Origin: Aliicoccus persicus
GTDB lineage: Bacteria > Bacillota > Bacilli > Staphylococcales > Salinicoccaceae
Assembly: GCF_900110815.1 (NCBI RefSeq)
Contig: NZ_FOIT01000001.1
Coordinates: forward strand, 626,307-690,306
Direction of reading: 5' to 3'
Length of the DNA stretch: 64,000 bases
Part shown: piece by piece, positions 1 through 64,000 of the stretch
Position numbering within the stretch: position 1 is the stretch's first letter
Layout of the letters: each line of letters starts with the position of its first letter
Program-made: the position numbers and the translations under genes
Notes under the pieces: model-generated
What the model was told of the DNA's origin: nothing
Seen by the model: the letters and a program-made list of their open reading frames with translations, nothing else
Databases searched by the model: none

Positions 1-25
1 ATTAATGTTCAACTTTCACACGTGA

Positions 26-41
26 GTTCATTGAAATGAAC
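26..41. repeat. Short inverted repeat in non-coding left end
   Basis: GTTCAT and ATGAAC pair around a 4-base loop. It lies between two direct copies of the 15-base sequence TGTTCAACTTTCACA (starting near 5 and near 55). No T-run follows, so it does not look like an intrinsic terminator. Part of the repeat-rich gene-free left end. Confidence 0.4.
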
Positions 42-86
42 ACTTGATGCAATTAGTGTTCAACTTTCACATGTTACTCCAGGATT

Positions 87-171
87 GGAACTTCGCGACG
101 AAAAATTATGCTGAAGTTCCAATTTTTCTTCGGTGTGGGAACTTCACAACGAAAAATCACCGCGAAGTTCC
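87..171. repeat. Two copies of a 34-bp hairpin unit
   Basis: Two units (87-120 and 138-171), each 34 bp, begin with GGAACTTC and end with its exact reverse complement GAAGTTCC. The internal part shares ACGAAAAAT, while the rest of the loop differs between the two copies. Copy starts are 51 bp apart. Conserved stems with a partly conserved loop look like a small palindromic intergenic repeat family rather than coding sequence. An 86-codon open frame runs across them but has no clear ribosome site and no recognisable family. Confidence 0.7.
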
Positions 172-280
172 GCGAAACAGAATCTCTATCTACTTGTTGA
201 TGATAAAACGTGGTGATATGGACATTTATGCAAGATACACTAAATCAAAAGAACAGCATATGACTCATATCAACGATATT

Positions 281-362
281 GTCCTAGGGAAGAGTGATTC
301 CTAACACATAATCGTCGTTTTGTCCTAAGGAGACTTGCTCCTTGACACATAATCGTCGATTT
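281..362. repeat. Tandem repeat family A: two copies, 41-bp period
   Basis: Copies at 281-321 and 322-362 both start GTCCTA and share ACACATAATCGTCG near their ends (304 and 345). The period is exactly 41 bp. Each copy starts with a short imperfect inverted repeat (GTCCT...AGGA type). The array runs directly into a second, unrelated-looking array of the same period. 41 is not a multiple of three, so the reading frame shifts at each copy, which argues against a protein repeat. Confidence 0.75.
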
Positions 363-367
363 GTGTT

Positions 368-540
368 GCTCGTTGGCGTGATTCCAGTTTTAATGGACAG
401 CGAGCGCTGCCCGTTGGCGGAATTCGAGTTTTAACGGACAGCGAGCGCTGCTCGTTGGCGCGATTCGAGTTGTAATGGACAGCGAGCGTTGCTCGTTGGC
501 GCGAATACAGTTTTAACGGTCGGCGAGCAACGTTCGTTGA
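368..540. repeat. Tandem repeat family B: four copies, 41-bp period
   Basis: Copies start at 368, 409, 450 and 491. Each opens with GCTCGTTGGCG (one copy GCCCGTTGGCG), continues through an ATTC/AATAC-AGTTTTAA block and ends CGGACAGCGAGC or a close variant. A decayed fragment continues to about 540. The junction between copies (AGCGAGCGCTGCTCGTTGG) folds back on itself as AGCGAGC / GCTCGTT around GCT, so each boundary can form a hairpin. The 41-bp period matches family A next door. Function unknown. Confidence 0.85.
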
Positions 541-591
541 CCGTTGTTGCTTCTCACCCTCACCGCACACCAAACCTACACCAACCCACAC

Positions 592-625
592 AAAAAAGCC
601 ACCCTCCATCAATCAAAGGGTGGCT
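592..625 (-). terminator. Terminator of the citZ-icd operon
   Basis: AGCCACCCT (597-605) pairs with AGGGTGGCT (617-625) around an 11-base loop. On the minus strand the stem is followed by a run of six T. It lies just past the icd stop codon. Confidence 0.85.
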
Positions 626-643
626 CAGATCTCAAAACCAAGA

Positions 644-1909
644 TTACATATTTTTAACGAGTTCTTCACCGAACTCTGAACATTTCACTTCAGTTGCGCC
701 ATCCATCAGACGGGCAAAGTCATACGTCACAACTTTAGAAGCAATTGTCTTCTCCATTGATGCTGTAATTAAATCAGCAGCTTCTTGCCAACCTAAATGC
801 TCAAGCATTAACACACCACTCAAAATAACTGATGAAGGGTTCACCTTATCTAGTCCAGCATATTTAGGTGCCGTACCGTGTGTTGCTTCAAAAATTGCAT
901 GACCCGTTTCGTAGTTGATGTTCGCACCTGGTGCGATACCAATACCACCAACTTGTGCAGCCAGTGCATCTGATACATAGTCACCGTTTAAGTTCATCGT
1001 CGCAACAACATCAAAGTCTTTTGGACGTGTTAAGATCTGCTGTAAGAAGATGTCTGCAATCGCATCTTTAACAATTAACTTACCTGCTGCTTCAGCTTCG
1101 CCTTGTTTTTTATCGGCAGCTTCGCGCCCTTCAGCTTCAGCGATCTTATCGTATTCGTTCCAAGTGAAGACCTTATCACCAAATTCACGTTCTGCTAAGT
1201 CATAGCCCCATGACTTAAAGGCACCTTCAGTGAACTTCATGATGTTCCCTTTGTGTACAAGTGTGACTGATTTTCTGTTGTTATCCAAAGCATACTGAAT
1301 TGCTGATCGAACAAGGCGTTCTGTACCTTCTTTAGATACTGGTTTAATACCGATACCAGATGTCTCAGGGAAACGGATGTTTTTCTGACCCATTTCATTT
1401 TGTAAGAAATCAATCACTTTCTTCACTTCGTCCGTGCCTTCTTTAAACTCAATACCTGCATAGATGTCTTCAGTGTTTTCACGGAAGATTACCATATCAG
1501 TATCTTCTGGACGTTTCACTGGTGAAGGTACACCTGTGAAGTATCGAACAGGTCGTAAGCAAGCAAACAAGTCTAGCTCCTGACGGAGTGCAACGTTCAA
1601 TGAGCGAAATCCGCCACCTATTGGTGTCGTTAATGGTCCTTTAATTGCAATTAAATACTCATCGATTGTATCGAGTGTTTCCTGAGGTAACCATTCGCCT
1701 GTTTGATCGAATGCTTTTTTTCCCGCAAGTACTTCTTTCCACTCAATTTTTTTCTCGCCATTATATGCTTTTTCAACCGCTGCATCTAATACTTTTACTG
1801 CTGCGCTCCATATATCTGGACCTGTTCCATCACCTTCGATGAATGGAATAATCGGATTATTTGGTACATTTAATACACCGTTCGTTGTTGATACTTTTTC
1901 TCCAGCCAT
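644..1909 (-). CDS. icd: NADP-dependent isocitrate dehydrogenase
   Basis: Oxidatively decarboxylates isocitrate to 2-oxoglutarate in the TCA cycle, producing NADPH. The 421-residue length is that of bacterial Icd (about 420). Visible signatures are [12 protein letters not shown] (residues 23-34), the isocitrate-binding segment [13 protein letters not shown] with Ser103 at the position phosphorylated in E. coli Icd, the metal-binding [14 protein letters not shown] segment, and HGTAPKYAG, where Lys-Tyr is typical of NADP specificity. The start has a strong AGGAGG site. It lies 21 bp downstream of citZ on the same strand, so the two are almost certainly one transcript ending at the hairpin near 610. 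No mdh follows, as in staphylococci. Confidence 0.97.
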
Positions 1910-1930
1910 GTATATCCTCCTAAAATTATA

Positions 1931-3049
1931 TTAATTTCTCTCATCAATTGATGTATATTTTCTTACATCTGGGCCGACATACTCCGCACGTGGTCGAATC
2001 AGACGGTTGTCAGCATATTGCTCAAGAATATGCGCTAACCAACCTGACACACGACTCAATGTGAAGATCGGAGTAAATAAATCATGATCGATACCCAGTG
2101 AGTGATAGACTGTCGCACTGTAGAAGTCTACGTTTGGCAATAAACCTTTTTCATTCTTCACAATTTCAGCAATGCGAGATGACATTTCATGAAGTTCAGG
2201 TTCGCCTTGTTGTTCAGTTAACAACTTAGACATCTCTTTTAAGTACTTCGCACGTGGGTCACCTTCTTTATACACGCGGTGTCCCATACCCATAATTTTT
2301 TCTTTATTTTCAAGTTTACTGTGAATGTACGCATCCACGTTATCAAGTGAACCAATTTCACCTAACATTTTCATTACTGCTTCATTTGCACCACCATGAA
2401 GTGGTCCTTTTAAAGCACCTGCTGCAGCAACGACACCTGAATATATATCTGATAATGTCGCCACACATACACGTGCAGTAAATGTAGAAGCATTTAACTC
2501 ATGATCTGCATGAAGAATCAACGCTTTATTGATTGCTTCTTCTTCAACATCACTTGGTAACTCACCATTTAACATATATAAGAAATTTGCTGCGAATGAA
2601 AGGTCAGAATTTGGTTCTATAATATCTTTGTTATTTCTAACACGTGCTATTCCCGCAACAAGTGAAGCGACTTTCGCTTGAATGCGAATTGCTTTTTCCT
2701 TGTTCTTTTCTTCACTCATATCATCTGCATCTTCATCAAAATGAGCCAACATAGAAATCGATGTACGCAGTGCTGCCATCGGATGCACCTTCGTTAAATC
2801 ATAAGATTTAAGATGTGCTTTCATACCATCTTCTAAGCTCATGTATGAATTTAGTTTTGCTTTGAAATCAGCAAGTTCTGCTTTGTTAGGCAACTTTTGA
2901 TTCCAAATAAGATAAACGACTTCTTCAAACTGAGCATTCTCTGTTAAGTCGTCAATTTCATAACCACTATATGTCAATTGCGTTCCGATGATCGAGCTAA
3001 TTTTCGTCTCAGCCGCAACGATACCTTCGAGACCTTTCTTTTCTGCCAT
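1931..3049 (-). CDS. citZ: Citrate synthase
   Basis: Condenses acetyl-CoA and oxaloacetate to citrate, the first TCA step. The protein is about 372 residues, typical of the short Gram-positive type. Catalytic motifs are visible: GPLHGGANEAV (first His), MGMGHRVYKEGDPRA (second His) and VDFYSATVYHSLGI (catalytic Asp). Two in-frame ATG codons sit at 3055 and 3049. The AGGAG site ends only one base before the first but about seven before the second, so 3049 is preferred. The upstream gap has a promoter-like pair and a CcpC/CcpE-type box, described separately. icd follows in the same operon. Confidence 0.96.
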   Translation of the reverse strand: MAEKKGLEGIVAAETKISSIIGTQLTYSGYEIDDLTENAQFEEVVYLIWNQKLPNKAELADFKAKLNSYMSLEDGMKAHLKSYDLTKVHPMAALRTSISMLAHFDEDADDMSEEKNKEKAIRIQAKVASLVAGIARVRNNKDIIEPNSDLSFAANFLYMLNGELPSDVEEEAINKALILHADHELNASTFTARVCVATLSDIYSGVVAAAGALKGPLHGGANEAVMKMLGEIGSLDNVDAYIHSKLENKEKIMGMGHRVYKEGDPRAKYLKEMSKLLTEQQGEPELHEMSSRIAEIVKNEKGLLPNVDFYSATVYHSLGIDHDLFTPIFTLSRVSGWLAHILEQYADNRLIRPRAEYVGPDVRKYTSIDERN

Positions 3050-3112
3050 ATTCATTCTCCTTTGTAGATTTTATCAATGTCAGGTTAAGACATTTTTGTA
3101 TCCTTATATATA

Positions 3113-3141
3113 ATTTTAAAGTATTTGAATGAACTTCTCAA
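3113..3141 (-). promoter_or_regulatory. Predicted citZ promoter
   Basis: On the minus strand TTGAGA (3136-3141) and TAAAAT (3113-3118) are separated by 17 bases. The inferred start is near 3106, giving a leader of about 57 bases before citZ. Confidence 0.6.
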
Positions 3142-3142
3142 T

Positions 3143-3157
3143 ATAAGAAACATTTAT
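3143..3157. promoter_or_regulatory. ATAA-N7-TTAT box upstream of citZ (CcpC/CcpE type)
   Basis: ATAA, seven bases, then TTAT. This is the dyad bound by the LysR-type regulators CcpC of Bacillus subtilis and CcpE of Staphylococcus aureus at citrate-cycle promoters. It abuts the predicted -35 hexamer of citZ, centred near -44, a common position for an activator. The motif is short and the sequence is AT-rich, so chance occurrence is possible; the location is what makes it credible. Confidence 0.55.
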
Positions 3158-3185
3158 AGTACTTATTTACAATGATAAGTTTTTG

Positions 3186-4100
3186 TTACTCAGCGTCCTC
3201 ATTATCTGTACCTTCTACTTCTGTTTCATCAGTTTCAGCTTCTTCATCCGATTCAAACGAATCGACATTCTCTTCTGCCTCTTCCTCTGTCACTTCATCA
3301 TTACCTTCAGATGCGCCTTCTGGTGAAGATAATTCTGATGGTGCACCATCAGGTAACACGATAAAATCAATGTTGCCGACATTCAATACTTCAATATCTG
3401 TTTGGATACCGATATCGGAATCTGTCGTTGTAATCGTAATATTTAAGTTTGCATCCGTGTAAACAAAATCGCTATTAAAATTAATTTCTACTTCACCGCT
3501 CACATCTTCTGCACGTTCTTCAAACAATGCTAAATCATTTTCATCAAGGAATGGTGTTAAATCACTCAATTCATTAATCTCACTAATGATTGTATAGCCA
3601 TCCGTCGAGTTTGTTAATTCAGCTTCGCTAAACTTATCCAGTGTTTCTAGCAAATCACCATAAGTGGCCCCTTCATTTGTGATGTCTGCCTCTAGGTCAG
3701 TAAACTCTTCATTTCTATGTGTGAAGCTGTTGCCATCTTGTAAATAATAATGCGTGACTGTATTACCATCACTATCTAAAAACTGAAGCTGTAAATTCCC
3801 ATCTTCATCTATCATTGTCGACGAAGTACTATCTGTGATATCTTCTTCAATCGTCATCTGAGTCGTCAACACGACTTCGTGACTGATGACATCACCATGA
3901 AGTGATTGAGCTTCTTCGATTACAGCTGCTGCGGTATCGATCGTTTCTTCGCTTGTTTCTTCACTTGTCTCTTCTGATTCCTCTTCGTCTGTACTTTCCT
4001 CTTCTGTATCCACTTCTTCTTCTGGTTCTTCTTCAGGTTCATCGTTACCACAGGCAGCAAGTAATAGTACAACGCCTGTTGCTAATAAAATCTTCTTCAT
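3186..4100 (-). CDS. Acidic secreted lipoprotein, function unknown
   Basis: The 304-residue protein has a lipoprotein signal: MKK, a hydrophobic stretch, then LLAAC with the lipidated Cys at residue 17. About 40 residues of Glu/Asp/Ser/Thr follow (repeats of EEE and SEETSEET), a likely flexible spacer. A central region of about 180 residues looks beta-rich, with phrases such as DEDGNLQLQFLDSDGN, and recalls LolA-fold lipoproteins such as DUF6612, but I cannot confirm a family. The C-terminal 45 residues are again very acidic. It starts 24 bp after the pyk stop with a good AGGAG site, so it is probably co-transcribed with pfkA-pyk. Expected on the outer face of the membrane. Confidence 0.85.
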   Translation of the reverse strand: MKKILLATGVVLLLAACGNDEPEEEPEEEVDTEEESTDEEESEETSEETSEETIDTAAAVIEEAQSLHGDVISHEVVLTTQMTIEEDITDSTSSTMIDEDGNLQLQFLDSDGNTVTHYYLQDGNSFTHRNEEFTDLEADITNEGATYGDLLETLDKFSEAELTNSTDGYTIISEINELSDLTPFLDENDLALFEERAEDVSGEVEINFNSDFVYTDANLNITITTTDSDIGIQTDIEVLNVGNIDFIVLPDGAPSELSSPEGASEGNDEVTEEEAEENVDSFESDEEAETDETEVEGTDNEDAE

Positions 4101-4124
4101 ACAAACACTCCTAACTCCGTAAGG

Positions 4125-5885
4125 TTATAATACTTTCGCGTGACCGTTAAAGACATTGTTCTGTTCTGAATCCACGGTTACGGTCATATCATTTTTCAAG
4201 ATTGTCAATGCTTCTTTTGCACCGACTATCGTTGGTAATTCTAAGTTTAATCCGACGATTGCACCGGTAGAAGTCAGTCCACCTTCAACCGTTACCAGTG
4301 CTGCTGCTTCTTTCAAATACGGTGTCATCTCTTGAGTGACTGACTGAACAACAACGACTTTGTTTGCAAGTTGTGTCTCTGATAAATCCTCAATGGTATG
4401 CGCAATTAATACTTGGCCAACCGCACTTTTACGTCCGATCCCTTGTGCTCGAATTAACACATCACCAACGATGTGCAGTTTCATTAAGTTCGTCGTACCC
4501 GCTTCACCTGTCGGTACACCAGCAGTAATAATCAATAAATCACCTGTTGATGCATATCCTTTTTCAATCGTCACACTCACAGATGTATTTAACACACCAT
4601 CTGTATCATATATGCCATCCGTAACAATCGGTGTGACACCCCATACAAGTTGCAATTGTCTCGCAACATATTCATGTGGTGTAACAGCAATGATATTCGA
4701 TTTCGGTCGGTATTTTGAAATCATACGTGCGGTGTGACCCGATTCAGTTGAGGCAACAATTGCTTTTGAATCGAGATTGAGTGCAGTATGTGCTACCGAT
4801 ACTCCAATCGCAGTGACAAGATTCGTTTCTTGTTGTTTCGTACGATACGATAACATTTTTTTATAGTCTTGTGCTTCTTCTGCTCTTACTGCGATCTTTG
4901 CCATCGTGCTTACCGCTTCTTCAGGATAATCTCCTGCAGCTGTCTCACCACTTAACATTACCGCATCGCTGCCATCGTAGATTGCATTTGCAACGTCACT
5001 TGCTTCTGCACGTGTACAGCGTGGATTATGTTGCATTGAATCTAACATTTGCGTTGCCGTAATGACCGGTTTACCAAGTTCATTACAGATGCGAATCAGG
5101 TCCTTTTGAACCATCGGCACGCTCTCCGGTGGAATTTCAACACCCATGTCACCGCGTGCAACCATCAATCCTTCTGATACTTCAAGGATTTCATGGATGT
5201 TATCAATACCCTCTTGGTTTTCAATCTTTGGAATGATGTTAATGTAATTCGCATCATTATTTTCTAACAGTTCTCTAATTTCCAATACATCGCTATTGCT
5301 TCTGATAAATGATGCAGCAATAAAATCTACTTTTTCTTCAATACCAAATAAAATATCAGCTTTGTCTTTCTCCGTTAATCCAGGTAGTTTCAGCGATACG
5401 CCAGGTACGTTCACACCTTTTTTATTTTTCAACAGACCGTTGTTCATTACTTTACAAGTGATTGTCCCATTGGCTTTATCGATGGATTCTACGATCAATT
5501 CAACCAGTCCATCATCTAGCAAAATGGTATCTGACTCTGAAATATCTTCAATTAATTGATCATAAGTAACAGAGAATCGTTCATTATTTCCGAGTACTTC
5601 AGTCATTGAAATGTCGATCGTTTGTCCTCTCTCTAACTCGACTTGATCATTTTCCATATTGTGTGTGCGGATTTCAGGCCCTTTCGTGTCGAGTAAAATT
5701 GCGACTGTCTTATCCAATTTTCTTGCAATCATTCTTATGTTGTCTATTCTCGCTTTATGCTCCTCGTGGTCTCCGTGTGAGAAGTTAAGTCTAGCAACAT
5801 TCATACCTGCTAAAATTAGTTTTTCTAACATTTCTGGTGATTCAGATGCCGGACCGATCGTACAGACGATTTTTGTTTTACGCAT
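4125..5885 (-). CDS. pyk: Pyruvate kinase with C-terminal PEP-utiliser-like domain
   Basis: Transfers phosphate from phosphoenolpyruvate to ADP, the last glycolytic step. I place the start at 5885 ([14 protein letters not shown]), directly behind AGGAGGATATC; the longer frame upstream has no support. That gives 586 residues, the length of Bacillus and Staphylococcus enzymes carrying an extra C-terminal domain. Motifs include ARLNFSHG (substrate), [12 protein letters not shown] (metal and PEP site) and [10 protein letters not shown]. The extra domain has [11 protein letters not shown] near residue 535, where related PEP-utiliser domains have GGxTSHAA; the His is replaced by Thr540. It follows pfkA by 10 bp, so the pair is one operon. 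Confidence 0.96.
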
Positions 5886-5895
5886 TGATATCCTC

Positions 5896-6879
<984 letters not shown>

Positions 6880-6993
6880 TCACTTCTTAAAAATACCATA
6901 TTATATATACCCTATTCTATACTAATTAAAGGATGATTAAGAACTTTTAACCCAATTTGCACAATCATTACAATTGAATTGACACGATTCAAA

Positions 6994-7018
6994 AAAACTG
7001 AGGCAAATGCCCCAGTTT
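6994..7018 (-). terminator. Terminator of the nrnA-dnaE-accD-accA operon
   Basis: On the minus strand AACTGGGGC pairs with GCCTCAGTT (one mismatch) around a short loop and is followed by a long T-run. It lies just beyond the accA stop. Confidence 0.85.
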
Positions 7019-7029
7019 CTTATTAGTTT

Positions 7030-7986
7030 TTATTCTTCAATTTCTTCAAACTGACCGATGTTCATATACTTTTCAAATCGGTCCTCTTTTAATGCGTCAC
7101 CATCGAGTGCTTTTAACTCTTTTAAATGTTTTTCAATCATTTCATCAACACTCGAGAACATCGCTGGTTTATCTTTATGTGCACCACCGAGTGGTTCTTT
7201 GATAATATCATCGGCGATTTTTAGTTCAAATAAATCATTTGCTGTAATCTTGAGCGATTCTGCTGCTATTTCCTTAAGTGCAGCGTCTTTAAATAATATA
7301 CTCGCAGCGCCTTCTGGAGATATGACTGAGTAAGTAGCATTTTCGAGCATAAGCAGTCGATTACATACGCCAAGTGCGAGTGCGCCACCTGAACCACCTT
7401 CACCGATAACAATACTGATCACAGGCACTTTTAAGCCGGCCATCTCAACTAAGTTTCGTGCGATTGATTCACTCTGACCACGTTCTTCGGCAGCTTTACC
7501 TGGGTACGCACCTTTCGTATCGACGAAACAGATGATCGGACGATTGAATTTATCAGCTTGTTTCATTAGGCGAAGTGCTTTGCGGTATCCATCTGGATGT
7601 GCCATACCGAAGTTACGTGCAATATTGTCTTTCGTGTTTTCACCACGCTGATGGCCAATTACTGTAACAGGCTTGCCCTTATACGTTGCAATACCACCGA
7701 TTACTGCTTTGTCGTCACTGTAGACACGGTCGCCGTAAAATTCGATATAATCTTCAAATAATGCATCGATATACAGCTGAGTTGTTGGACGTTCAATAAA
7801 CCGTGCAATTTCAACACGTTGCCACGGTTTTAAATGATTATAAATCTCCTCTTGCTTATCAACAAGTTTGCGTTCAAGAAACTCTATCTCTCGCGTCAAA
7901 TCCTGTTTGTTTTTAGTCGCATATTTTTGTAATTCTTTAATTTTTTCGTCGAGTTCAACGAGTGGTCGTTCAAAAGAGAATGCCAT
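7030..7986 (-). CDS. accA: Acetyl-CoA carboxylase, carboxyltransferase alpha subunit
   Basis: Together with AccD, transfers CO2 from carboxybiotin to acetyl-CoA, giving malonyl-CoA for fatty acid synthesis. The protein has 318 residues, the usual size. It has a basic, helical N-terminal part (about 1-75), then a crotonase-like carboxyltransferase core with [16 protein letters not shown] and a glycine-rich acyl-CoA loop, [14 protein letters not shown], near residue 200. The start is backed by AAGGAGG. It begins 3 bp after the accD stop, so the two subunits are translated together. It is the last gene before a strong terminator. Confidence 0.97.
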
Positions 7987-7989
7987 CGG

Positions 7990-8838
7990 TTATACCTCCT
8001 TGTGCATGCTTAATATTTTCGACAATGTCCGCTTCATGTCTGTGCGATTAACAACACGATCAAGCTGACCGTGTTTCACAAGAAATTCCGCTGTCTGGAA
8101 GTCGTCTGGCAACTTTTCTTTTATTGTCTCTTCAATGACACGTCGACCAGCAAACCCAATCAGTGCGCCCGTCTCAGCCAAGTTAATATCGCCGACAGAT
8201 GCAAAGCTTGCTGACACACCGCCTGTTGTTGGATTCGTCATATATGCAATATAAAGTAGCCCTGCTTCATCGTGGCGCTTTGCCGCAACACTCACCTTTG
8301 CCATCTGCATCAATGAAATGATACCCTCCTGCATTCTGGCACCACCTGAAGCGGTGAAGATGATGATGGGCAAGCGATTTTCAGTCGCATAAGTAAAGCT
8401 GCGCGCTAGCTTTTCACCAACAGCACTTCCCATACTTCCCATTCTAAATCGAGCATCCATGACACACACGACGGCTTCATTACCGTATATCATGCCGCGT
8501 GCTGTTAAGACTGCTTCATTTAAACCCGTCTTCTTCATGTCCCCTTCTAATTTTGACTCATAGTCCGGAAAATCAAGCGGGTTCACCGATACGATTCCGT
8601 TGAAAAGTAACTCGTACTCACTGTTATCCATTAGCGCGTCCAAACGGTCAGGTGCAGTAAACGGCATGTGATGATTACAATTACCACAGACGTTTAAACG
8701 CTTCTTTAAGTCTTTAGTAAATAATATTTTTTTACAATTCGAACATTTGGTCATAATTGCTTCGCTTTGATCCGATGTTTCTTTATTTTGTATATCATTG
8801 GCACGTTTATTTAACTTATAAAACAAATCTTTTAACAT
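7990..8838 (-). CDS. accD: Acetyl-CoA carboxylase, carboxyltransferase beta subunit
   Basis: Partner of AccA in the carboxyltransferase tetramer. The protein has 282 residues. An N-terminal zinc ribbon is visible with Cys32-x2-Cys35 and Cys51-x2-Cys54, typical of Gram-positive AccD. The carboxyltransferase core follows, with [12 protein letters not shown] and [12 protein letters not shown] in the acyl-CoA region. The GGAGG site is about 12 bases from the ATG, rather far. It is preceded by dnaE (25 bp) and followed by accA (3 bp), the standard Firmicutes arrangement. Cytoplasmic. Confidence 0.97.
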
Positions 8839-8863
8839 AATTTAAAATAGCCTCCAACTGTTT

Positions 8864-11800
8864 TCACTCAGTTAACCGAATATCTACAGGGGAAATTGCT
8901 TCAAGTAATATTGGTATATGTTCTCGTTTGACGTATCCGAGTGGTGTTTTTTGCTCAAAATCAATGACAGGAATTCCCATTGAATCAAGTTGATTGATTA
9001 CATTATACTGATTAATGTTCCGAATATAAATTAATTTCGTGTTTTTTATTTTGAAATCCGTATATTCATCAATGGTCATTAAGTTGTTAATGACGAGTTG
9101 ATCTTTCCCATCACGTTTTTTTATTGCCCCATTTGCAACGACTGTCTGCTCTTTAATTAAATGAAATACGTCACCATAAGTCGATGGAAAAATGACCGCA
9201 TCCATCTCAATTTGCCCATCGCTCACAGTAAGAAATGCCATGTCTTGGCTGCGCTTCGTTTTTATCTTACGTATATCTGTTAAATACACCAGGTAATCTC
9301 CGACTTTCTCTTTGTCAGTCAGTCGAGCAGGTCGCGCGAATTCCAGTGCCTTTCGCTCTTCGATTATCGGATGATCACTGATAAAAAACCCGAGTACTTC
9401 TTTTTCAAAATTCAGCTTATCCAACACTGGCATCTCTTCTATATGTTCAGCTTTAAAATGAAAACCCATCTCGCTTAATACAGATTGATGTGCATAATTT
9501 TCATCTGCAACTGATACGCCAGACACCATTTGCAGCAACTGCTTTCTAGAGTAACCAAAGCTATCTAGTGCACCGCTTTTTATAAGTGCTTGAATGGCAT
9601 TTTTATTGAGTGATTTATCATCAATTCTACTATTCAACTCGAAGAGATCTTTAAATGCACCGTTTTCGTTGCGTTCTGCTACGATGCGTTTTGCGAGTTC
9701 TACATTGATTCCTTTAATAAATGCTAATCCGAGCCGAATGTTTTCATTTGTTGTATTAAACACTTGTGATTCGTTGATACACGGCGGTTCAACTTTAATC
9801 TTATAGACATCCATCTCTTTAATTAAATCATTCAATTTCGTCGCATCACTACGATTGTCCATCAGCATCGTCTGGAAGAATATATGACGGTAGTACAGTT
9901 TAATATAAGCCATCCAATAAGAAATCTTAGAGTAAGCAACCGCGTGAGATTTTACAAAACCATACGATTCAAACTTTTGAATGTAGTTATATATTTCTTC
10001 AGCAACGGATTGATCATAGCCCTTATTTAAGGCACCGGCAATAAACTTCGAACGCATGGATGACAGTGCATCATGATCTTTTTTACTCATCGCACGACGT
10101 AAAATATCAGCTTCGCCGTATGTAAATCCACCAAACGACACGACGATTTGCATAATTTGTTCTTGGTAAATAATGACACCATATGTACTTTTTAAAATAT
10201 GTTCTAAATCAGGATGAAGGTACTTAATATTCTCTGGATTTCTCTTCCCTTCAATAAAAGTAGGGATACTTTCCATCGGACCTGGTCTGTATAGAGATAC
10301 CATCGCCACGAGTTCATTAAAGTTTGATGGTTTCACTCGTCGGAGTGCCTCACGTATACCTTGTGATTCAAATTGGAAAATACCAGTCGTTAATCCAGAA
10401 GAAAATAAGTTAAAAATACGTGGGTCATGTGATTCAATGTCAATATCAGACAATTGAAATGACGGGTTTACACGCTTGATGTTTTGAATCATATATTTAA
10501 TATGTGTCAGCGTCTTAATAATTAATATATCGATCTTCAACAGTCCCACTGCTTCGACCTGTTCCATCGGCCATTGTGACATTAAGAAACGCCTTTGACC
10601 ATCATACTCAAACGTCACTGGAATGCTTTTATTGATCGGTGCATCCGAAATTAAGACACCTGATGCATGTGTGACAGTGTGGTTTGGTAAATTTATAATT
10701 TTTTGTACAAGTTGTTCGAGTACGATATATTTCTCATCGACATCACGGAGGTCTTGAAATGCTTTTGAGTTAAACACATCAGGAGAATCATTCGCCGATC
10801 TAAGAATACTCGAGATGTAATTTAGCTCCTCTGTTGAAAAGTCCAACACCCGTCCAATTGCACGCGTTGCAGCACGAAGCGATAGACGGCTAATATTCGC
10901 AATGTGTGCCACATGCATATCCCCATATGTATCAATTAAGTAATAGATCACTTCATTGCGTCTCACGTCATCAAAATCAATATCGATATCTGGCATCGTC
11001 ACGCGTTCTGGGTTTAGAAACCGTTCGAAAACCAAGTCATATTTTAAAGGATCAACCTCTGTAATGTTAAGTAGATACGCGACTAAACTTGCACTGGAGG
11101 ATCCACGGCCAGGGCCAACTAATATACCACTCCGTTTAGCAAAACTTACTGCATCATGAACAATTAAAAAGTATGACTCGTATGACATATTACATATGAC
11201 ATCATACTCATACTTTAGTCGTTCATGATACTCTTTTGTCGCTGGTGTTTTATCTGGTAGAGCTGTTGTTAGCAGTTGCCATAAATAATCTTTCGCACTT
11301 AAATTCGTGTTGTGTTTAAACGATGGTAATGTGCGTTCTACACGCGGTAAATTCACACGGCACTTCTCTACTAGTTCACGGTGATTATTCAATAAACTGC
11401 GTTCTTGCTCGGTTAAATCACTCATTAATCGAACGTAATGATCGCCTTCTGTATGAACTAAGTCATGTGCATCAACGCGTGTATTATCACGAATTGCTTC
11501 AACGACTGTGAGTACCGATTCATCTTTAGCATTTAAATAGTAACTTGGCTTTATGAAGAGTTGAGTTAAATCAGGTTCATTCATCAGATGTGATTGATAC
11601 ATATCATCGCTCGGAATATTCAGCACTGACTTAAGTGTGAGACTCTCTTCACGTAAGAAGACGATGAGACATTCATCCATCATTGTCGCTAGCGTTTCAG
11701 CTGGAATTGTTTCCGTTTGTTTGAACGTGAAGTATGCAGAAATACGTATTAGCGCACGAAATCCTGTTTCATTTTTTGCATACGTAATAATTGTGTTAGT

Positions 11801-12016
11801 CGTCTCACCGTACGACACAGCAACTTCCATACCAACGATCGGTACCATATTATGTTTGCGCGCTAATTTTATAAACGGATATACACCGTGTAGGCGATTG
11901 CGATCGGTAATTGCAACTGCCGCTTGATTGTCTCGAGATACTTTTTCTACGAGGTCATCTAGTCGTATTGCACTTGACAAAAAATCATAACCACTGCGTA
12001 CATTCAAGTTAATCAT
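8864..12016 (-). CDS. dnaE: DNA polymerase III alpha subunit, DnaE type
   Basis: The second replicative polymerase of low-GC Gram-positives, which extends RNA primers before PolC takes over. It has about 1050 residues, close to S. aureus DnaE (1065). A PHP domain occupies the first ~200 residues, but its metal motif is degenerate (NVRSGYDFL instead of HxHxxYS), as in staphylococci. The palm carries VGPGRGSSSASLVAYLL and the catalytic TMPDIDIDFDD, the fingers carry YGVIIYQEQIMQI and ADILRRAMSKK, and an OB fold lies near the C-terminus (KTKRSQDMAFLTVSDG). Two ATGs stand side by side; AGGTGA favours the second (12016). It lies in an operon between nrnA and accD. Confidence 0.96.
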   Translation of the reverse strand: MINLNVRSGYDFLSSAIRLDDLVEKVSRDNQAAVAITDRNRLHGVYPFIKLARKHNMVPIVGMEVAVSYGETTNTIITYAKNETGFRALIRISAYFTFKQTETIPAETLATMMDECLIVFLREESLTLKSVLNIPSDDMYQSHLMNEPDLTQLFIKPSYYLNAKDESVLTVVEAIRDNTRVDAHDLVHTEGDHYVRLMSDLTEQERSLLNNHRELVEKCRVNLPRVERTLPSFKHNTNLSAKDYLWQLLTTALPDKTPATKEYHERLKYEYDVICNMSYESYFLIVHDAVSFAKRSGILVGPGRGSSSASLVAYLLNITEVDPLKYDLVFERFLNPERVTMPDIDIDFDDVRRNEVIYYLIDTYGDMHVAHIANISRLSLRAATRAIGRVLDFSTEELNYISSILRSANDSPDVFNSKAFQDLRDVDEKYIVLEQLVQKIINLPNHTVTHASGVLISDAPINKSIPVTFEYDGQRRFLMSQWPMEQVEAVGLLKIDILIIKTLTHIKYMIQNIKRVNPSFQLSDIDIESHDPRIFNLFSSGLTTGIFQFESQGIREALRRVKPSNFNELVAMVSLYRPGPMESIPTFIEGKRNPENIKYLHPDLEHILKSTYGVIIYQEQIMQIVVSFGGFTYGEADILRRAMSKKDHDALSSMRSKFIAGALNKGYDQSVAEEIYNYIQKFESYGFVKSHAVAYSKISYWMAYIKLYYRHIFFQTMLMDNRSDATKLNDLIKEMDVYKIKVEPPCINESQVFNTTNENIRLGLAFIKGINVELAKRIVAERNENGAFKDLFELNSRIDDKSLNKNAIQALIKSGALDSFGYSRKQLLQMVSGVSVADENYAHQSVLSEMGFHFKAEHIEEMPVLDKLNFEKEVLGFFISDHPIIEERKALEFARPARLTDKEKVGDYLVYLTDIRKIKTKRSQDMAFLTVSDGQIEMDAVIFPSTYGDVFHLIKEQTVVANGAIKKRDGKDQLVINNLMTIDEYTDFKIKNTKLIYIRNINQYNVINQLDSMGIPVIDFEQKTPLGYVKREHIPILLEAISPVDIRLTE

Positions 12017-12035
12017 CATATCACCTAACGTTGAA

Positions 12036-13010
12036 TTAATCGTTCTTCAGCTTTGTATTCAGCGCATCAATAATTGCTTCAATGCGCTTCATGCTACTTG
12101 CACGAACACCGCTAGCAAGCGGATGCCCACCACCGCCGTAATAATCCGCAACATCGTTAATCACGACTTTTTTCGAGCGTAATCTCACCCGATAAAAATC
12201 GTCTTCTTCAATCGCAAGAAACCAAACTTTAACATCTTCAATATCTCTAAAAACATTAACAAGTAAACTTGCTTCACTCGATGTTACATCATACTTCTCT
12301 AATGCTTCCTTAGAGACAACGGTATATAGTAGTCCATGTTCATTGAGCACTGCGTTATCAATAAGATAACCAGTAAATTTAAACGAATTATATGAAGTCT
12401 TTGACAATTCATTCTGCATGGCTGTTGCGTCAAAATCAAATGATCTCAGCTCACTCGCTACACGGAGTGTTATTTTGCTCGTGTTGTCATATAAAAATCT
12501 TCCAGTATCACCGACTATACCCGCATATAAAAGACGTCCTGATTCTGAATCAAGATAATCATTTTCGTAGCCCCAGCAATTTGTAAGTAAGTAGATAAGT
12601 TCACTTGTCGATGACACGCTTGTCTCAACGATATTGATTGAACCAAATTCATCGAGATTCGGATGGTGGTCGATCTTAACAATTTCTTTGACATTCGTTA
12701 AGTCACCATCAATGCGCTCTACATTTGCTGTATCTACAACGATAGCTAGCGGCTCATCAAGTGTTTCATATGCATCCATATATCCCAAAACATTTGCTAG
12801 TGATGGTTCGTCCTCACCGAATGCACGAATTTTTTTGGATGGAAATATATTTTCTAGGATTTTTTTAAGACCGAGCTGTGCGCCAAGCGCATCAGGATCT
12901 GGTCGTTGATGTCTTAAAATAATGATGTTGTCATATCGATTAATTAAGTTTAATAATGGTTTAAAATTTGCTTTAAGTGCGTCTAATTTATGAATCTCGT
13001 TTAAAATCAA
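12036..13010 (-). CDS. nrnA: NanoRNase / pAp phosphatase, DHH family
   Basis: A DHH/DHHA1 phosphoesterase that degrades 2-5 nt RNA and dephosphorylates pAp in Bacillus. It has 324 residues. Motifs are RHQRPDPDALGAQ (motif I), VVDTANVERIDG, VKIDHHPNLDEFG (the DHH signature) and, in the DHHA1 part, YYGGGGHPLASG. The frame has no ATG near the expected N-terminus; translation starts at TTG (13010) behind AAAGGGATG. It is divergent from ytpI and is the first gene of the nrnA-dnaE-accD-accA run. Manganese dependence is known for the family. Confidence 0.93.
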   Translation of the reverse strand: MILNEIHKLDALKANFKPLLNLINRYDNIIILRHQRPDPDALGAQLGLKKILENIFPSKKIRAFGEDEPSLANVLGYMDAYETLDEPLAIVVDTANVERIDGDLTNVKEIVKIDHHPNLDEFGSINIVETSVSSTSELIYLLTNCWGYENDYLDSESGRLLYAGIVGDTGRFLYDNTSKITLRVASELRSFDFDATAMQNELSKTSYNSFKFTGYLIDNAVLNEHGLLYTVVSKEALEKYDVTSSEASLLVNVFRDIEDVKVWFLAIEEDDFYRVRLRSKKVVINDVADYYGGGGHPLASGVRASSMKRIEAIIDALNTKLKND

Positions 13011-13031
13011 GGTTAATTCATCCCTTTAACA

Positions 13032-13060
13032 TTTACTAAAATACGTCTTTAAATTATACT
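13032..13060 (+). promoter_or_regulatory. Predicted promoter of the YtpI-like gene
   Basis: TTTACT (13032-13037) and TATACT (13055-13060) with a 17-base spacer. The opposite strand offers TATAAT at 13053-13058 for nrnA, so the two divergent -10 elements may overlap; the nrnA -35 is poor. Confidence 0.5.
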
Positions 13061-13084
13061 ATATAATTGATTGGAGTTGTATTT

Positions 13085-13495
13085 ATGGACATAGAAACAA
13101 TCTATACACTTGTCGTTTCCATTCTCATCACACTCGCATTTATTGCGTTTGCTCTATTTATTTTTTATAAAGTGAAACAAGTGCGAACGGAACAATTTCG
13201 AGGTGGCCGTAGACAATATTATAATTCTTTATCGAGGATATGGTTTGGAGCGTTTCTCATCATATTTGGTACGAGTACGATCGTACAGTTCCAAACAGGT
13301 GTTGCATACATAATTGGTGCTGTGTTTATATTCTTCGGATTATTGAATATATTATCGTTCAACCGCAGACGCAAACACTTTAAGAGCGTTATCCCCGATG
13401 AGGATCGAGAGATCAATGAATGGTATGAAAGCCAAAACAAAGATGCTTCTTTTAAGCATTCTTCGACAAAAGTGTTATCAAAAAAACGCGCGTAA
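13085..13495 (+). CDS. YtpI-like small membrane protein
   Basis: About 136 residues with three hydrophobic segments (roughly 4-27, 52-68 and 72-90), a basic loop rich in Arg between the first two (QVRTEQFRGGRRQYYNS), and a soluble charged tail. The pattern and the position beside nrnA and dnaE match B. subtilis YtpI, whose role is unknown. I chose the ATG at 13085 because GGAG lies eight bases ahead; an in-frame TTG at 13067 is less likely. Its stop lies inside a hairpin shared with the convergent ytoI gene. Confidence 0.8.
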   Translation: MDIETIYTLVVSILITLAFIAFALFIFYKVKQVRTEQFRGGRRQYYNSLSRIWFGAFLIIFGTSTIVQFQTGVAYIIGAVFIFFGLLNILSFNRRRKHFKSVIPDEDREINEWYESQNKDASFKHSSTKVLSKKRA

Positions 13496-13509
13496 TTTCA
13501 CGCGTTTTT
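13482..13509. terminator. Bidirectional terminator holding both stop codons
   Basis: AAAAACGCG (13482-13490) pairs with CGCGTTTTT (13501-13509) around a 10-base loop. The stops of the two convergent genes (13493-13495 on plus, 13498-13500 on minus) both sit in the loop. Confidence 0.75.
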
Positions 13510-14781
13510 ATTTTGTTCATATATTTGTACTTGTAATAATGCTTTTGAATATATGACGTTGTGACTCTCTGCCTCCACTTCAAGGCGTAAAAACTGATGC
13601 CCAATATCAATGACGACACCGCTGAGCGTAATTTCTTGTTGGAGTTGTATGACCTTCATTTGAGTCACGTGATACGTATCAATATGATAGCTATAAATAT
13701 TATATGATGAAAGCACTGTCCGGACGAGTTTTTCAACAAGTGACATAAAGCTGCTTTCTTTTAAACTCCCAAACTCATCCGTCATCATGGGTAACACTTC
13801 TACAGTTAGCTTGTTATCAGATAAATCGATTCGTCTTTCTATTACATTTTCATTTAAGTCTTCACCGAACAATTTCTCAGGTACCATTTCCTTAAAGACA
13901 TCTCTTCGATGCACGACACCAACAAACTGACCATCTTCAACGACCGGTAAAATATTAAGTTGCTCCCACGTCATCAATTGTCGCATACGCTTTAATGTTG
14001 TTTTTGGCGCGAGCTCGATATCATCAATAATAAAATTTTTATAGTTATGTTCGTCCACAATATGCAGTTCTGATGATTTCACTGTCCCGAGGTAGCGGTT
14101 TTTATCGACAAGTATTGTAATTTTATCGTTTGGGATGTAAGTGAGTCTATTTGACTTATAGATGTCTAACACATACGATTGTTCTTTCATTACGAAGTCC
14201 GCTGCACGTATCATTTCGTTACTGAGAGACATGCTGTATATTTCACGTTGAATTGTCGTTGCGACAGTAAACGTGTCATATGGTGTCGAGATAACTGGTA
14301 ATTTTAATGCTTGTGCTTCTTTTAAAATATCAGAGGACATACCAAACCCACCGGTGATGAGTAGCCCCGTATTCGTTTTTAATGCTGCTCTTTGAACATC
14401 TTCCCGGTTTCCAATGATCAGTAGCGCACCTGGTTCTAAGTACGCTTTTAATGCACCCAGTTCCATCGCACCGATGATAATACGGCCGACTGTTTTCTCA
14501 AGCTGTTCTGAACCCGATATCAACTGACCGTTCGTGATCTGTTTAATCTGTTCGAATGTTAACTCTTTAACATTCTCAACTTCCCGCTTCGTAACTCGAA
14601 TGGATCCTACACGTGGAATTGTTTTTACAATGCCCTCTTTTTCTGCTTGTTTAATCGAACGATAAGAGGTCCCTTCAGACACGTCTAGATGTGAAGAGAT
14701 TTGACGGACCGATATTTTAGCACCTTCTTCAAGGCTATATAAATACTCCATAATGCGTTCGTGTTTACTCAAGCGAATCAC
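13498..14781 (-). CDS. YtoI-like HTH / DRTGG / CBS / hotdog regulator
   Basis: A 427-residue multi-domain protein. It has an N-terminal winged helix (about 1-65, ISVRQISSHLDVSEGTSYRSIKQAEKEG), a DRTGG domain (about 70-185, with LLITGGFGMSSDILKEA), two CBS repeats (about 190-310; the second shows LPVVEDGQFVGVVHRRDV), and a hotdog/thioesterase-like C-terminus (about 315-427). This architecture matches B. subtilis YtoI, widespread next to ytkL and ytpI. CBS pairs usually bind adenine nucleotides, so a ligand-responsive DNA-binding role is inferred; the target is unknown. It lies 27 bp downstream of the metallo-hydrolase gene, so the two are probably co-transcribed. Confidence 0.85.
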   Translation of the reverse strand: MIRLSKHERIMEYLYSLEEGAKISVRQISSHLDVSEGTSYRSIKQAEKEGIVKTIPRVGSIRVTKREVENVKELTFEQIKQITNGQLISGSEQLEKTVGRIIIGAMELGALKAYLEPGALLIIGNREDVQRAALKTNTGLLITGGFGMSSDILKEAQALKLPVISTPYDTFTVATTIQREIYSMSLSNEMIRAADFVMKEQSYVLDIYKSNRLTYIPNDKITILVDKNRYLGTVKSSELHIVDEHNYKNFIIDDIELAPKTTLKRMRQLMTWEQLNILPVVEDGQFVGVVHRRDVFKEMVPEKLFGEDLNENVIERRIDLSDNKLTVEVLPMMTDEFGSLKESSFMSLVEKLVRTVLSSYNIYSYHIDTYHVTQMKVIQLQQEITLSGVVIDIGHQFLRLEVEAESHNVIYSKALLQVQIYEQNKNA

Positions 14782-14808
14782 CTACTTTTACATCCATTAT
14801 ACCCATCT

Positions 14809-15492
14809 TTAAATATCTATAGAATCGCCTGACTTTAAGACATTAACCTTTTTATCGACTTTGTTAACAAATTGATCCGTGTCCACTTCAATTGGTGGGA
14901 AAGTATTGTAATGAATAGGTATTGCAAGATCGGTGTTTAACATTTCGTTGACTGCATACGCAGCATCATCAATGCCCATCGTAAAATTATCACCGATCGG
15001 TACAAATGTAGCATCGAATGGACCATACATATCAGAAATCAATTTAATATCACCGAATAACCCCGTATCACCCATATGATAAAATTTAGCGTCATCATTC
15101 GAGACAATTACACCTGCTGGCATACCCGTATAATGCACAGTACCGTCTTCCATTTCGTAACTTGAGCTGTGGAACGCATGAACAAATTTAACTGTGCCAA
15201 ATTCAAATGATTTCTGTCCACCGATTCCCATATTAACCACTTCACAATCAAGCGTTGCCATAAGATTCGCCAATTCATTTACGGCGATTACTGGTGCATT
15301 ATGTTTCTTTGCAAGTTCGACAGTATCACCCACGTGGTCGTTATGTCCATGCGTTAAAATAATATAATCTACTTCAACATCTTCCACGCTAATATTGCAT
15401 TGTCCGTTATCACTGATAAATGGATCAATAATCACTTTCTTACCATTGCTCTCAAAGTATACGACTGAATGACCATAATACGTAATTTTCAT
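14809..15492 (-). CDS. ytkL: UPF0173 metallo-beta-lactamase-fold hydrolase
   Basis: A 227-residue metal-dependent hydrolase of the UPF0173 family. The metal motif THGHNDHVGD (HxHxDH) is near residue 50, with further metal ligands in the FVHAFHSS, HMGDTGLF and IPIHYNTFP segments. N-terminal MKITYYGHSVVYFES is typical. The substrate is unknown. The start has AAAAAGGAG nine to ten bases upstream. It is divergent from the unknown gene at 15574 and upstream of ytoI on the same strand, an arrangement conserved in Bacilli. Confidence 0.92.
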   Translation of the reverse strand: MKITYYGHSVVYFESNGKKVIIDPFISDNGQCNISVEDVEVDYIILTHGHNDHVGDTVELAKKHNAPVIAVNELANLMATLDCEVVNMGIGGQKSFEFGTVKFVHAFHSSSYEMEDGTVHYTGMPAGVIVSNDDAKFYHMGDTGLFGDIKLISDMYGPFDATFVPIGDNFTMGIDDAAYAVNEMLNTDLAIPIHYNTFPPIEVDTDQFVNKVDKKVNVLKSGDSIDI

Positions 15493-15573
15493 TTTGATTT
15501 ACTCTCCTTTTTAAGCTGTTTATCAGTATCCTAGTACCCTTAACATGATAAAATTATACATGAGGTGACACAG

Positions 15574-16155
15574 ATGAAATACATTAACTTAAGTCAAACA
15601 CTATCGAGTTCTGCATCGAGTCAAATATTTAGTGAAAATGACTTAGAATTAGCAAACTTGGTGTTAATAGAAGCAAAGAAAGAGATGCACCCAAATATCG
15701 AACTGTTTGCATCCATTAATTACATACGAGAATCACAACAATTTTTAAATGAGCAACTGATGCTTGCTGCAACATCAAAAATTCTTGAACATACAGATGG
15801 TGTCGTTGTTGATGAAGTCTTTACTAACGATCATCATGGATTGAATGATAGGTTTTTAAAGGAATTGAGCATGTCAGTCGGTCAAAAACATTTAATAATC
15901 GGCCCGACGTTTAGTCAAGTGCCATCATTTTTACAAAGTAAGTTAATCGAAGAATTGATTAATTTTGATGTTTCAGGTGTGATGTACGATGTACGAAAAA
16001 ATGACATGGAAGATTACGCTGCATTACAACCTTTAGCAAAATTACTCATGCATGTGAAGAAGCGAACATCTATCATACCGCTTGTTAAAACGAAAGAAGA
16101 CGCTGACACGCTTGGTAAAATACTGCCTGTCAACGTCATTGCTATAGAAGAATAG
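15574..16155 (+). CDS. Unknown 193-residue protein
   Basis: I do not recognise this protein. It starts at ATG 15574 (MKYINLSQTLSSS) behind GAGGTGA. It has no signal peptide, membrane segment or cysteines. Alternating hydrophobic strands and helices (LVLIEAKKEM, IELFASINYI, DGVVVDEVF, KHLIIGPTF, VSGVMYDV, TSIIPLVKT, VNVIAIEE) suggest an alpha/beta, perhaps barrel-like, soluble fold. A strong hairpin terminator follows. In S. aureus, as I recall its map, the gene between the UPF0173 hydrolase and ald is a Xaa-Pro dipeptidase (pepQ); that gene is absent here and this one takes its place. Codon use looks like the neighbours. Confidence 0.8.
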   Translation: MKYINLSQTLSSSASSQIFSENDLELANLVLIEAKKEMHPNIELFASINYIRESQQFLNEQLMLAATSKILEHTDGVVVDEVFTNDHHGLNDRFLKELSMSVGQKHLIIGPTFSQVPSFLQSKLIEELINFDVSGVMYDVRKNDMEDYAALQPLAKLLMHVKKRTSIIPLVKTKEDADTLGKILPVNVIAIEE

Positions 16156-16160
16156 AATTT

Positions 16161-16190
16161 AAAAAAGTACACCGAATTGGTGTACTTTTT
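16161..16190. terminator. Bidirectional terminator, unknown gene / ald
   Basis: AAAAAGTACACC pairs exactly with GGTGTACTTTTT around GAATT, with T/A tracts on both sides. It serves the convergent genes ending at 16155 and 16205. Confidence 0.9.
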
Positions 16191-16204
16191 GTATACATAT
16201 TTAA

Positions 16205-17326
16205 TTAAACACGCGCAAGCACTTCATACACGTCTTCGTATTCTAATCCTTGTGCTTCTGCAACTGCTTTAAATGTCACTTTACCATCTAACGTGTTAAT
16301 ACCTAAAGCAATTGGACCGTTGTCTAATGCAGCTTGTTTATAACCTTTAGAAGCAATCTGTAACCCATACAGCATCGTCGCATTGTTTAGTGCGACTGTA
16401 GATGTTCTTGGCACAGCACCAGGCATGTTCGCCACAGCGTAATGCACCACGTCATGTTTTACATATGTCGGATCATCATGCGTTGTAATCTTATCCGTCG
16501 TTTCAAAAATACCACCTTGGTCAATTGCAATATCAATGATAACTGAACCTGGATCCATTGATTTAATCATTTCTTCTGTAACTAAACGCGGTGCACGTGC
16601 ACCTGGAATAAGTACAGCACCGACAACAAGATCACTTGATTTTACTTCATCAGCAATGTTCAATGGGCTCGACATCATCGTTTGAATACTTGATCCAAAC
16701 AAGTCATCCAACTCTCTTAAACGTGCAGGACTTAAGTCAATAATTGTTACATCTGCACCTAAACCGACAAGAATTTTTGCGGCATTTGTTCCGGCAACAC
16801 CACCGCCGATTATTGTGACTTTCGCTTTTTTAACGCCTGGTACACCACCGAGTAGAATACCTTTACCACCTTTAATTTTTTGTAAGTATTCTGCACCGAT
16901 TTGCGCTGCCATTCTTCCTGCAACTTCACTCATTGGTGTAAGTAGTGGTAGGCTTCTGTCCGGCAACTGGATTGTTTCATATGCAATGGAAACAACTTTT
17001 TTCTCAAGTAATGCTTGAGTGAGTGCTTCCTCAGGTGCGAGGTGTAGATATGTAAATAATATTAATCCTTCTTTGAAGTAATCATATTCAGATTTAAGTG
17101 GCTCTTTAACTTTAACCACCATGTCAACATCCCACGCTTGTGCTGCAGATTCTACAATTTCTGCACCTTGCGCTCTAAAATCTTCATCAGTAAAGTTAGA
17201 ACCTTCACCGGCGCCAGATTCCACTAATACTTTATGTCTAGCGAGCACATATGCATGTACCCCACCTGGTGTTAAACCCACTCGATTCTCGTTGTTTTTA
17301 ATTTCTCTTGGTACTCCGATTAACAT
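16205..17326 (-). CDS. ald: Alanine dehydrogenase
   Basis: Interconverts L-alanine and pyruvate plus ammonia with NAD. I start it at 17326 ([22 protein letters not shown]), preceded by GGAGAG; the 11 upstream codons of the open frame lack support. The resulting 373 residues match the family (about 371). N-terminal substrate residues lie in [10 protein letters not shown], the NAD-binding fold has [15 protein letters not shown], and [20 protein letters not shown] is the typical C-terminal active-site stretch. It stands alone between a terminator and the divergent usp gene. Confidence 0.96.
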
Positions 17327-17411
17327 TTGGCATACTCTCCTTTTTAATGATTGTATCATAGAAAATATCGATAATGTATCCTTATTTTATGCATAAAAAA
17401 GCATGAATATA

Positions 17412-17420
17412 TGTTATAAT
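17412..17420 (+). promoter_or_regulatory. Extended -10 promoter of the usp gene
   Basis: TGTTATAAT is an extended -10 (TGnTATAAT). The hexamer 17 bases further upstream (CATAAA) is poor, which an extended -10 can compensate. About 43 bases of leader precede the GTG start. Confidence 0.6.
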
Positions 17421-17469
17421 ATAAGTATAAGAAATAGGATGAATATAAATTCAAAAGGAGGAATTTTTC

Positions 17470-17970
17470 GTGGAAAAGTACAACAATATTATGATTGCAG
17501 TCGATGGTTCTCGTGAAGCAGAGTGGGCATTTAACAAAGCAGTTGAACTTGCTACACAAAATGATGCAAAGCTATCAATTATCAACATCATTGATACGCG
17601 TTCATTTGCAGCATTAGAGCAATATGACAGAAACGTTGCGGATAAGTCTAGAGAGTTTTCAGAAAACCTTCTCGATGGTTACGAAAAAATTGCAAAAGAA
17701 GCGGGTATTGGTGAAGTATCTAAAATTATTGATTTCGGTTCTCCAAAAGCTATTTTACCGAGAAAAGCTGTAGAGAAAACTGGTGCAGATCTCGTTGTCT
17801 GTGGTTCAACTGGTTTAAACGCAGTGGAACGCTTCATCATCGGTTCAGTATCTGAAGCGGTCGTTCGTAACTCAGAAGTCGATGTCCTTGTTGTAAGAAC
17901 AGAGAAAATCCCACAATCATTCGAGCCAGTCGTTGCACAACCTGAAAAGTTAGAGCCTGAAGTAGAATAA
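17470..17970 (+). CDS. Universal stress protein, UspA family
   Basis: A 166-residue single-domain Usp. It begins at GTG (17470) with AGGAGG eight bases upstream. The fold signature is complete: MIAVDGSREAEWAFNKAVELA at the start, a central KAILPRKAVEKTGADLVVCGSTG and the nucleotide-binding GSTGLNAVERFIIGSVSEAVVRNS (G-2x-G-9x-G-S), which places it in the ATP-binding class. The C-terminal ~15 residues (PVVAQPEKLEPEVE) form a loose tail. Its position between ald and ackA is conserved in staphylococci. The physiological role of these Usp proteins is not settled. Confidence 0.93.
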   Translation: MEKYNNIMIAVDGSREAEWAFNKAVELATQNDAKLSIINIIDTRSFAALEQYDRNVADKSREFSENLLDGYEKIAKEAGIGEVSKIIDFGSPKAILPRKAVEKTGADLVVCGSTGLNAVERFIIGSVSEAVVRNSEVDVLVVRTEKIPQSFEPVVAQPEKLEPEVE

Positions 17971-17980
17971 CATCGTACGT

Positions 17981-18025
17981 AAAAAGCAGCGCATTGAGTA
18001 AAAACTACTCGACGCGCTGCTTTTT
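17981..18025. terminator. Bidirectional terminator, usp / ackA
   Basis: AAAAAGCAGCGC (17981-17992) pairs exactly with GCGCTGCTTTTT (18014-18025). The loop holds a second stem, GAGTA/TACTC, so the hairpin is unusually tall. Confidence 0.9.
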
Positions 18026-18029
18026 TATT

Positions 18030-19220
18030 TTATCCTTGTGTCAATCTAACAACATCTCTAGCAATCATCAGCTCTTCGTCTGTCGGTATAATTATAATTT
18101 TTACCGGACTGTATGGATGATTTAAGAAGACTTCTTCCCCACGCACTTTATTCATTGAAGGATCAAAGTAAACCCCCATAAATTCAAGACCGCTGACGAC
18201 TTTCTCTCTGACGATGTCAGAGTTCTCTCCAACACCTGCAGTAAATATAATTGCATCGAGTCCACCCATTGCAGTTGCATAAGAACCCATATATTTATGA
18301 ATACGACTACCGAACACATCAAGTGCTAAAATTGCACGCTTGTTTCCTTTGTGTGCCTCTTGTTCGATGTCTCTTAAATCACTTGAAAATCCGCTGACCC
18401 CAAGCAATCCAGATTCTTTATTGAGTACATCGAGCACTTCAACTGCCGTTCGATTTGTTTTATTCATGATATATGGAATGAGTGCAGGATCTAAGTTACC
18501 AGATCGCGTCCCCATCGTCACACCTGCGAGTGGTGTAAACCCCATCGAAGTATCTATGGATTCGCCGCCTTTAACGGCTGCAATACTCGCACCATTTCCA
18601 AGGTGACAGCTGATCAATCGCAATTCTTTAAGCGGTCGACCGAGCAGCTCTGCGGCACGGTTCGTCACATATTTATGACTCGTCCCATGAAAACCATATT
18701 TCCGTATGCCAAATTCCTTATAGTAATGATATGGCAAACTGTATAAATATGATTTTTCTGGCATCGTTTGGTGGAATGATGTATCAAATACAGCGATGTG
18801 TGGCACGTTTGGTAACAGCTTGCGGAATGCTTTAATGCCCATTAAATTCGGCGGATTATGCAGTGGTGCAAGTTCGCTGAGTTCATCTATGTTGCGAATT
18901 GTTTCATCATCAATAATGACGGAATCATCATAGATTTCTCCACCATGTACGACGCGGTGACCGGTCCCTTCAATATCATTGATATCTTTTATAACGTTAA
19001 AGCGTTTCAGCTCAGTCAACATGACCTCTACCGCTTCTTTATGGTCACTGAATCGTGTCTCTAACACTTCTTTTTCACCATTATAGTGCATCGTGAAGAC
19101 GCCATTGTCCATACCGATACGTTCTGCTAAACCGGATGCAATCACACGCTCTTTTGGCATGTCGAATAATTTAAATTTAAAAGAAGAGCTTCCAGCATTA
19201 ATCGCCATTATGATAGACAT
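18030..19220 (-). CDS. ackA: Acetate kinase
   Basis: Makes ATP and acetate from acetyl phosphate during overflow metabolism, or the reverse. It has 396 residues, the normal length. Motifs are [15 protein letters not shown] (phosphate 1), [20 protein letters not shown] with the catalytic Asp, [12 protein letters not shown], and [22 protein letters not shown]. The start has GAGGA seven bases upstream. It follows the ytxK-like methyltransferase by 20 bp, the arrangement seen in Bacillus and Staphylococcus. No pta is nearby. It pairs functionally with acsA near 50 kb. Confidence 0.97.
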
Positions 19221-19240
19221 AATTTAATCCTCGCATTCCA

Positions 19241-20143
19241 TTACTTGGTTTCATTTTCACCATTATCATACCAATTATTTAGATCGTTTAGAAATGTTTT
19301 TATAGCGTTCGCATTTTTAAAATCTGGTACTTTTAAGAGCAATACGTCTCGATTATCCTCAGATGGTTTCACATTTTCTAACACCATAATAGATTTCCCA
19401 CTGTCCTTCGATTTAAAAATTGTTTCTGGAAGTGTTAAAAACATCTTGAGTGAAACATGTTCTTTAATATATGTTTTTATCGTGTCGCTGTGCGATTCTA
19501 ATATATTTGATGGCACGATGAATACGCCGACACCGCCAGGTTTCACCAGTTGCATACCGCGTTCAAGTAAGAGTAAATGTGCATAGCTCATCCCCTCTTC
19601 AAATGCGGTAACATAACCTTCTACTTCTACCGGGTAATAGCCAATCGGTAAATCACCAATGACAGCATCCATGTCATCGATGAACATGTCTTCAAGTGCA
19701 TTCTGCGGATAAATTTCCATCTTCGTTTTCAAGTATTCACAAAGTGCGACATTGAGCTGTGCTAATGATGGATCAATTTCAACCCCATGTAAGTTGACCT
19801 CATTCAGTTGCTCTTTGACCGTCATCGATAGATGGCCAGAGCCACTCCCGATATCGAGTAAGTTAAATGATTCTCTATTATATAGTCCGAGAATATGACT
19901 GATTAAGTATCCGATTGAATCGGGTGTCAACTGATGATTCGCTTGGATTTTTTCCTCTTTCGACTGTTTTAAATAAGCAAACTGAAACGCTTTGCGCATG
20001 TCAGTATACGTGGTATCACTTGCATCTACTTCATAAAGAGCTTCTCCAAGTGCATCTAGGCGAGACTCTGGCATACTTTCCGCCAATCTATCCACTTCAT
20101 TAATAATAATTTGATATAAAATTTCTAATTTAGATTGTTCCAT
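19241..20143 (-). CDS. ytxK: YtxK-like SAM-dependent methyltransferase
   Basis: A class I methyltransferase of 300 residues. The N-terminal ~95 residues are helical. Motif I is LLDIGSGSGHLSMTV near residue 110, and the catalytic-type motif DLPIGYYP (related to the N/D-PPY of adenine methylases) is near 165. It resembles the methylase subunit of type I restriction systems, but no restriction or specificity gene is nearby. The conserved place upstream of ackA suggests a housekeeping role; the substrate is unknown. The start uses AAGGTGA. A hairpin at 20165-20189 separates it from tpx. Confidence 0.85.
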   Translation of the reverse strand: MEQSKLEILYQIIINEVDRLAESMPESRLDALGEALYEVDASDTTYTDMRKAFQFAYLKQSKEEKIQANHQLTPDSIGYLISHILGLYNRESFNLLDIGSGSGHLSMTVKEQLNEVNLHGVEIDPSLAQLNVALCEYLKTKMEIYPQNALEDMFIDDMDAVIGDLPIGYYPVEVEGYVTAFEEGMSYAHLLLLERGMQLVKPGGVGVFIVPSNILESHSDTIKTYIKEHVSLKMFLTLPETIFKSKDSGKSIMVLENVKPSEDNRDVLLLKVPDFKNANAIKTFLNDLNNWYDNGENETK

Positions 20144-20164
20144 ATGATCACCTTAAATAATAAA

Positions 20165-20189
20165 TGGCTGTCCAAGCCTTGGACAGCCA
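20165..20189 (-). terminator. Probable terminator downstream of tpx
   Basis: TGGCTGTCCAAG pairs with CTTGGACAGCCA, a strong 12-bp stem. On the minus strand it is followed by TTTATTATTTAA, a broken T-run. Confidence 0.65.
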
Positions 20190-20206
20190 TGAAATATTTC
20201 TAATTT

Positions 20207-20701
20207 TTATAGTCCGTTTAAAACGTCTAATGCTTTTTCATAGTCTGGTTCGTTTGTACCTTCAGATACATATTCAATATATTGTACTGTATCGTTCTCA
20301 TCAATGACGAACACACTGCGTGCAAGCAAGCGTAAATTTGGCATTAATACGCCGTATTTATTAGCGAAATCTAACAGTTTATGGTCGCTTAATGTGACAA
20401 CGTTATCTACACCTTCAGCACCACACCATCTCTTTTGAGCGAATGGTAAATCGTTAGAAACTGTTAATACCGTCACGTTGTTTTCGCCAGCTGCTTCGTT
20501 AAACTTTTTTGTCTGTGTGCTACATACACCTGTATCGAGCGATGGTACAACACTGATCAAACGTTTTTTACCTGCATAGTCATTCGATGAAACTTCAGAT
20601 AAGTCATTCGCAACAGCAGTAAACTCTGGCGCTTTATCACCAACTGATAATGCTGTGCCTTCAAGCTTAATAGGATTGCCTTTAAATGTTATTTCTGTCA
20701 T
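20207..20701 (-). CDS. tpx: Thiol peroxidase
   Basis: An atypical two-cysteine peroxiredoxin that reduces hydroperoxides using thioredoxin. The start is set at 20701 (MTEITFKGNPIKLEG), behind a G-rich ribosome site, giving 164 residues, the family length. The peroxidatic Cys60 is in VPSLDTGVCSTQT and the resolving Cys93 in KRWCGAEG. The closing ESEYVSEGTNEPDYEKAL-like part (here IEYVSEGTNEPDYEKAL) is typical. The RDD gene ends about 25 bp upstream, so an sppA-RDD-tpx operon is likely, as in staphylococci. Confidence 0.96.
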   Translation of the reverse strand: MTEITFKGNPIKLEGTALSVGDKAPEFTAVANDLSEVSSNDYAGKKRLISVVPSLDTGVCSTQTKKFNEAAGENNVTVLTVSNDLPFAQKRWCGAEGVDNVVTLSDHKLLDFANKYGVLMPNLRLLARSVFVIDENDTVQYIEYVSEGTNEPDYEKALDVLNGL

Positions 20702-20726
20702 TTGAATCCCCCTCAATTTTAAACGC

Positions 20727-21296
20727 TTATATATTTGTTGTACTAGATTCTTGTGAAATTTTCAAGTTATCTAACTTTTCTTCAGACGAAGAAATTTCTT
20801 TCGATATTTCTTCACGATACGTATCAAATTTTTCATTTACGACGAAAGTATCGGCAAAATAGTCATGGATTCCCGTTCTTCTTTCTGTAAAAAGAACAGC
20901 CAAATAAGGCAAATAGAATAATGAGTTATTAATAAAACGTCCAATGATTTCACGGTAAATCACTTGAGACCACGTCAGTTTACCGCCCGTTTCTGATTTC
21001 ACTTTAATGCCTGTGACCATCTTGCCAAGTGTCTGATTCAAATAGTATGTCATCAAAACGAAATAGATAACCATCAGTACTGCTGAGACAATATTTTCAG
21101 TCGATAAGTATGGCACGAACAAATAGCCCTCAGATAGATTCAGTGCATTTAAAAATGGGTAGACGACGATTTGAGATAAACCCCAGATCACTGCGATATC
21201 TATTAAATAACTCACGACACGCGTGGCAAAATTTGCCGTCGACATAATCACCATTTTTTCATCGTGAGTATGTGTTTCAGTTGTCATTTCGTTCAC
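20727..21296 (-). CDS. RDD family membrane protein, YteJ-like
   Basis: A 189-residue RDD protein with four likely membrane segments (about 28-48, 60-80, 88-106 and 128-146). The Arg-Asp-Asp signature is seen in ATRVVSYLIDIAVIWG (R, first D), and the last motif is near TYREEISKE after RRTGIHDYFADTFVV. It sits 3 bp after the sppA stop. In B. subtilis yteJ is likewise paired with sppA, and the two are known to act together in membrane stress and lantibiotic resistance, so a regulatory partner of SppA is the likely role. Confidence 0.85.
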   Translation of the reverse strand: MNEMTTETHTHDEKMVIMSTANFATRVVSYLIDIAVIWGLSQIVVYPFLNALNLSEGYLFVPYLSTENIVSAVLMVIYFVLMTYYLNQTLGKMVTGIKVKSETGGKLTWSQVIYREIIGRFINNSLFYLPYLAVLFTERRTGIHDYFADTFVVNEKFDTYREEISKEISSSEEKLDNLKISQESSTTNI

Positions 21297-21299
21297 CTC

Positions 21300-22298
21300 T
21301 TATTCATTGTATAAATACATCGGTCTTGGGTGGACATTCAAATATTGAATGTAATCTAGTTGAGACGCATGATCTTCAAACAGTAAGCTGCCGAGCGTTT
21401 GTTTGATGCCTGGAATCGGTATACCGAAAAGAGGGTTCGCTTCTGGCATGCCATATTCAATCACTTGAGCGTTCTCGCCGACCTCTTCTTTAAGTGCTGC
21501 TAGTGCATCATCAAAGTTACCAATTTCATCAACAAGACCGTTCTCAATCGCATCTTCCGCCAAGTAAATACGACCGTCTGCTAGGTCGCGTACATCTGAT
21601 TCATCCATATCACGACCTTCAACAATGACCTGTACGAAATCATCATGCATGCTATCTGTTAAATACTGAAAATATTCATCTTCTTCTTCAGTCATCGGTG
21701 TAAACATTGAGCCCATATTTTTCATGTCACCACTTGCCCATGTCGTCTCTTCGATACCTAAGTTATCCATCAGCTCTGAAGCGTTAAAACCACTCATAAT
21801 CACGCCGATAGAGCCCGTCAGTGTTTCTCTAGATGCAAAGATCTTATCCGCTGGAGCAGAGATATAATATCCGCCTGATGCAGCCATGTTGCCCATCGTT
21901 GAATAAATCGTTTTATCTTGTTCTTTAATTTCTACAAGTAACTTATGTAATTCGGCACTTTCATAAACCCCACCACCTGGTGAGTCGACATGAAGTAATA
22001 CCGCACTAATTGAAGCATCATCTCTAATCTCTTTCAGTGCTTCAAGCGTCAATTCATGATTATATCCTACAGCCCCAAATGTAGATGCCGGTTGATTCAT
22101 TATTGCACCTTCAACATTTACGATGGCGACTTTGTTTGTCGGCGCACCCATTTCATATGTGCTTTTTGGTACCTCATCTATAAAATCAGTTTGCATAAAT
22201 CGATCAATGTCAGCGGATAACATCATATTCATGAATGAAAATCCAATTCCGACGAAAAATAACGTTGCTGCAATTATCAATGCGACAATTCTTTTCAT
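21300..22298 (-). CDS. sppA: Signal peptide peptidase SppA
   Basis: A membrane-bound serine protease that digests leftover signal peptides. I start it at 22298 (MKRIVALIIAATLFF), giving 332 residues; the 30 codons before it in the open frame look non-coding. One membrane segment lies at about 4-26. The Ser/Lys dyad is visible: Ser141 in MAASGGYYI and Lys193 in GDMKNMGSMF, 52 residues apart as in B. subtilis SppA (147 and 199). The RDD gene follows after 3 bp. The gene is divergent from the NAD kinase. Confidence 0.94.
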   Translation of the reverse strand: MKRIVALIIAATLFFVGIGFSFMNMMLSADIDRFMQTDFIDEVPKSTYEMGAPTNKVAIVNVEGAIMNQPASTFGAVGYNHELTLEALKEIRDDASISAVLLHVDSPGGGVYESAELHKLLVEIKEQDKTIYSTMGNMAASGGYYISAPADKIFASRETLTGSIGVIMSGFNASELMDNLGIEETTWASGDMKNMGSMFTPMTEEEDEYFQYLTDSMHDDFVQVIVEGRDMDESDVRDLADGRIYLAEDAIENGLVDEIGNFDDALAALKEEVGENAQVIEYGMPEANPLFGIPIPGIKQTLGSLLFEDHASQLDYIQYLNVHPRPMYLYNE

Positions 22299-22410
22299 TG
22301 CGAAAACCCACTCCAATTCTATATTTTCAATAGATTTATGATAACATATTACTTGATTAATACTCATGTGATGAGACACTTCACACACGATAAAAAAAGG
22401 AGCAATGTGT

Positions 22411-23217
22411 TTGTCTAATTTTAAAACTGTTTATATATATGCACCCCACGCAAAAGAACGCGAAGCTGTAAAACCGGAACTCGAGACGTTGTTTAATCGT
22501 TTAAACATTGAGATCGTAGACGATAAAAGGACTGCGGATATCGTAGCATCGATCGGTGGAGATGGTGCATTCCTAAAAGCTGTCAGAGACGTTAATTTCA
22601 GAGATGACTGTGTGTATCTCGGTATTGCCACAGCGAACAAGACACACTTCTATGCAGATTTTCACGTCAATCATCTCAATGAATTAGAGGATGCATTTTT
22701 AAAAGATAATTTTGATCCAAGACGCTACCCAATTATAGAAGTACGCGTCAACGACAACCAGCCGGTCTACTGTTTAAATGAATTCACCATTCGCTCGAGT
22801 ATTATAAAGACAATTCGCATGGATCTCTACATTAATAACTTTCTATTCGAACACTTCATGGGAGATGGCATCGTTGTGTCCACACCGACCGGCTCGACGG
22901 GATATAATAAGTCGCTAGGTGGCGCAGTTGTCGATCCGCTAATTCATGCCATACAAGTCACTGAACTCGCGAGTGTGAACTCAAATACACACCGTACACT
23001 CGGTACGAGTTTCTTGTTGCAAAAAGAACGCCCGCTGACTTTGCTGATTGATAAGAGCGTTGACTACTATCCGATTCTTGCGCTTGATAATGAGGCACTC
23101 GGTGTAACGAATACGGACAAGATTGAAATTAAAGTGAGCGATAAGTTTATCCGCACGCTTAGACTTGAAAACAATACATTTTGGCATAAGACGAAAAGAA
23201 ACTTCCTACAAGAATAA
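22411..23217 (+). CDS. NAD kinase, YtdI / PpnK2 type
   Basis: Makes NADP from NAD. The translated protein has about 268 residues. Motifs are IGGDGAFLKAV (GGDG), EFTIRSS (NE/D-type), and GDGIVVSTPTGSTGYNKSLGG (the catalytic glycine-rich region). The usual GxxGFxAD segment is altered to ATANKTHFYADF. This and its position beside sppA match the second NAD kinase of Bacillus (YtdI) rather than the single staphylococcal PpnK. An ATG at 22405 lies only two bases after AAGGAG; the TTG at 22411 has ideal spacing and is preferred. The stop codon lies in the terminator loop. Confidence 0.88.
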   Translation: MSNFKTVYIYAPHAKEREAVKPELETLFNRLNIEIVDDKRTADIVASIGGDGAFLKAVRDVNFRDDCVYLGIATANKTHFYADFHVNHLNELEDAFLKDNFDPRRYPIIEVRVNDNQPVYCLNEFTIRSSIIKTIRMDLYINNFLFEHFMGDGIVVSTPTGSTGYNKSLGGAVVDPLIHAIQVTELASVNSNTHRTLGTSFLLQKERPLTLLIDKSVDYYPILALDNEALGVTNTDKIEIKVSDKFIRTLRLENNTFWHKTKRNFLQE

Positions 23218-23228
23218 TTGTAGGAAGT
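23201..23228. terminator. Terminator with the NAD kinase stop codon in its loop
   Basis: ACTTCCTACAA (23201-23211) pairs exactly with TTGTAGGAAGT (23218-23228). The six-base loop GAATAA ends with the TAA stop. It is followed by CTTTATTATAG, a modest T-run. It can serve both NAD kinase and thiI. Confidence 0.7.
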
Positions 23229-23233
23229 CTTTA

Positions 23234-24430
23234 TTATAGTATATCTTCAAACGATTCTTCTTCTTTTTCGTGTGACTCATAGACGATGATGTTTTTAAAT
23301 CCTTCTTCAATCAATGGCTCAAAATCTATTTTATCTTCAAAATGCAATGTCTTATCTAACCTCGGATTGATCTTCGGATTTTTCGGTTTAAAGATTGTAC
23401 AGCAGTCTTCAAATGGAAGAATTGATGTTTCAAATGTGCCATATTTATTTGCTAATTCAACAATTTCCATTTTTTCATGAGACAATAGCGGGCGAAGAAT
23501 CGGGTAATTGGTCACTTCATTAATCACATGCATGCTGCTCAATGTTTGTGATGCCACCTGCCCGAGATTCTCACCATTCACAATCGCCAGAGAGCCCGTT
23601 CGAATAGCGAGTCGCTCTGCAATGCTTAACATCAATCGACGTGTAGAAGTCATCGAATAGTTATCCGGCACCTTTTTATAGATTGTTGTTTGAATATCAG
23701 TAAATGGATATATGTGCAGTTTTATCTTTGCACCGATGCGCTCTGACATAATATCAACGAGACGCTTTACTTTATCTGTTGCTTCTTTTGATGTATATGG
23801 TGGTGAATGGAAATGGATTGCTTCGATTTCAACACCTTTTTTCGCAACTTCTAAACCAGCAACTGGCGAATCAATACCACCAGATAACAAGAGCAATGCC
23901 TTACCACCTGTCCCGTAAGGTAACCCCCCTTGAAGATATTCATGCTCACAATAGACATATACACGGTCCACCTTCACCTGAATCATAATCGTATGATCTG
24001 GTGCTTTAACATTCACGTGCAAGTGTTCATTGCTCATCTGCACATGTGAACCGACCATCTGTTGGATTTCACCCGTGTCATACTCAAACGTTTTATCTTG
24101 TCGCTTCACTTCAATTTTAAAGCTTTTACCATCTGAAAACGATGATGCCATATTTGATGCTGTCTCTTTAATGACTTCGATATCTCGTTCTATTTTCAAA
24201 ACTGGAGAGACACTTAATATGCCACTGATGTAACGAATGCGTTCTAAGACAGTCTCATATGATTCATCATTTAAATCAATCAATGCAGAGCTGTAGTCTG
24301 TTTTGATTTCAGCCTGCGTTCCAGCTAAAGCATTTTTTATATTTCGCTTTAATACATTGATGAACATATTTCTATTTCTTGTTTTTAACGTAATTTCTCC
24401 ATATCTTACGAGTATATGATTATATTTCAT
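23234..24430 (-). CDS. thiI: tRNA 4-thiouridine synthase
   Basis: Adenylates and thiolates U8 of tRNA. It has 398 residues: an N-terminal ferredoxin-like region, a THUMP domain (about 60-165) and a PP-loop ATPase with GKALLLLSGGIDSPVAGLE near residue 180. It lacks the C-terminal rhodanese domain of E. coli ThiI, as in Bacillus, so sulfur must come straight from the desulfurase partner. Conserved FEDCCTIFKPKNPKINPRL near the end carries the Cys residues typical of Gram-positive ThiI. It overlaps the desulfurase gene by ATGA, so they are translationally coupled. Confidence 0.95.
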   Translation of the reverse strand: MKYNHILVRYGEITLKTRNRNMFINVLKRNIKNALAGTQAEIKTDYSSALIDLNDESYETVLERIRYISGILSVSPVLKIERDIEVIKETASNMASSFSDGKSFKIEVKRQDKTFEYDTGEIQQMVGSHVQMSNEHLHVNVKAPDHTIMIQVKVDRVYVYCEHEYLQGGLPYGTGGKALLLLSGGIDSPVAGLEVAKKGVEIEAIHFHSPPYTSKEATDKVKRLVDIMSERIGAKIKLHIYPFTDIQTTIYKKVPDNYSMTSTRRLMLSIAERLAIRTGSLAIVNGENLGQVASQTLSSMHVINEVTNYPILRPLLSHEKMEIVELANKYGTFETSILPFEDCCTIFKPKNPKINPRLDKTLHFEDKIDFEPLIEEGFKNIIVYESHEKEEESFEDIL

Positions 24431-25551
24431 TGTAGTACCTCACTCACTTCTCTTAATGCATAATTAATTGCGTCGATCAGTGCATCGACATCTGTCTCAG
24501 TATTGTGCATGCCCATCGATATTCGAACACTACCATCGATCGCAATTTGTTCCGTACCAATTGCTAACAATGTTTCATTCGGTTTGGCATGATTGGAATG
24601 ACATGCAGATGTTGTTGAGACCGCCACATTCTTTTCGCTTAATATATTTACGATAACTTCCCCTTTTACACCTATAAAACTCATGTTGATTACGTGCGGG
24701 ACATCTGATGGTTGAAATTGAATAGAAGGATGTTGACTAAACGCATCATTGATCTTCAATTTATAACCTTCTAATCTCTGTTGTACATTATCCATGGATT
24801 CTAGTGTTTCTCGAAGTGCACGCACCATCGCGGCAACACTCGGTAGATTCACTGTTCCGCTGCGTAGTCCACCCTCATGTCCCCCACCATGTAACAACGG
24901 TCGAAGAATATTTTTTTGTTTGAAAAGCACTGCACCGATACCTTTAGGACCGTAAAATTTATGACTGCTAATGCTCAGCGCATCAACACCTTCATAATTA
25001 ATGTTTACTTTACCTATTGCTTGTGTCGCATCGACATGAAAGTATACTTTCGGATACTGACTCACAATCGATGCAATTCCTGCAATCGGTTGAATAGTAC
25101 CGATGATGTTGTTTACAGCCATCACCGTAACAAAGACTACATCATCACTCATCAGTTCCTTTAAATGATCCAAATCGATATGTCCCTGTTCAGTCGCTCG
25201 AATATACTTTATATTGTAATTCGTAAATGTCTTTAATGTGTCAATGACGCTCGGATGTTCAAATTGACTGACGAGCACTGTGCTTCCAGACACTTCTTTT
25301 TTAGTGAGCATACTTTTGATCACCAAGTTGTTTCCTTCTGTCGCACCGGAAGTAAAAACACATTCATAAGTCGGTACACCAAGCATACTTGATAATTGAC
25401 GGCGTGCTGTTTCCAACAATCGCGATGCTTCTTTTCCCCCATCGTGAATGCTTGCTGTATTATAATAATATTTTTCATTCGTTTTCACCCAAGTATCTAA
25501 TGCCGGCTGACATATTTTTGTCGTTGCCGCGTTATCAAAATAGTGCATCAT
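24427..25551 (-). CDS. Cysteine desulfurase, NifS/NifZ type, partner of ThiI
   Basis: A PLP enzyme that removes sulfur from cysteine and loads it on a Cys persulfide. I start at 25551 (MMHYFDNAATTK), giving 374 residues, with AGGAG four bases upstream (the second Met has better spacing). Motifs are YFDNAATTK, TSGATEGNNLVIKS, the PLP lysine in SISSHKFYGPKGIGAV, GGGHEGGLRSGTVNLP, and the catalytic Cys in VSTTSACHSNHAKPNE. The four-base overlap with thiI shows it is the dedicated sulfur donor (NifZ in B. subtilis), not a general SufS. Confidence 0.93.
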   Translation of the reverse strand: MMHYFDNAATTKICQPALDTWVKTNEKYYYNTASIHDGGKEASRLLETARRQLSSMLGVPTYECVFTSGATEGNNLVIKSMLTKKEVSGSTVLVSQFEHPSVIDTLKTFTNYNIKYIRATEQGHIDLDHLKELMSDDVVFVTVMAVNNIIGTIQPIAGIASIVSQYPKVYFHVDATQAIGKVNINYEGVDALSISSHKFYGPKGIGAVLFKQKNILRPLLHGGGHEGGLRSGTVNLPSVAAMVRALRETLESMDNVQQRLEGYKLKINDAFSQHPSIQFQPSDVPHVINMSFIGVKGEVIVNILSEKNVAVSTTSACHSNHAKPNETLLAIGTEQIAIDGSVRISMGMHNTETDVDALIDAINYALREVSEVLQ

Positions 25552-25571
25552 TTCACTCCTAAACATAAGAA

Positions 25572-25596
25572 AGACTTAGGAGTTGGCCCTAAGTCT
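25572..25596 (-). terminator. Hairpin at the ezrA stop, probable terminator
   Basis: AGACTTAGG pairs exactly with CCTAAGTCT around seven bases, overlapping the ezrA stop. On the minus strand it is followed by TTCTTATGTTT, a weak T-run, so some read-through into the desulfurase gene is possible. Confidence 0.55.
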
Positions 25597-27295
25597 AGTT
25601 ATTTTCATTCTCAAAAGCATTGATGATTTTATTTACCGCGCCAGGTTCAACTTTCTCTAACGCATCTTGAACAATTTCTAATGCACGCTTATAACGGTTA
25701 TCACTAAACAGACGTTCTGCTTCTTCTAGACGACTGTTAAATGCTTCGTCACTCGTGCGATATCTATTTCCATATTGAATCATAAGTTCTGTTAAACCTG
25801 CTTCGTAAAGTACTTCGTATACTTCTTGCTCGAATTTATTTAAATCTATCATAACATGATTCACTTTGTCTTTGATTAACTTGATGTTCATCGGTCGACG
25901 TTCAAAGTATTTTACTATCTCAGCAAGGTTTACGTCAAGTTCATGCTTCATGACAACGAAACGCTCTGGAACACTTGTTAAATTTGCCATCGTTAAATCA
26001 CGATATATTTGGTCTTTACGCTTTTCAATATATGCGCTATTCTCCGTCGCCTCTTTTTCATCTTCACGCAACGTCACAAAATAATCTTGAATCGCTTCTT
26101 GTTCATTATTGATCTCATCGATATTTACCTTAATGTGTTCAACATTATCGACAAGTCGGCTATAACGCGTAATATTCTTTTTCGTTTCCGTCACAATGTC
26201 GTCGTATATATCAATAAGGTTTTCTATTTCATTTTCAAATTTATGAACGCTATGCGCATCGGCTTCGTTTACATAAAATTGATCTTTAATATAGTCGATT
26301 TCAGTTCTTAAAACGTAATTCGTATCTTTCGCCTTAAATAGCTTATCTGAAATTTTCTTTTGATACTCCTCAACTGTCGCTTTCGCTTTTACTTCATGTT
26401 CAACAAGTTCTAACATCTCATCCATCGTGCCGTTGATAGCATCAATTCTCTCCTGCGCTTCTTCAAGTTCTAACTGTGTAATGAGGGGTTCAATTTCATT
26501 AAGTTTGAACTTTAAGTCAGAGAGTGTATTTTCTACTTGAACATGTTCTAAATCATACCCTTGTGATTTTAATTCTCGACAGCCAAAACGAATGTCTTGG
26601 AATTGGTTGGGCAGCTCTTTTTGTACGACACGGATCATATTCGGAATAGCCAACATATTTTCTCTCAAGCTTTCCAAATCTTCTTTAATATCATTGATGT
26701 GTTGATTCGCAGTGTAATAGTTTCCATCGTTCGTTAATTTTTTGTATTCTTTTAACTCTGGTTCAAACGATAAGATAAGGCGTTCTAACGGTCGCTCTGA
26801 CTCACCATATTGGTGACCGTTCGCGAGCACATCGCGCTTTGCCTCACGGAAGAGCTTATCCGATTCTGTATATAAGCGTTCTGATTGCTTGTTCAGATTC
26901 GATAGATTATCGATACCATCGACCATTGAATCAAAGTTTTCTTGAACCGTTTTAATCTCACCTTCAGCCACTTGCATGTTCTCTTTTGCATCATTAAATT
27001 TAAACTGTTCTAACAAAAGTTTAGATTGCTCTAATTTTTCTTCAGCTGAATTACCGTTCACGTCCAGTGAATGATGCCATCCATCGATCCATTCATTTGT
27101 TTTTTGTTCTGCTTCTCCGTGCATATTGAATTGCTTCATCTTCGCAATTGACTGATCAAATGGCAGGAGTCTAACACGTTCTAATTCTGATATTAAATTC
27201 TCTACTTCATTTTTCTTCATATTTCTTATGTATAATAATATGCCGACAGCAATGATCAAGACGACAATTATTCCAATTAGAATATATACCCACAT
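25595..27295 (-). CDS. ezrA: Septation ring formation regulator
   Basis: A membrane-anchored coiled-coil protein that controls FtsZ ring formation and links it to wall synthesis. It has 566 residues, as in Staphylococcus (564). One N-terminal membrane segment (about 3-22, IGIIVVLIIAVGILLYI) leaves the bulk in the cytoplasm. The rest is nearly all charged helix with spectrin-like repeats (many LEEAQERIDAINGTM, ENEIENLIDIYDDIV type stretches). The C-terminal QNR-like patch is seen in MIQYGNRYRTSDEAFNSRL. The start has GGAGG. It is divergent from the fRMsr gene, as in staphylococci. Confidence 0.95.
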   Translation of the reverse strand: MWVYILIGIIVVLIIAVGILLYIRNMKKNEVENLISELERVRLLPFDQSIAKMKQFNMHGEAEQKTNEWIDGWHHSLDVNGNSAEEKLEQSKLLLEQFKFNDAKENMQVAEGEIKTVQENFDSMVDGIDNLSNLNKQSERLYTESDKLFREAKRDVLANGHQYGESERPLERLILSFEPELKEYKKLTNDGNYYTANQHINDIKEDLESLRENMLAIPNMIRVVQKELPNQFQDIRFGCRELKSQGYDLEHVQVENTLSDLKFKLNEIEPLITQLELEEAQERIDAINGTMDEMLELVEHEVKAKATVEEYQKKISDKLFKAKDTNYVLRTEIDYIKDQFYVNEADAHSVHKFENEIENLIDIYDDIVTETKKNITRYSRLVDNVEHIKVNIDEINNEQEAIQDYFVTLREDEKEATENSAYIEKRKDQIYRDLTMANLTSVPERFVVMKHELDVNLAEIVKYFERRPMNIKLIKDKVNHVMIDLNKFEQEVYEVLYEAGLTELMIQYGNRYRTSDEAFNSRLEEAERLFSDNRYKRALEIVQDALEKVEPGAVNKIINAFENENN

Positions 27296-27336
27296 GGTCA
27301 GATTCCTCCTAACATACTTAAGTATAAACTAAAATA

Positions 27337-27365
27337 TTGAAACTCTAAACATTAAAATGTATAAT
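27337..27365 (+). promoter_or_regulatory. Predicted promoter of the fRMsr gene
   Basis: TTGAAA (27337-27342) and TATAAT (27360-27365) with a 17-base spacer. The leader to the TTG start is about 22 bases. Confidence 0.75.
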
Positions 27366-27393
27366 TTGTTAAATATTTAAATGAGGTGACGCA

Positions 27394-27864
27394 TTGTTTA
27401 CAGCGACAGAGATAAAAAATTATGAGCAGCTACATCAAATGTTCGATGCATTGTCAAAAGATGAACATAATCAGACTTCTATATTAGCAAATGCATCAAG
27501 TTTACTAAACTATTTTTTAAAAGATATTAACTGGGTTGGCTTTTATTTGCATAACAAAGAGACAGATCAACTCGAACTTGGACCATTCCAAGGATTACCT
27601 GCATGCACGACTATTGCGATTGGCAAAGGTGTCTGTGGTTTAGCATATCGTAGCAATGATGTGTTTATCGTTGATGATGTGAATGCATTTCCTGGTCACA
27701 TTGCATGCGATGCAAACAGTAAATCTGAAATCGTCGTTCCTATTTACAAAGATGGTAAGGGCATAGGTGTGCTAGATATCGATTCTCCAATTTATGATCG
27801 ATTCACTGAAGAAGACCGAGTTGGTCTCGTTAAATTTGTCGATATTTTACTTAAACATCTTTAA
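27394..27864 (+). CDS. msrC: Free methionine-R-sulfoxide reductase (GAF domain)
   Basis: Reduces free methionine-R-sulfoxide. It is a 156-residue protein made of one GAF domain. The three family cysteines are present: Cys71 (PACTTI), Cys81 (GKGVCGLAY) and Cys105 (HIACDANSKSEIVVP). The start is a TTG (27394) behind GAGGTGA; no ATG fits. It sits between ezrA and rpsD, the same neighbours as in staphylococci. Confidence 0.93.
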   Translation: MFTATEIKNYEQLHQMFDALSKDEHNQTSILANASSLLNYFLKDINWVGFYLHNKETDQLELGPFQGLPACTTIAIGKGVCGLAYRSNDVFIVDDVNAFPGHIACDANSKSEIVVPIYKDGKGIGVLDIDSPIYDRFTEEDRVGLVKFVDILLKHL

Positions 27865-27876
27865 TCACTTCACACC

Positions 27877-27905
27877 TTGACTTTATAAGGTAAAAAGCTT
27901 ATAAT
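27877..27905 (+). promoter_or_regulatory. Strong rpsD promoter
   Basis: TTGACT (27877-27882) and TATAAT (27900-27905), 17 bases apart. This is among the best sigma-A promoters in the window, fitting a ribosomal protein gene. Confidence 0.85.
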
Positions 27906-27911
27906 TCTATA

Positions 27912-28101
27912 TTGTGTTAATAAACAGAGTAAGTAGCAGTTGATCATTATGAGTGAGTATGTGTTCCCCATATATAAAAAGAGCTGGTGTGCTGCGTAAC
28001 CGAAGCTATAAGGCGAAGGCACTTTAGAACATATACGCTGATAAGTGGTAAACACCTTATGATGTTTGTTTCCATAAAACAAATATTAAGGAGGAGTCAT
28101 T
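27912..28101 (+). ncRNA. Long rpsD leader, probable S4 autoregulatory RNA
   Basis: About 190 bases separate the inferred start from the rpsD ATG. The segment has no gene. It contains structured-looking GC-richer sequence (GAGCTGGTGTGCTGCGTAACC near 27980 and AAGGCGAAGGCAC near 28010) followed by paired-looking AAACACCTTATGATGTTTG and an AGGAGG site. In B. subtilis the monocistronic rpsD gene is controlled by S4 binding to such a leader. Assignment rests on place, length and structure, not on a model search. Confidence 0.6.
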
Positions 28102-28704
28102 ATGGCTCGTTACAGAGGTTCCATTTGGAAAAAATCTCGTCGTTTAGGTATTTCGTTAACAGGTACAGGTAAAGAACTCGAAAGACGTCCTTACGTACCA
28201 GGTGATCATGGTCCAACTCAGCGTAAAAAATTATCTGAGTATGGTTTACAATTACAAGAGAAACAGCGTTTACGTTACATGTATGGTATTAACGAACGTC
28301 AATTCCGTACAATCTATGACCGCGCTGGTAAAATCAAAGGTGTTCACGGTGAAAACTTCATGATCTTACTTGCATCTCGTTTAGATGCAGTTGTTTATGA
28401 ATTAGGTTTAGCAAGAACACGTCGTCAAGCGCGCCAGTTAGTGAACCACGGCCACGTTTTAGTGGACGGTGGACGTGTAGATATTCCGTCTTACACATTA
28501 AAAGCTGGTCAGGTTATCTCACTTCGTGAGAAAAGCCGTAACCTTGATATCGTTAAAGAAGCAATCGAGTATAACAACTATGTGCCTGAGTACTTAACTT
28601 TCGATGAAGATAAGTTAGAAGGTACATTCGTACGTCAACCAGAACGTTCAGAATTATCTGCAGAAATCAACGAACAGTTAATCGTTGAGTACTACTCAAG
28701 ATAA
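28102..28704 (+). CDS. rpsD: 30S ribosomal protein S4
   Basis: Primary 16S rRNA-binding protein of the small subunit. It has 200 residues, the Bacillus/Staphylococcus length. It starts [16 protein letters not shown]; the S4 RNA-binding domain is at about 91-155 ([32 protein letters not shown]). It is the no-cysteine form at the N-terminus, so zinc-free. It is monocistronic, with its own promoter, long leader and a strong terminator. AAGGAGGAG precedes the ATG. Confidence 0.98.
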
Positions 28705-28712
28705 TTTGTTAC

Positions 28713-28746
28713 AAAGTCTTGCAGCGCGAATGCTGCAAGACTTTTT
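28713..28746 (+). terminator. rpsD terminator
   Basis: AAAGTCTTGCAGC pairs with GCTGCAAGACTTT around GCGAAT and runs into TTTTT. Confidence 0.9.
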
Positions 28747-28771
28747 CATTAAATAAAAAGGAGTGTAGCTT

Positions 28772-29134
28772 ATGCAATTTGAAGTGTTACTTTTCACGCT
28801 TAGCTTCCTATCCATCTTTGGAATGGGCGCGTTATTTCTTATCTCACTCATTATACTCATCATTTTAGCAATTATGAAAAAGCGCATTAGAGTCGTTGGT
28901 ATACTTACAATCGTATTCTTTGTCTTAACGATCGCAAGTATCGTTGCTGCCTACATCACAGGACCAAGCTTTTCAGTAGACTATGAGAATGAAACGATGT
29001 TGTTTGAGTTCGCGGGTGAAACGTTTGAATTTGATATGAACCAGGATATTCAACAGCAAGTCGACGAATTTTTACTTGAATATGAAGAATCTCTTGAAGA
29101 AGAAAATGCTACACCATCTGATGAGAATAATTAG
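28772..29134 (+). CDS. Small membrane protein, function unknown
   Basis: A 120-residue protein with two hydrophobic segments (about 5-35 and 42-64) joined by a basic loop (MKKRIR), then a soluble acidic tail. The tail (about 66-120) has beta-type pieces (SFSVDYENETMLFEFAGETFEF) and ends in a Glu-rich stretch. AAGGAG lies eleven bases ahead of the ATG. The gene lies between the rpsD terminator and the promoter of the LCP gene. I do not recognise a family. Confidence 0.75.
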   Translation: MQFEVLLFTLSFLSIFGMGALFLISLIILIILAIMKKRIRVVGILTIVFFVLTIASIVAAYITGPSFSVDYENETMLFEFAGETFEFDMNQDIQQQVDEFLLEYEESLEEENATPSDENN

Positions 29135-29152
29135 AATTAGTAATACAATTGT

Positions 29153-29182
29153 TTGAACTCTTGTATAAATGTATTTTATAAT
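29153..29182 (+). promoter_or_regulatory. Predicted promoter of the LCP gene
   Basis: TTGAAC (29153-29158) and TATAAT (29177-29182), 18 bases apart. The leader to the ATG at 29214 is about 25 bases. Confidence 0.7.
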
Positions 29183-29213
29183 GACCTCATGTAAGACTAA
29201 AGGAGAAAGTTAA

Positions 29214-30170
29214 ATGGCTAGAGCTAAAAATAATGCGATGTCACTCGCAATTAAATTGTTCATTGCAATTCTCATTATCGGTTTAATCGTCGTGATTGCA
29301 GCAGGTACATATATATTTTTCCAGCTACAAAATACAGCAGGACAGATGTATGATTCCTCATTTGATTCAATTACGAGTGAATACCGTGATGTAGAAGTAA
29401 ATCTATCTGATGGCGACCCGATTTCTGTTGCTATATTTGGTACAGACAGCGATGCGGACCGTGATCTACAACTCCGTGGTGATCGCTCCGATACAATCAT
29501 TATCGTCACGTTGAATCCTGAAACAGATACAGGCACAATCATGAGTATCCCACGTGATACACAGACAACAATTTCCGGTATCGGTAGTGTGGAAAAAATT
29601 AACCATGCCCACTCGTACGGCGGACCGACGATGGCTCGTGATACAGTTGAAAGTTTCTTAGAAGTACCGATTGACTATTTCGTATCGGTTGATATGGATG
29701 GGTTTATGAATATCGTTGATGAGCTTGGTGGCGTCACCGTGACAAGCCAAGATACATTTAGCATAGAGAACTACAACTTCCAAGCCAACCAAACATATAC
29801 GATGTCTGGTGAAGAAGCACTCATGTATACAAGAGCACGTAAAACTGCAGGATCTGGTGGTGACTTCGGGCGTCAAGCAAGACAACAACAAGTCGTTCAA
29901 GCGATGGGTAATGAAATCGTTGGGTTAAACACAGTGACGAATTTCAATAGTATTCTTGACGTACTTGGTGAAAATGTAATCACAAATGTTAAGTTCTCAG
30001 AAGTTTATGATTTAATATCAAAATATCAAGATGCGGCAAATTCACTTGAGCAAATTGAGCTTGAGGGTGAAGGTGGTATCCAGGGGGATGGACTTTGGTA
30101 CTACAATCCATATGATTCATCTTTAGAAAATGCACGCTCTATTATGAAAGATAATTTGAACTTAAATTAA
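29214..30170 (+). CDS. LytR-CpsA-Psr family glycopolymer transferase
   Basis: LCP enzymes attach teichoic acids or capsule to peptidoglycan. The protein has 318 residues: a short cytoplasmic end, one membrane helix (about 12-34), then the extracellular LCP domain. Conserved parts are FGTDSDAD, RGDRSDTIIIVTLNPETD and SIPRDTQ (the substrate/metal Asp and Arg residues), KINHAHSYGGP, and the late Arg-rich DFGRQARQQQVVQA. It stands alone between a promoter and a strong terminator. Several LCP paralogues are usual in this family of bacteria; I cannot say which this one corresponds to. Confidence 0.93.
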   Translation: MARAKNNAMSLAIKLFIAILIIGLIVVIAAGTYIFFQLQNTAGQMYDSSFDSITSEYRDVEVNLSDGDPISVAIFGTDSDADRDLQLRGDRSDTIIIVTLNPETDTGTIMSIPRDTQTTISGIGSVEKINHAHSYGGPTMARDTVESFLEVPIDYFVSVDMDGFMNIVDELGGVTVTSQDTFSIENYNFQANQTYTMSGEEALMYTRARKTAGSGGDFGRQARQQQVVQAMGNEIVGLNTVTNFNSILDVLGENVITNVKFSEVYDLISKYQDAANSLEQIELEGEGGIQGDGLWYYNPYDSSLENARSIMKDNLNLN

Positions 30171-30173
30171 CCA

Positions 30174-30210
30174 AAAAAAGCTAGAATCCGGCTTGGATTC
30201 TAGCTTTTTT
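30174..30210. terminator. Bidirectional terminator, LCP gene / lipoprotein gene
   Basis: AAAAAAGCTAGAATCC (30174-30189) pairs exactly with GGATTCTAGCTTTTTT (30195-30210). Confidence 0.92.
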
Positions 30211-30219
30211 CTATATAAA

Positions 30220-30603
30220 CTACTCTTCCACTTCTCTGAACTCGATTGCCTCTTTATTACCGATATTAAAGCTGACTCGAATATGTGTCGTTTCCTCAGG
30301 TATGTCAACAACTTTTGGAAATTCGCCGCCGGTAAACAGTTCTGTTTCTATAAATGAAAAATCATTATAGTATGAAATGTAACTTGAACGCGTTACTTCA
30401 TAGGTGTTCGATGGATCAACACGCAATGGGATGGTTGTCATCATATCACTATCATTGACCATGATGCCACGGTAATTGACATACCCACTCTCTATGATCG
30501 TCTCATCATTAATTTCACTTGGCTCACTATTTAAAAATGCAATATCAAGTGTACAACTACTTAGTAATGTACTAAACATAATAATACTAAAAAAAAATTT
30601 CAT
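30220..30603 (-). CDS. Small lipoprotein, function unknown
   Basis: A 127-residue protein with an N-terminal lipoprotein signal (MKFFFSIIMFSTLLSSC, lipidated Cys17). The mature part is short, acidic and beta-rich, with many Thr and Ile residues and no Cys. AAAGGA lies about nine bases ahead of the ATG. It follows the M20 amidohydrolase by 16 bp and may be co-transcribed with it and the GNAT gene. No family recognised. Confidence 0.75.
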   Translation of the reverse strand: MKFFFSIIMFSTLLSSCTLDIAFLNSEPSEINDETIIESGYVNYRGIMVNDSDMMTTIPLRVDPSNTYEVTRSSYISYYNDFSFIETELFTGGEFPKVVDIPEETTHIRVSFNIGNKEAIEFREVEE

Positions 30604-30619
30604 GAACTTTATCCTTTTC

Positions 30620-31825
30620 CTAGTTATTTAGCTGATCAAGTGCACTTATTGTTAATTTTAATAAAATATCGATACCAAATTCAAATGCTTTTTCATTTAC
30701 ATCAAATTTAGGGTGATGTAATGGATACGATGGTTCATCCTCGTCGATACCTAACCAATAGTATACACCTGGATACTCTAATAAAAATTTGCTGAAATCT
30801 TCACCCGCTAAACTTGGCCGAAGTGTAGGAACAGAGGTACTACCATACGATTCCTGAATTACGTTTCTGACGACACTCGCCCACTCTGGATCATTTACTG
30901 TTGCAGGATATCCGGTTTTTATTTCAACATCGACTTCAGCACCATGTGCATCAGAAATTTCATTCGAAATATTCAATAGTCGTGTTTTCATTAACTGACG
31001 TGATGCATCCGATAAAGATCGCATCGATCCTTTTAGTTCTACAACATCCGGTATAACGTTTGGTGCAAATCCACCATTAATCTGTCCAATTGTTATGACT
31101 GCCGGATCAAATGGATCCACATTACGACTCACTATCGATTGAATGGCTGTGATGATTTGATTCGTCACGATGACAGGATCAACTGTCGTATGCGGTTGAG
31201 CCGCATGTCCACCTTTACCTTTGACGGTAATTTTAAAACGATCTGAGTTACCCATTATCGGTCCTGCCATGACGCCAAACTTCCCAAGTTCTAACCCTGG
31301 CCAAACATGTTGTGCGAATATTGCTTCTGGCTTGTACGTATCAAATACGCCCGCCTCTAACATAGGACCCGCTCCACCGATCGGTGCATCTTCCTCACTC
31401 GGTTGAAATACTATGATAACACGACCATTAATTAAATGTTGATGACGCTTCAAAATTTTACACACTGCAAGCATCATCGCAGTATGCGCATCATGACCAC
31501 ATGCATGCATGACACCTACGTGTTTCGACTTATAAGATACATCATTTTGTTCAGTAATCGGCAAGGCATCTATATCAGCTCTTAAAGCAATTGTCGCACC
31601 AGGTAACTCACCTTCAATAATAGCAGTGACACCAGTATCTAGAACAGACTCATAAGGAATTTGATGTGCCTCTAGTACTTCTTTAATATGCAGTGTCGTC
31701 TGGTACTCTTCCCCACTTAACTCTGGATACTGATGTAACAAACGTCTGAATTCAATAGCTGAAGTGATGTCTTCTTGTAAAAAAGTGAAGTTATTCTCAT
31801 CTTTTGTAATAGTGAATCTCTCCAT
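30620..31825 (-). CDS. M20 family amidohydrolase
   Basis: A zinc aminoacylase/hippurate-hydrolase type enzyme of 401 residues. Metal ligands are in HACGHDAHTAM, PSEEDAPIGGAGPM (Glu-Glu) and AQHVWPG; the dimerisation insert starts near GKGGHAAQPHTTVDP. It starts 29 bp inside the upstream GNAT gene, in another frame, with no good ribosome site, so translation is probably coupled. The N-terminal ~28 residues before RRLLHQYPELSGEE are somewhat longer than usual. Substrate unknown; N-acyl amino acids are likely for the family. Confidence 0.9.
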   Translation of the reverse strand: MERFTITKDENNFTFLQEDITSAIEFRRLLHQYPELSGEEYQTTLHIKEVLEAHQIPYESVLDTGVTAIIEGELPGATIALRADIDALPITEQNDVSYKSKHVGVMHACGHDAHTAMMLAVCKILKRHQHLINGRVIIVFQPSEEDAPIGGAGPMLEAGVFDTYKPEAIFAQHVWPGLELGKFGVMAGPIMGNSDRFKITVKGKGGHAAQPHTTVDPVIVTNQIITAIQSIVSRNVDPFDPAVITIGQINGGFAPNVIPDVVELKGSMRSLSDASRQLMKTRLLNISNEISDAHGAEVDVEIKTGYPATVNDPEWASVVRNVIQESYGSTSVPTLRPSLAGEDFSKFLLEYPGVYYWLGIDEDEPSYPLHHPKFDVNEKAFEFGIDILLKLTISALDQLNN

Positions 31826-32423
31826 TCTCTAAACGCGTTCCGATATAATGATGACCGTTTTCAATCATCCAATCGGTATCTTGATATGATACATGTATTG
31901 ACTTTCCAAATTCATATAATGATTCACCGTGTAGGTCTCGCATCATAATATGACGCAGTTTATTGCCATATTTGTATTTTGTTTTTAAGATGCGAAAACC
32001 TAACTTAAATTTATCTTTTAAACTCGGGATATTATTCGGTGAGACAGTCGCTAGTATATATTTTAAATCACTAGATCGTTTTAGATCATCGATTAAATAC
32101 TTCCCCATCTTCGTCTGTAGTTGTTGGCCGCGATATTCTGGATGAACGAGTGACACTTCGGAATAAATTGTTCCTTCCTTATCTATCCCAACATCATCTG
32201 CCAAATGATCATCCATATCATGACTCGGCACAAGGAAGGCACGGAATGCAATGAGGTGTTCACCATCAAAAATACCAACGGCAAATTGACTGTTTAATAA
32301 TATTTTAAATTCATTCACAGATAATGTTTCAAGCAACTCTTTTTTGTCTAAATAACTATAAACTATATTTTGTAATGTGACAACATCTGACAAATACTTC
32401 ACAGTAATGTATTGAATTACCAT
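31797..32423 (-). CDS. GNAT family N-acetyltransferase
   Basis: About 208 residues with the GNAT acetyl-CoA core: YSEVSLVHPEYRGQQLQTKMGKYLIDDL (motif A, R/QxxGxG/A variant) and ILATVSPNNIPSLKDKFKLGFRIL. The start is set at 32423 (MVIQYITVKYLSD) because AAGG lies about ten bases before; the longer frame begins with a TTG that touches the ribosome site. The 3' end overlaps the M20 gene by 29 bp, suggesting a joint function in handling acylated amino acids, but this is inference. Substrate unknown. Confidence 0.82.
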   Translation of the reverse strand: MVIQYITVKYLSDVVTLQNIVYSYLDKKELLETLSVNEFKILLNSQFAVGIFDGEHLIAFRAFLVPSHDMDDHLADDVGIDKEGTIYSEVSLVHPEYRGQQLQTKMGKYLIDDLKRSSDLKYILATVSPNNIPSLKDKFKLGFRILKTKYKYGNKLRHIMMRDLHGESLYEFGKSIHVSYQDTDWMIENGHHYIGTRLENGEIHYYKR

Positions 32424-32514
32424 ATTTTCACACAACCTTCATTGAATTATCATCTCATGTTTACATTCATTATAAAAAGGTATATAGGAGTAGAAGGTGA
32501 GGAGATGATATCTA

Positions 32515-32733
32515 ATGCCGATTTTACTTAAGGTAAGTGACACATCTAATCAAATGATAGATTTTGAAGTGATAGAATCTCATCAATTGGAAAAAGAAAC
32601 TTTAAATAACATCTTCAACATGTATTTTTGTAATGATACATTAGACGATACTAATAAGATTTTAAAATTAATTTACCCCAATCATACTGAAATCTATACA
32701 CAATTCAAAATCAATTATCTCAGAAAGCGCTAA
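32515..32733 (+). CDS. Orphan 72-residue protein
   Basis: A small gene with GAGGAG about ten bases ahead of the ATG and its own strong terminator, so it is likely real. The protein (MPILLKVSDTSNQMIDFEVI start) is soluble, alpha/beta in pattern, has one Cys and ends in basic LRKR. No family recognised. It lies between the divergent GNAT gene and the histidine phosphatase gene. Confidence 0.65.
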   Translation: MPILLKVSDTSNQMIDFEVIESHQLEKETLNNIFNMYFCNDTLDDTNKILKLIYPNHTEIYTQFKINYLRKR

Positions 32734-32760
32734 ATGAACTCCATTTAGCGTATTTTTTTT
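32728..32760 (+). terminator. Terminator of the 72-residue gene
   Basis: CGCTAAATG (32728-32736) pairs exactly with CATTTAGCG (32742-32750), then TATTTTTTTT. Confidence 0.9.
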
Positions 32761-32809
32761 GTATCCATGTTAAAATTATACACGAGAATAGTTGAAAGGG
32801 AATGATTGT

Positions 32810-33409
32810 GTGCAAGTAACATTGGTTAGACACGGTTTAACGGATTATAACTTACATGGTAAAGTCCAAGGGATTTTAGATGTTCCACTCAATAGCATCG
32901 GTTTAGATCAAGCTAAATATGCGAGTGAATTTCTTAAAAATGAAACATTTGATGCGATTTATTCTTCCCCACTTTCACGTGCAGTAAAGACTGCTGAAGC
33001 AATTAATAAACACTTCGATCTTGAAATTCAAACAATTAATGACTTAAAAGAACAAAACTTCTACGATTTTGAAGGTGCTGATATAAAAGAACTCATTCAA
33101 AATTATCCAAATGGAATTGATGAACACATTGAAAGTTTTGAAAGTCTATCAGAACGTGTGAAAGTTGCGCTCGATAAAATATATGAGGAACAAGGACCTG
33201 GCAAACATATCTTGCTGACGGCACATTCACGTACAATTAAAGCAATTTTAAATCACTTTGATAATGCTGTTTGTATTAAAACATCCCCGCTTGAAAACTG
33301 CAGTGTCAGCCGTATTTCATATGATGGAAAAGATGGTAATGTATTAGAGATGAACACATTGACGATGACGAACGAAAAGGAAAATAAAAATCAAGGCATG
33401 GCGCATTAG
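32810..33409 (+). CDS. Histidine phosphatase family protein (phosphoglycerate mutase-like)
   Basis: A 199-residue member of the cofactor-dependent mutase / broad phosphatase superfamily. The catalytic motif LVRHGLTDYN is at the N-terminus, the second part SSPLSRAVKTAEAI follows near residue 55, and the second His is in LLTAHSRTIKAIL. It starts at GTG 32810 behind AAAGGGA; an in-frame TTG six codons upstream is less likely. It is more like the small phosphatases (PhoE/CobC type) than glycolytic Gpm. Substrate unknown. Monocistronic. Confidence 0.88.
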   Translation: MQVTLVRHGLTDYNLHGKVQGILDVPLNSIGLDQAKYASEFLKNETFDAIYSSPLSRAVKTAEAINKHFDLEIQTINDLKEQNFYDFEGADIKELIQNYPNGIDEHIESFESLSERVKVALDKIYEEQGPGKHILLTAHSRTIKAILNHFDNAVCIKTSPLENCSVSRISYDGKDGNVLEMNTLTMTNEKENKNQGMAH

Positions 33410-33410
33410 A

Positions 33411-33448
33411 AAAAGCTTTGAAATCTATTTTTAGATTTCAAAGCTTTT
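33411..33448. terminator. Bidirectional terminator, phosphatase / ABC permease
   Basis: AAAAGCTTTGAAATCT (33411-33426) pairs exactly with AGATTTCAAAGCTTTT (33433-33448) around six bases. Confidence 0.92.
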
Positions 33449-33457
33449 AATTTTAAT

Positions 33458-35401
33458 CTATAAACTTTCTTTAATAATTTTTCTATAGTATAACAATGAC
33501 AACATCCCGAAGATTGAGTATAGGAATGTGTAAATAACGATTACCGTAACTGTCGGTACGATGAGCTCAGTTCCAAATAAGAACCAGCCTGCACGAACAG
33601 CAAAAATGGAGTGTAGTATACCAATAATAAGTGGTATACCGAATGAGAACAACATCTTTAGTGCAACACCACGGAGTAACTCTGACTCTGTAAACCCGAG
33701 CTTTCGTAGTATTGTGAAGTTCCCTTTCTCGTCATCACCTTCTACAATCTGTTTAAAGTACAATATACAGCCAGAAGCAACTAAGAATGCAAGTCCAATG
33801 AAGCCCATGATGAACACTGTAAGACCCATGATCTGCATCATGTAAATGGAATCTTCGATCTTACTCGTATAGCCATACCACACATCTTCATCATCAGAAG
33901 TCATAACTTCTGCTAAGAATGCATGAACGTCCATACTATTGTTCTCAACATCTATACTATTAACCTCTTCTATTGAGAGCACTTTATCGCCCATTTCTGC
34001 AACTAGTTCTTCATACACTTCATCGTCTACAACGACTGTATTTGCACCGAATGCATACATCGGTGGTATAACTGTATCTTCATGACGCTCTATAATTTCA
34101 ATTGTCTTACTGTATTCTCCGTTAGAAAAAGAGAAGAAATCAGATTCAGTCGCGTTCAGTACTTCTTCAATGATATCTGCAGTACCTGTCACAACACCTG
34201 TGTCACCTTCTAAATCATATCCCTCAAGGTGACTATCAGAGACGATATTTACATATGTCATGAAGTTACCAGATTCATTGTTGATTGATTCATTTTCTTG
34301 TTCTGATTCAATAGTCACAAAATCAAACGTGATCCATTCATACCTATATCCTGCATTATCTAATGCTTCACTTATCTTCTCCACTGGTACCTCTCCAGAA
34401 GCATTTAAAGAGTAATCATATGGATGGCTGGATTCCACCATTCGCTCTGCTGAATAGTAAGAGATGTAAGCAAGTGACATTGCCGTTAAACTAATCGCTG
34501 TGATCGTTGTGATTAATGTCAGTAGAAATGCATTTGATTTCATTTTAAACATGATTGTCGATGTTGCAACGACATCGTTGACGTTCACATGGCCATTCTT
34601 TGATTTTCTATAAATATTTAATATGAGGGCAACGGTAAATTTAAAGATAAAATATGCACCAACGATAGTTAGAAACAGAATGATCAGCATGAGTGGGAAT
34701 AGTATAACAGGATATTCGAAACCGATATCATATAAGTTCTCACTTAAAAAGTAACCTGCAACGATCATTACAAATCCAACAATACCTAAAATATACGTGA
34801 GTACATTTGGATGCTTATACTTCGTCTCTGTAATGCCTCCAAGATTCATCAATGTTATCAATTTCGTTTTCTTAATAAAGTATACGTTTTGAATCGTTAA
34901 GATGATAAATATAAAAACAAAGAGTAAAAATGTATACAACAATGATGTTGTACTAAACTGGAAATCTACAACCGATTCAATACCCATCAATCTAAAGAGA
35001 ATCATGTTTAATAGTCTAGAGAACAAAAGACCGACAAGTATCCCCGTAACAACACTGCCAAAATAAATGATGACATTTTCAGTAAATAACATGCGCAATA
35101 TTTTGTTGTCAGTCATACCAATTAATTTATATAGGGCGAATTCTTTATTTCTTCGCTTAATGAACAATGAATTCGCAAACATCGTAAATGTGACAATGAT
35201 GACAAGTATAACAACTGCCCCTGCCAATAAAGCATCGAGTCCACCGTCTTGCTCTCCAACTTGTACTAGTGTCATCTCATTCGTCGCAAGTAAGATGAAT
35301 GAATAGAACAGTGTCACACTGAATATTAAAGAGAGGAAGTATAAGACGTAGCGACTAAAATTTTTAAAAAAGTTTTTTAATATAATTTGATTAAACGTCA
35401 T
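33458..35401 (-). CDS. Bce/Vra-type ABC transporter permease
   Basis: A 647-residue permease of the peptide-antibiotic sensing and detoxification class (BceB, VraG). Ten membrane segments are expected: the first near 18-38, three clusters up to about 300, then a large extracellular domain of about 220 residues (roughly 305-525, rich in Glu/Asp/Ser and Asn), which is the hallmark of this class, then three more segments to the end ([21 protein letters not shown] onward). The FtsX-like fold is visible in the [25 protein letters not shown] part. It overlaps the ATPase gene by 11 bp. Confidence 0.93.
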
Positions 35402-36146
35402 GTCTCACACCGCCAAGCACGCGTTGCGTATCTAAAATTTCTCTGTAATACATATCCTGCTTCTTTTCACCACGAACGAGCGTTGAGTACACTTGTCCAT
35501 CCTTCAAGAAAATAATACGGTCTGAATAACTGGCAGCTGTTGGATCATGCGTCACCATCATGATTGTCGCCTGATTTTTCTGCTGTAAGTCTCTTAGCTT
35601 TTGTAACAAGTCCGTAGCACTTTTAGAATCCAATGCACCGGTAGGCTCATCTGCAAAAATCATTTTTGGCTCATGAATAAACGCACGGGCAGCTGAAGTT
35701 CTCTGCTTCTGACCACCTGAAATTTGATATGGGTATTTGTTTACAGATTCTTCAATACCTAACTCCTTAACTAAAGTATCTACCAGTGTATTCGTCTCAT
35801 TTTTTGACACGTCACGAATTGACATCGGCAACAATATGTTTTCTTTCACTGTCAAAGTATCGAGTAAGTTGTACTCTTGGAAGATAAAACCGAGATCATT
35901 TTTTCTAAACTCTGATAATTGACGATTACTTAGCTGCTCGATATTTTGGTTATCAATAATAATCTCACCACTTGACGGTTGATCGATTGAACTGAGTACA
36001 TTTAGTAATGTTGTTTTCCCTGAACCAGATGCACCCATAATTGAAACGAACTCGCCCGCTTCAATCTTTAAATCAATGCCTTTTAACACTTCCGTTTTGT
36101 TCTGACGCGTACCATATGTCTTAACTATATTTTTTGCTGTTAGCAT
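35391..36146 (-). CDS. Bce/Vra-type ABC transporter ATPase
   Basis: A 251-residue ATPase. Walker A is [14 protein letters not shown], the Q-loop [15 protein letters not shown], the signature [20 protein letters not shown], Walker [14 protein letters not shown] and the switch [10 protein letters not shown] start at 36146 ([12 protein letters not shown]) because GGAG lies nine bases ahead; the five codons before it contain the ribosome site. The permease gene overlaps its 3' end. The dyad and -10 upstream suggest its own regulated promoter, separate from the sensor operon. Confidence 0.94.
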
Positions 36147-36177
36147 TCGAGTCATCTCCATTTTTATGATTAACTTA

Positions 36178-36183
36178 AGTATA
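36178..36183 (-). promoter_or_regulatory. -10 element of the ABC transporter promoter
   Basis: TATACT on the minus strand. The hexamer 17 bases upstream is ACGCGA, far from a -35 consensus, as expected for a promoter that needs an activator. The inferred start near 36171 leaves about 25 bases of leader. Confidence 0.5.
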
Positions 36184-36229
36184 GTACGTCTTTAAAACGT
36201 TCGCGTTTGATTCATATTACAAAGAAAAA

Positions 36230-36257
36230 AACGATATGACATTTGTGTCACATCGTT
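36230..36257 (-). terminator. Terminator at the histidine kinase stop
   Basis: On the minus strand AACGATGTGACA pairs with TGTCATATCGTT (one mismatch) around CAAA and is followed by TTTTTTC. It overlaps the kinase stop codon and contains the dyad listed next. Confidence 0.75.
36237..36250. promoter_or_regulatory. TGACA-N4-TGTCA dyad, candidate response regulator operator
   Basis: A perfect 5-4-5 inverted repeat. It fits the TnACA-N4-TGTnA motif reported for BceR-type regulators and the ACA-N4-TGT core of the GraR site in S. aureus. It is centred about 72 bases upstream of the inferred start of the ABC transporter promoter. The same bases form the stem of the kinase terminator, so the dyad alone does not prove an operator. 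Confidence 0.5.
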
Positions 36258-37246
36258 CTAATTTCTGTCATATGGTTCAATTTTGGAAACGTGATAGCAA
36301 ATATCGTATGTTCTCCGTACACCGATTCCACATCAATCCCAATTTCTAACGCATTCGATGCTTGTGCTGCTAAATAGAGCCCCATTCCGGTCGACTGGTT
36401 ATCATTTTTATGGGATGTAGACGTAAAGCCAGCATCAAAGATTCGTTTGATGTCCGCTTCTTTAATACCTCGCCCGTAATCTTTAATCGAAAATATAACA
36501 TAACCATCAGCCATCGTCGTTCTTATTTCAATATCATTATTCTCCGAATACTTAACTGCATTTGAAATAAGCTGATCAATGACAAATGTCACCCACTTCA
36601 CATCACTCACCACTTCAGTTACATTAAAATGGATATCGAATCCAATTCCTTTATGTAAGCAAATGGTCCGTAATTTACGAATGGACTGATTGACGATGTC
36701 CGGAATTTTTATCATTTCAAAATGCAGATCATTCTCAATATTAGGCAAACGTTTTAAATAGAGTATTTCGTTGAGCTTCTGATCGAGACGTTGCCATTCG
36801 GTTAAAATTTTAGAACGATCCTCTTCTTTTAAATCATTGATCATCAATTGCATCGTTGTCAGTGGCATTTTTAAATCATGGATAAAACGCGTCATCTCGT
36901 CTAAATTCTCTTTCGTCCTGCTCGATTCTATTTCAACCATTTTATTATATTCTTGCTTCAATCGTCTTAACACATCAAAATAATCCTGCTGAAATGCTGA
37001 ACGTTCACTTGGTAAGTAATCAATTTCCTCATGTTTCTCAAGTTTTCTTACACTTCTATAGAATTCTTTTTTTCTGTTGAAATCAATGCCCACACCAATT
37101 GCTGTGATGAACAGGTTGATTAAAACAATATAGATCAGTGCATGAATAGGCACTAATGGATCAATATAACTGATAAAAAGAATAGAAACATTAATGATAA
37201 TGAGCAATATAAAATATGGATAATACTCCTTGATGTACATCTTCAT
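36248..37246 (-). CDS. Intramembrane-sensing histidine kinase (BceS/GraS type)
   Basis: A 332-residue kinase with two close membrane segments (about 10-28 and 36-54) and almost no extracellular loop, the mark of kinases that take their signal from the partner transporter. The phospho-acceptor is His123 in FIHDLKMPLT; the N box is QLISNAVKYS, followed by DYGRGI and STGMGLYLA. It overlaps the response regulator stop by ATGA. In known systems it forms a complex with the BceB/VraG permease, here encoded just downstream. Confidence 0.94.
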   Translation of the reverse strand: MKMYIKEYYPYFILLIIINVSILFISYIDPLVPIHALIYIVLINLFITAIGVGIDFNRKKEFYRSVRKLEKHEEIDYLPSERSAFQQDYFDVLRRLKQEYNKMVEIESSRTKENLDEMTRFIHDLKMPLTTMQLMINDLKEEDRSKILTEWQRLDQKLNEILYLKRLPNIENDLHFEMIKIPDIVNQSIRKLRTICLHKGIGFDIHFNVTEVVSDVKWVTFVIDQLISNAVKYSENNDIEIRTTMADGYVIFSIKDYGRGIKEADIKRIFDAGFTSTSHKNDNQSTGMGLYLAAQASNALEIGIDVESVYGEHTIFAITFPKLNHMTEIRTM

Positions 37247-37929
37247 GACAATTCTTCTTTCAGCAAGTAACCATATCCTGTTTTTGTCACAATTGCTTGC
37301 GTTAAACCGATTTGTTCTAGTCTTTTTCTCAAGCGATTCACATTGACTGTAAGCGTGTTGTCACTAATAAATCTAGCATCATCCCAAAGTGCTTCGATAA
37401 TCTCATCTCGACTAACGACTTGATTTACCTTTTGAGAAAGTAAGGATAATATAAACGCTTCATTTTTTGTTAGCTCAATCTCTTCATCACCAAGTGTCAC
37501 TCTTAATTTCTTAAAATCAAAGATAGCATCCCTGAATTTAAAAACATCTAACGCTTGTGGATGATATTCATACGTGCGGCGAATCAGTGCTTCTACTTTC
37601 GCTTTTAACACATCAAAATTAAATGGTTTTTGTACATAGTCATCCGCACCAAGCTGCATCCCCATTACCATATCTGTCGGATGGTCCCTCGACGATAGGA
37701 AGATGATAGGTATATTCGAAACATCACGAATCATTCGACACCAATAAAATCCATCATACTTTGGTAATGTAATATCGATTATGACGAGTTCTGGTGACAT
37801 TGCAATGAATGTTTGCATTACATTTGAAAAGTCTTCAATACCTTCAATTGTGTAATCCCATTCTTCAAATCGATTTTTCAATTCATTAAATAATGTCGCA
37901 TCATCTTCTATGATTAAAATTTTTGCCAA
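37243..37929 (-). CDS. OmpR-family response regulator (BceR/GraR type)
   Basis: About 228 residues: a receiver domain with phospho-acceptor Asp in VIIDITLPKYDGFYWCR and Lys in DDYVQKPFNFD, then an OmpR winged helix (VSRDEIIEALWDD, DNTLTVNVNRLRKRLEQ). The LPKYDGFYWCR phrase is nearly identical to S. aureus GraR as I recall it. A GTG and an ATG lie on top of the ribosome site AGGTGA; a TTG at 37929 (then AKILIIEDD) has better spacing and is chosen. It follows the DUF418 gene closely and overlaps the kinase gene. Confidence 0.93.
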   Translation of the reverse strand: MAKILIIEDDATLFNELKNRFEEWDYTIEGIEDFSNVMQTFIAMSPELVIIDITLPKYDGFYWCRMIRDVSNIPIIFLSSRDHPTDMVMGMQLGADDYVQKPFNFDVLKAKVEALIRRTYEYHPQALDVFKFRDAIFDFKKLRVTLGDEEIELTKNEAFILSLLSQKVNQVVSRDEIIEALWDDARFISDNTLTVNVNRLRKRLEQIGLTQAIVTKTGYGYLLKEELS

Positions 37930-37938
37930 TATCATCAC

Positions 37939-39117
37939 CTACCGTTCATTTTGACGTCGTAATGGTACAAATTGCATGTACGTTAACATTCTCCAAATCC
38001 ACTCAAATGGTCCAAATTTAAAGTACTTCATCCATACATGGCTGAGTAACACTTGCACGATAAAGAATGCGAGACTGAATGGAACAAAGTAAACGGCATC
38101 CATTTGGTCATACAAATTCGTTACTTTAAAAAATGCAACCATAAATATACTTTGCATTAAATAGTTCGTCAAAGCCATCTGTCCTGCTGGTTGTAAAAAG
38201 CGCACTAGAGCGGGTATATAATGTAGGACAACTATAAATATTGAAAGATATCCAAGCGCAACAAGTGGTCCACCAATCGTGTAAGATAATCCGCTCATAG
38301 TATCACTCACGAAATCCGTTGAATAGGTCAATGCATGACCTGTATACAGCTTAATTGGTATACCAATCGCGAGCGCAATGATACCAAAAACGAGTATCTT
38401 CTTTATATGTAACTTAAAGGTATTGTGTAAATTTCTTTGCCCGACATACAAGCCAAGTAAAAACATTGCTAATACGATTGGCATCATGACGACAATGCCT
38501 GCTAGACCCCACATGAATAAAACACCATTTGCACCAACTAAATCCATATAGTTACCATTATGCATGATCTCAGTAAGGTTAAAGTTAAATAATCCGGCAT
38601 TATCTTCTTCAACTTCAAAGCCACGCATTAAAACAGCAAGCCCTAGTACTAATAATGTGCCTGCACTAAAAATAACAATCGGAACAATTAAGTTAACGAT
38701 AGGTTTTACACGGACAAAAAGTATTAACCAAAAGCCCGTGATTGCATATAGCGTTAAAATGTCCCCATACCAAATAAATACGCCATGGAGTACACCGATG
38801 ATTAACAAGACGGCAAGTCGTCGGACAAATAACTTATTCGGATTGTCTACCTTCTGTTCAGCACGTGAGATAAACAGATAAAAGCTCAACCCAAAAAGAA
38901 ATGAAAACATTGTAAAAAAGCTCGATGTTACAAACGAATTGATAAACCATAGCGCACGTTCATTCCAGACACCTGAGTAAATTGATGTGTCTTCTGAAAT
39001 ATCTATGTAAGATCCTGCAAACGACATGATGTTCATCATTAATATACCAAACAGTGCAATGGCTCTAATCGCATCGATTTCATTTATTCTTGATTGCTGT
39101 GAGGTTGGTAAATGCAT
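37939..39117 (-). CDS. DUF418 family membrane protein
   Basis: A 392-residue protein with about ten membrane segments. It starts with the family phrase RINEIDAIRAIALFGILMMNI; the middle has LLIIGVLHGVFIWYGDILTLYAI, and the C-terminal DUF418 part carries GQMALTNYLMQSIF and GPFEWIWRMLTY. The family (YeiB, YrkO) is related to membrane acyltransferases, but substrates are mostly unknown. It is the first gene of the operon with the two-component pair; the response regulator begins within about ten bases. A part in envelope modification is inferred from this context. Confidence 0.9.
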   Translation of the reverse strand: MHLPTSQQSRINEIDAIRAIALFGILMMNIMSFAGSYIDISEDTSIYSGVWNERALWFINSFVTSSFFTMFSFLFGLSFYLFISRAEQKVDNPNKLFVRRLAVLLIIGVLHGVFIWYGDILTLYAITGFWLILFVRVKPIVNLIVPIVIFSAGTLLVLGLAVLMRGFEVEEDNAGLFNFNLTEIMHNGNYMDLVGANGVLFMWGLAGIVVMMPIVLAMFLLGLYVGQRNLHNTFKLHIKKILVFGIIALAIGIPIKLYTGHALTYSTDFVSDTMSGLSYTIGGPLVALGYLSIFIVVLHYIPALVRFLQPAGQMALTNYLMQSIFMVAFFKVTNLYDQMDAVYFVPFSLAFFIVQVLLSHVWMKYFKFGPFEWIWRMLTYMQFVPLRRQNER

Positions 39118-39168
39118 AGAAGACTCCTATCATATAATCAGATTGATATCGCTTAAAAGAAAAATGCA

Positions 39169-39191
39169 GAATTAGAGAAAAAATCTAATTC
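39169..39191 (-). terminator. Terminator of the 102-residue membrane protein gene
   Basis: GAATTAGA (39169-39176) pairs with TCTAATTC (39184-39191) and on the minus strand is followed by TGCATTTTTCTTTT. It overlaps the stop codon. Confidence 0.65.
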
Positions 39192-39480
39192 CGCTATATA
39201 ACCAATCGAGGTTTAGCCAATTGATTTCCTGGCCAGTGAAGTACATATATCCAACGTAAACTAATAAACCAACGAGGGGTAAAAACACAAACAAGAAAAC
39301 AAATAGCTTAAAGACTTTTGTAAAGATATAAAAAAGCAATCTTAAAACAAGCAATGCAATAAACACATATAACACATTCAGTGCATTCAACTCTATCGGA
39401 TAGAGTTCATAGTATTGTATTAAAACGACAATAATTACTGCGAGTACAGCATATAAAATTAACTGCAAAATATATTTCAT
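39172..39480 (-). CDS. Small membrane protein, function unknown
   Basis: A 102-residue, very hydrophobic protein with three membrane segments (about 5-24, 32-54 and 60-80) and a short aromatic-rich end (WLNLDWLYSGIRFFL). AGTAGG lies about six bases ahead of the ATG. It follows the M19 dipeptidase gene by about 60 bp that include an imperfect hairpin (GAACCA/TGGTTC) without a clear T-run. No family recognised. Confidence 0.7.
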   Translation of the reverse strand: MKYILQLILYAVLAVIIVVLIQYYELYPIELNALNVLYVFIALLVLRLLFYIFTKVFKLFVFLFVFLPLVGLLVYVGYMYFTGQEINWLNLDWLYSGIRFFL

Positions 39481-39538
39481 ATTCTACCTACTCTCGAACC
39501 AAGTGAAGTGGTTCTGGGTTTCTTTTTCCCGTTTTTAA

Positions 39539-40480
39539 CTAGCAAAAATTATTTTGGAAATTCAAATGTGTGATTTTCTCTGCTAATACATGCCCATAAC
39601 GTTCTTCAAGTTTAGCAACAAAATTAGGATACTCACCTGCATGACCGAGATCTTTTACATAATCAAAGATACCGTCAAAATCTGATCCTAATCCGATATG
39701 ATCCGTACCACCTAAATCGATGATGCGATCAATATGTGGGAATAAATCTTCAATCACACAATCTCCTGATTTTATAAATGGTGGGTTGAAAACAAGGTTA
39801 ATCATGCCGCCCTTTTCAATGATCTGAGTGATCTGAGAATCTGTCAGATTACGCAGATGATCCATTACTGCACGTGAATTCGAGTGACTTGCGAATACAC
39901 GGTCCGCGCGATCGATAATATCATTAAAACCATTTTCATTTAAATGACTGACATCGACTAACACGCCGTATTCATTACATAAATCAATCACATCAAATCC
40001 AAAGTTAGTGAGTCCAGCTAAACGTTTTTCTCCAACACCATCAGCAACGAGGTTTGCATTATTCCATGTTAAGCCAAGACTCAACACACCAAGTCTAAAC
40101 AAAGTTTTTAATTTCATCAAATCATTTCCGAATGCATCAGATCCTTCTAGCGTTAACACCGCACCGATTTCATCATCTTTTAAATCATTAATTTCACTTA
40201 GATGCTTGATGTGTACCATATTCGGCTGTGTTAAAATCTCATCATAAAAACAGTCGACTTGTTCCAAAGCGTGTTGCCATTTTTCGTTGTCAGGAATTGC
40301 CGGCGATAAAAATATTGCGAAAAATTGAACTTTAACGTTACCTGCTTTTAATCGTTCTGCATTGGTATCAATCTCACTGCTGTTCGAGAAATTTAAGTTG
40401 CGCTTTTTAAACATGTACGTCTCTCTTTTATCTGACTGGAGTTTCAATAGTGCGTCACAATGTGTATCAATAATTTTCAA
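39539..40480 (-). CDS. M19 membrane-dipeptidase family enzyme
   Basis: A zinc dipeptidase of the renal dipeptidase type, 313 residues. Metal ligands are seen in IIDTHCDALLKL (HxD), AVLTLEGSDAF (Glu), LVDVSHLNENGF and FASHSNSRAV (two His), and the late IGLGSDFDGI is typical. Bacterial members cleave dipeptides, including D-amino acid dipeptides. It has no signal peptide, so it acts in the cytoplasm. It is divergent from the YjiH-type membrane protein, so a linked transport-and-cleavage role is possible but unproven. Confidence 0.92.
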   Translation of the reverse strand: MKIIDTHCDALLKLQSDKRETYMFKKRNLNFSNSSEIDTNAERLKAGNVKVQFFAIFLSPAIPDNEKWQHALEQVDCFYDEILTQPNMVHIKHLSEINDLKDDEIGAVLTLEGSDAFGNDLMKLKTLFRLGVLSLGLTWNNANLVADGVGEKRLAGLTNFGFDVIDLCNEYGVLVDVSHLNENGFNDIIDRADRVFASHSNSRAVMDHLRNLTDSQITQIIEKGGMINLVFNPPFIKSGDCVIEDLFPHIDRIIDLGGTDHIGLGSDFDGIFDYVKDLGHAGEYPNFVAKLEERYGHVLAEKITHLNFQNNFC

Positions 40481-40562
40481 TGTGTAATCTCCTTTTAATT
40501 ATGTACCTTTTTAAACATTTATGCGTATAATAACACTAAAATCATTTATTGGAGGTTAATCA

Positions 40563-41894
40563 ATGCATAAAGAAAGTACGTATTTAAAATTTATTATACC
40601 ATCTTTACTCGGCTTATTCTTTTTCTTAATGCCAATTTCTACAGAAGATGGTACATCAATTCCAATTGCAATATCAGCGAATTGGATATTGGATGTACTC
40701 GGTAACGATATTACAGTCATTTTAGTTACTCTTATCATCGTTATTACCGCAGTCTTTACTGTACTCCTTAGCTTTAACATCATCAAGGTTAAAAATGAAC
40801 TGTTGAACAGCTTGTTCAACGTTAGTATTATGTGGGTCATCATTCGACTGCTTGCGGGGATATTAGCACTGATGGCATTCTACTATGTAGGGCCAGAACT
40901 TATCGTATCCGCAGATACTGGAAACTTATTGTTAAGGGATTTATTACCGACATTATTCTCAGTATTCTTATTTGCGGGTCTTTTACTACCCTTGTTACTG
41001 AACTACGGTTTTATTGAATTTATTGGAACGTTCTTTACGAAAGTGATGCGACCACTCTTTACTCTACCTGGTCGTTCTACAGTCGATAACCTCGCTTCAT
41101 GGGTCGGAGACGGCACTGTTGGTGTCTTACTCACAGCGGGTCAATATGAAAAAGGGTTCTATTCACTGCGTGAGGCATCCGTAATCGCCACGACTTTCTC
41201 AGTCGTTTCTATTTCATTTTCTATCGTTGTTCTAGAATACATTGGATTGATGAATTATTTTGGACTATTTTATGGCACGATCATTCTCTGTGGTATCGTC
41301 TGTGCGTTGATCATGCCAAGGATACCACCGCTTTCAATGATTAAGGATACCTATTATGTTGAAGGTGTCGAGTTAAATGAAGAAGTGCCTAGAAGTCATA
41401 GCATGTTTAGTTGGGCATTGACTTCAGCGTTAAAGAAAGCAAAGAAAGCAGAAGGTTTTCAGGGTTATGCACGCGAATCCATTAAGACAGTGTGTGAAAT
41501 GTTATTCACTGTACTACCAGTCGTTATGGCAATCGGTACACTTGGTACGGTCATAGCTGAAGGGACACCTGTATTTGAATATTTAGGTGCACCGCTCGTT
41601 CCAATTTTAGAATTTATGAATGTACCAGAAGCATACCGTGCAGCTGAAACAGTATTTGTAGGTTTTATTGACATGTTCTTACCTGCAGTATTTATTGCAG
41701 ATGTAGAAAGTGAAATGACACGATTCATTGTCGGTACGTTAAGTATTACACAGCTGATTTACTTATCAGAAGTCGGCGGTGTTATATTAGCATCAAAAAT
41801 CCCTGTCGGCATTGGTAAATTGTTTATTATCTTCTTATTAAGAACGATTATTTCACTGCCGATTATTATTCTCGTTGCACACCTTATATTTTAA
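40563..41894 (+). CDS. YjiH family membrane protein (nucleoside-recognition/GATE fold)
   Basis: A 443-residue protein with about ten to eleven membrane segments. It has the two Gate-type repeats: one near GRSTVDNLASWVGDGTVGVLLTAGQYEKGFYS, the other near AETVFVGFIDMFLPAVFIADVES with LSITQLIYLSEVGGVILASKIP. This is the YjiH group, thought to be transporters, related to the nucleoside and SpmA/B gate proteins. GGAGG lies six bases ahead of the ATG, and TATAAT at 40526-40531 could be its -10. It is divergent from the M19 dipeptidase. Confidence 0.88.
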   Translation: MHKESTYLKFIIPSLLGLFFFLMPISTEDGTSIPIAISANWILDVLGNDITVILVTLIIVITAVFTVLLSFNIIKVKNELLNSLFNVSIMWVIIRLLAGILALMAFYYVGPELIVSADTGNLLLRDLLPTLFSVFLFAGLLLPLLLNYGFIEFIGTFFTKVMRPLFTLPGRSTVDNLASWVGDGTVGVLLTAGQYEKGFYSLREASVIATTFSVVSISFSIVVLEYIGLMNYFGLFYGTIILCGIVCALIMPRIPPLSMIKDTYYVEGVELNEEVPRSHSMFSWALTSALKKAKKAEGFQGYARESIKTVCEMLFTVLPVVMAIGTLGTVIAEGTPVFEYLGAPLVPILEFMNVPEAYRAAETVFVGFIDMFLPAVFIADVESEMTRFIVGTLSITQLIYLSEVGGVILASKIPVGIGKLFIIFLLRTIISLPIIILVAHLIF

Positions 41895-41906
41895 AATGTA
41901 GTTACC

Positions 41907-41955
41907 AAAAAGAAGGTATTGGAATCTATTTACTAAAAACCAACACCTTCTTTTT
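41907..41955. terminator. Bidirectional terminator, YjiH gene / TPM gene
   Basis: AAAAAGAAGGTATTGG (41907-41922) pairs with CCAACACCTTCTTTTT (41940-41955), one mismatch, around 17 bases. Confidence 0.88.
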
Positions 41956-41964
41956 AATTTTTAA

Positions 41965-42810
41965 TTAGAATCCTCGACCAGCACCACCGCCGCCGCCGGA
42001 TCCACCACCGAATCCGCCAAAGCCACCGCTTGAACCACCGCCAAAACTACCTCCAGAGCCACCTGTTGGGAATCCCCAGAAAGTACCTCTGCGTCCACGG
42101 CTACGTCCACCTGTGCCGCCGCCTCCGCCTCTAATCATCCAGAGGACAAAGATAATAAATATGAGTGTTATGAACAATCTAAATATTTCTCCGACACTGC
42201 TAAAACCTGAGCCATCTGACGAATCTTCAATCGGTGTATCCCGTGTAAATTCACCATCTTCATAGCCAAATGCTTCTAATGATTCATTATACAGTGCTTC
42301 ATACAAAGCAACGAGACCTTGTTCATAATATCGATTCGCTTGGGAAGAATTATTTTCAAATTCTGCTGCTCTTTGAAAATAATCCAATGCTTCTTGATCG
42401 ATAATACGTCCGATTTTTGCATCGTTTAAATACCCTTCGACGCCATAGCCAACTTGAACGTCTACTCCACGATTCGTAAATTCGTTGCCGTTATCCAAGT
42501 TCAGAAGTATGACGATACCGTTATCTTCGTCTTCTTTACCGACGCCATAGCCTCGCAATGCCTCTAATGCGTAATCCTGTCGGTGAATTTGTCCGGTCGT
42601 TGGCATAGTCAGGAGTAGCATCTCAACACCTGTGCCTGATTCCAGATGTGTACCGAGGTCATTTAAATTACGAACACTTTCCTCTGACAACACATTTGCA
42701 TTATCTTGAACAAAATAATGTGTTGTGTCGAGTGGTGGTAAATCTTCCGCCTGAATAGACGGAATAATCATCACACTCATCAACAGTAAGAGGAACATTT
42801 TTTTAATCAT
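41965..42810 (-). CDS. TPM domain membrane protein
   Basis: A 281-residue protein with a signal segment (1-21, MIKKMFLLLLMSVMIIPSIQA), an extracellular TPM domain (about 28-180; DNANVLSEESVRNLND, YGVGKEDEDNGIVILLNLD, VQVGYGVEGYLNDAKIGRI), one membrane helix (about 210-228) and an extremely Gly/Ser-rich tail of ~50 residues. TPM proteins are commonly paired with LemA; here the start overlaps the lemA stop in TAATG. Role unclear; a phosphatase activity is known for the plant relative, and membrane or photosystem repair is suggested. Confidence 0.9.
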   Translation of the reverse strand: MIKKMFLLLLMSVMIIPSIQAEDLPPLDTTHYFVQDNANVLSEESVRNLNDLGTHLESGTGVEMLLLTMPTTGQIHRQDYALEALRGYGVGKEDEDNGIVILLNLDNGNEFTNRGVDVQVGYGVEGYLNDAKIGRIIDQEALDYFQRAAEFENNSSQANRYYEQGLVALYEALYNESLEAFGYEDGEFTRDTPIEDSSDGSGFSSVGEIFRLFITLIFIIFVLWMIRGGGGGTGGRSRGRRGTFWGFPTGGSGGSFGGGSSGGFGGFGGGSGGGGGAGRGF

Positions 42811-43412
42811 TATTCTATACCGTCATCTTGGTCAGTATTAAAATCAACTTCAGGCACCTCACGACTTTCGTCACTCGCTTCAAAATATTCTTTTTCATCA
42901 AAACCAAAAATACCTGCGACTAAGTTACCTGGAAACGCGCGTGTGTTACGGTTAAATTCCTGTACTGAACTGTTATAGTCCTGTCTAGCAACTGCAATTC
43001 TATTTTCAGTACCTGCAAGTTCGTCACGCAATCCGGTAAACTGAGTGTCTGCTTTTAAATCCGGATAGTTTTCTTGCAGTGCGATCAAACGGCTTAACGC
43101 AGAAGTCATATTATCATTGGCTTCTGATAGTTCATCTACGTTTGATGCATTCCCGATATCTGTACGTGCTTCTGCAACTGCTTCAAAAATTTCACTTTCA
43201 TGATCCGCATAGCCTTCAACTGTACTTACTATGTTTGGTATTAAATCATTACGACGTTCCAGTTGTGTTTCAATTTGTGCATATTGTGAGTTTACATCTT
43301 CATCAAGATCTACAAATTGGTTGTATTTAGGGACTATTAGAATGAGTGCTGCAATACCAATTACTAGAACTAAACCTACGACTACTGCAATCGGGATAAT
43401 AAACTTTTTCAT
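42810..43412 (-). CDS. lemA: LemA family protein
   Basis: A 200-residue protein with an N-terminal membrane segment (about 4-28) and a helical LemA domain. Family phrases are YNQFVDLDEDVNSQYAQIETQLERRNDLIPN, TVEGYADHESEIFEAVAEAR, LIALQENYPDLKAD, RIAVARQDYNSSVQEFNRNTRAFPGNLVAGIFGF. It is coupled to the TPM gene by a one-base stop/start overlap. The function of LemA is unsettled. AGGAGG precedes the ATG. Confidence 0.94.
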   Translation of the reverse strand: MKKFIIPIAVVVGLVLVIGIAALILIVPKYNQFVDLDEDVNSQYAQIETQLERRNDLIPNIVSTVEGYADHESEIFEAVAEARTDIGNASNVDELSEANDNMTSALSRLIALQENYPDLKADTQFTGLRDELAGTENRIAVARQDYNSSVQEFNRNTRAFPGNLVAGIFGFDEKEYFEASDESREVPEVDFNTDQDDGIE

Positions 43413-43454
43413 ATTTCCTCCTAGGGTTTAACTGACATCTAACAAAAGAATTTG

Positions 43455-44939
<1,485 letters not shown>

Positions 44940-44945
44940 ACTTAA

Positions 44946-44975
44946 ATTATAATAAAATACGGTTCGTAAAGTCAA
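44946..44975 (-). promoter_or_regulatory. tyrS promoter
   Basis: TTGACT (44970-44975) and TATAAT (44946-44951) on the minus strand, spacer 18. The start inferred near 44939 fits the 5' end of the T-box leader. Confidence 0.8.
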
Positions 44976-45280
44976 CTTCAATAAAATCAACCCTTCGAGC
45001 TTTGAATAAATCATATTTGTTCTTAGCCCTATATATTAGTTAGGCGATTCATAATATATATTACTTCACCTTCAAACCCTTTTAGTCTGTTAGTTTAATA
45101 ATAGTATTGTAAAAAAGGAATAAGTGGTTAACAAGTAATATAAATTAAATCCCTCTATTTTTAAATGGATAATTGACAAAATCATGAATCTCATTTAAAT
45201 TTTTAGTGTTTTTACACCACAAAATATTCTTAGAAAATATCATAATGTGTTATAATCCTATTATACTGGGAGGTTACTGA
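44976..45280. other. Gene-free stretch between tyrS and the PBP gene
   Basis: About 300 AT-rich bases without a gene. I see two promoter candidates on the plus strand: TTGACA (45173-45178) with TAAATT 17 bases on, and the extended -10 near 45250 listed separately. A short GTG-TTTTTA-CAC inverted repeat lies near 45207. Nothing else is evident between 44976 and 45170. Confidence 0.5.
45248..45256 (+). promoter_or_regulatory. Extended -10 promoter of the PBP gene
   Basis: TGTTATAAT, an extended -10. The -35 region (TTCTTA) is weak. The leader to the ATG is about 18 bases and carries GGGAGG. Confidence 0.6.
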
Positions 45281-47875
45281 ATGAGTAATAACAATGGTTT
45301 TTTTAATCGCCTCACTTCATTTTTTACAAGAAAACAAGAAGTTAAGGAAAAAGATAAGATACATGGTAGTTCATTAAAGGAAAAATATAATAACGCGCGC
45401 GACCGCTTTGATAAGGTCGGTTCCCCATTTAGGGTCGCTTTTTACACCGTTTACGATACTGTATGGAATGTCGTTTTATTTTTAATTGTAACACTATCGT
45501 TATTCGGTATATTTGGCGGTGCGATCGGACTCGGTTATATCGCAGCACTGGTAAACGACCATGAAATTCAAACCGCTGAAGAAATGAAGCAGTCGTTAAC
45601 AGAGATGACAGAGAGTACGACCGTGTCATTTGGCTCTGGTGAAGAGATCGGAACACTTCGAACTGATTTAGTACGTGAGAAGATTACATACGATGAAATG
45701 TCACCATATCTCATCGATGCATTGATTGCGACTGAAGATGAATATTTCTATGAACATAATGGAATGGTACCAAAAGCATTTATCCGTGCTTCATTACAGC
45801 AAGTTGTTTCTGATAATACGACGGGTGGTTCAACAATTACACAACAGTTGATTAAGAACCAATTGCTTACTACTGATACGACATTTGACCGTAAAGCAAC
45901 AGAGATTTTACTATCTTTCCGTGTTGAGAAACTACTAGAAAAAGATGAAATTCTAGAAGCTTACTTAAATCAAGTGTCATTCGGTCGTAATGCAAATGGC
46001 CAAAACATCGCTGGTGTTGAAGCAGCAGCACAAGGTATATTTGGAATTTCGGCAAATGAACTCAATATTGCACAAGCAGCATTTATCGCAGGTATGCCTC
46101 AAAACCCTTACGCTTATACACCATTTACACAGCTCGGGGAAGTGAAAGACCAAGATTACTTGGAACCGGGGCTTCAGCGATTGTCATATGTACTGAATCG
46201 TATGCATACTGAAGGTATGATCACTGATGAAGAATATGAGGAAGCTCAAAATTACGATATCATCGGTAATTTAACGACACGCGTTGAAACACCAAATGAA
46301 TTATATCCACATTTGACAGATGAAATTGAACGTCGTACAGTGCAGATTTTAAAATATGTACTCGCAGAAGAAGATGGCTTAGATCGTAGTGATGTAGACA
46401 ATACACCTTTAATTAACGAAGAATATACAATTCGTGCAAACAGTGCACTGCGTAATCAAGGGTATCAAATCACAACAACGATTGATAAGGAAATATATGA
46501 TACGATGCAACAGATCAAAGATGATTCACCATATTACTATGGTGAAAGAAGTTCAGCTGAAGCTCTCGATGCACAACCTGGACAGACAGAAGAAATGTTA
46601 CAACATGAAATCGGTGTGATTTTAAAAAATAATAAAACTGGTGCAATTATCGGTTTTGTCGGCGGACGTGATTTTGAACGTTCAGCCATCAACCATGCGA
46701 CGATGACGAAGCGTCAGGCAGGCTCTATTATGAAACCTCTTGCTGCCTATGCACCAGCAATCGATAAGGGACTCATCGTCCCTGACACAGTATTGCTTGA
46801 CCAGAAGTTCGAAATTACGCACGAAGGTTGGGCACCGACAAACTACGATGCTGAAAACGAGTATGGATTAGTCACAGCATATCACGCACTGACGAACTCA
46901 TTTAACTTGAGTACGCTTCGACTGTGGAGCCAAGTTAAATCAGAACGTCCACAAGACTATTTAACGCAAGTGGGAATTGATATTCCTCTGAATCAATATG
47001 CTGATTTAGAACGTACGACACTCGTTGATTCATTTGCACTCGGTTCACTCGACATGTCTGTAGAGGAAAGTGTTGATGCATTCTCAAGTCTTGCAAATAA
47101 CGGTATGTTTGCCGACAGCTATATGATCGAAACAATTACCGGTCCTGATGGAGAAGTTGTCTACCAACATGAAGTCGAACCGATTAGAGTTTGGGAAGAT
47201 TCTACTGCATACTTAACTTCAGAAATATTAGAAAATGTATTTAGAGAAGGTTCTGCCTACTACATCAGTGACTATTACGACCAGGTGTCAGGCACTTATG
47301 ATTGGGCAGGTAAGACAGGTACAACAGACACTTTCGTTGACTCATGGTTTACTGCATATAATCCCGAAGTAACACTCGGTGTTTGGATGGGTTATGACCA
47401 ACGTATTCCTCAAGTATATGAGACGTACCAAGAAGAGCGTCACCACATTTACGCGTGGAGAGAATTTGCGAGTCGTTTATCTGAAGTTAACCCAGAACTA
47501 ATGGGTGCAAATCAGTTCAGATCACAGCCATCATCCGTATCACAAGTAAGATTCTGTGCGCTCACGATGGAACTTGAGTCCGATTGTGATACACGATATG
47601 ACAGAGTAATCACCGGCCTCGTTGCAAATAACACGTTGTTAGAACCAAAAGAAAATATTACAGATTATCGCATTCAAGAGCGTCTTGGTGCAGGATTCTA
47701 TGGTATCTCTCCAGCATTAAATGTTTCTCATTATCAAGGACAAGTCAGACAGGATTGGAGTCGAACATATACGATTGGCTCGTCTTCATCATCTCAATCT
47801 GATAATGCTAACAATGGTAATCAACAAGAGACAGAACAATCTGGCGATGACGGCACAGAAGACGGATCTTGGTAA
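45281..47875 (+). CDS. Class A penicillin-binding protein (PBP1A family)
   Basis: A bifunctional peptidoglycan synthase of 864 residues: cytoplasmic end (about 1-55), one membrane helix (about 60-82), glycosyltransferase domain (about 120-300; ATEDEYFYEHNG with catalytic Glu, GGSTITQQLIKNQLL, RKATEILLSFRVEKLLEKDEIL), and transpeptidase domain (about 440-720; Ser482-Ile-Met-Lys485, SFN near 547, KTGTT at 678-682). All catalytic motifs are intact. The last ~50 residues are Ser/Asn/Gln-rich. It takes the place between tyrS and fhs where S. aureus has a wall-synthesis gene. AGGAG-like site ahead; own terminator. Confidence 0.94.
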   Translation: MSNNNGFFNRLTSFFTRKQEVKEKDKIHGSSLKEKYNNARDRFDKVGSPFRVAFYTVYDTVWNVVLFLIVTLSLFGIFGGAIGLGYIAALVNDHEIQTAEEMKQSLTEMTESTTVSFGSGEEIGTLRTDLVREKITYDEMSPYLIDALIATEDEYFYEHNGMVPKAFIRASLQQVVSDNTTGGSTITQQLIKNQLLTTDTTFDRKATEILLSFRVEKLLEKDEILEAYLNQVSFGRNANGQNIAGVEAAAQGIFGISANELNIAQAAFIAGMPQNPYAYTPFTQLGEVKDQDYLEPGLQRLSYVLNRMHTEGMITDEEYEEAQNYDIIGNLTTRVETPNELYPHLTDEIERRTVQILKYVLAEEDGLDRSDVDNTPLINEEYTIRANSALRNQGYQITTTIDKEIYDTMQQIKDDSPYYYGERSSAEALDAQPGQTEEMLQHEIGVILKNNKTGAIIGFVGGRDFERSAINHATMTKRQAGSIMKPLAAYAPAIDKGLIVPDTVLLDQKFEITHEGWAPTNYDAENEYGLVTAYHALTNSFNLSTLRLWSQVKSERPQDYLTQVGIDIPLNQYADLERTTLVDSFALGSLDMSVEESVDAFSSLANNGMFADSYMIETITGPDGEVVYQHEVEPIRVWEDSTAYLTSEILENVFREGSAYYISDYYDQVSGTYDWAGKTGTTDTFVDSWFTAYNPEVTLGVWMGYDQRIPQVYETYQEERHHIYAWREFASRLSEVNPELMGANQFRSQPSSVSQVRFCALTMELESDCDTRYDRVITGLVANNTLLEPKENITDYRIQERLGAGFYGISPALNVSHYQGQVRQDWSRTYTIGSSSSSQSDNANNGNQQETEQSGDDGTEDGSW

Positions 47876-47887
47876 ATTTAAATTTAA

Positions 47888-47925
47888 GCATATCTCCTAT
47901 TTAGTTAGGAGATATGCTTTTTTTA
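47888..47925 (+). terminator. PBP gene terminator
   Basis: GCATATCTCCTA (47888-47899) pairs exactly with TAGGAGATATGC (47906-47917), then TTTTTTT. Confidence 0.92.
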
Positions 47926-47961
47926 TTATCACGTTTTCTTTGTTATAAAGATGTGCAACCA

Positions 47962-47999
47962 AAAAATCCTCTATAGCTGATAGAAATCAACTATAGAGG
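47962..47999 (-). terminator. fhs terminator
   Basis: On the minus strand CCTCTATAG pairs exactly with CTATAGAGG; an inner TGA/TCA pair extends the stem. It is followed by ATTTTTTGG. Confidence 0.85.
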
Positions 48000-48017
48000 A
48001 GATATTATTTTGTAAGT

Positions 48018-49685
48018 TTAGAATAATCCTTTTGAATTACCATCTTTGTCAACGTCCATGTGAACTGCTGATGGTACTTTTGGTAAACCAGGCATTGTCA
48101 TGATGTCACCTGTTAATGCAACAACGAACCCAGCACCTGCTTTAGCAATTACTTCACGTACAGTAACTTCGAATCCTTCCGGACGACCAAGTAATTTTGG
48201 ATTGTCACTAAGAGAATACTGAGTTTTCGCCATACATACTGGGAAGTGTCCCCATCCGTTTTTCTCGATCTCAGCAATTTGTTTTTTCGCTTTGTCTGTT
48301 AATACAACACCTGAACCACCGTAAACTTCTGTTACGATTGTGTTGATTTTATCAGCGATTGGCATCTCATCTTCGTATAAGAACTTAAAGTTTTGTGGTT
48401 GATCAAGTACTTCTAGTACTTTCTCTGCAAGCTCTACGCCGCCTTCTCCACCTTTTTCCCAAACTTTAGTCAGTGCAATACGCACGCCTAAATCGTTACA
48501 GTAGTCTAATACGAATTGACGCTCTTCATCTGTATCAGTTACGAAGTCGTTCAGTGCAACAACTGGCTCAACTCCGAATTTTCTAGCGTTTTCAATGTGT
48601 TTTTCTAAGTTTTTAATACCCACTTTAAGTGCATCAACGTTTGCTTCACCTAGATCTTCTTTCGCTACGCCACCGTTCATTTTTAACGCACGGATTGTCG
48701 CAACAAGCACGATTGCATCTGGTTCAAATCCAGCTTTACGCGCTTTGATGTCCATGAATTTCTCTCCACCTAAGTCAGAACCAAATCCACACTCAGTCAC
48801 AACGATATCTGATAATTTACGTGCAGTGTTTGTTGCGATAACTGAGTTACATCCATGTGCGATATTTGCAAATGGTCCACCATGAATTAATGCTGGTGTA
48901 CCTTCCATCGTTTGTACTAAGTTTGGTTTAATTGCTTCTTTTAACAATAATGCAAGTGCACCTTGTACTTCTAGTTGTGCAACCGTTACTGGCTTACGAT
49001 CATACGTATATCCGATAACAATTTGAGAAAGTTTTTCTTTTAAGTCTTCGATATCATTTGATAGACAAAGCACAGCCATGATTTCACTTGCAACAGTAAT
49101 ATCAAAACCATCTTCACGTGGCACACCTTGTGCAGGGCCACCGAGACCAATTGTTACGTTTCGCAGTGCACGGTCATTCATATCTAATACGCGTTTCCAT
49201 GTCACACGTCTTGGATCGATATTTAACTGATTTCCTTGGTGAATGTGGTTATCGATGAATGCAGCTAACGCATTGTTTGCAGTTGTAATTGCGTGCAGAT
49301 CACCGTTGAAGTGTAAGTTAATCTCTTCCATAGGTAGTACTTGCGCATGTCCACCACCAGTTGCGCCACCTTTAATACCCATTACAGGGCCTAATGAAGG
49401 CTCACGAAGTGCAACCATTACATTTTTACCAAGTTTATTGAACGCGTCTGATAAACCAACCGTACATGTTGATTTACCTTCACCTGCTGGTGTTGGGTTC
49501 ATTGCAGATACGAGAACAATTTTAGATGATTTTTCATCACCTTCAACTTTATGAATATCTACCTTTGCTTTATACTTACCATACATTTCAAGTGCTTCAT
49601 TTGGAATGCCGGCTTTCTTAGCAATCTCTTCAATCGGTTGAATTGAAGCTTGTGATGCAATTTCCTGATCTGTTAAATGTGCCAT
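48018..49685 (-). CDS. fhs: Formate-tetrahydrofolate ligase
   Basis: Makes 10-formyl-tetrahydrofolate from formate, ATP and THF, feeding purine and fMet synthesis. It has 555 residues, identical in length to the staphylococcal enzyme. The nucleotide loop is [16 protein letters not shown] near residue 66. Other family phrases are [33 protein letters not shown] and [18 protein letters not shown]. It lies alone between a terminator and acsA, which is on the same strand 95 bp upstream. AGGAGA lies a few bases before the start. Confidence 0.97.
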
Positions 49686-49779
49686 ACAATTAAACTCTCC
49701 TTATCATGTAGATTACTCTCTTATTATTACATATTTCATCTAAAACAAAAAGGCTCTATACACGATTATGACATTTACC

Positions 49780-51501
49780 TTAGTCGTCATCGAGTGCACT
49801 TAAATCACCTTCTGGTAAGTTTAACTCCCAAGCTTTCAACACACGTCGCATAATCTTACCGCTGCGTGTTTTCGGTAATTTATCTTTAAATTCGATCTCA
49901 CGTGGTGCAGCATGTGCTGCAAGTCCATTTTTAACGAACAAACGAATGTCTTCTTTTAGTTCATCTGATGGTTTATATTCTTTTTTCAATGTAATAAACG
50001 CCTTGACAATTTCGCCTCGAATCGGGTCTGGTTTACCGATGACACCTGCTTCTTGAATTGCTTCATGCTCGACGAGTTTTGACTCGATTTCAAACGGTCC
50101 AACACGTTCACCTGCTGTCATGATGACATCATCAACGCGTCCTTGGAACCAATAATAGCCATCTTCATCTTTATATGCTGAATCTCCCGATACGTACCAG
50201 TCATTAATAAAGTATGAATCGTACTTCGCATCATTCTTCCAAATTTTACGCATCATTGCCGGCCATCCGCGTTTTAAAGCAAGGTTACCCATGCGATTTT
50301 CTGGCAATTCATTTCCCTGATCATCAACGATTGCCGCTTCAACGCCTGGCAATGGTTTACCCATGGACCCACCACGAATTTCCATACCCGGGAAGTTGAC
50401 GATACAGTGTGCACCTGTCTCAGTCATCCACCATGTGTCATGTATTCGTCTGTTGTATACATCCATCCCCCATTTTACAACTTCAGGATTCAGTGGCTCA
50501 CCGACTGAAAGTACATGTCTCACATGAGATAGATCATACTGATTGACGACTTCATCACCAGCACCCATCAGCATTCTAAACGCAGTTGGTGCACTGTACC
50601 AAACCGTCACTTTTAAGTCTTCTAATGCGCCATACCAAGACTCTGGTGAGAAGCGTCCACCGACAACAACATTCGTCACACCATTTAACCATGGCGCAAA
50701 TATTCCGTATGATGTACCTGTCACCCAGCCTGGGTCTGCTGTACACCAATAAACATCATCTTCTTTTAAATCAAGCACCACTTTACCTGAGTAGTACTGT
50801 TGAATCATTGCATATTGTGCGTGTAATACACCTTTTGGTACACCTGTTGAACCACTTGTGTAATGTAAGATGAGTCCATCTTCTTTATCTAGCCAGACGA
50901 TATCAAACGCAGTGCTCGCATCATTCATTCCTTTTCTAAAATCTACGATTTTGTCATCTGCAGAGACATCATCTCCAATTACAACAATCTTCTCTAGAGA
51001 TGGCAACTCATCAACAGGTACACGTGTTAACAATTCTGGTGTTGTTACAAGCACGCGCGCACCACTGTTTTCGAGGCGATCCTTCACTGCTTTTTCCATA
51101 AAGGCCTCAAATAATGGTCCTACAATTGCGCCTAATTTTAAACTACCAAGCAATGCGAAATAGAGTTCCGGTGAACGGGGCATAAAGATAAAAATCCGAT
51201 CACCTTTTTCGATGTTTGCATTATCTTTTAGTACATTTGCCGCTTGGTTTGTTTTATCTTGCATTTCTTTAAATGTGTATCTTTCAATTACATCGTTATT
51301 TTTGAAGATCAGTGCTTGCTTGTTACCCAGACCTTTTTCAACATTATAATCGATGCATTCATATGCCATATTAAATTTTCCAGTTTCATACCATGAGAAC
51401 TGTTTTTCTATCTCTGCCCAATCATGTGATTCATAGGCTGCATCGTAATCTTTCATATTTGGATACTGATCCGTTACTTTATACTTTTCGACTTGCACCA
51501 T
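49780..51501 (-). CDS. acsA: Acetyl-CoA synthetase
   Basis: Activates acetate to acetyl-CoA through acetyl-AMP when sugar runs out. It has 573 residues from the ATG at 51501, which has GGAG six bases upstream. Motifs are LHYTSGSTGVPKGVLH (P-loop), WWMTETGAH, YWFQGRVDDVIMTAGERVGPFEIES (hinge and A8) and, at the end, LPKTRSGKIMRR, whose Lys is the acetylation site in known Acs enzymes. It is divergent from acuABC, which encodes the acetyltransferase and deacetylase that act on that Lys in B. subtilis. Confidence 0.96.
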   Translation of the reverse strand: MVQVEKYKVTDQYPNMKDYDAAYESHDWAEIEKQFSWYETGKFNMAYECIDYNVEKGLGNKQALIFKNNDVIERYTFKEMQDKTNQAANVLKDNANIEKGDRIFIFMPRSPELYFALLGSLKLGAIVGPLFEAFMEKAVKDRLENSGARVLVTTPELLTRVPVDELPSLEKIVVIGDDVSADDKIVDFRKGMNDASTAFDIVWLDKEDGLILHYTSGSTGVPKGVLHAQYAMIQQYYSGKVVLDLKEDDVYWCTADPGWVTGTSYGIFAPWLNGVTNVVVGGRFSPESWYGALEDLKVTVWYSAPTAFRMLMGAGDEVVNQYDLSHVRHVLSVGEPLNPEVVKWGMDVYNRRIHDTWWMTETGAHCIVNFPGMEIRGGSMGKPLPGVEAAIVDDQGNELPENRMGNLALKRGWPAMMRKIWKNDAKYDSYFINDWYVSGDSAYKDEDGYYWFQGRVDDVIMTAGERVGPFEIESKLVEHEAIQEAGVIGKPDPIRGEIVKAFITLKKEYKPSDELKEDIRLFVKNGLAAHAAPREIEFKDKLPKTRSGKIMRRVLKAWELNLPEGDLSALDDD

Positions 51502-51515
51502 CACCAACTCCTTTA

Positions 51516-51564
51516 TTTAATCTTACTTCTCTTTATTATATAATAAATATGTATTTAATTTCAA
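51516..51564. promoter_or_regulatory. Overlapping divergent promoters of acsA and acuABC
   Basis: The palindrome TTTATTATATAATAAA (51532-51547) carries TATAAT on both strands: 51539-51544 on plus and 51535-51540 on minus, sharing two bases. For acsA (minus) TTGAAA at 51559-51564 gives an 18-base spacer. For acuA (plus) the hexamer TTTAAT at 51516-51521 gives 17 bases. Polymerase could not occupy both at once. No convincing CcpA site was seen in the gap. Confidence 0.6.
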
Positions 51565-51597
51565 AACCATTTATATTCATAAAACGGAGGTGACACC

Positions 51598-52230
51598 GTG
51601 ATACATCACAAGCAATACTTTAAGAGCGATCACACTAGTCAATCACATCAATTTATTGTTGAGGGGCCGGTAGATCCGGAAATACTCAAAAGATATCAAT
51701 TTGATGACGGATTGGATTCGTTTCGTCTACCTGAAGAGCAATTTGAAGCATTGATTGAAATTGCTGAATTACCTGAAGGTAGAATTATCATTGCGCGCGA
51801 GGACGATTTAATTGTTGGCTATATCACGTTCGTTCATCCCGATCCATATGAACGATGGAGCGACGGTAATTTACCTTATATATTAGAACTTGGTGCTGTT
51901 GAAGTTACACCGAAGTTTAGACAGTTTGGTCTTGCGTCAAGCATGCTAAAGCTGTCATTCCAAGATAATCAAATGGAAGAGTACATCGTGATTACGACAG
52001 AATATTATTGGCACTGGGACTTAAAATCATCAAACCTCGATGTATATGAGTATAAAAACATGATGATACGTTTTATGCAGCAGGTTGGTTTTGAAGTATA
52101 CCAAACCAATGACCCAGAAATTACATCACATCCAGCAAATACTTTAATGGCAAGAGTTGGCGCAAATATTGATGATACGAAGCGCATTCAATTCGATAAA
52201 ATACGATTCAAAGATCGCTTTTTCTTTTAG
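51598..52230 (+). CDS. acuA: Protein acetyltransferase AcuA
   Basis: Acetylates and inactivates AcsA in B. subtilis. It is a 210-residue GNAT protein, starting at GTG (51598) behind GGAGGTGA. The acetyl-CoA site is in ILELGAVEVTPKFRQFGLASSMLKLSF near residues 97-123. The closing region WHWDLKSSNLDVYEYKNMMIRFMQQVGFE is typical of AcuA. It heads the acuABC operon, divergent from its target gene acsA; acuB follows after 11 bp. Confidence 0.94.
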   Translation: MIHHKQYFKSDHTSQSHQFIVEGPVDPEILKRYQFDDGLDSFRLPEEQFEALIEIAELPEGRIIIAREDDLIVGYITFVHPDPYERWSDGNLPYILELGAVEVTPKFRQFGLASSMLKLSFQDNQMEEYIVITTEYYWHWDLKSSNLDVYEYKNMMIRFMQQVGFEVYQTNDPEITSHPANTLMARVGANIDDTKRIQFDKIRFKDRFFF

Positions 52231-52241
52231 GAGGATAACAA

Positions 52242-52871
52242 ATGTTAGTAGAGCGCATAATGACGCATGATGTTAAAACATTAACGAAAGACGACACGAT
52301 AAAAGATGCAATAGAAATGATGAAGAAATTTTCATTCCGACATATTCCAATCGTCAACGTACGCGATGAAATAGAGGGTATTATTTCTGAAAGTGATATT
52401 AAGATTACTGTACCGGAATCAATCACAGGACTTGATACCCAGACATTCCTCAGTACACCACTATCTGAAGTGATGATTAAACACCCTACGACGTGTCACC
52501 CACTAGACTTTGTCGCTGAAATTGCACTTGATTTTTATCAGTATACTATTGGCGCAATACCTGTCGTTAGAAACAAGAAAATAGTCGGTATCGTAACGCA
52601 AAAAGATATGTTGAATACGTTCATAGAATTGACGGGTATTACAGAACCCGGATCGATTATCGAAGTGGATACAGAAGACCAAACCGGTGTAATATATGAA
52701 CTCGGCAAAGTGTTTAAAGAATTAAACATAAAGATTATCAGCGTGTCAGTATATAATAATAAGGATATATCTAAAAATAAAATCATCGTATTACGCATAC
52801 AAGCAATGAATCCATTAATCGCAATTAATAAGTTAAAAGATAAAGGCTTTAAAGTGTTGGAGCCACAGTAA
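52242..52871 (+). CDS. acuB: CBS-ACT protein AcuB
   Basis: A 209-residue protein with two CBS motifs (about 1-60, VERIMTHDVKTLTKDDTIKDAIEMM; about 75-130, LSEVMIKHPTTCHPLDF) and a C-terminal ACT-like domain (about 138-209, GVIYELGKVFKELNIKIISVSVY). B. subtilis AcuB has the same build and is needed for acetoin/butanediol use, though its exact role is not known. CBS pairs suggest adenylate sensing. It sits between acuA and acuC. S. aureus, as I recall, has only acuA and acuC, so its presence is a genus-level clue. Confidence 0.92.
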   Translation: MLVERIMTHDVKTLTKDDTIKDAIEMMKKFSFRHIPIVNVRDEIEGIISESDIKITVPESITGLDTQTFLSTPLSEVMIKHPTTCHPLDFVAEIALDFYQYTIGAIPVVRNKKIVGIVTQKDMLNTFIELTGITEPGSIIEVDTEDQTGVIYELGKVFKELNIKIISVSVYNNKDISKNKIIVLRIQAMNPLIAINKLKDKGFKVLEPQ

Positions 52872-52874
52872 CTT

Positions 52875-54017
52875 ATGAAAGAAGCAACTTATATATACGA
52901 TGATGAAATTTTGAAATACAGATTCAATGACACACACCCTTTTAATCAAATGCGCGTTAAGATGACAACGGACTTATTGATGAGCGCACAATTTTTACAG
53001 AAACAAGACATCGTTAAACCACGCATTGCAACGGAAGCAGAACTCGAACTTGTACACAGCAAATCATTCATCGATGCTGTGCGTAAAGCAGGTCACGGTG
53101 AATTGGATGAGAAAGAGGCATCAAAATTTGGACTCGGTACAAATGATACGCCGATTTTTGACAATATGCATGAACGGTCAAAATTGCTAGTCGGTGCGAC
53201 CTTAACAGCAGTTGAAGCAGTGATGGAAGGAAACAGTAGAAAAGCATTGAGCCTTGCTGGTGGTCTTCATCATGGATTTTCTGGTCGCTCAAGTGGATTT
53301 TGTATTTATAATGACACAGCAGTGGCCATTGAGTTCATTAGAAAAAAATTTGGTAAAAAAGTGTTGTATATAGATACGGATGCACATCATGGAGACGGTA
53401 CACAGTATATCTTTTATAGTAAGGATGATGTGATGACATATTCCGTGCACGAAACAGGCCGTTACTTATTCCCAGGGACGGGTCATATTACTGAACTCGG
53501 AGATGATATCGGCTACGGTTATTCTATCAATTTACCACTCGATGCTTATACAGAGGATGACTCCTTCAAACATGTGTTTTCAACTAGTTTAGAGCGTGCA
53601 ATTGAACGCTTTAAGCCCGATGTCATCTTCAGTCAAAACGGCGTAGATAGTCATTTTAGAGATCCGATGACACATCTTAATTTAACGAGTGAAAGTTTTG
53701 AATACATTCCGAGGTTTGTGGACTCACTCGCTAAACGTTATACAGATGGAAAATGGATTGCAGTTGGTGGTGGCGGTTATAACTTATGGGAAGTTGTCCC
53801 GAGAATGTGGGCACAAGTGTGGTTAGCGATGACTGGGGAAACTGCGCCACGTGGACAATTACCTAAAGAATTTATTGAAACATATAAATCAAAGTGCCCA
53901 AGTACATTTCCAATGCTTTGGGAAGACGCGCTTCATGACTATATTGAGATTCCGCGACGTACTGAGATTACGGAGAAAAATATTGCAACACTTGAGCGTT
54001 TAATGAATCATTTATAA
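52875..54017 (+). CDS. acuC: Deacetylase AcuC (class I HDAC fold)
   Basis: Deacetylates and reactivates AcsA. It has 380 residues with the zinc deacetylase motifs GGLHHGFSGRSSGFCIYND, VLYIDTDAHHGDGTQYIF (His-Asp and zinc Asp/His), YSVHETGRYLFPGTG and VGGGGYNLWEVVPRMWA. The start is three bases after the acuB stop, with a distant GGAG, so translation is likely coupled. Last gene of the operon; a bidirectional terminator shared with ccpA follows. Confidence 0.95.
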   Translation: MKEATYIYDDEILKYRFNDTHPFNQMRVKMTTDLLMSAQFLQKQDIVKPRIATEAELELVHSKSFIDAVRKAGHGELDEKEASKFGLGTNDTPIFDNMHERSKLLVGATLTAVEAVMEGNSRKALSLAGGLHHGFSGRSSGFCIYNDTAVAIEFIRKKFGKKVLYIDTDAHHGDGTQYIFYSKDDVMTYSVHETGRYLFPGTGHITELGDDIGYGYSINLPLDAYTEDDSFKHVFSTSLERAIERFKPDVIFSQNGVDSHFRDPMTHLNLTSESFEYIPRFVDSLAKRYTDGKWIAVGGGGYNLWEVVPRMWAQVWLAMTGETAPRGQLPKEFIETYKSKCPSTFPMLWEDALHDYIEIPRRTEITEKNIATLERLMNHL

Positions 54018-54032
54018 CAAGTATATATTCAT

Positions 54033-54073
54033 AAAAAATGATGTTTTCTGATTTTCAGAAAACATCATTTTTT
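54033..54073. terminator. Bidirectional terminator, acuC / ccpA
   Basis: AAAAAATGATGTTTTCTGA (54033-54051) pairs exactly with TCAGAAAACATCATTTTTT (54055-54073) around three bases: a 19-bp perfect stem. Confidence 0.93.
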
Positions 54074-54077
54074 GTTT

Positions 54078-55070
54078 CTATTTTTTTGTTGAACCACGGT
54101 AATCTATGTAGTGTGGTAGAATCACATCTGGATGACTGACCGCTTCACCCTTCATGTATTTCGTCAATAGGCGCATCCCTACTGCTCCGATGTCATACAA
54201 TGGAGTTCGCACACTGGATAGTGTTGGACGTGACATATGTACAAGTCGTGTGTTTGCACAGCTCAATACTTCCATATCTTCTGGCACATTTTTGCCATCT
54301 TCTTGAGCCGCATGAATGATTCCGATTGCAATTGCATCATTCATTGATATGACGATATCCAAATCTTTTTCTTTAAGAATTTTATAGATTTCAGGTGCTT
54401 CGTCATATTTACTAAAACCATCGATCACCCATTCATCTTTAAATTCTAAATTATTTCGTTCAAATGATCGACGTATACCACGTTCGAAATGATACATTAG
54501 TTGTTCTGAATAATAGCCTTTAACAAATGCACATTTCTTATGACCCTTATCAATGAAGTCTTGAATGACAGTATCCATTGCAGCTTCAACATCGATATTA
54601 ACACTCGCAAACTTATCATCATGTTCACTCGTACCACAAAGTACTACTGGTATCGATGTATTTTCAATATCTTTTAATGTGTCTTCATTCAAAATTCCAC
54701 CGAGATATATAATACCGTCAACCTGTTTACTCATGAAGTTGAACAAAGCATCGCGTTCTGCTTCAGGATTGAAATCTGTATTCGTAATAATTGTTTGGTA
54801 TTGATACATCTCTGCCACATCATCTAAGCCACGCACGAGTGCTGAATAATACAAACTCGAGATGTCCGGAATGATGACGCCGACTGTTGTCGTTCTCTTA
54901 CTTGCTAATCCTCGTGCAACTGCATTCGGACGATAATTTAATCGATCGATAACTTCTTGTACACGTTTACGTGTTTCTGGCTTTACGTTCGGGTTACCAT
55001 TTAACACACGCGAAACTGTAGCCATCGATACTTTTGCTTCTTTTGCTACATCATATATAGTAACAGTCAT
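54078..55070 (-). CDS. ccpA: Catabolite control protein A
   Basis: LacI-family master regulator of carbon catabolite control, activated by HPr-Ser46-P. It has 330 residues. The N-terminal HTH is VTIYDVAKEAKVSMATVSRVLNGNPNVKPETRKRV, the hinge helix follows (RPNAVARGLASKRT), then the periplasmic-binding-like core (VGVIIPDISSLYYSALVRG, YIGG-type SKQVDGIIYLGG). The Staphylococcus/Bacillus neighbourhood (acuABC on one side, ytxGH and murC on the other) confirms it; the usual aroA is missing. The leader holds a cre-like palindrome. Confidence 0.96.
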   Translation of the reverse strand: MTVTIYDVAKEAKVSMATVSRVLNGNPNVKPETRKRVQEVIDRLNYRPNAVARGLASKRTTTVGVIIPDISSLYYSALVRGLDDVAEMYQYQTIITNTDFNPEAERDALFNFMSKQVDGIIYLGGILNEDTLKDIENTSIPVVLCGTSEHDDKFASVNIDVEAAMDTVIQDFIDKGHKKCAFVKGYYSEQLMYHFERGIRRSFERNNLEFKDEWVIDGFSKYDEAPEIYKILKEKDLDIVISMNDAIAIGIIHAAQEDGKNVPEDMEVLSCANTRLVHMSRPTLSSVRTPLYDIGAVGMRLLTKYMKGEAVSHPDVILPHYIDYRGSTKK

Positions 55071-55089
55071 GTTACACCTCGATTCTCAA

Positions 55090-55103
55090 TGAAATCCTTT
55101 TCA
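55090..55103. promoter_or_regulatory. cre-like palindrome in the ccpA leader
   Basis: TGAAATCCTTTTCA differs from the cre consensus (TGAAAnCGnTTTCA type) mainly at the central CG, here CC on plus and GG on minus. It lies at the inferred ccpA transcription start, a place where bound CcpA would block transcription. The central CG is important for binding, so this may be a weak site. Confidence 0.35.
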
Positions 55104-55109
55104 TTACTA

Positions 55110-55118
55110 ATAATAGCA
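55110..55118 (-). promoter_or_regulatory. Extended -10 of ccpA
   Basis: TGCTATTAT on the minus strand. No good -35 lies 17 bases upstream. The inferred start is near 55103, about 33 bases before the ATG. Confidence 0.45.
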
Positions 55119-55136
55119 TGCTTTTACAAATTAAAA

Positions 55137-55185
55137 AACATCAATATAAAAGATGTGACGAATGTTCTGCATCTTCTATATTGAT
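55137..55185 (-). terminator. Terminator after ytxH-like gene
   Basis: On the minus strand a long stem (ATCAATATAGAAGATG with CATCTTTTATATTGAT, one mismatch) is followed by GTTTTTTAATTTG. It separates ytxGH from ccpA. Confidence 0.8.
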
Positions 55186-55192
55186 ATTGTTT

Positions 55193-55603
55193 TTAGTTAT
55201 GCTTCGAGACATCGACCACACGATTGTTACGTGTGGATACGTCTGGCAACACTTGTTCTGATTGATTTGTTTCTACTTCTTCATCTTCAATGTTCTCATC
55301 TTCTGTTGTTAACGCTTCTTCTTTTGTTTCAGTCGCCACTTTAACAGGTGTATCAATATCAACATCCGTCTGTACAGCATCCGGTGTATCAATCGTACTT
55401 TCTGCTAACCTAAGCGGTGGTTCTGGAAGTGTTTTATCTTCTTGGTTCTTCTTGGTTAAGAAAAATAATGCGATAAATACGCCAACCATAGCACCAAGTA
55501 TAATACTGATTGTGAGATCTCTTGAAGAAGTTGAAACTTCATTCTCACCATTGACTTCCACCAAACTTCTATCCTTTTGAATGGCTGGGAGATTGTCAGT
55601 CAT
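55193..55603 (-). CDS. YtxH-like single-span membrane protein
   Basis: About 136 residues. A soluble N-terminal part (about 28 residues) is followed by one membrane helix (about 31-50, SIILGAMVGVFIALFFL) and a disordered, acidic Glu/Thr/Val-rich tail. The helix with Gly-rich start and following lysines resembles YtxH, and the place after ytxG agrees. The tail is unlike typical YtxH coiled coils. GTG (55606) and ATG (55603) are both possible starts. General stress role is known for the B. subtilis ytxGHJ operon. Confidence 0.7.
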   Translation of the reverse strand: MTDNLPAIQKDRSLVEVNGENEVSTSSRDLTISIILGAMVGVFIALFFLTKKNQEDKTLPEPPLRLAESTIDTPDAVQTDVDIDTPVKVATETKEEALTTEDENIEDEEVETNQSEQVLPDVSTRNNRVVDVSKHN

Positions 55604-55637
55604 CACGTCATCCCCTATTCTATAATGATGTAACTAT

Positions 55638-56099
55638 TTATTTTTCATCATTGTTATTCTGGCTTGCATAAGCTTTTTGTCTATCTTGACGAATTTTCCA
55701 CTTATCAAACAATTCCATTGCAACGTTAGACCATTGAACCACTTGTGAAATCTGATCTTCGTTTTGTGAAATATTTGTCGTGATAGAATGCGTTACTTTT
55801 TCAACAGAACTGTTTAAGTTATTCACTGTGCTACCGATGCCACTTACAGCTTCAACAACACCGTTTAACTTCTCAGATTTACCTTGGAAATCTTCCGCCA
55901 AACGATTCGTCTTGTGTAACAGATCCGTCGTTTCACGCGTGATACCTTGTACCTGTCCTTCCACACCGTTTAATGTTTTTGCGATGTGATCTAAATTTTT
56001 CTTAACTGATAGAAGTAGCATCACTAATCCCACACATAAAATGAGGAAAGCAAGTGCAGCTACACCAGCTGAAATGTATAAAATAATTTCCCAATCCAT
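55638..56099 (-). CDS. ytxG: DUF948 protein, YtxG-like
   Basis: A 153-residue protein with one N-terminal membrane helix (about 6-30) and a long helical part of methyl-accepting-protein type (KNLDHIAKTLNGVEGQVQGITRETTDLLHKTNRLAEDFQGK). This is DUF948; B. subtilis YtxG, also downstream of murC, is the reference. It is in the general stress regulon there. AGGTATTATT lies ahead of the ATG. The 66-bp gap to murC leaves room for a separate promoter. Confidence 0.88.
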   Translation of the reverse strand: MDWEIILYISAGVAALAFLILCVGLVMLLLSVKKNLDHIAKTLNGVEGQVQGITRETTDLLHKTNRLAEDFQGKSEKLNGVVEAVSGIGSTVNNLNSSVEKVTHSITTNISQNEDQISQVVQWSNVAMELFDKWKIRQDRQKAYASQNNNDEK

Positions 56100-56165
56100 A
56101 ATAATACCTCCATATTTTTATTTAAATTATATCCTAAATTTCAATATTTAAACTTAGTTGAAAAA

Positions 56166-57464
56166 TTAAATCACACTTTCAGTAAAAGCTTTTTCATATT
56201 TCTGGATATCGCCTGCACCCATGAAGATAATGACAGCATCTTTATACTGATGTAATGTCGACATATCATCCTCTTTTAAGAGCTGAGCGTTTTTCGTAAT
56301 CTTCACGAGATCCTCGCTCGTTAACATGCCACCTTCTTCGCGTGCTGATCCAAATATATCTAAAATATACACATCGTCTGACTCTGCGAGTGCCTCTGCA
56401 AATTCTTTTAAAAATGCTTCGGTTCTAGAGAATGTATGCGGTTGAAACACAGATACAATGTGCTTATCCGGATATTTTTTTCGGGCTGTTTCCAGCGTTG
56501 CTTTGATTTCAGTCGGGTGATGTGCATAGTCATCGACTAAAACAAGATCATCCACATGTGTTTCAGTGAAGCGACGTTTAACGCCTTTATATGTCATAAA
56601 CGCAGCCTTTGTGTTTTCTACATTTAAGTCTTCCAAATAACACACCGTAATCACCGCCAGGGCATTAAGTACATGGTGGTCACCAAACAGTGGAATTGTA
56701 AATGTTTCATAAAACTCACCTTTAATATGGACGTCGAATACAGTCCCTTCTGTCGTGACTGATACATTTGATGCAACGACGTCAAACCGTTCATCAAAGC
56801 CGTATAACCATACATCCTGTGAAAGATTCATCGCTTCTACGTGTGCATCTCCACCATAGGCGACGACAGTCTTCGATTGATTTGCCATCTGAGTGAATGC
56901 ATCGATGACATCTTGTAAATCTTTAAAATAATCTGGGTGATCAAAATCAATATTCGTAATGATTGCATAATCTGGGTGGTAACTTAAAAAGTGACGCTTA
57001 TATTCACATGACTCATAGACAAAGTGTGTGCTTAAATCAACACCCACACCAGTGCCGTCACCAATTAAATATGTCGTCTTACTATTGCCATTCATCACAT
57101 GTGACAACAGGCCTGTCGTCGATGTTTTACCGTGGGCACCACTGACTCCGATGGACACATATTCTTTCATAAATTCCGCTAAAAACTTATGGTATCGAAT
57201 GACTTCGAGGTTCAGTTCACGCGCGCGTTTTATCTCCATGTGTTCATCGTTAAAAGCATTGCCTGCAATGTAAACATAGCCTTCTTTTATATTTTCAGCA
57301 TCAAAGGGGAGAATCGTAATGTTCTTCTCACGCAATTGGAATTCTGTGAAAACGACACTTTCAATATCTGAACCTTGTACTTCATGTCCAAGTCCATGTA
57401 ATATTTGTGCAAGTGCGCTCATTCCAGCCCCTTTTATACCGATAAAATGAAATTTCTTCTTCAT
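56166..57464 (-). CDS. murC: UDP-N-acetylmuramate-L-alanine ligase
   Basis: Adds the first amino acid of the peptidoglycan stem. It has 432 residues (S. aureus 437). The N-terminal UDP-binding motif is [16 protein letters not shown], the ATP site [15 protein letters not shown] (residues ~108-122), then [12 protein letters not shown] and the C-terminal [14 protein letters not shown]. It starts 15 bp after the SftA-like gene, in the same transcription unit, as in B. subtilis. Confidence 0.97.
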
Positions 57465-57479
57465 TTCTTTCCACCATCT

Positions 57480-59198
57480 TTATGTCAGATTTGCTTCTTT
57501 AATATGCGTGATTACGTCTTTAAGTGTGCTCTGTGTTACCGTACCAAGCGTTATGCGTGTCGGTTTAGATGTTGTTGGTAACTGTATCAAACAATCCGCG
57601 TAATATTGTGATAACTCTTCTGCACCATTCATGATCCGATGTTGTGGATCTAAAAATGTAATACGTGTTTGCATCAATCTAAGTAGTTCAAAACGTAAAT
57701 CATAAGAAATATCTGATTGTTTCACGATGCAATGAATACCGTATGCCTTACCCTTTTGTAACAACTGTTGTAGTGCACTGTACGCATATTTATTTTTTTC
57801 TTTTAAAATTGTATGTAAGTCATCGATGACAACAACGATGATACTTTTTCTTAGATGCGGGCTCAATCGTTGATTTAGACTTTGAATGTTGCGAACATGC
57901 ACACGCCTAAACTGATTTTGTCGCTCAATGAGCTCGGCTAATATAGAATCAAACGCGTCATCATCAGTGATTTCTTTATGTGTATCAAATGAATATGGTA
58001 AATCCACATATTGTTGATAACGTCTTTTTTCAGTGATAAAATGCGTTTGCACTTCAAGTGGTGTGTGGTTCATCATCAATGATAATAAAATACTATTTAT
58101 GATTAACTTCGTTGAATCGACACGACCCCCATAGATTAACATATGGCCAGCTTTTGTCAGTTGGAAGGAGCACATCTTATCTTCAATTGTTTTACCAATT
58201 GCGACTTTAAAGTCATTTTTTCTCATCTTCAAACTACTCGTATTGAACAAAGTACTGAATGTAATGATGTTCTTTTTTGTCAATGGAACTTCTAGATTGA
58301 TAATACCTGAGTTTAAGTTCTCTGTCGTAATTCGAACATGCATGTCCTCTAGATATGGTTTCAATAATGTCTGTAATTGATTGAGTTGACCGATTCTTAA
58401 ATTTACTTTTACCTTTAACTTATAACTTCCAAACATACCATTTGAAACATAATTCAATATATCTATCGGAATATTGATATGATTAAAGGCATTGATAATA
58501 CGCTCTGTTATTTTAGGGTCCTCAAGATCATAATTCGTGTTTTGGGGCGCGCCTAATAAGTAGAGCGATGGGTATGAAAAACGTGGTCCAACGCGCTTTT
58601 TTTCAGACGTTGTTTGCTTTTTTTGGACTGGCTTTTGTACATCTGATTTTGAAGTCTTTTGTTCGTTAGAAACATTGATTGGGCTGAGTGGTGTAATTAA
58701 GCTGAGTTGCTCTGTCCCTTTCGTATGCTTACCTTTTTCGGTATCTAAAAACACTGCAGATGTTGGACTCGATGCCAAGCGTTGATTATGGAGCAGACGC
58801 TGCCTTTCCTTTACTGCTTGTTTCTTTTTTTCTTTGCGCACACGTTCTCTTTTAATCTCTTCAACGATTGAAGAGCGATAGCCACCATCTCTTGGTGGCT
58901 GATTTGTTAATTCTGCGGGTGTTCTGTTTGGTTTTTTCGTACCATGAATTGCTGAAGGAATATCGCGGGCTTTTCGAATGGTATAACTCGAAGACTTATT
59001 TTCAACATAAGTCTGTTTTGTTGACTTACGATTTTCACGCTGCATTAAGCGACCCGTACTCTCACTTTGTGATTGCGCATCACTTGGTGTCAAATTCGGA
59101 TCTGCTTTTAATTTTTCATAATCAAATACAGTCTGTGACTTATCTGTTTTCTTACTGTACATCTCTTCAGATGTACGTGGTCTTCTCTGTCTACTCAT
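57480..59198 (-). CDS. Degenerate SftA/FtsK-like protein with broken Walker motifs
   Basis: The gene holds the position of sftA (ytpS) between ytpR and murC. The 572-residue product has a long basic, low-complexity N-terminus (about 1-200), a recognisable FtsK alpha domain (about 205-320, YPSLYLLGAPQN), and a beta (ATPase) domain that aligns along its length with SftA. Walker A is GGRVDSTKL instead of GATGSGKS: Lys remains but the last Gly and Ser/Thr are lost. Walker B is VVVIDDL (usual VVVIDEL), LATQRPS became IVKQSDI, and the GGAEKLLGxGDM segment is decayed. There is no gamma winged helix. The frame is intact over 572 codons, so it is not a simple pseudogene; ATP-driven DNA pumping is unlikely. 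B. subtilis SftA is 952 residues. Confidence 0.8.
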   Translation of the reverse strand: MSRQRRPRTSEEMYSKKTDKSQTVFDYEKLKADPNLTPSDAQSQSESTGRLMQRENRKSTKQTYVENKSSSYTIRKARDIPSAIHGTKKPNRTPAELTNQPPRDGGYRSSIVEEIKRERVRKEKKKQAVKERQRLLHNQRLASSPTSAVFLDTEKGKHTKGTEQLSLITPLSPINVSNEQKTSKSDVQKPVQKKQTTSEKKRVGPRFSYPSLYLLGAPQNTNYDLEDPKITERIINAFNHINIPIDILNYVSNGMFGSYKLKVKVNLRIGQLNQLQTLLKPYLEDMHVRITTENLNSGIINLEVPLTKKNIITFSTLFNTSSLKMRKNDFKVAIGKTIEDKMCSFQLTKAGHMLIYGGRVDSTKLIINSILLSLMMNHTPLEVQTHFITEKRRYQQYVDLPYSFDTHKEITDDDAFDSILAELIERQNQFRRVHVRNIQSLNQRLSPHLRKSIIVVVIDDLHTILKEKNKYAYSALQQLLQKGKAYGIHCIVKQSDISYDLRFELLRLMQTRITFLDPQHRIMNGAEELSQYYADCLIQLPTTSKPTRITLGTVTQSTLKDVITHIKEANLT

Positions 59199-59213
59199 TC
59201 TTTTACCCCCCCG

Positions 59214-59798
59214 TTACAAGTTAAATTCGTCTCCAATTTTTCCATCATCCAAAACGTAAATACCTTTTGCACCACTGTGAGGTAATCCTAATTCTTTTTT
59301 TGAACATATCATACCATTTGACGCGACACCGCGTAACTCTGACGGTTTAATATATAAACCATCTGGCATAAATGCACCGACTTTTGCAACAACAACTTTT
59401 TGATTTTTATCGACGTTTGGTGCACCACAAACGATTTGTAGCACTTCTGTCCCTACATCTACTTTTGTCACTTGTAAGTGATCTGAATCTGGATGCGGCT
59501 CAATTTCATCCACATGACCAATGACAAATTTATGGGTAAGATCTGGAGAAATTTCTTCAATACCATGTTTGTCAAGCAGGTTATTTATCGTGTTTACTGT
59601 TTGCTCATCCGCTCGTATATGTTCAAATGAATCAATTCCGAGTGACTGATGTGCATTAAAAATATTTAATCCGACAATCTCATCATTTTCTTTAATCACT
59701 GTTATATTCTCATGATTTTCGTAAACAGGATGATCCGATGGTTTTAATGTCACAAACAAACAATCATTGTCCATATATTCGTTAAATGTTAACTTCAT
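59214..59798 (-). CDS. ytpR: YtpR-like tRNA-binding domain protein
   Basis: A 194-residue protein with an N-terminal DUF4479 part (about 1-85) and a C-terminal tRNA-binding OB fold (about 90-190; [52 protein letters not shown]) like that at the front of PheT. Its start follows the ytpQ stop at once (TAAATG). Stand-alone proteins of this kind are common in Bacilli; the RNA partner is unknown. Confidence 0.92.
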
Positions 59799-60608
59799 TT
59801 ACTTATCCTTCTTTTTGTTATGTTTTTGTTTTCCTAATATAAACACCGGTTGAAGGCGTTTGTCTTGATAACTAAATGTCAGGGATGTAATCGGTGTCAA
59901 TCCTTCTGCGAAGTATTGCATCATCATCTGAGCCATGACATCATAACCGACAGAATTTCTCACATCTACGATAATTAATACATCTTGGTGAGGTAACCCA
60001 ACAAGCATCTCACCTTCTATTCTATCATGAAAATCATTTAAGAATTCTTCATTTAAAATTCGTGTTGCATCATAACCATCATTGTGATTGATAAAGTAAA
60101 AAACATTCTCTTGAATCACCTGCTGATTTTTAATTTCGACTGGTAACTGTTTGAGCTCTCGCTCCGCAATTACTTTCATTTCACCAACTGATAAGTTCAT
60201 CGTTTTAAGCAACGCTTCATCAATCAGACGATAGCTGTTATCAAAATCGACCGCATAGTAAATGTTTGTCTCTGCCGTATGTTCATCATAGACAAACGCA
60301 TCACCCTTTTTCGTTTCCTTGAAAAAACTCGTCGAACGAACGACGGGCAAAATCTTTGCATTTTGTTCGATTGTTTCTTTACCCATGCGCGTCAGTGATT
60401 CATCTAAATAATAGACGATTTCATCGAGCAATGACTCGTCCTTGCTCGATTTTGTCAGTAATTTGTTCAAATCAACTGAAACGCCTTGTTTATTATCAAG
60501 GCGCTCAATTCGTAATGATTCAGCTTCACGGTCAAATTTGTATTCAAAATCATCACGCGTTTCATTCAAGCGTTCAATAATTTTATCTCTCAGTTGAAAA
60601 ACATTCAT
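59799..60608 (-). CDS. ytpQ: DUF1444 protein, YtpQ-like
   Basis: A 269-residue cytoplasmic protein of the DUF1444 / UPF0354 family, function unknown. Helical first 90 residues, then an alpha/beta part (ILPVVRSTSFFKE, YAVDFDNSYRLIDEALL, VLIIVDVRNSVGYDVMAQMMMQYFAEGLTPITSLTF). Ends with a basic tail. It is coupled directly to ytpR and sits 15 bp after the IIC-like gene. The pairing ytpQ-ytpR is conserved in Bacilli. Confidence 0.9.
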   Translation of the reverse strand: MNVFQLRDKIIERLNETRDDFEYKFDREAESLRIERLDNKQGVSVDLNKLLTKSSKDESLLDEIVYYLDESLTRMGKETIEQNAKILPVVRSTSFFKETKKGDAFVYDEHTAETNIYYAVDFDNSYRLIDEALLKTMNLSVGEMKVIAERELKQLPVEIKNQQVIQENVFYFINHNDGYDATRILNEEFLNDFHDRIEGEMLVGLPHQDVLIIVDVRNSVGYDVMAQMMMQYFAEGLTPITSLTFSYQDKRLQPVFILGKQKHNKKKDK

Positions 60609-60623
60609 TTTGAAACCCCCACA

Positions 60624-61616
60624 CTACTTTTCTCCAATACGTAACTTTTGATCACCTGGCTTGATTAAAGACAAGCGTGTCATCACATAATAGAATAACA
60701 AAGTAACGACCGCTGGCAAAACAATCTGGAATATGAGGATAAGCATAAACACTTCAAAATTTGCTCCCATCGTTTCAATGGTCATAATTTGGCCGACAAA
60801 ACCACTCGTCCCCATACCAGCACCTGCTGCATTCGTTTCCATCGGGAAAAACACGGTCATGATCGGTGCGATAACCGCACTCGCTAACACAGGTGGTACG
60901 ATGATGAATGGATTCAATATGATGTTCGGAACGAGTAACATTGACGTTCCAACACCGATTGAAATGAGCCCAGAGAATCCATTGTCCTTATATGCTGTAA
61001 CTGCTAGCCCAACCATATGACAACAACAGCCGATGAGTGCAGCACCTGCTGCAATACCGCTAATATCTAACATCAGTGCTAATGCTGCGCTGGATAGCGG
61101 TGCTGTCAAGACGATACCGAAGACCACGGCAACGAGCATCCCCATTATGAATGGTTGTTGTTCAGTCGCATACATGATGAATTGACCGATACTTGTCATA
61201 AAATCACCGATTACAGGGCCTATCAGTTTTCCGACAAAATACCCGATAATAATTGTTAAAAACGGCGTCAAAATAATATCTAACTTCGTTCTTGAGGCAT
61301 AAAGTCGAGCAATTTCAATCGTTATGACAGATGCAACGAAACTTCCTGCAACACCACCGAGATCATATGCTGCGTGACTGATAACTAAGACAGAAAAAAG
61401 CACCAAAGGCGGTGCTTTTAATCCATAGGCGATGGCAGCACCAATCGCTGCCCCCGTTAATGCCATGGTAAAATTACCGATATCTACTAATCCGGATAAG
61501 CCCTCTACATATGTACCTAAAGTTCTAATAATTAATCCGATGATTAACGATGAAAATAAACCGAGCGCCATAAAACTCATGCCATCTATAAACCAACGAT
61601 GCAACCATTTTTTCAT
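60624..61616 (-). CDS. PTS IIC-like membrane protein
   Basis: A 330-residue protein with about nine to ten membrane segments, rich in Gly/Ala. It belongs to the PTS_EIIC_2 type group (phrases GNFTMALTGAAIGAAIAYGLKAPPLVLFS, AAGAALIGCCCHMVGLAVTAYKDNG, PMETNAAGAGMGTSGFVGQI). No IIA, IIB or phosphorylation-site domains are nearby, so it may be a transporter that does not use the PTS. It starts 6 bp after ytoP. In B. subtilis a thioredoxin-like gene (ytpP) lies in this interval instead. Confidence 0.82.
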   Translation of the reverse strand: MKKWLHRWFIDGMSFMALGLFSSLIIGLIIRTLGTYVEGLSGLVDIGNFTMALTGAAIGAAIAYGLKAPPLVLFSVLVISHAAYDLGGVAGSFVASVITIEIARLYASRTKLDIILTPFLTIIIGYFVGKLIGPVIGDFMTSIGQFIMYATEQQPFIMGMLVAVVFGIVLTAPLSSAALALMLDISGIAAGAALIGCCCHMVGLAVTAYKDNGFSGLISIGVGTSMLLVPNIILNPFIIVPPVLASAVIAPIMTVFFPMETNAAGAGMGTSGFVGQIMTIETMGANFEVFMLILIFQIVLPAVVTLLFYYVMTRLSLIKPGDQKLRIGEK

Positions 61617-61622
61617 CTATTC

Positions 61623-62696
61623 TTACCCTCTAAGTTCCTTAAGTTTGTCTTCATTTATACCACGAATCAATTGTTCTAACATTGATTTTGCTGCGAGATA
61701 GTCATCTGTATTTAACACAGAATGACTCGTATGAATGTATCGTGCAACAACACCAACTACCGCACTGACGACACCATTACCTGAAAGATGAATGCTACCT
61801 GCATCTGTTCCACCTGGAGATTGGAAATATTGGTGTTTAATATCATGTGTCTTTGCTGTTTCTAATAGATAATCACGCATCGGTTTAGAAAGAATCATTG
61901 TGCGGTCAATAATACGCACGAGTGTACCTTCTCCGAGTTTTCCAATGTCTTGATCAGATCCCGTTAAGTCATTTGCCGGTGAACAATCCACTGCAAAAGC
62001 AACGTCCGGTTCAATCATATTCGCTGCTGTCTTCGCACCGCGTAAACCGACTTCTTCCTGCACAGTTGCACCGATGTATAAGTCGCAGTCGAGTTCAACA
62101 TCTTTTAATGCTTCTAACGTTTCAATTGCAATTAAACAACCATATCTATTGTCCCAAGCTTTTGCTAAAATCTTTTTAGGGTTTTCTAGCACTTCAAAGT
62201 TTACAGCCGGCACCATTGAATCGCCAACTTGAATCCCCATCTCTTCGACTTCTTCTTTTGAGCTCGCACCGACATCTAACAGCATATCTTTGATTTCAGT
62301 TTTTGAAGTATCTCCTTTTCTGAAATGTACGGGCACACTACCTATAACACCAGTGATTTCTTTATTTTCACTCGTGCGTACTTTGAAGCGTTGTGCAAGT
62401 AGCACGTCAGTTGGCCAGCCACCCAGTGGTTGAAACTTTAATAATCCTTGCTTTGTAATTTGTGTAATCATAAAGCCGACTTCGTCCATGTGACCAGCAA
62501 CCATTACCTTCGGTGCATTTTCTTTTTTAGAGCGTTTTACTGCAAAAATTCCGCCAAGTCCGTCTTGTATCACTTCGTCACTTAATTTCTCAAGTTCTTC
62601 ACGCATATATTTACGAACCTGATCCTCAAAACCTGGGGCACCATGTAATTCTGTTAATGTTTTCATTCTTGTCATTGTTTTTTCAGATAAACTCAT
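61623..62696 (-). CDS. ytoP: M42 family aminopeptidase, YtoP-like
   Basis: A metal-dependent glutamyl/leucyl aminopeptidase of 357 residues. Metal and catalytic motifs are VAGHMDEVGFMI, AWDNRYGCLIAIE, TVQEEVGLRGAKTAA (catalytic Glu pair), VAFAVDCSPAND and RYIHTSHSVLN. These enzymes form large tetrahedral 12-mers that trim peptides from the proteasome-like proteases. It is divergent from the ytzB-like gene, as in B. subtilis, and heads the run down to murC. Confidence 0.95.
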   Translation of the reverse strand: MSLSEKTMTRMKTLTELHGAPGFEDQVRKYMREELEKLSDEVIQDGLGGIFAVKRSKKENAPKVMVAGHMDEVGFMITQITKQGLLKFQPLGGWPTDVLLAQRFKVRTSENKEITGVIGSVPVHFRKGDTSKTEIKDMLLDVGASSKEEVEEMGIQVGDSMVPAVNFEVLENPKKILAKAWDNRYGCLIAIETLEALKDVELDCDLYIGATVQEEVGLRGAKTAANMIEPDVAFAVDCSPANDLTGSDQDIGKLGEGTLVRIIDRTMILSKPMRDYLLETAKTHDIKHQYFQSPGGTDAGSIHLSGNGVVSAVVGVVARYIHTSHSVLNTDDYLAAKSMLEQLIRGINEDKLKELRG

Positions 62697-62763
62697 TGTC
62701 TTGTTACTCCTCGTATTATATATATTTTTTGTGGTAAACTATTATTGAATAGGGGGTAAAGAT

Positions 62764-63063
62764 ATGAATAAAAAATCAGTAATTTTCGTACTCACATTAA
62801 GTATTATTGCGATTCCACTTGCATTGTGGTTAACCATCTATAGAAAAGTGAATCCACAAGTGATTGTTGACAACCTGCATCATATGTTCGATGACGTTAC
62901 ATTCGTTTCATTGAATTACGACTTAAAGGTGACTGAACTTCTTGGCATTAATTCCAAAGTGTACAGTGGTGTCGTACATACGAAACATCAAGATAAAATA
63001 TCTGAGTATGCATTTTTAGCAAATGCTTATACTGGAGAAATCATAGAGATTACGGAGACGTAA
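62764..63063 (+). CDS. YtzB-like PepSY-type membrane protein
   Basis: A 99-residue protein with an N-terminal membrane segment (about 5-25) and a short extracellular domain resembling one PepSY unit, ending AYTGEIIEITE (typical DAxTGEIL closing strand). Position divergent from ytoP matches ytzB of B. subtilis. GGGGG lies seven bases before the ATG. The 3' end overlaps the convergent aminotransferase gene by 14 bp. Confidence 0.82.
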   Translation: MNKKSVIFVLTLSIIAIPLALWLTIYRKVNPQVIVDNLHHMFDDVTFVSLNYDLKVTELLGINSKVYSGVVHTKHQDKISEYAFLANAYTGEIIEITET

Positions 63064-63071
63064 TCTCTTTT
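63045..63071. terminator. Bidirectional terminator over two overlapping stops
   Basis: AGAGATTACG (63045-63054) pairs exactly with CGTAATCTCT (63059-63068) around GAGA, a GNRA tetraloop on the plus strand, then TTT. Stops of both convergent genes (63061-63063 plus, 63050-63052 minus) are in the hairpin. Confidence 0.65.
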
Positions 63072-64000
63072 AAATGTTCAAAACTCTTCTTCAACGCTTC
63101 TAATCCTTCAAGTAAATAATCCCGTCTCGTTGCGACGTTTAGTCGAATCCATTGATCGCTCGATTCACCATAAATATGGCCCGGAGAAATCGCGACATTA
63201 CCGACCTCAATCAATGCTTTTTGAACATCTTCACCCGTAAATCCGACCTGTTCGAAAGATATCCAAGCTAGGTATGTTGAATTCGGCACTTCAAACGATA
63301 GCGTTTCTGATAAATGCTCATCTATAAATGATTTGACAAGCTTCATATTGTCTTCAATATACGCATTTAAAGCATCAACCCACTCCGCACTATCATAATA
63401 AGCGCCTTGCAATGCAGCAAGCGTCAAGCTGTTCTCAGTAATGATATTAAGCTCTTTTTTAATACGCTGATCATATGATTCTTTCAATGCTTTATGTTTT
63501 GTTAAATAGTAGCCAAACGGCAAGCTTGCCAAGTTAAATGTTTTTCCCAAGCCGCTGACGACGATGAATGGATCATTTTTGTCAAACTGTTTAAACATCG
63601 AAGAAAAGTCAACATTTCTTACAAAGTCCATATGTATTTCATCACTGATTAACTGTACATTATTGCGCTTACATATGTCGTAAATCTTCTTATTTTCATC
63701 CGCTGTCCAAACCTTCCCTGTCGGGTTGTGTGGATTGCAATGTACATAGATTTTCGTCTTTTCATCTTTACACAGTGATTCAAACTGATCAAAGTCGAGT
63801 TCAAAACCATTTTCTGTCTTCGATAAAGGACATTCTAGGCGATTGCGATTATTATTTTCGATAAGGTTTAAAAACCCATTATACGATGGAGATGTAATTA
63901 AGATCGAGTCTCCAACATCTGAATATCTCTCCATATATTCTCTGATAACAAATAGAACGGTTGGACTTGATCCGATATAATAACCATCTAGATCTATATT
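63050..64000 (-). CDS. PatB/MalY-type aminotransferase or C-S lyase (5' end outside window)
   Basis: Fold-type I PLP enzyme. The frame stays open to the window edge; the 22 codons before the ATG at 63934 read in-frame protein (GYYIGSSPTVLFVIREY), which fits the family, so the true start lies beyond 64000. Motifs are HCNPHNPTGKVW (Asn), QLISDEIHMDF (Asp) and the PLP-binding Lys in VVSGLGKTFNLASLPFGY, and a late Arg in WIRLNVATRR. These are close to cystathionine beta-lyase PatB and MalY. It likely releases sulfide from cystathionine or related thioethers. Confidence 0.9.
   Translation of the reverse strand, partial: NIDLDGYYIGSSPTVLFVIREYMERYSDVGDSILITSPSYNGFLNLIENNNRNRLECPLSKTENGFELDFDQFESLCKDEKTKIYVHCNPHNPTGKVWTADENKKIYDICKRNNVQLISDEIHMDFVRNVDFSSMFKQFDKNDPFIVVSGLGKTFNLASLPFGYYLTKHKALKESYDQRIKKELNIITENSLTLAALQGAYYDSAEWVDALNAYIEDNMKLVKSFIDEHLSETLSFEVPNSTYLAWISFEQVGFTGEDVQKALIEVGNVAISPGHIYGESSDQWIRLNVATRRDYLLEGLEALKKSFEHLKEITSP

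Follow-up and report, generated by a model that had tools for sequence, protein, structure and literature searches.

FtsK and SftA have been studied as ATP-driven DNA pumps. What, then, is the role of a gene that stands in the place of sftA in Aliicoccus persicus and encodes a protein in which the pump appears to have been erased? The gene lies within a 64,000-nucleotide stretch of the genome (the window), and a first-pass annotation had described it as a pseudo-translocase that selection may keep for another job. The gene and its surroundings are as follows.

57480..59198, minus strand: pseudo-SftA/FtsK gene, an open frame with an ATG start, 572 aa
59214..59798, minus strand: ytpR, the upstream neighbour (NF045760, 201 bits)
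56166..57464, minus strand: murC, the downstream neighbour (TIGR01082, 394 bits)
55638..56099, minus strand: ytxG-like (DUF948-type) gene, conserved beside murC and named from position and synteny

As first described, the gene reads through: an ORF check found no stops or frameshifts inside 57480..59198 on the minus strand. It begins 15 bases past ytpR, with a G-rich ribosome-binding site rated good, and ends 15 bases before murC; in a promoter and terminator scan, promoters were no more numerous than in shuffles. The order ytpP-ytpR-gene-murC-ytxG recurs at every named Salinicoccaceae locus that has both flanks and is found in Staphylococcaceae too. That the gene occupies the slot of sftA between ytpR and murC is borne out by the NF045760 and TIGR01082 matches of its neighbours and by its SftA-type grouping in the tree, where the pseudo clade joins Staphylococcaceae FtsK with a support of 100 and SpoIIIE forms a separate clade. 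On these sequence grounds, the gene is an orthologue of SftA (the FtsK of staphylococci). Weak NCBIfam matches to EssC/EccC raised the possibility of a type VII secretion ATPase, which was rejected, as the scores are far under the cut-offs and both synteny and tree fit SftA. If B. subtilis SftA is taken to be about 950 aa long, the 572-aa window protein has about 60% of that length, divided as follows.

58587..59198, minus strand: N-terminal linker (residues 1-204), for the most part modelled as disordered
58269..58586, minus strand: alpha domain, residues 205-310, with a partial FtsK_alpha match and a structure alignment to the FtsK motor
57480..58268, minus strand: beta (RecA-like motor) domain, residues 311-572 (PF01580, 39 bits), catalytically erased

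The alpha and beta domains of SftA type claimed for this protein were recovered by Pfam and by structural matching to FtsK motors. The Pfam FtsK_SpoIIIE profile matches residues 321-492 at 39-40 bits (246 bits for SpoIIIE of the same genome), and FtsK_alpha gives a sub-threshold partial match of 19.7 bits at residues 210-305. In an AlphaFold2 model, the alpha-beta region is confidently predicted and the linker is disordered apart from a helix at residues 110-140. Comparison of this model with FtsK motor domains, proposed as a check in the first-pass annotation, returned the motors of Pseudomonas aeruginosa and Escherichia coli as the top PDB matches (Z 36-37 over 357-363 residues at 20-21% identity; for 6t8b_A, Z 37.3 and rmsd 2.9 over 363 aligned residues), and Foldseek matches reached E values down to 2e-25. 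The FtsK alpha-beta fold is thus predicted to be retained. The C-terminal end of the protein coincides with the point where the gamma domain would begin, and this domain is indeed gone: PF09397 occurs once in the window genome, within SpoIIIE. A Pfam search of the 2.06-Mb genome found two FtsK-family genes, the pseudo-SftA/FtsK gene and the one for SpoIIIE (827 aa), the latter being the second, intact motor for which a search had been suggested.

The loss of the motor is family-wide, older and wider than one genome. Salinicoccaceae are staphylococcus-like, salt-loving cocci, and kin searches and named loci place the window among them. In a sample of 33 Salinicoccaceae genomes from six genera (including Jeotgalicoccus, Salinicoccus, Lacicoccus, Nosocomiicoccus, and Phocicoccus), the short pseudo-SftA/FtsK was present in all 33, with full-length copies of 532-632 aa; one further copy, of 490 aa, is cut short by a contig end, and another is split over two contig ends. 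The split copy belongs to Nosocomiicoccus massiliensis (loci L107 and L109), probably reflecting an assembly gap. Local decay or a sequencing artefact was rejected as an explanation, given the same state in 33 genomes. Each Salinicoccaceae genome has one full gamma domain, in the SpoIIIE frame, except for one incomplete genome that has none; one genome gave a second gamma match, a sub-threshold fragment. The Walker A, Walker B, and ATQRPS motifs of SpoIIIE are intact in all 29 genomes inspected. The Staphylococcaceae listed all have a long orthologue, with frames of about 866-1357 aa; its motifs are intact in 3/3 examined, and alpha, beta, and gamma domains are present in both proteins scanned with Pfam. 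Among 399 Bacilli genomes, no relative of the pseudo clade was found outside Salinicoccaceae at E <= 1e-72, a cut-off that could miss SftA proteins degenerated independently elsewhere. An order-wide search gave a single FtsK-family match per genome in the remaining families of the order, and none in one genome, from which sftA seems to have been lost there altogether. The small-genome families f2 and f4 are among those with the single match. Absence of sftA from the small-genome families seems to represent another route by which the SftA motor was lost.

The pseudo clade has a single long stem of 1.85 substitutions per site, against 0.2-0.3 for active FtsKs measured from the same node, and the simplest reading is one motor loss at the root of Salinicoccaceae followed by rapid change. 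What was lost can be followed residue by residue in a motif table of 32 aligned copies (31 full-length and the contig-truncated one), the roles of the residues being known from the structure and simulations of P. aeruginosa FtsK (PMC7321959, PMC9410874).

58101..58136, minus strand: Walker A relic, residues 355-366, containing GGRVDSTKL, placed by motif alignment
57819..57824, minus strand: Walker B relic at residues 459-460, where Asp-Asp stands in place of Asp-Glu, with the first Asp present in 32/32
57891..57893, minus strand: Arg436, aligned with the trans-acting exchange residue R548 of P. aeruginosa FtsK, Arg in 32/32
57747..57749, minus strand: Lys484, aligned with the arginine finger R620 of P. 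aeruginosa FtsK, Lys in 32/32

All the motif details offered as signs of a dead ATPase were confirmed in the window copy: the P-loop reads GGRVDSTKL (against GATGSGKSV in Staphylococcus FtsK), Walker B has DD for DE, and the LATQRPS and GGAEKLLGxGDM segments are eroded. Intact Walker motifs in sister orthologues, which would have pointed to recent decay, were not seen: GxTGSGKS is present in none of the 32 copies, one of which has a stray Lys, and across the clade the sequence of this segment drifts freely and its length differs somewhat. The Walker B Glu is kept in two copies and replaced in 30, the phosphosensor Thr-Gln pair (T630, Q631) is lost from all 32, and the arginine-finger position, Arg in every active homologue compared, is Lys in all 32 pseudo copies. 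This Lys is fixed amid an otherwise drifting ATP site. From these motifs, ATPase activity is presumably absent, and we consider it highly probable that the gene encodes a conserved orthologue of FtsK/SftA with no working ATPase. It could be argued that the motor is altered rather than dead and binds nucleotide in a non-canonical manner, given that Asp459 is invariant and is followed by a second acidic residue in 30/32 copies (Asp in 28, Glu in 2), but a P-loop segment that varies freely and the disappearance of both phosphosensor and arginine finger make this very unlikely.

The DNA-contacting residues have fared little better. R661 of DNA loop I is deleted and K643 of loop II is lost in 32/32 copies, and R632 in the DNA-contact loops is kept in 14/32 and is Asp in the window copy. 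DNA binding at the septum, one of the jobs first proposed for the protein, has become less likely, since the loop-I contact has been deleted from every one of the 32 copies. A static binder or anchor that holds DNA at the septum without pumping would make use of the FtsK fold and of the linker helix at residues 110-140, which is basic, yet the losses in loops I and II, the patchy retention of R632, and the absence of the gamma domain leave such a role distinctly unlikely, if a shade less so than an altered motor.

Is the protein then simply decaying? Within genera, dN/dS is 0.055-0.146 in 21 of 22 pairs, far from the value near 1 that would have spoken for decay; the exception (0.228) is a pair of near-identical sequences with a dS of 0.03. 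Pooled over nine independent pairs, the ratio is 0.156 for the linker, 0.085 for the alpha domain, and 0.076 for the beta domain, so that constraint is tightest in the dead motor domain. In simulations of neutral change at 0.1 event per site, a mean of seven stops arose, and the frame stayed open in 0/300 trials. The idea of a pseudogene that is still open by chance draws on the window copy, the most divergent of the set, which keeps 77% of the columns invariant in other genera (92-98% for the others). Its root-to-tip distance of 0.86 nevertheless falls inside the family range of 0.68-1.26, and the presence of the gene in 33/33 genomes, the dN/dS of 0.06-0.15 in relatives, and the simulated loss of every neutral frame render this reading extremely unlikely; for Salinicoccaceae as a family, it is already contradicted. 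The window species is the only genome of its genus in the sample, and purifying selection was measured in its relatives, from which we infer that it acts on the window copy as well; with only 77% of the columns kept, some relaxation is possible there. The proposal of a pseudo-translocase kept by selection is therefore supported by the missing P-loops of all 32 copies and the low dN/dS of the relatives.

The pattern of constraint also indicates what kind of change took place. At 172 alpha-beta positions that are fixed in SpoIIIE and FtsK, the pseudo clade keeps 25, varies at 119, has switched 23 to another near-fixed residue (>=90%), and has deleted 5. A further 39 positions are newly invariant (>=31/32) and carry residues absent from every SpoIIIE or FtsK compared. 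Taken together, the kept, switched, and varying positions and the newly invariant ones look like a change of function and not like decay.

One such function, akin to the inhibition of an active FtsK that was among the jobs first proposed, would be that of a regulatory subunit of SpoIIIE, an inactive protein that joins or caps SpoIIIE rings and so tunes or times the motor. In FtsK rings, R548 and R620 reach into the ATP site of the neighbouring subunit (PMC9410874, PMC7321959). The corresponding Arg436 and Lys484 are fixed in 32/32 pseudo copies even as the protein's own ATP pocket varies freely, and the whole beta fold is strongly constrained. On the other side, no copy has an Arg at the finger position, the loop I that lines the DNA pore has been deleted, and with only 25 of the 172 SpoIIIE/FtsK-fixed positions kept and 119 varying, there is no obvious sign that a common ring interface has survived. 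We regard this as the main rival to the reading that we prefer, and as rather unlikely.

On balance, and with modest confidence, we favour the view that the protein is a septal adaptor, a non-motor, ancient pseudo-translocase. In the ancestor of Salinicoccaceae, the gamma domain and ATPase site of SftA would have disappeared together with some of its hold on DNA, after which the protein would have been kept. SpoIIIE, the remaining FtsK-family motor with intact motifs, could clear the chromosome, and with SpoIIIE doing the DNA work the sftA gene would have been free to drop its motor and keep a septal role. The short conserved motifs of the flexible linker may be docking sites for divisome or export partners, and the alpha-beta fold, rigid and carrying newly fixed residues, may act as a platform for oligomerisation or partner binding.

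Work on better-known relatives makes such a role plausible. In Staphylococcus aureus, FtsK joins Trigger Factor and the amidase Sle1 in a complex at the septum, shields Sle1 from ClpXP, and controls the amount and place of Sle1 (PMC12755775, PMC12272431), while either FtsK or SpoIIIE suffices for chromosome segregation (PMC9733580). SftA of B. subtilis binds the Z-ring with the help of SepF and FtsA (PMC11790237). The inherited job of the Salinicoccaceae protein might plausibly be to deliver a Sle1-type amidase, along with Trigger Factor, to the septum so that it can be exported, as S. aureus FtsK does; we infer for it a septal location, partners, oligomerisation, and a client of this type. 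Of the first proposal that the gene encodes a scaffold for MurC-linked division, the scaffold or adaptor part is favoured by the septal link in S. aureus, whereas a direct link to MurC is not its basis.

Five boxes are common to the linkers of Salinicoccaceae and staphylococcal FtsK: FRFP, KAxxVPSAIxGTKK, SxIVEEIxRERxxK, SPFNVVMTPxDKK, and KRxGP, the last of which sits just before the alpha domain. The window linker carries KARDIPSAIHGTKK (residues 76-89) and the helix 110-140 with SxIVEEIxRER, both in common with Staphylococcaceae FtsK, while its FRFP (first) and SPFNVVMTPxDKK (fourth) boxes are partly eroded. A profile of Salinicoccaceae linkers matched three staphylococcal linkers with E values of 2.8e-10, 2.7e-5, and, for a weak third, a full E of 2.1; none of the shuffled controls listed had a positive full score. 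Our guess is that the linker is the part of FtsK that binds Trigger Factor and Sle1. Against the adaptor reading, constraint is stronger on the beta domain than on the linker, which may therefore not be the main functional part.

Possible partners are encoded in the window genome, which has Trigger Factor, SepF, and a single CHAP protein.

L111:1423-3006 (G000:C6:23687-25267): sole CHAP protein of the window genome, with a signal peptide, three LysM domains, and a CHAP domain

We take this LysM-LysM-LysM-CHAP layout to be that of Sle1. The protein also has a long Glu-Ala-Arg repeat linker, and its record is partly masked as N. Similar proteins occur across Salinicoccaceae. Because LysM/CHAP-related proteins, Trigger Factor, and SepF are widespread, finding them here fits an adaptor but does not discriminate between readings.

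Probably, then, the whole family carries an ancient SftA/FtsK pseudo-translocase, a non-catalytic division protein that partners either active SpoIIIE or the export machinery of the septum, and evolution has separated the motor and septal jobs of FtsK. Our literature search found no paper pairing FtsK with Salinicoccus and none describing such a pseudo-FtsK. In Salinicoccaceae, the pump was erased, apparently once and long ago, and the protein was kept, which makes it a natural separation-of-function mutant that reveals which parts of FtsK are important for something other than pumping. SpoIIIE is predicted to be the remaining FtsK-family DNA translocase of these bacteria, and the Salinicoccaceae copies of the SftA orthologue should not be annotated as DNA translocases.

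Set beside known systems, the protein is closest to SftA (YtpS) of Bacillus and to Staphylococcaceae FtsK, with which it has the slot, orthology by tree, and the alpha and beta fold in common and, in the case of Staphylococcaceae FtsK, the linker motifs; it differs from them in lacking the ATPase motifs, loop I, and the gamma domain and in its length (532-632 against about 866-1357 aa). SpoIIIE has the same motor fold but is intact in the same genomes (29/29 inspected) and belongs to a separate clade. The extra ATPase domains of EssC/EccC in type VII secretion are also FtsK-folded, and some of them have degenerate ATP sites, but their family profiles score weakly on the window protein, and they belong to different genes that serve membrane secretion, whereas the pseudo-FtsK is a DNA translocase orthologue in its native slot. 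By analogy, the Trigger Factor-Sle1 role of S. aureus FtsK may be the non-motor job that the two proteins have in common, and their linker motifs are conserved; S. aureus FtsK differs in that it is also a DNA translocase.
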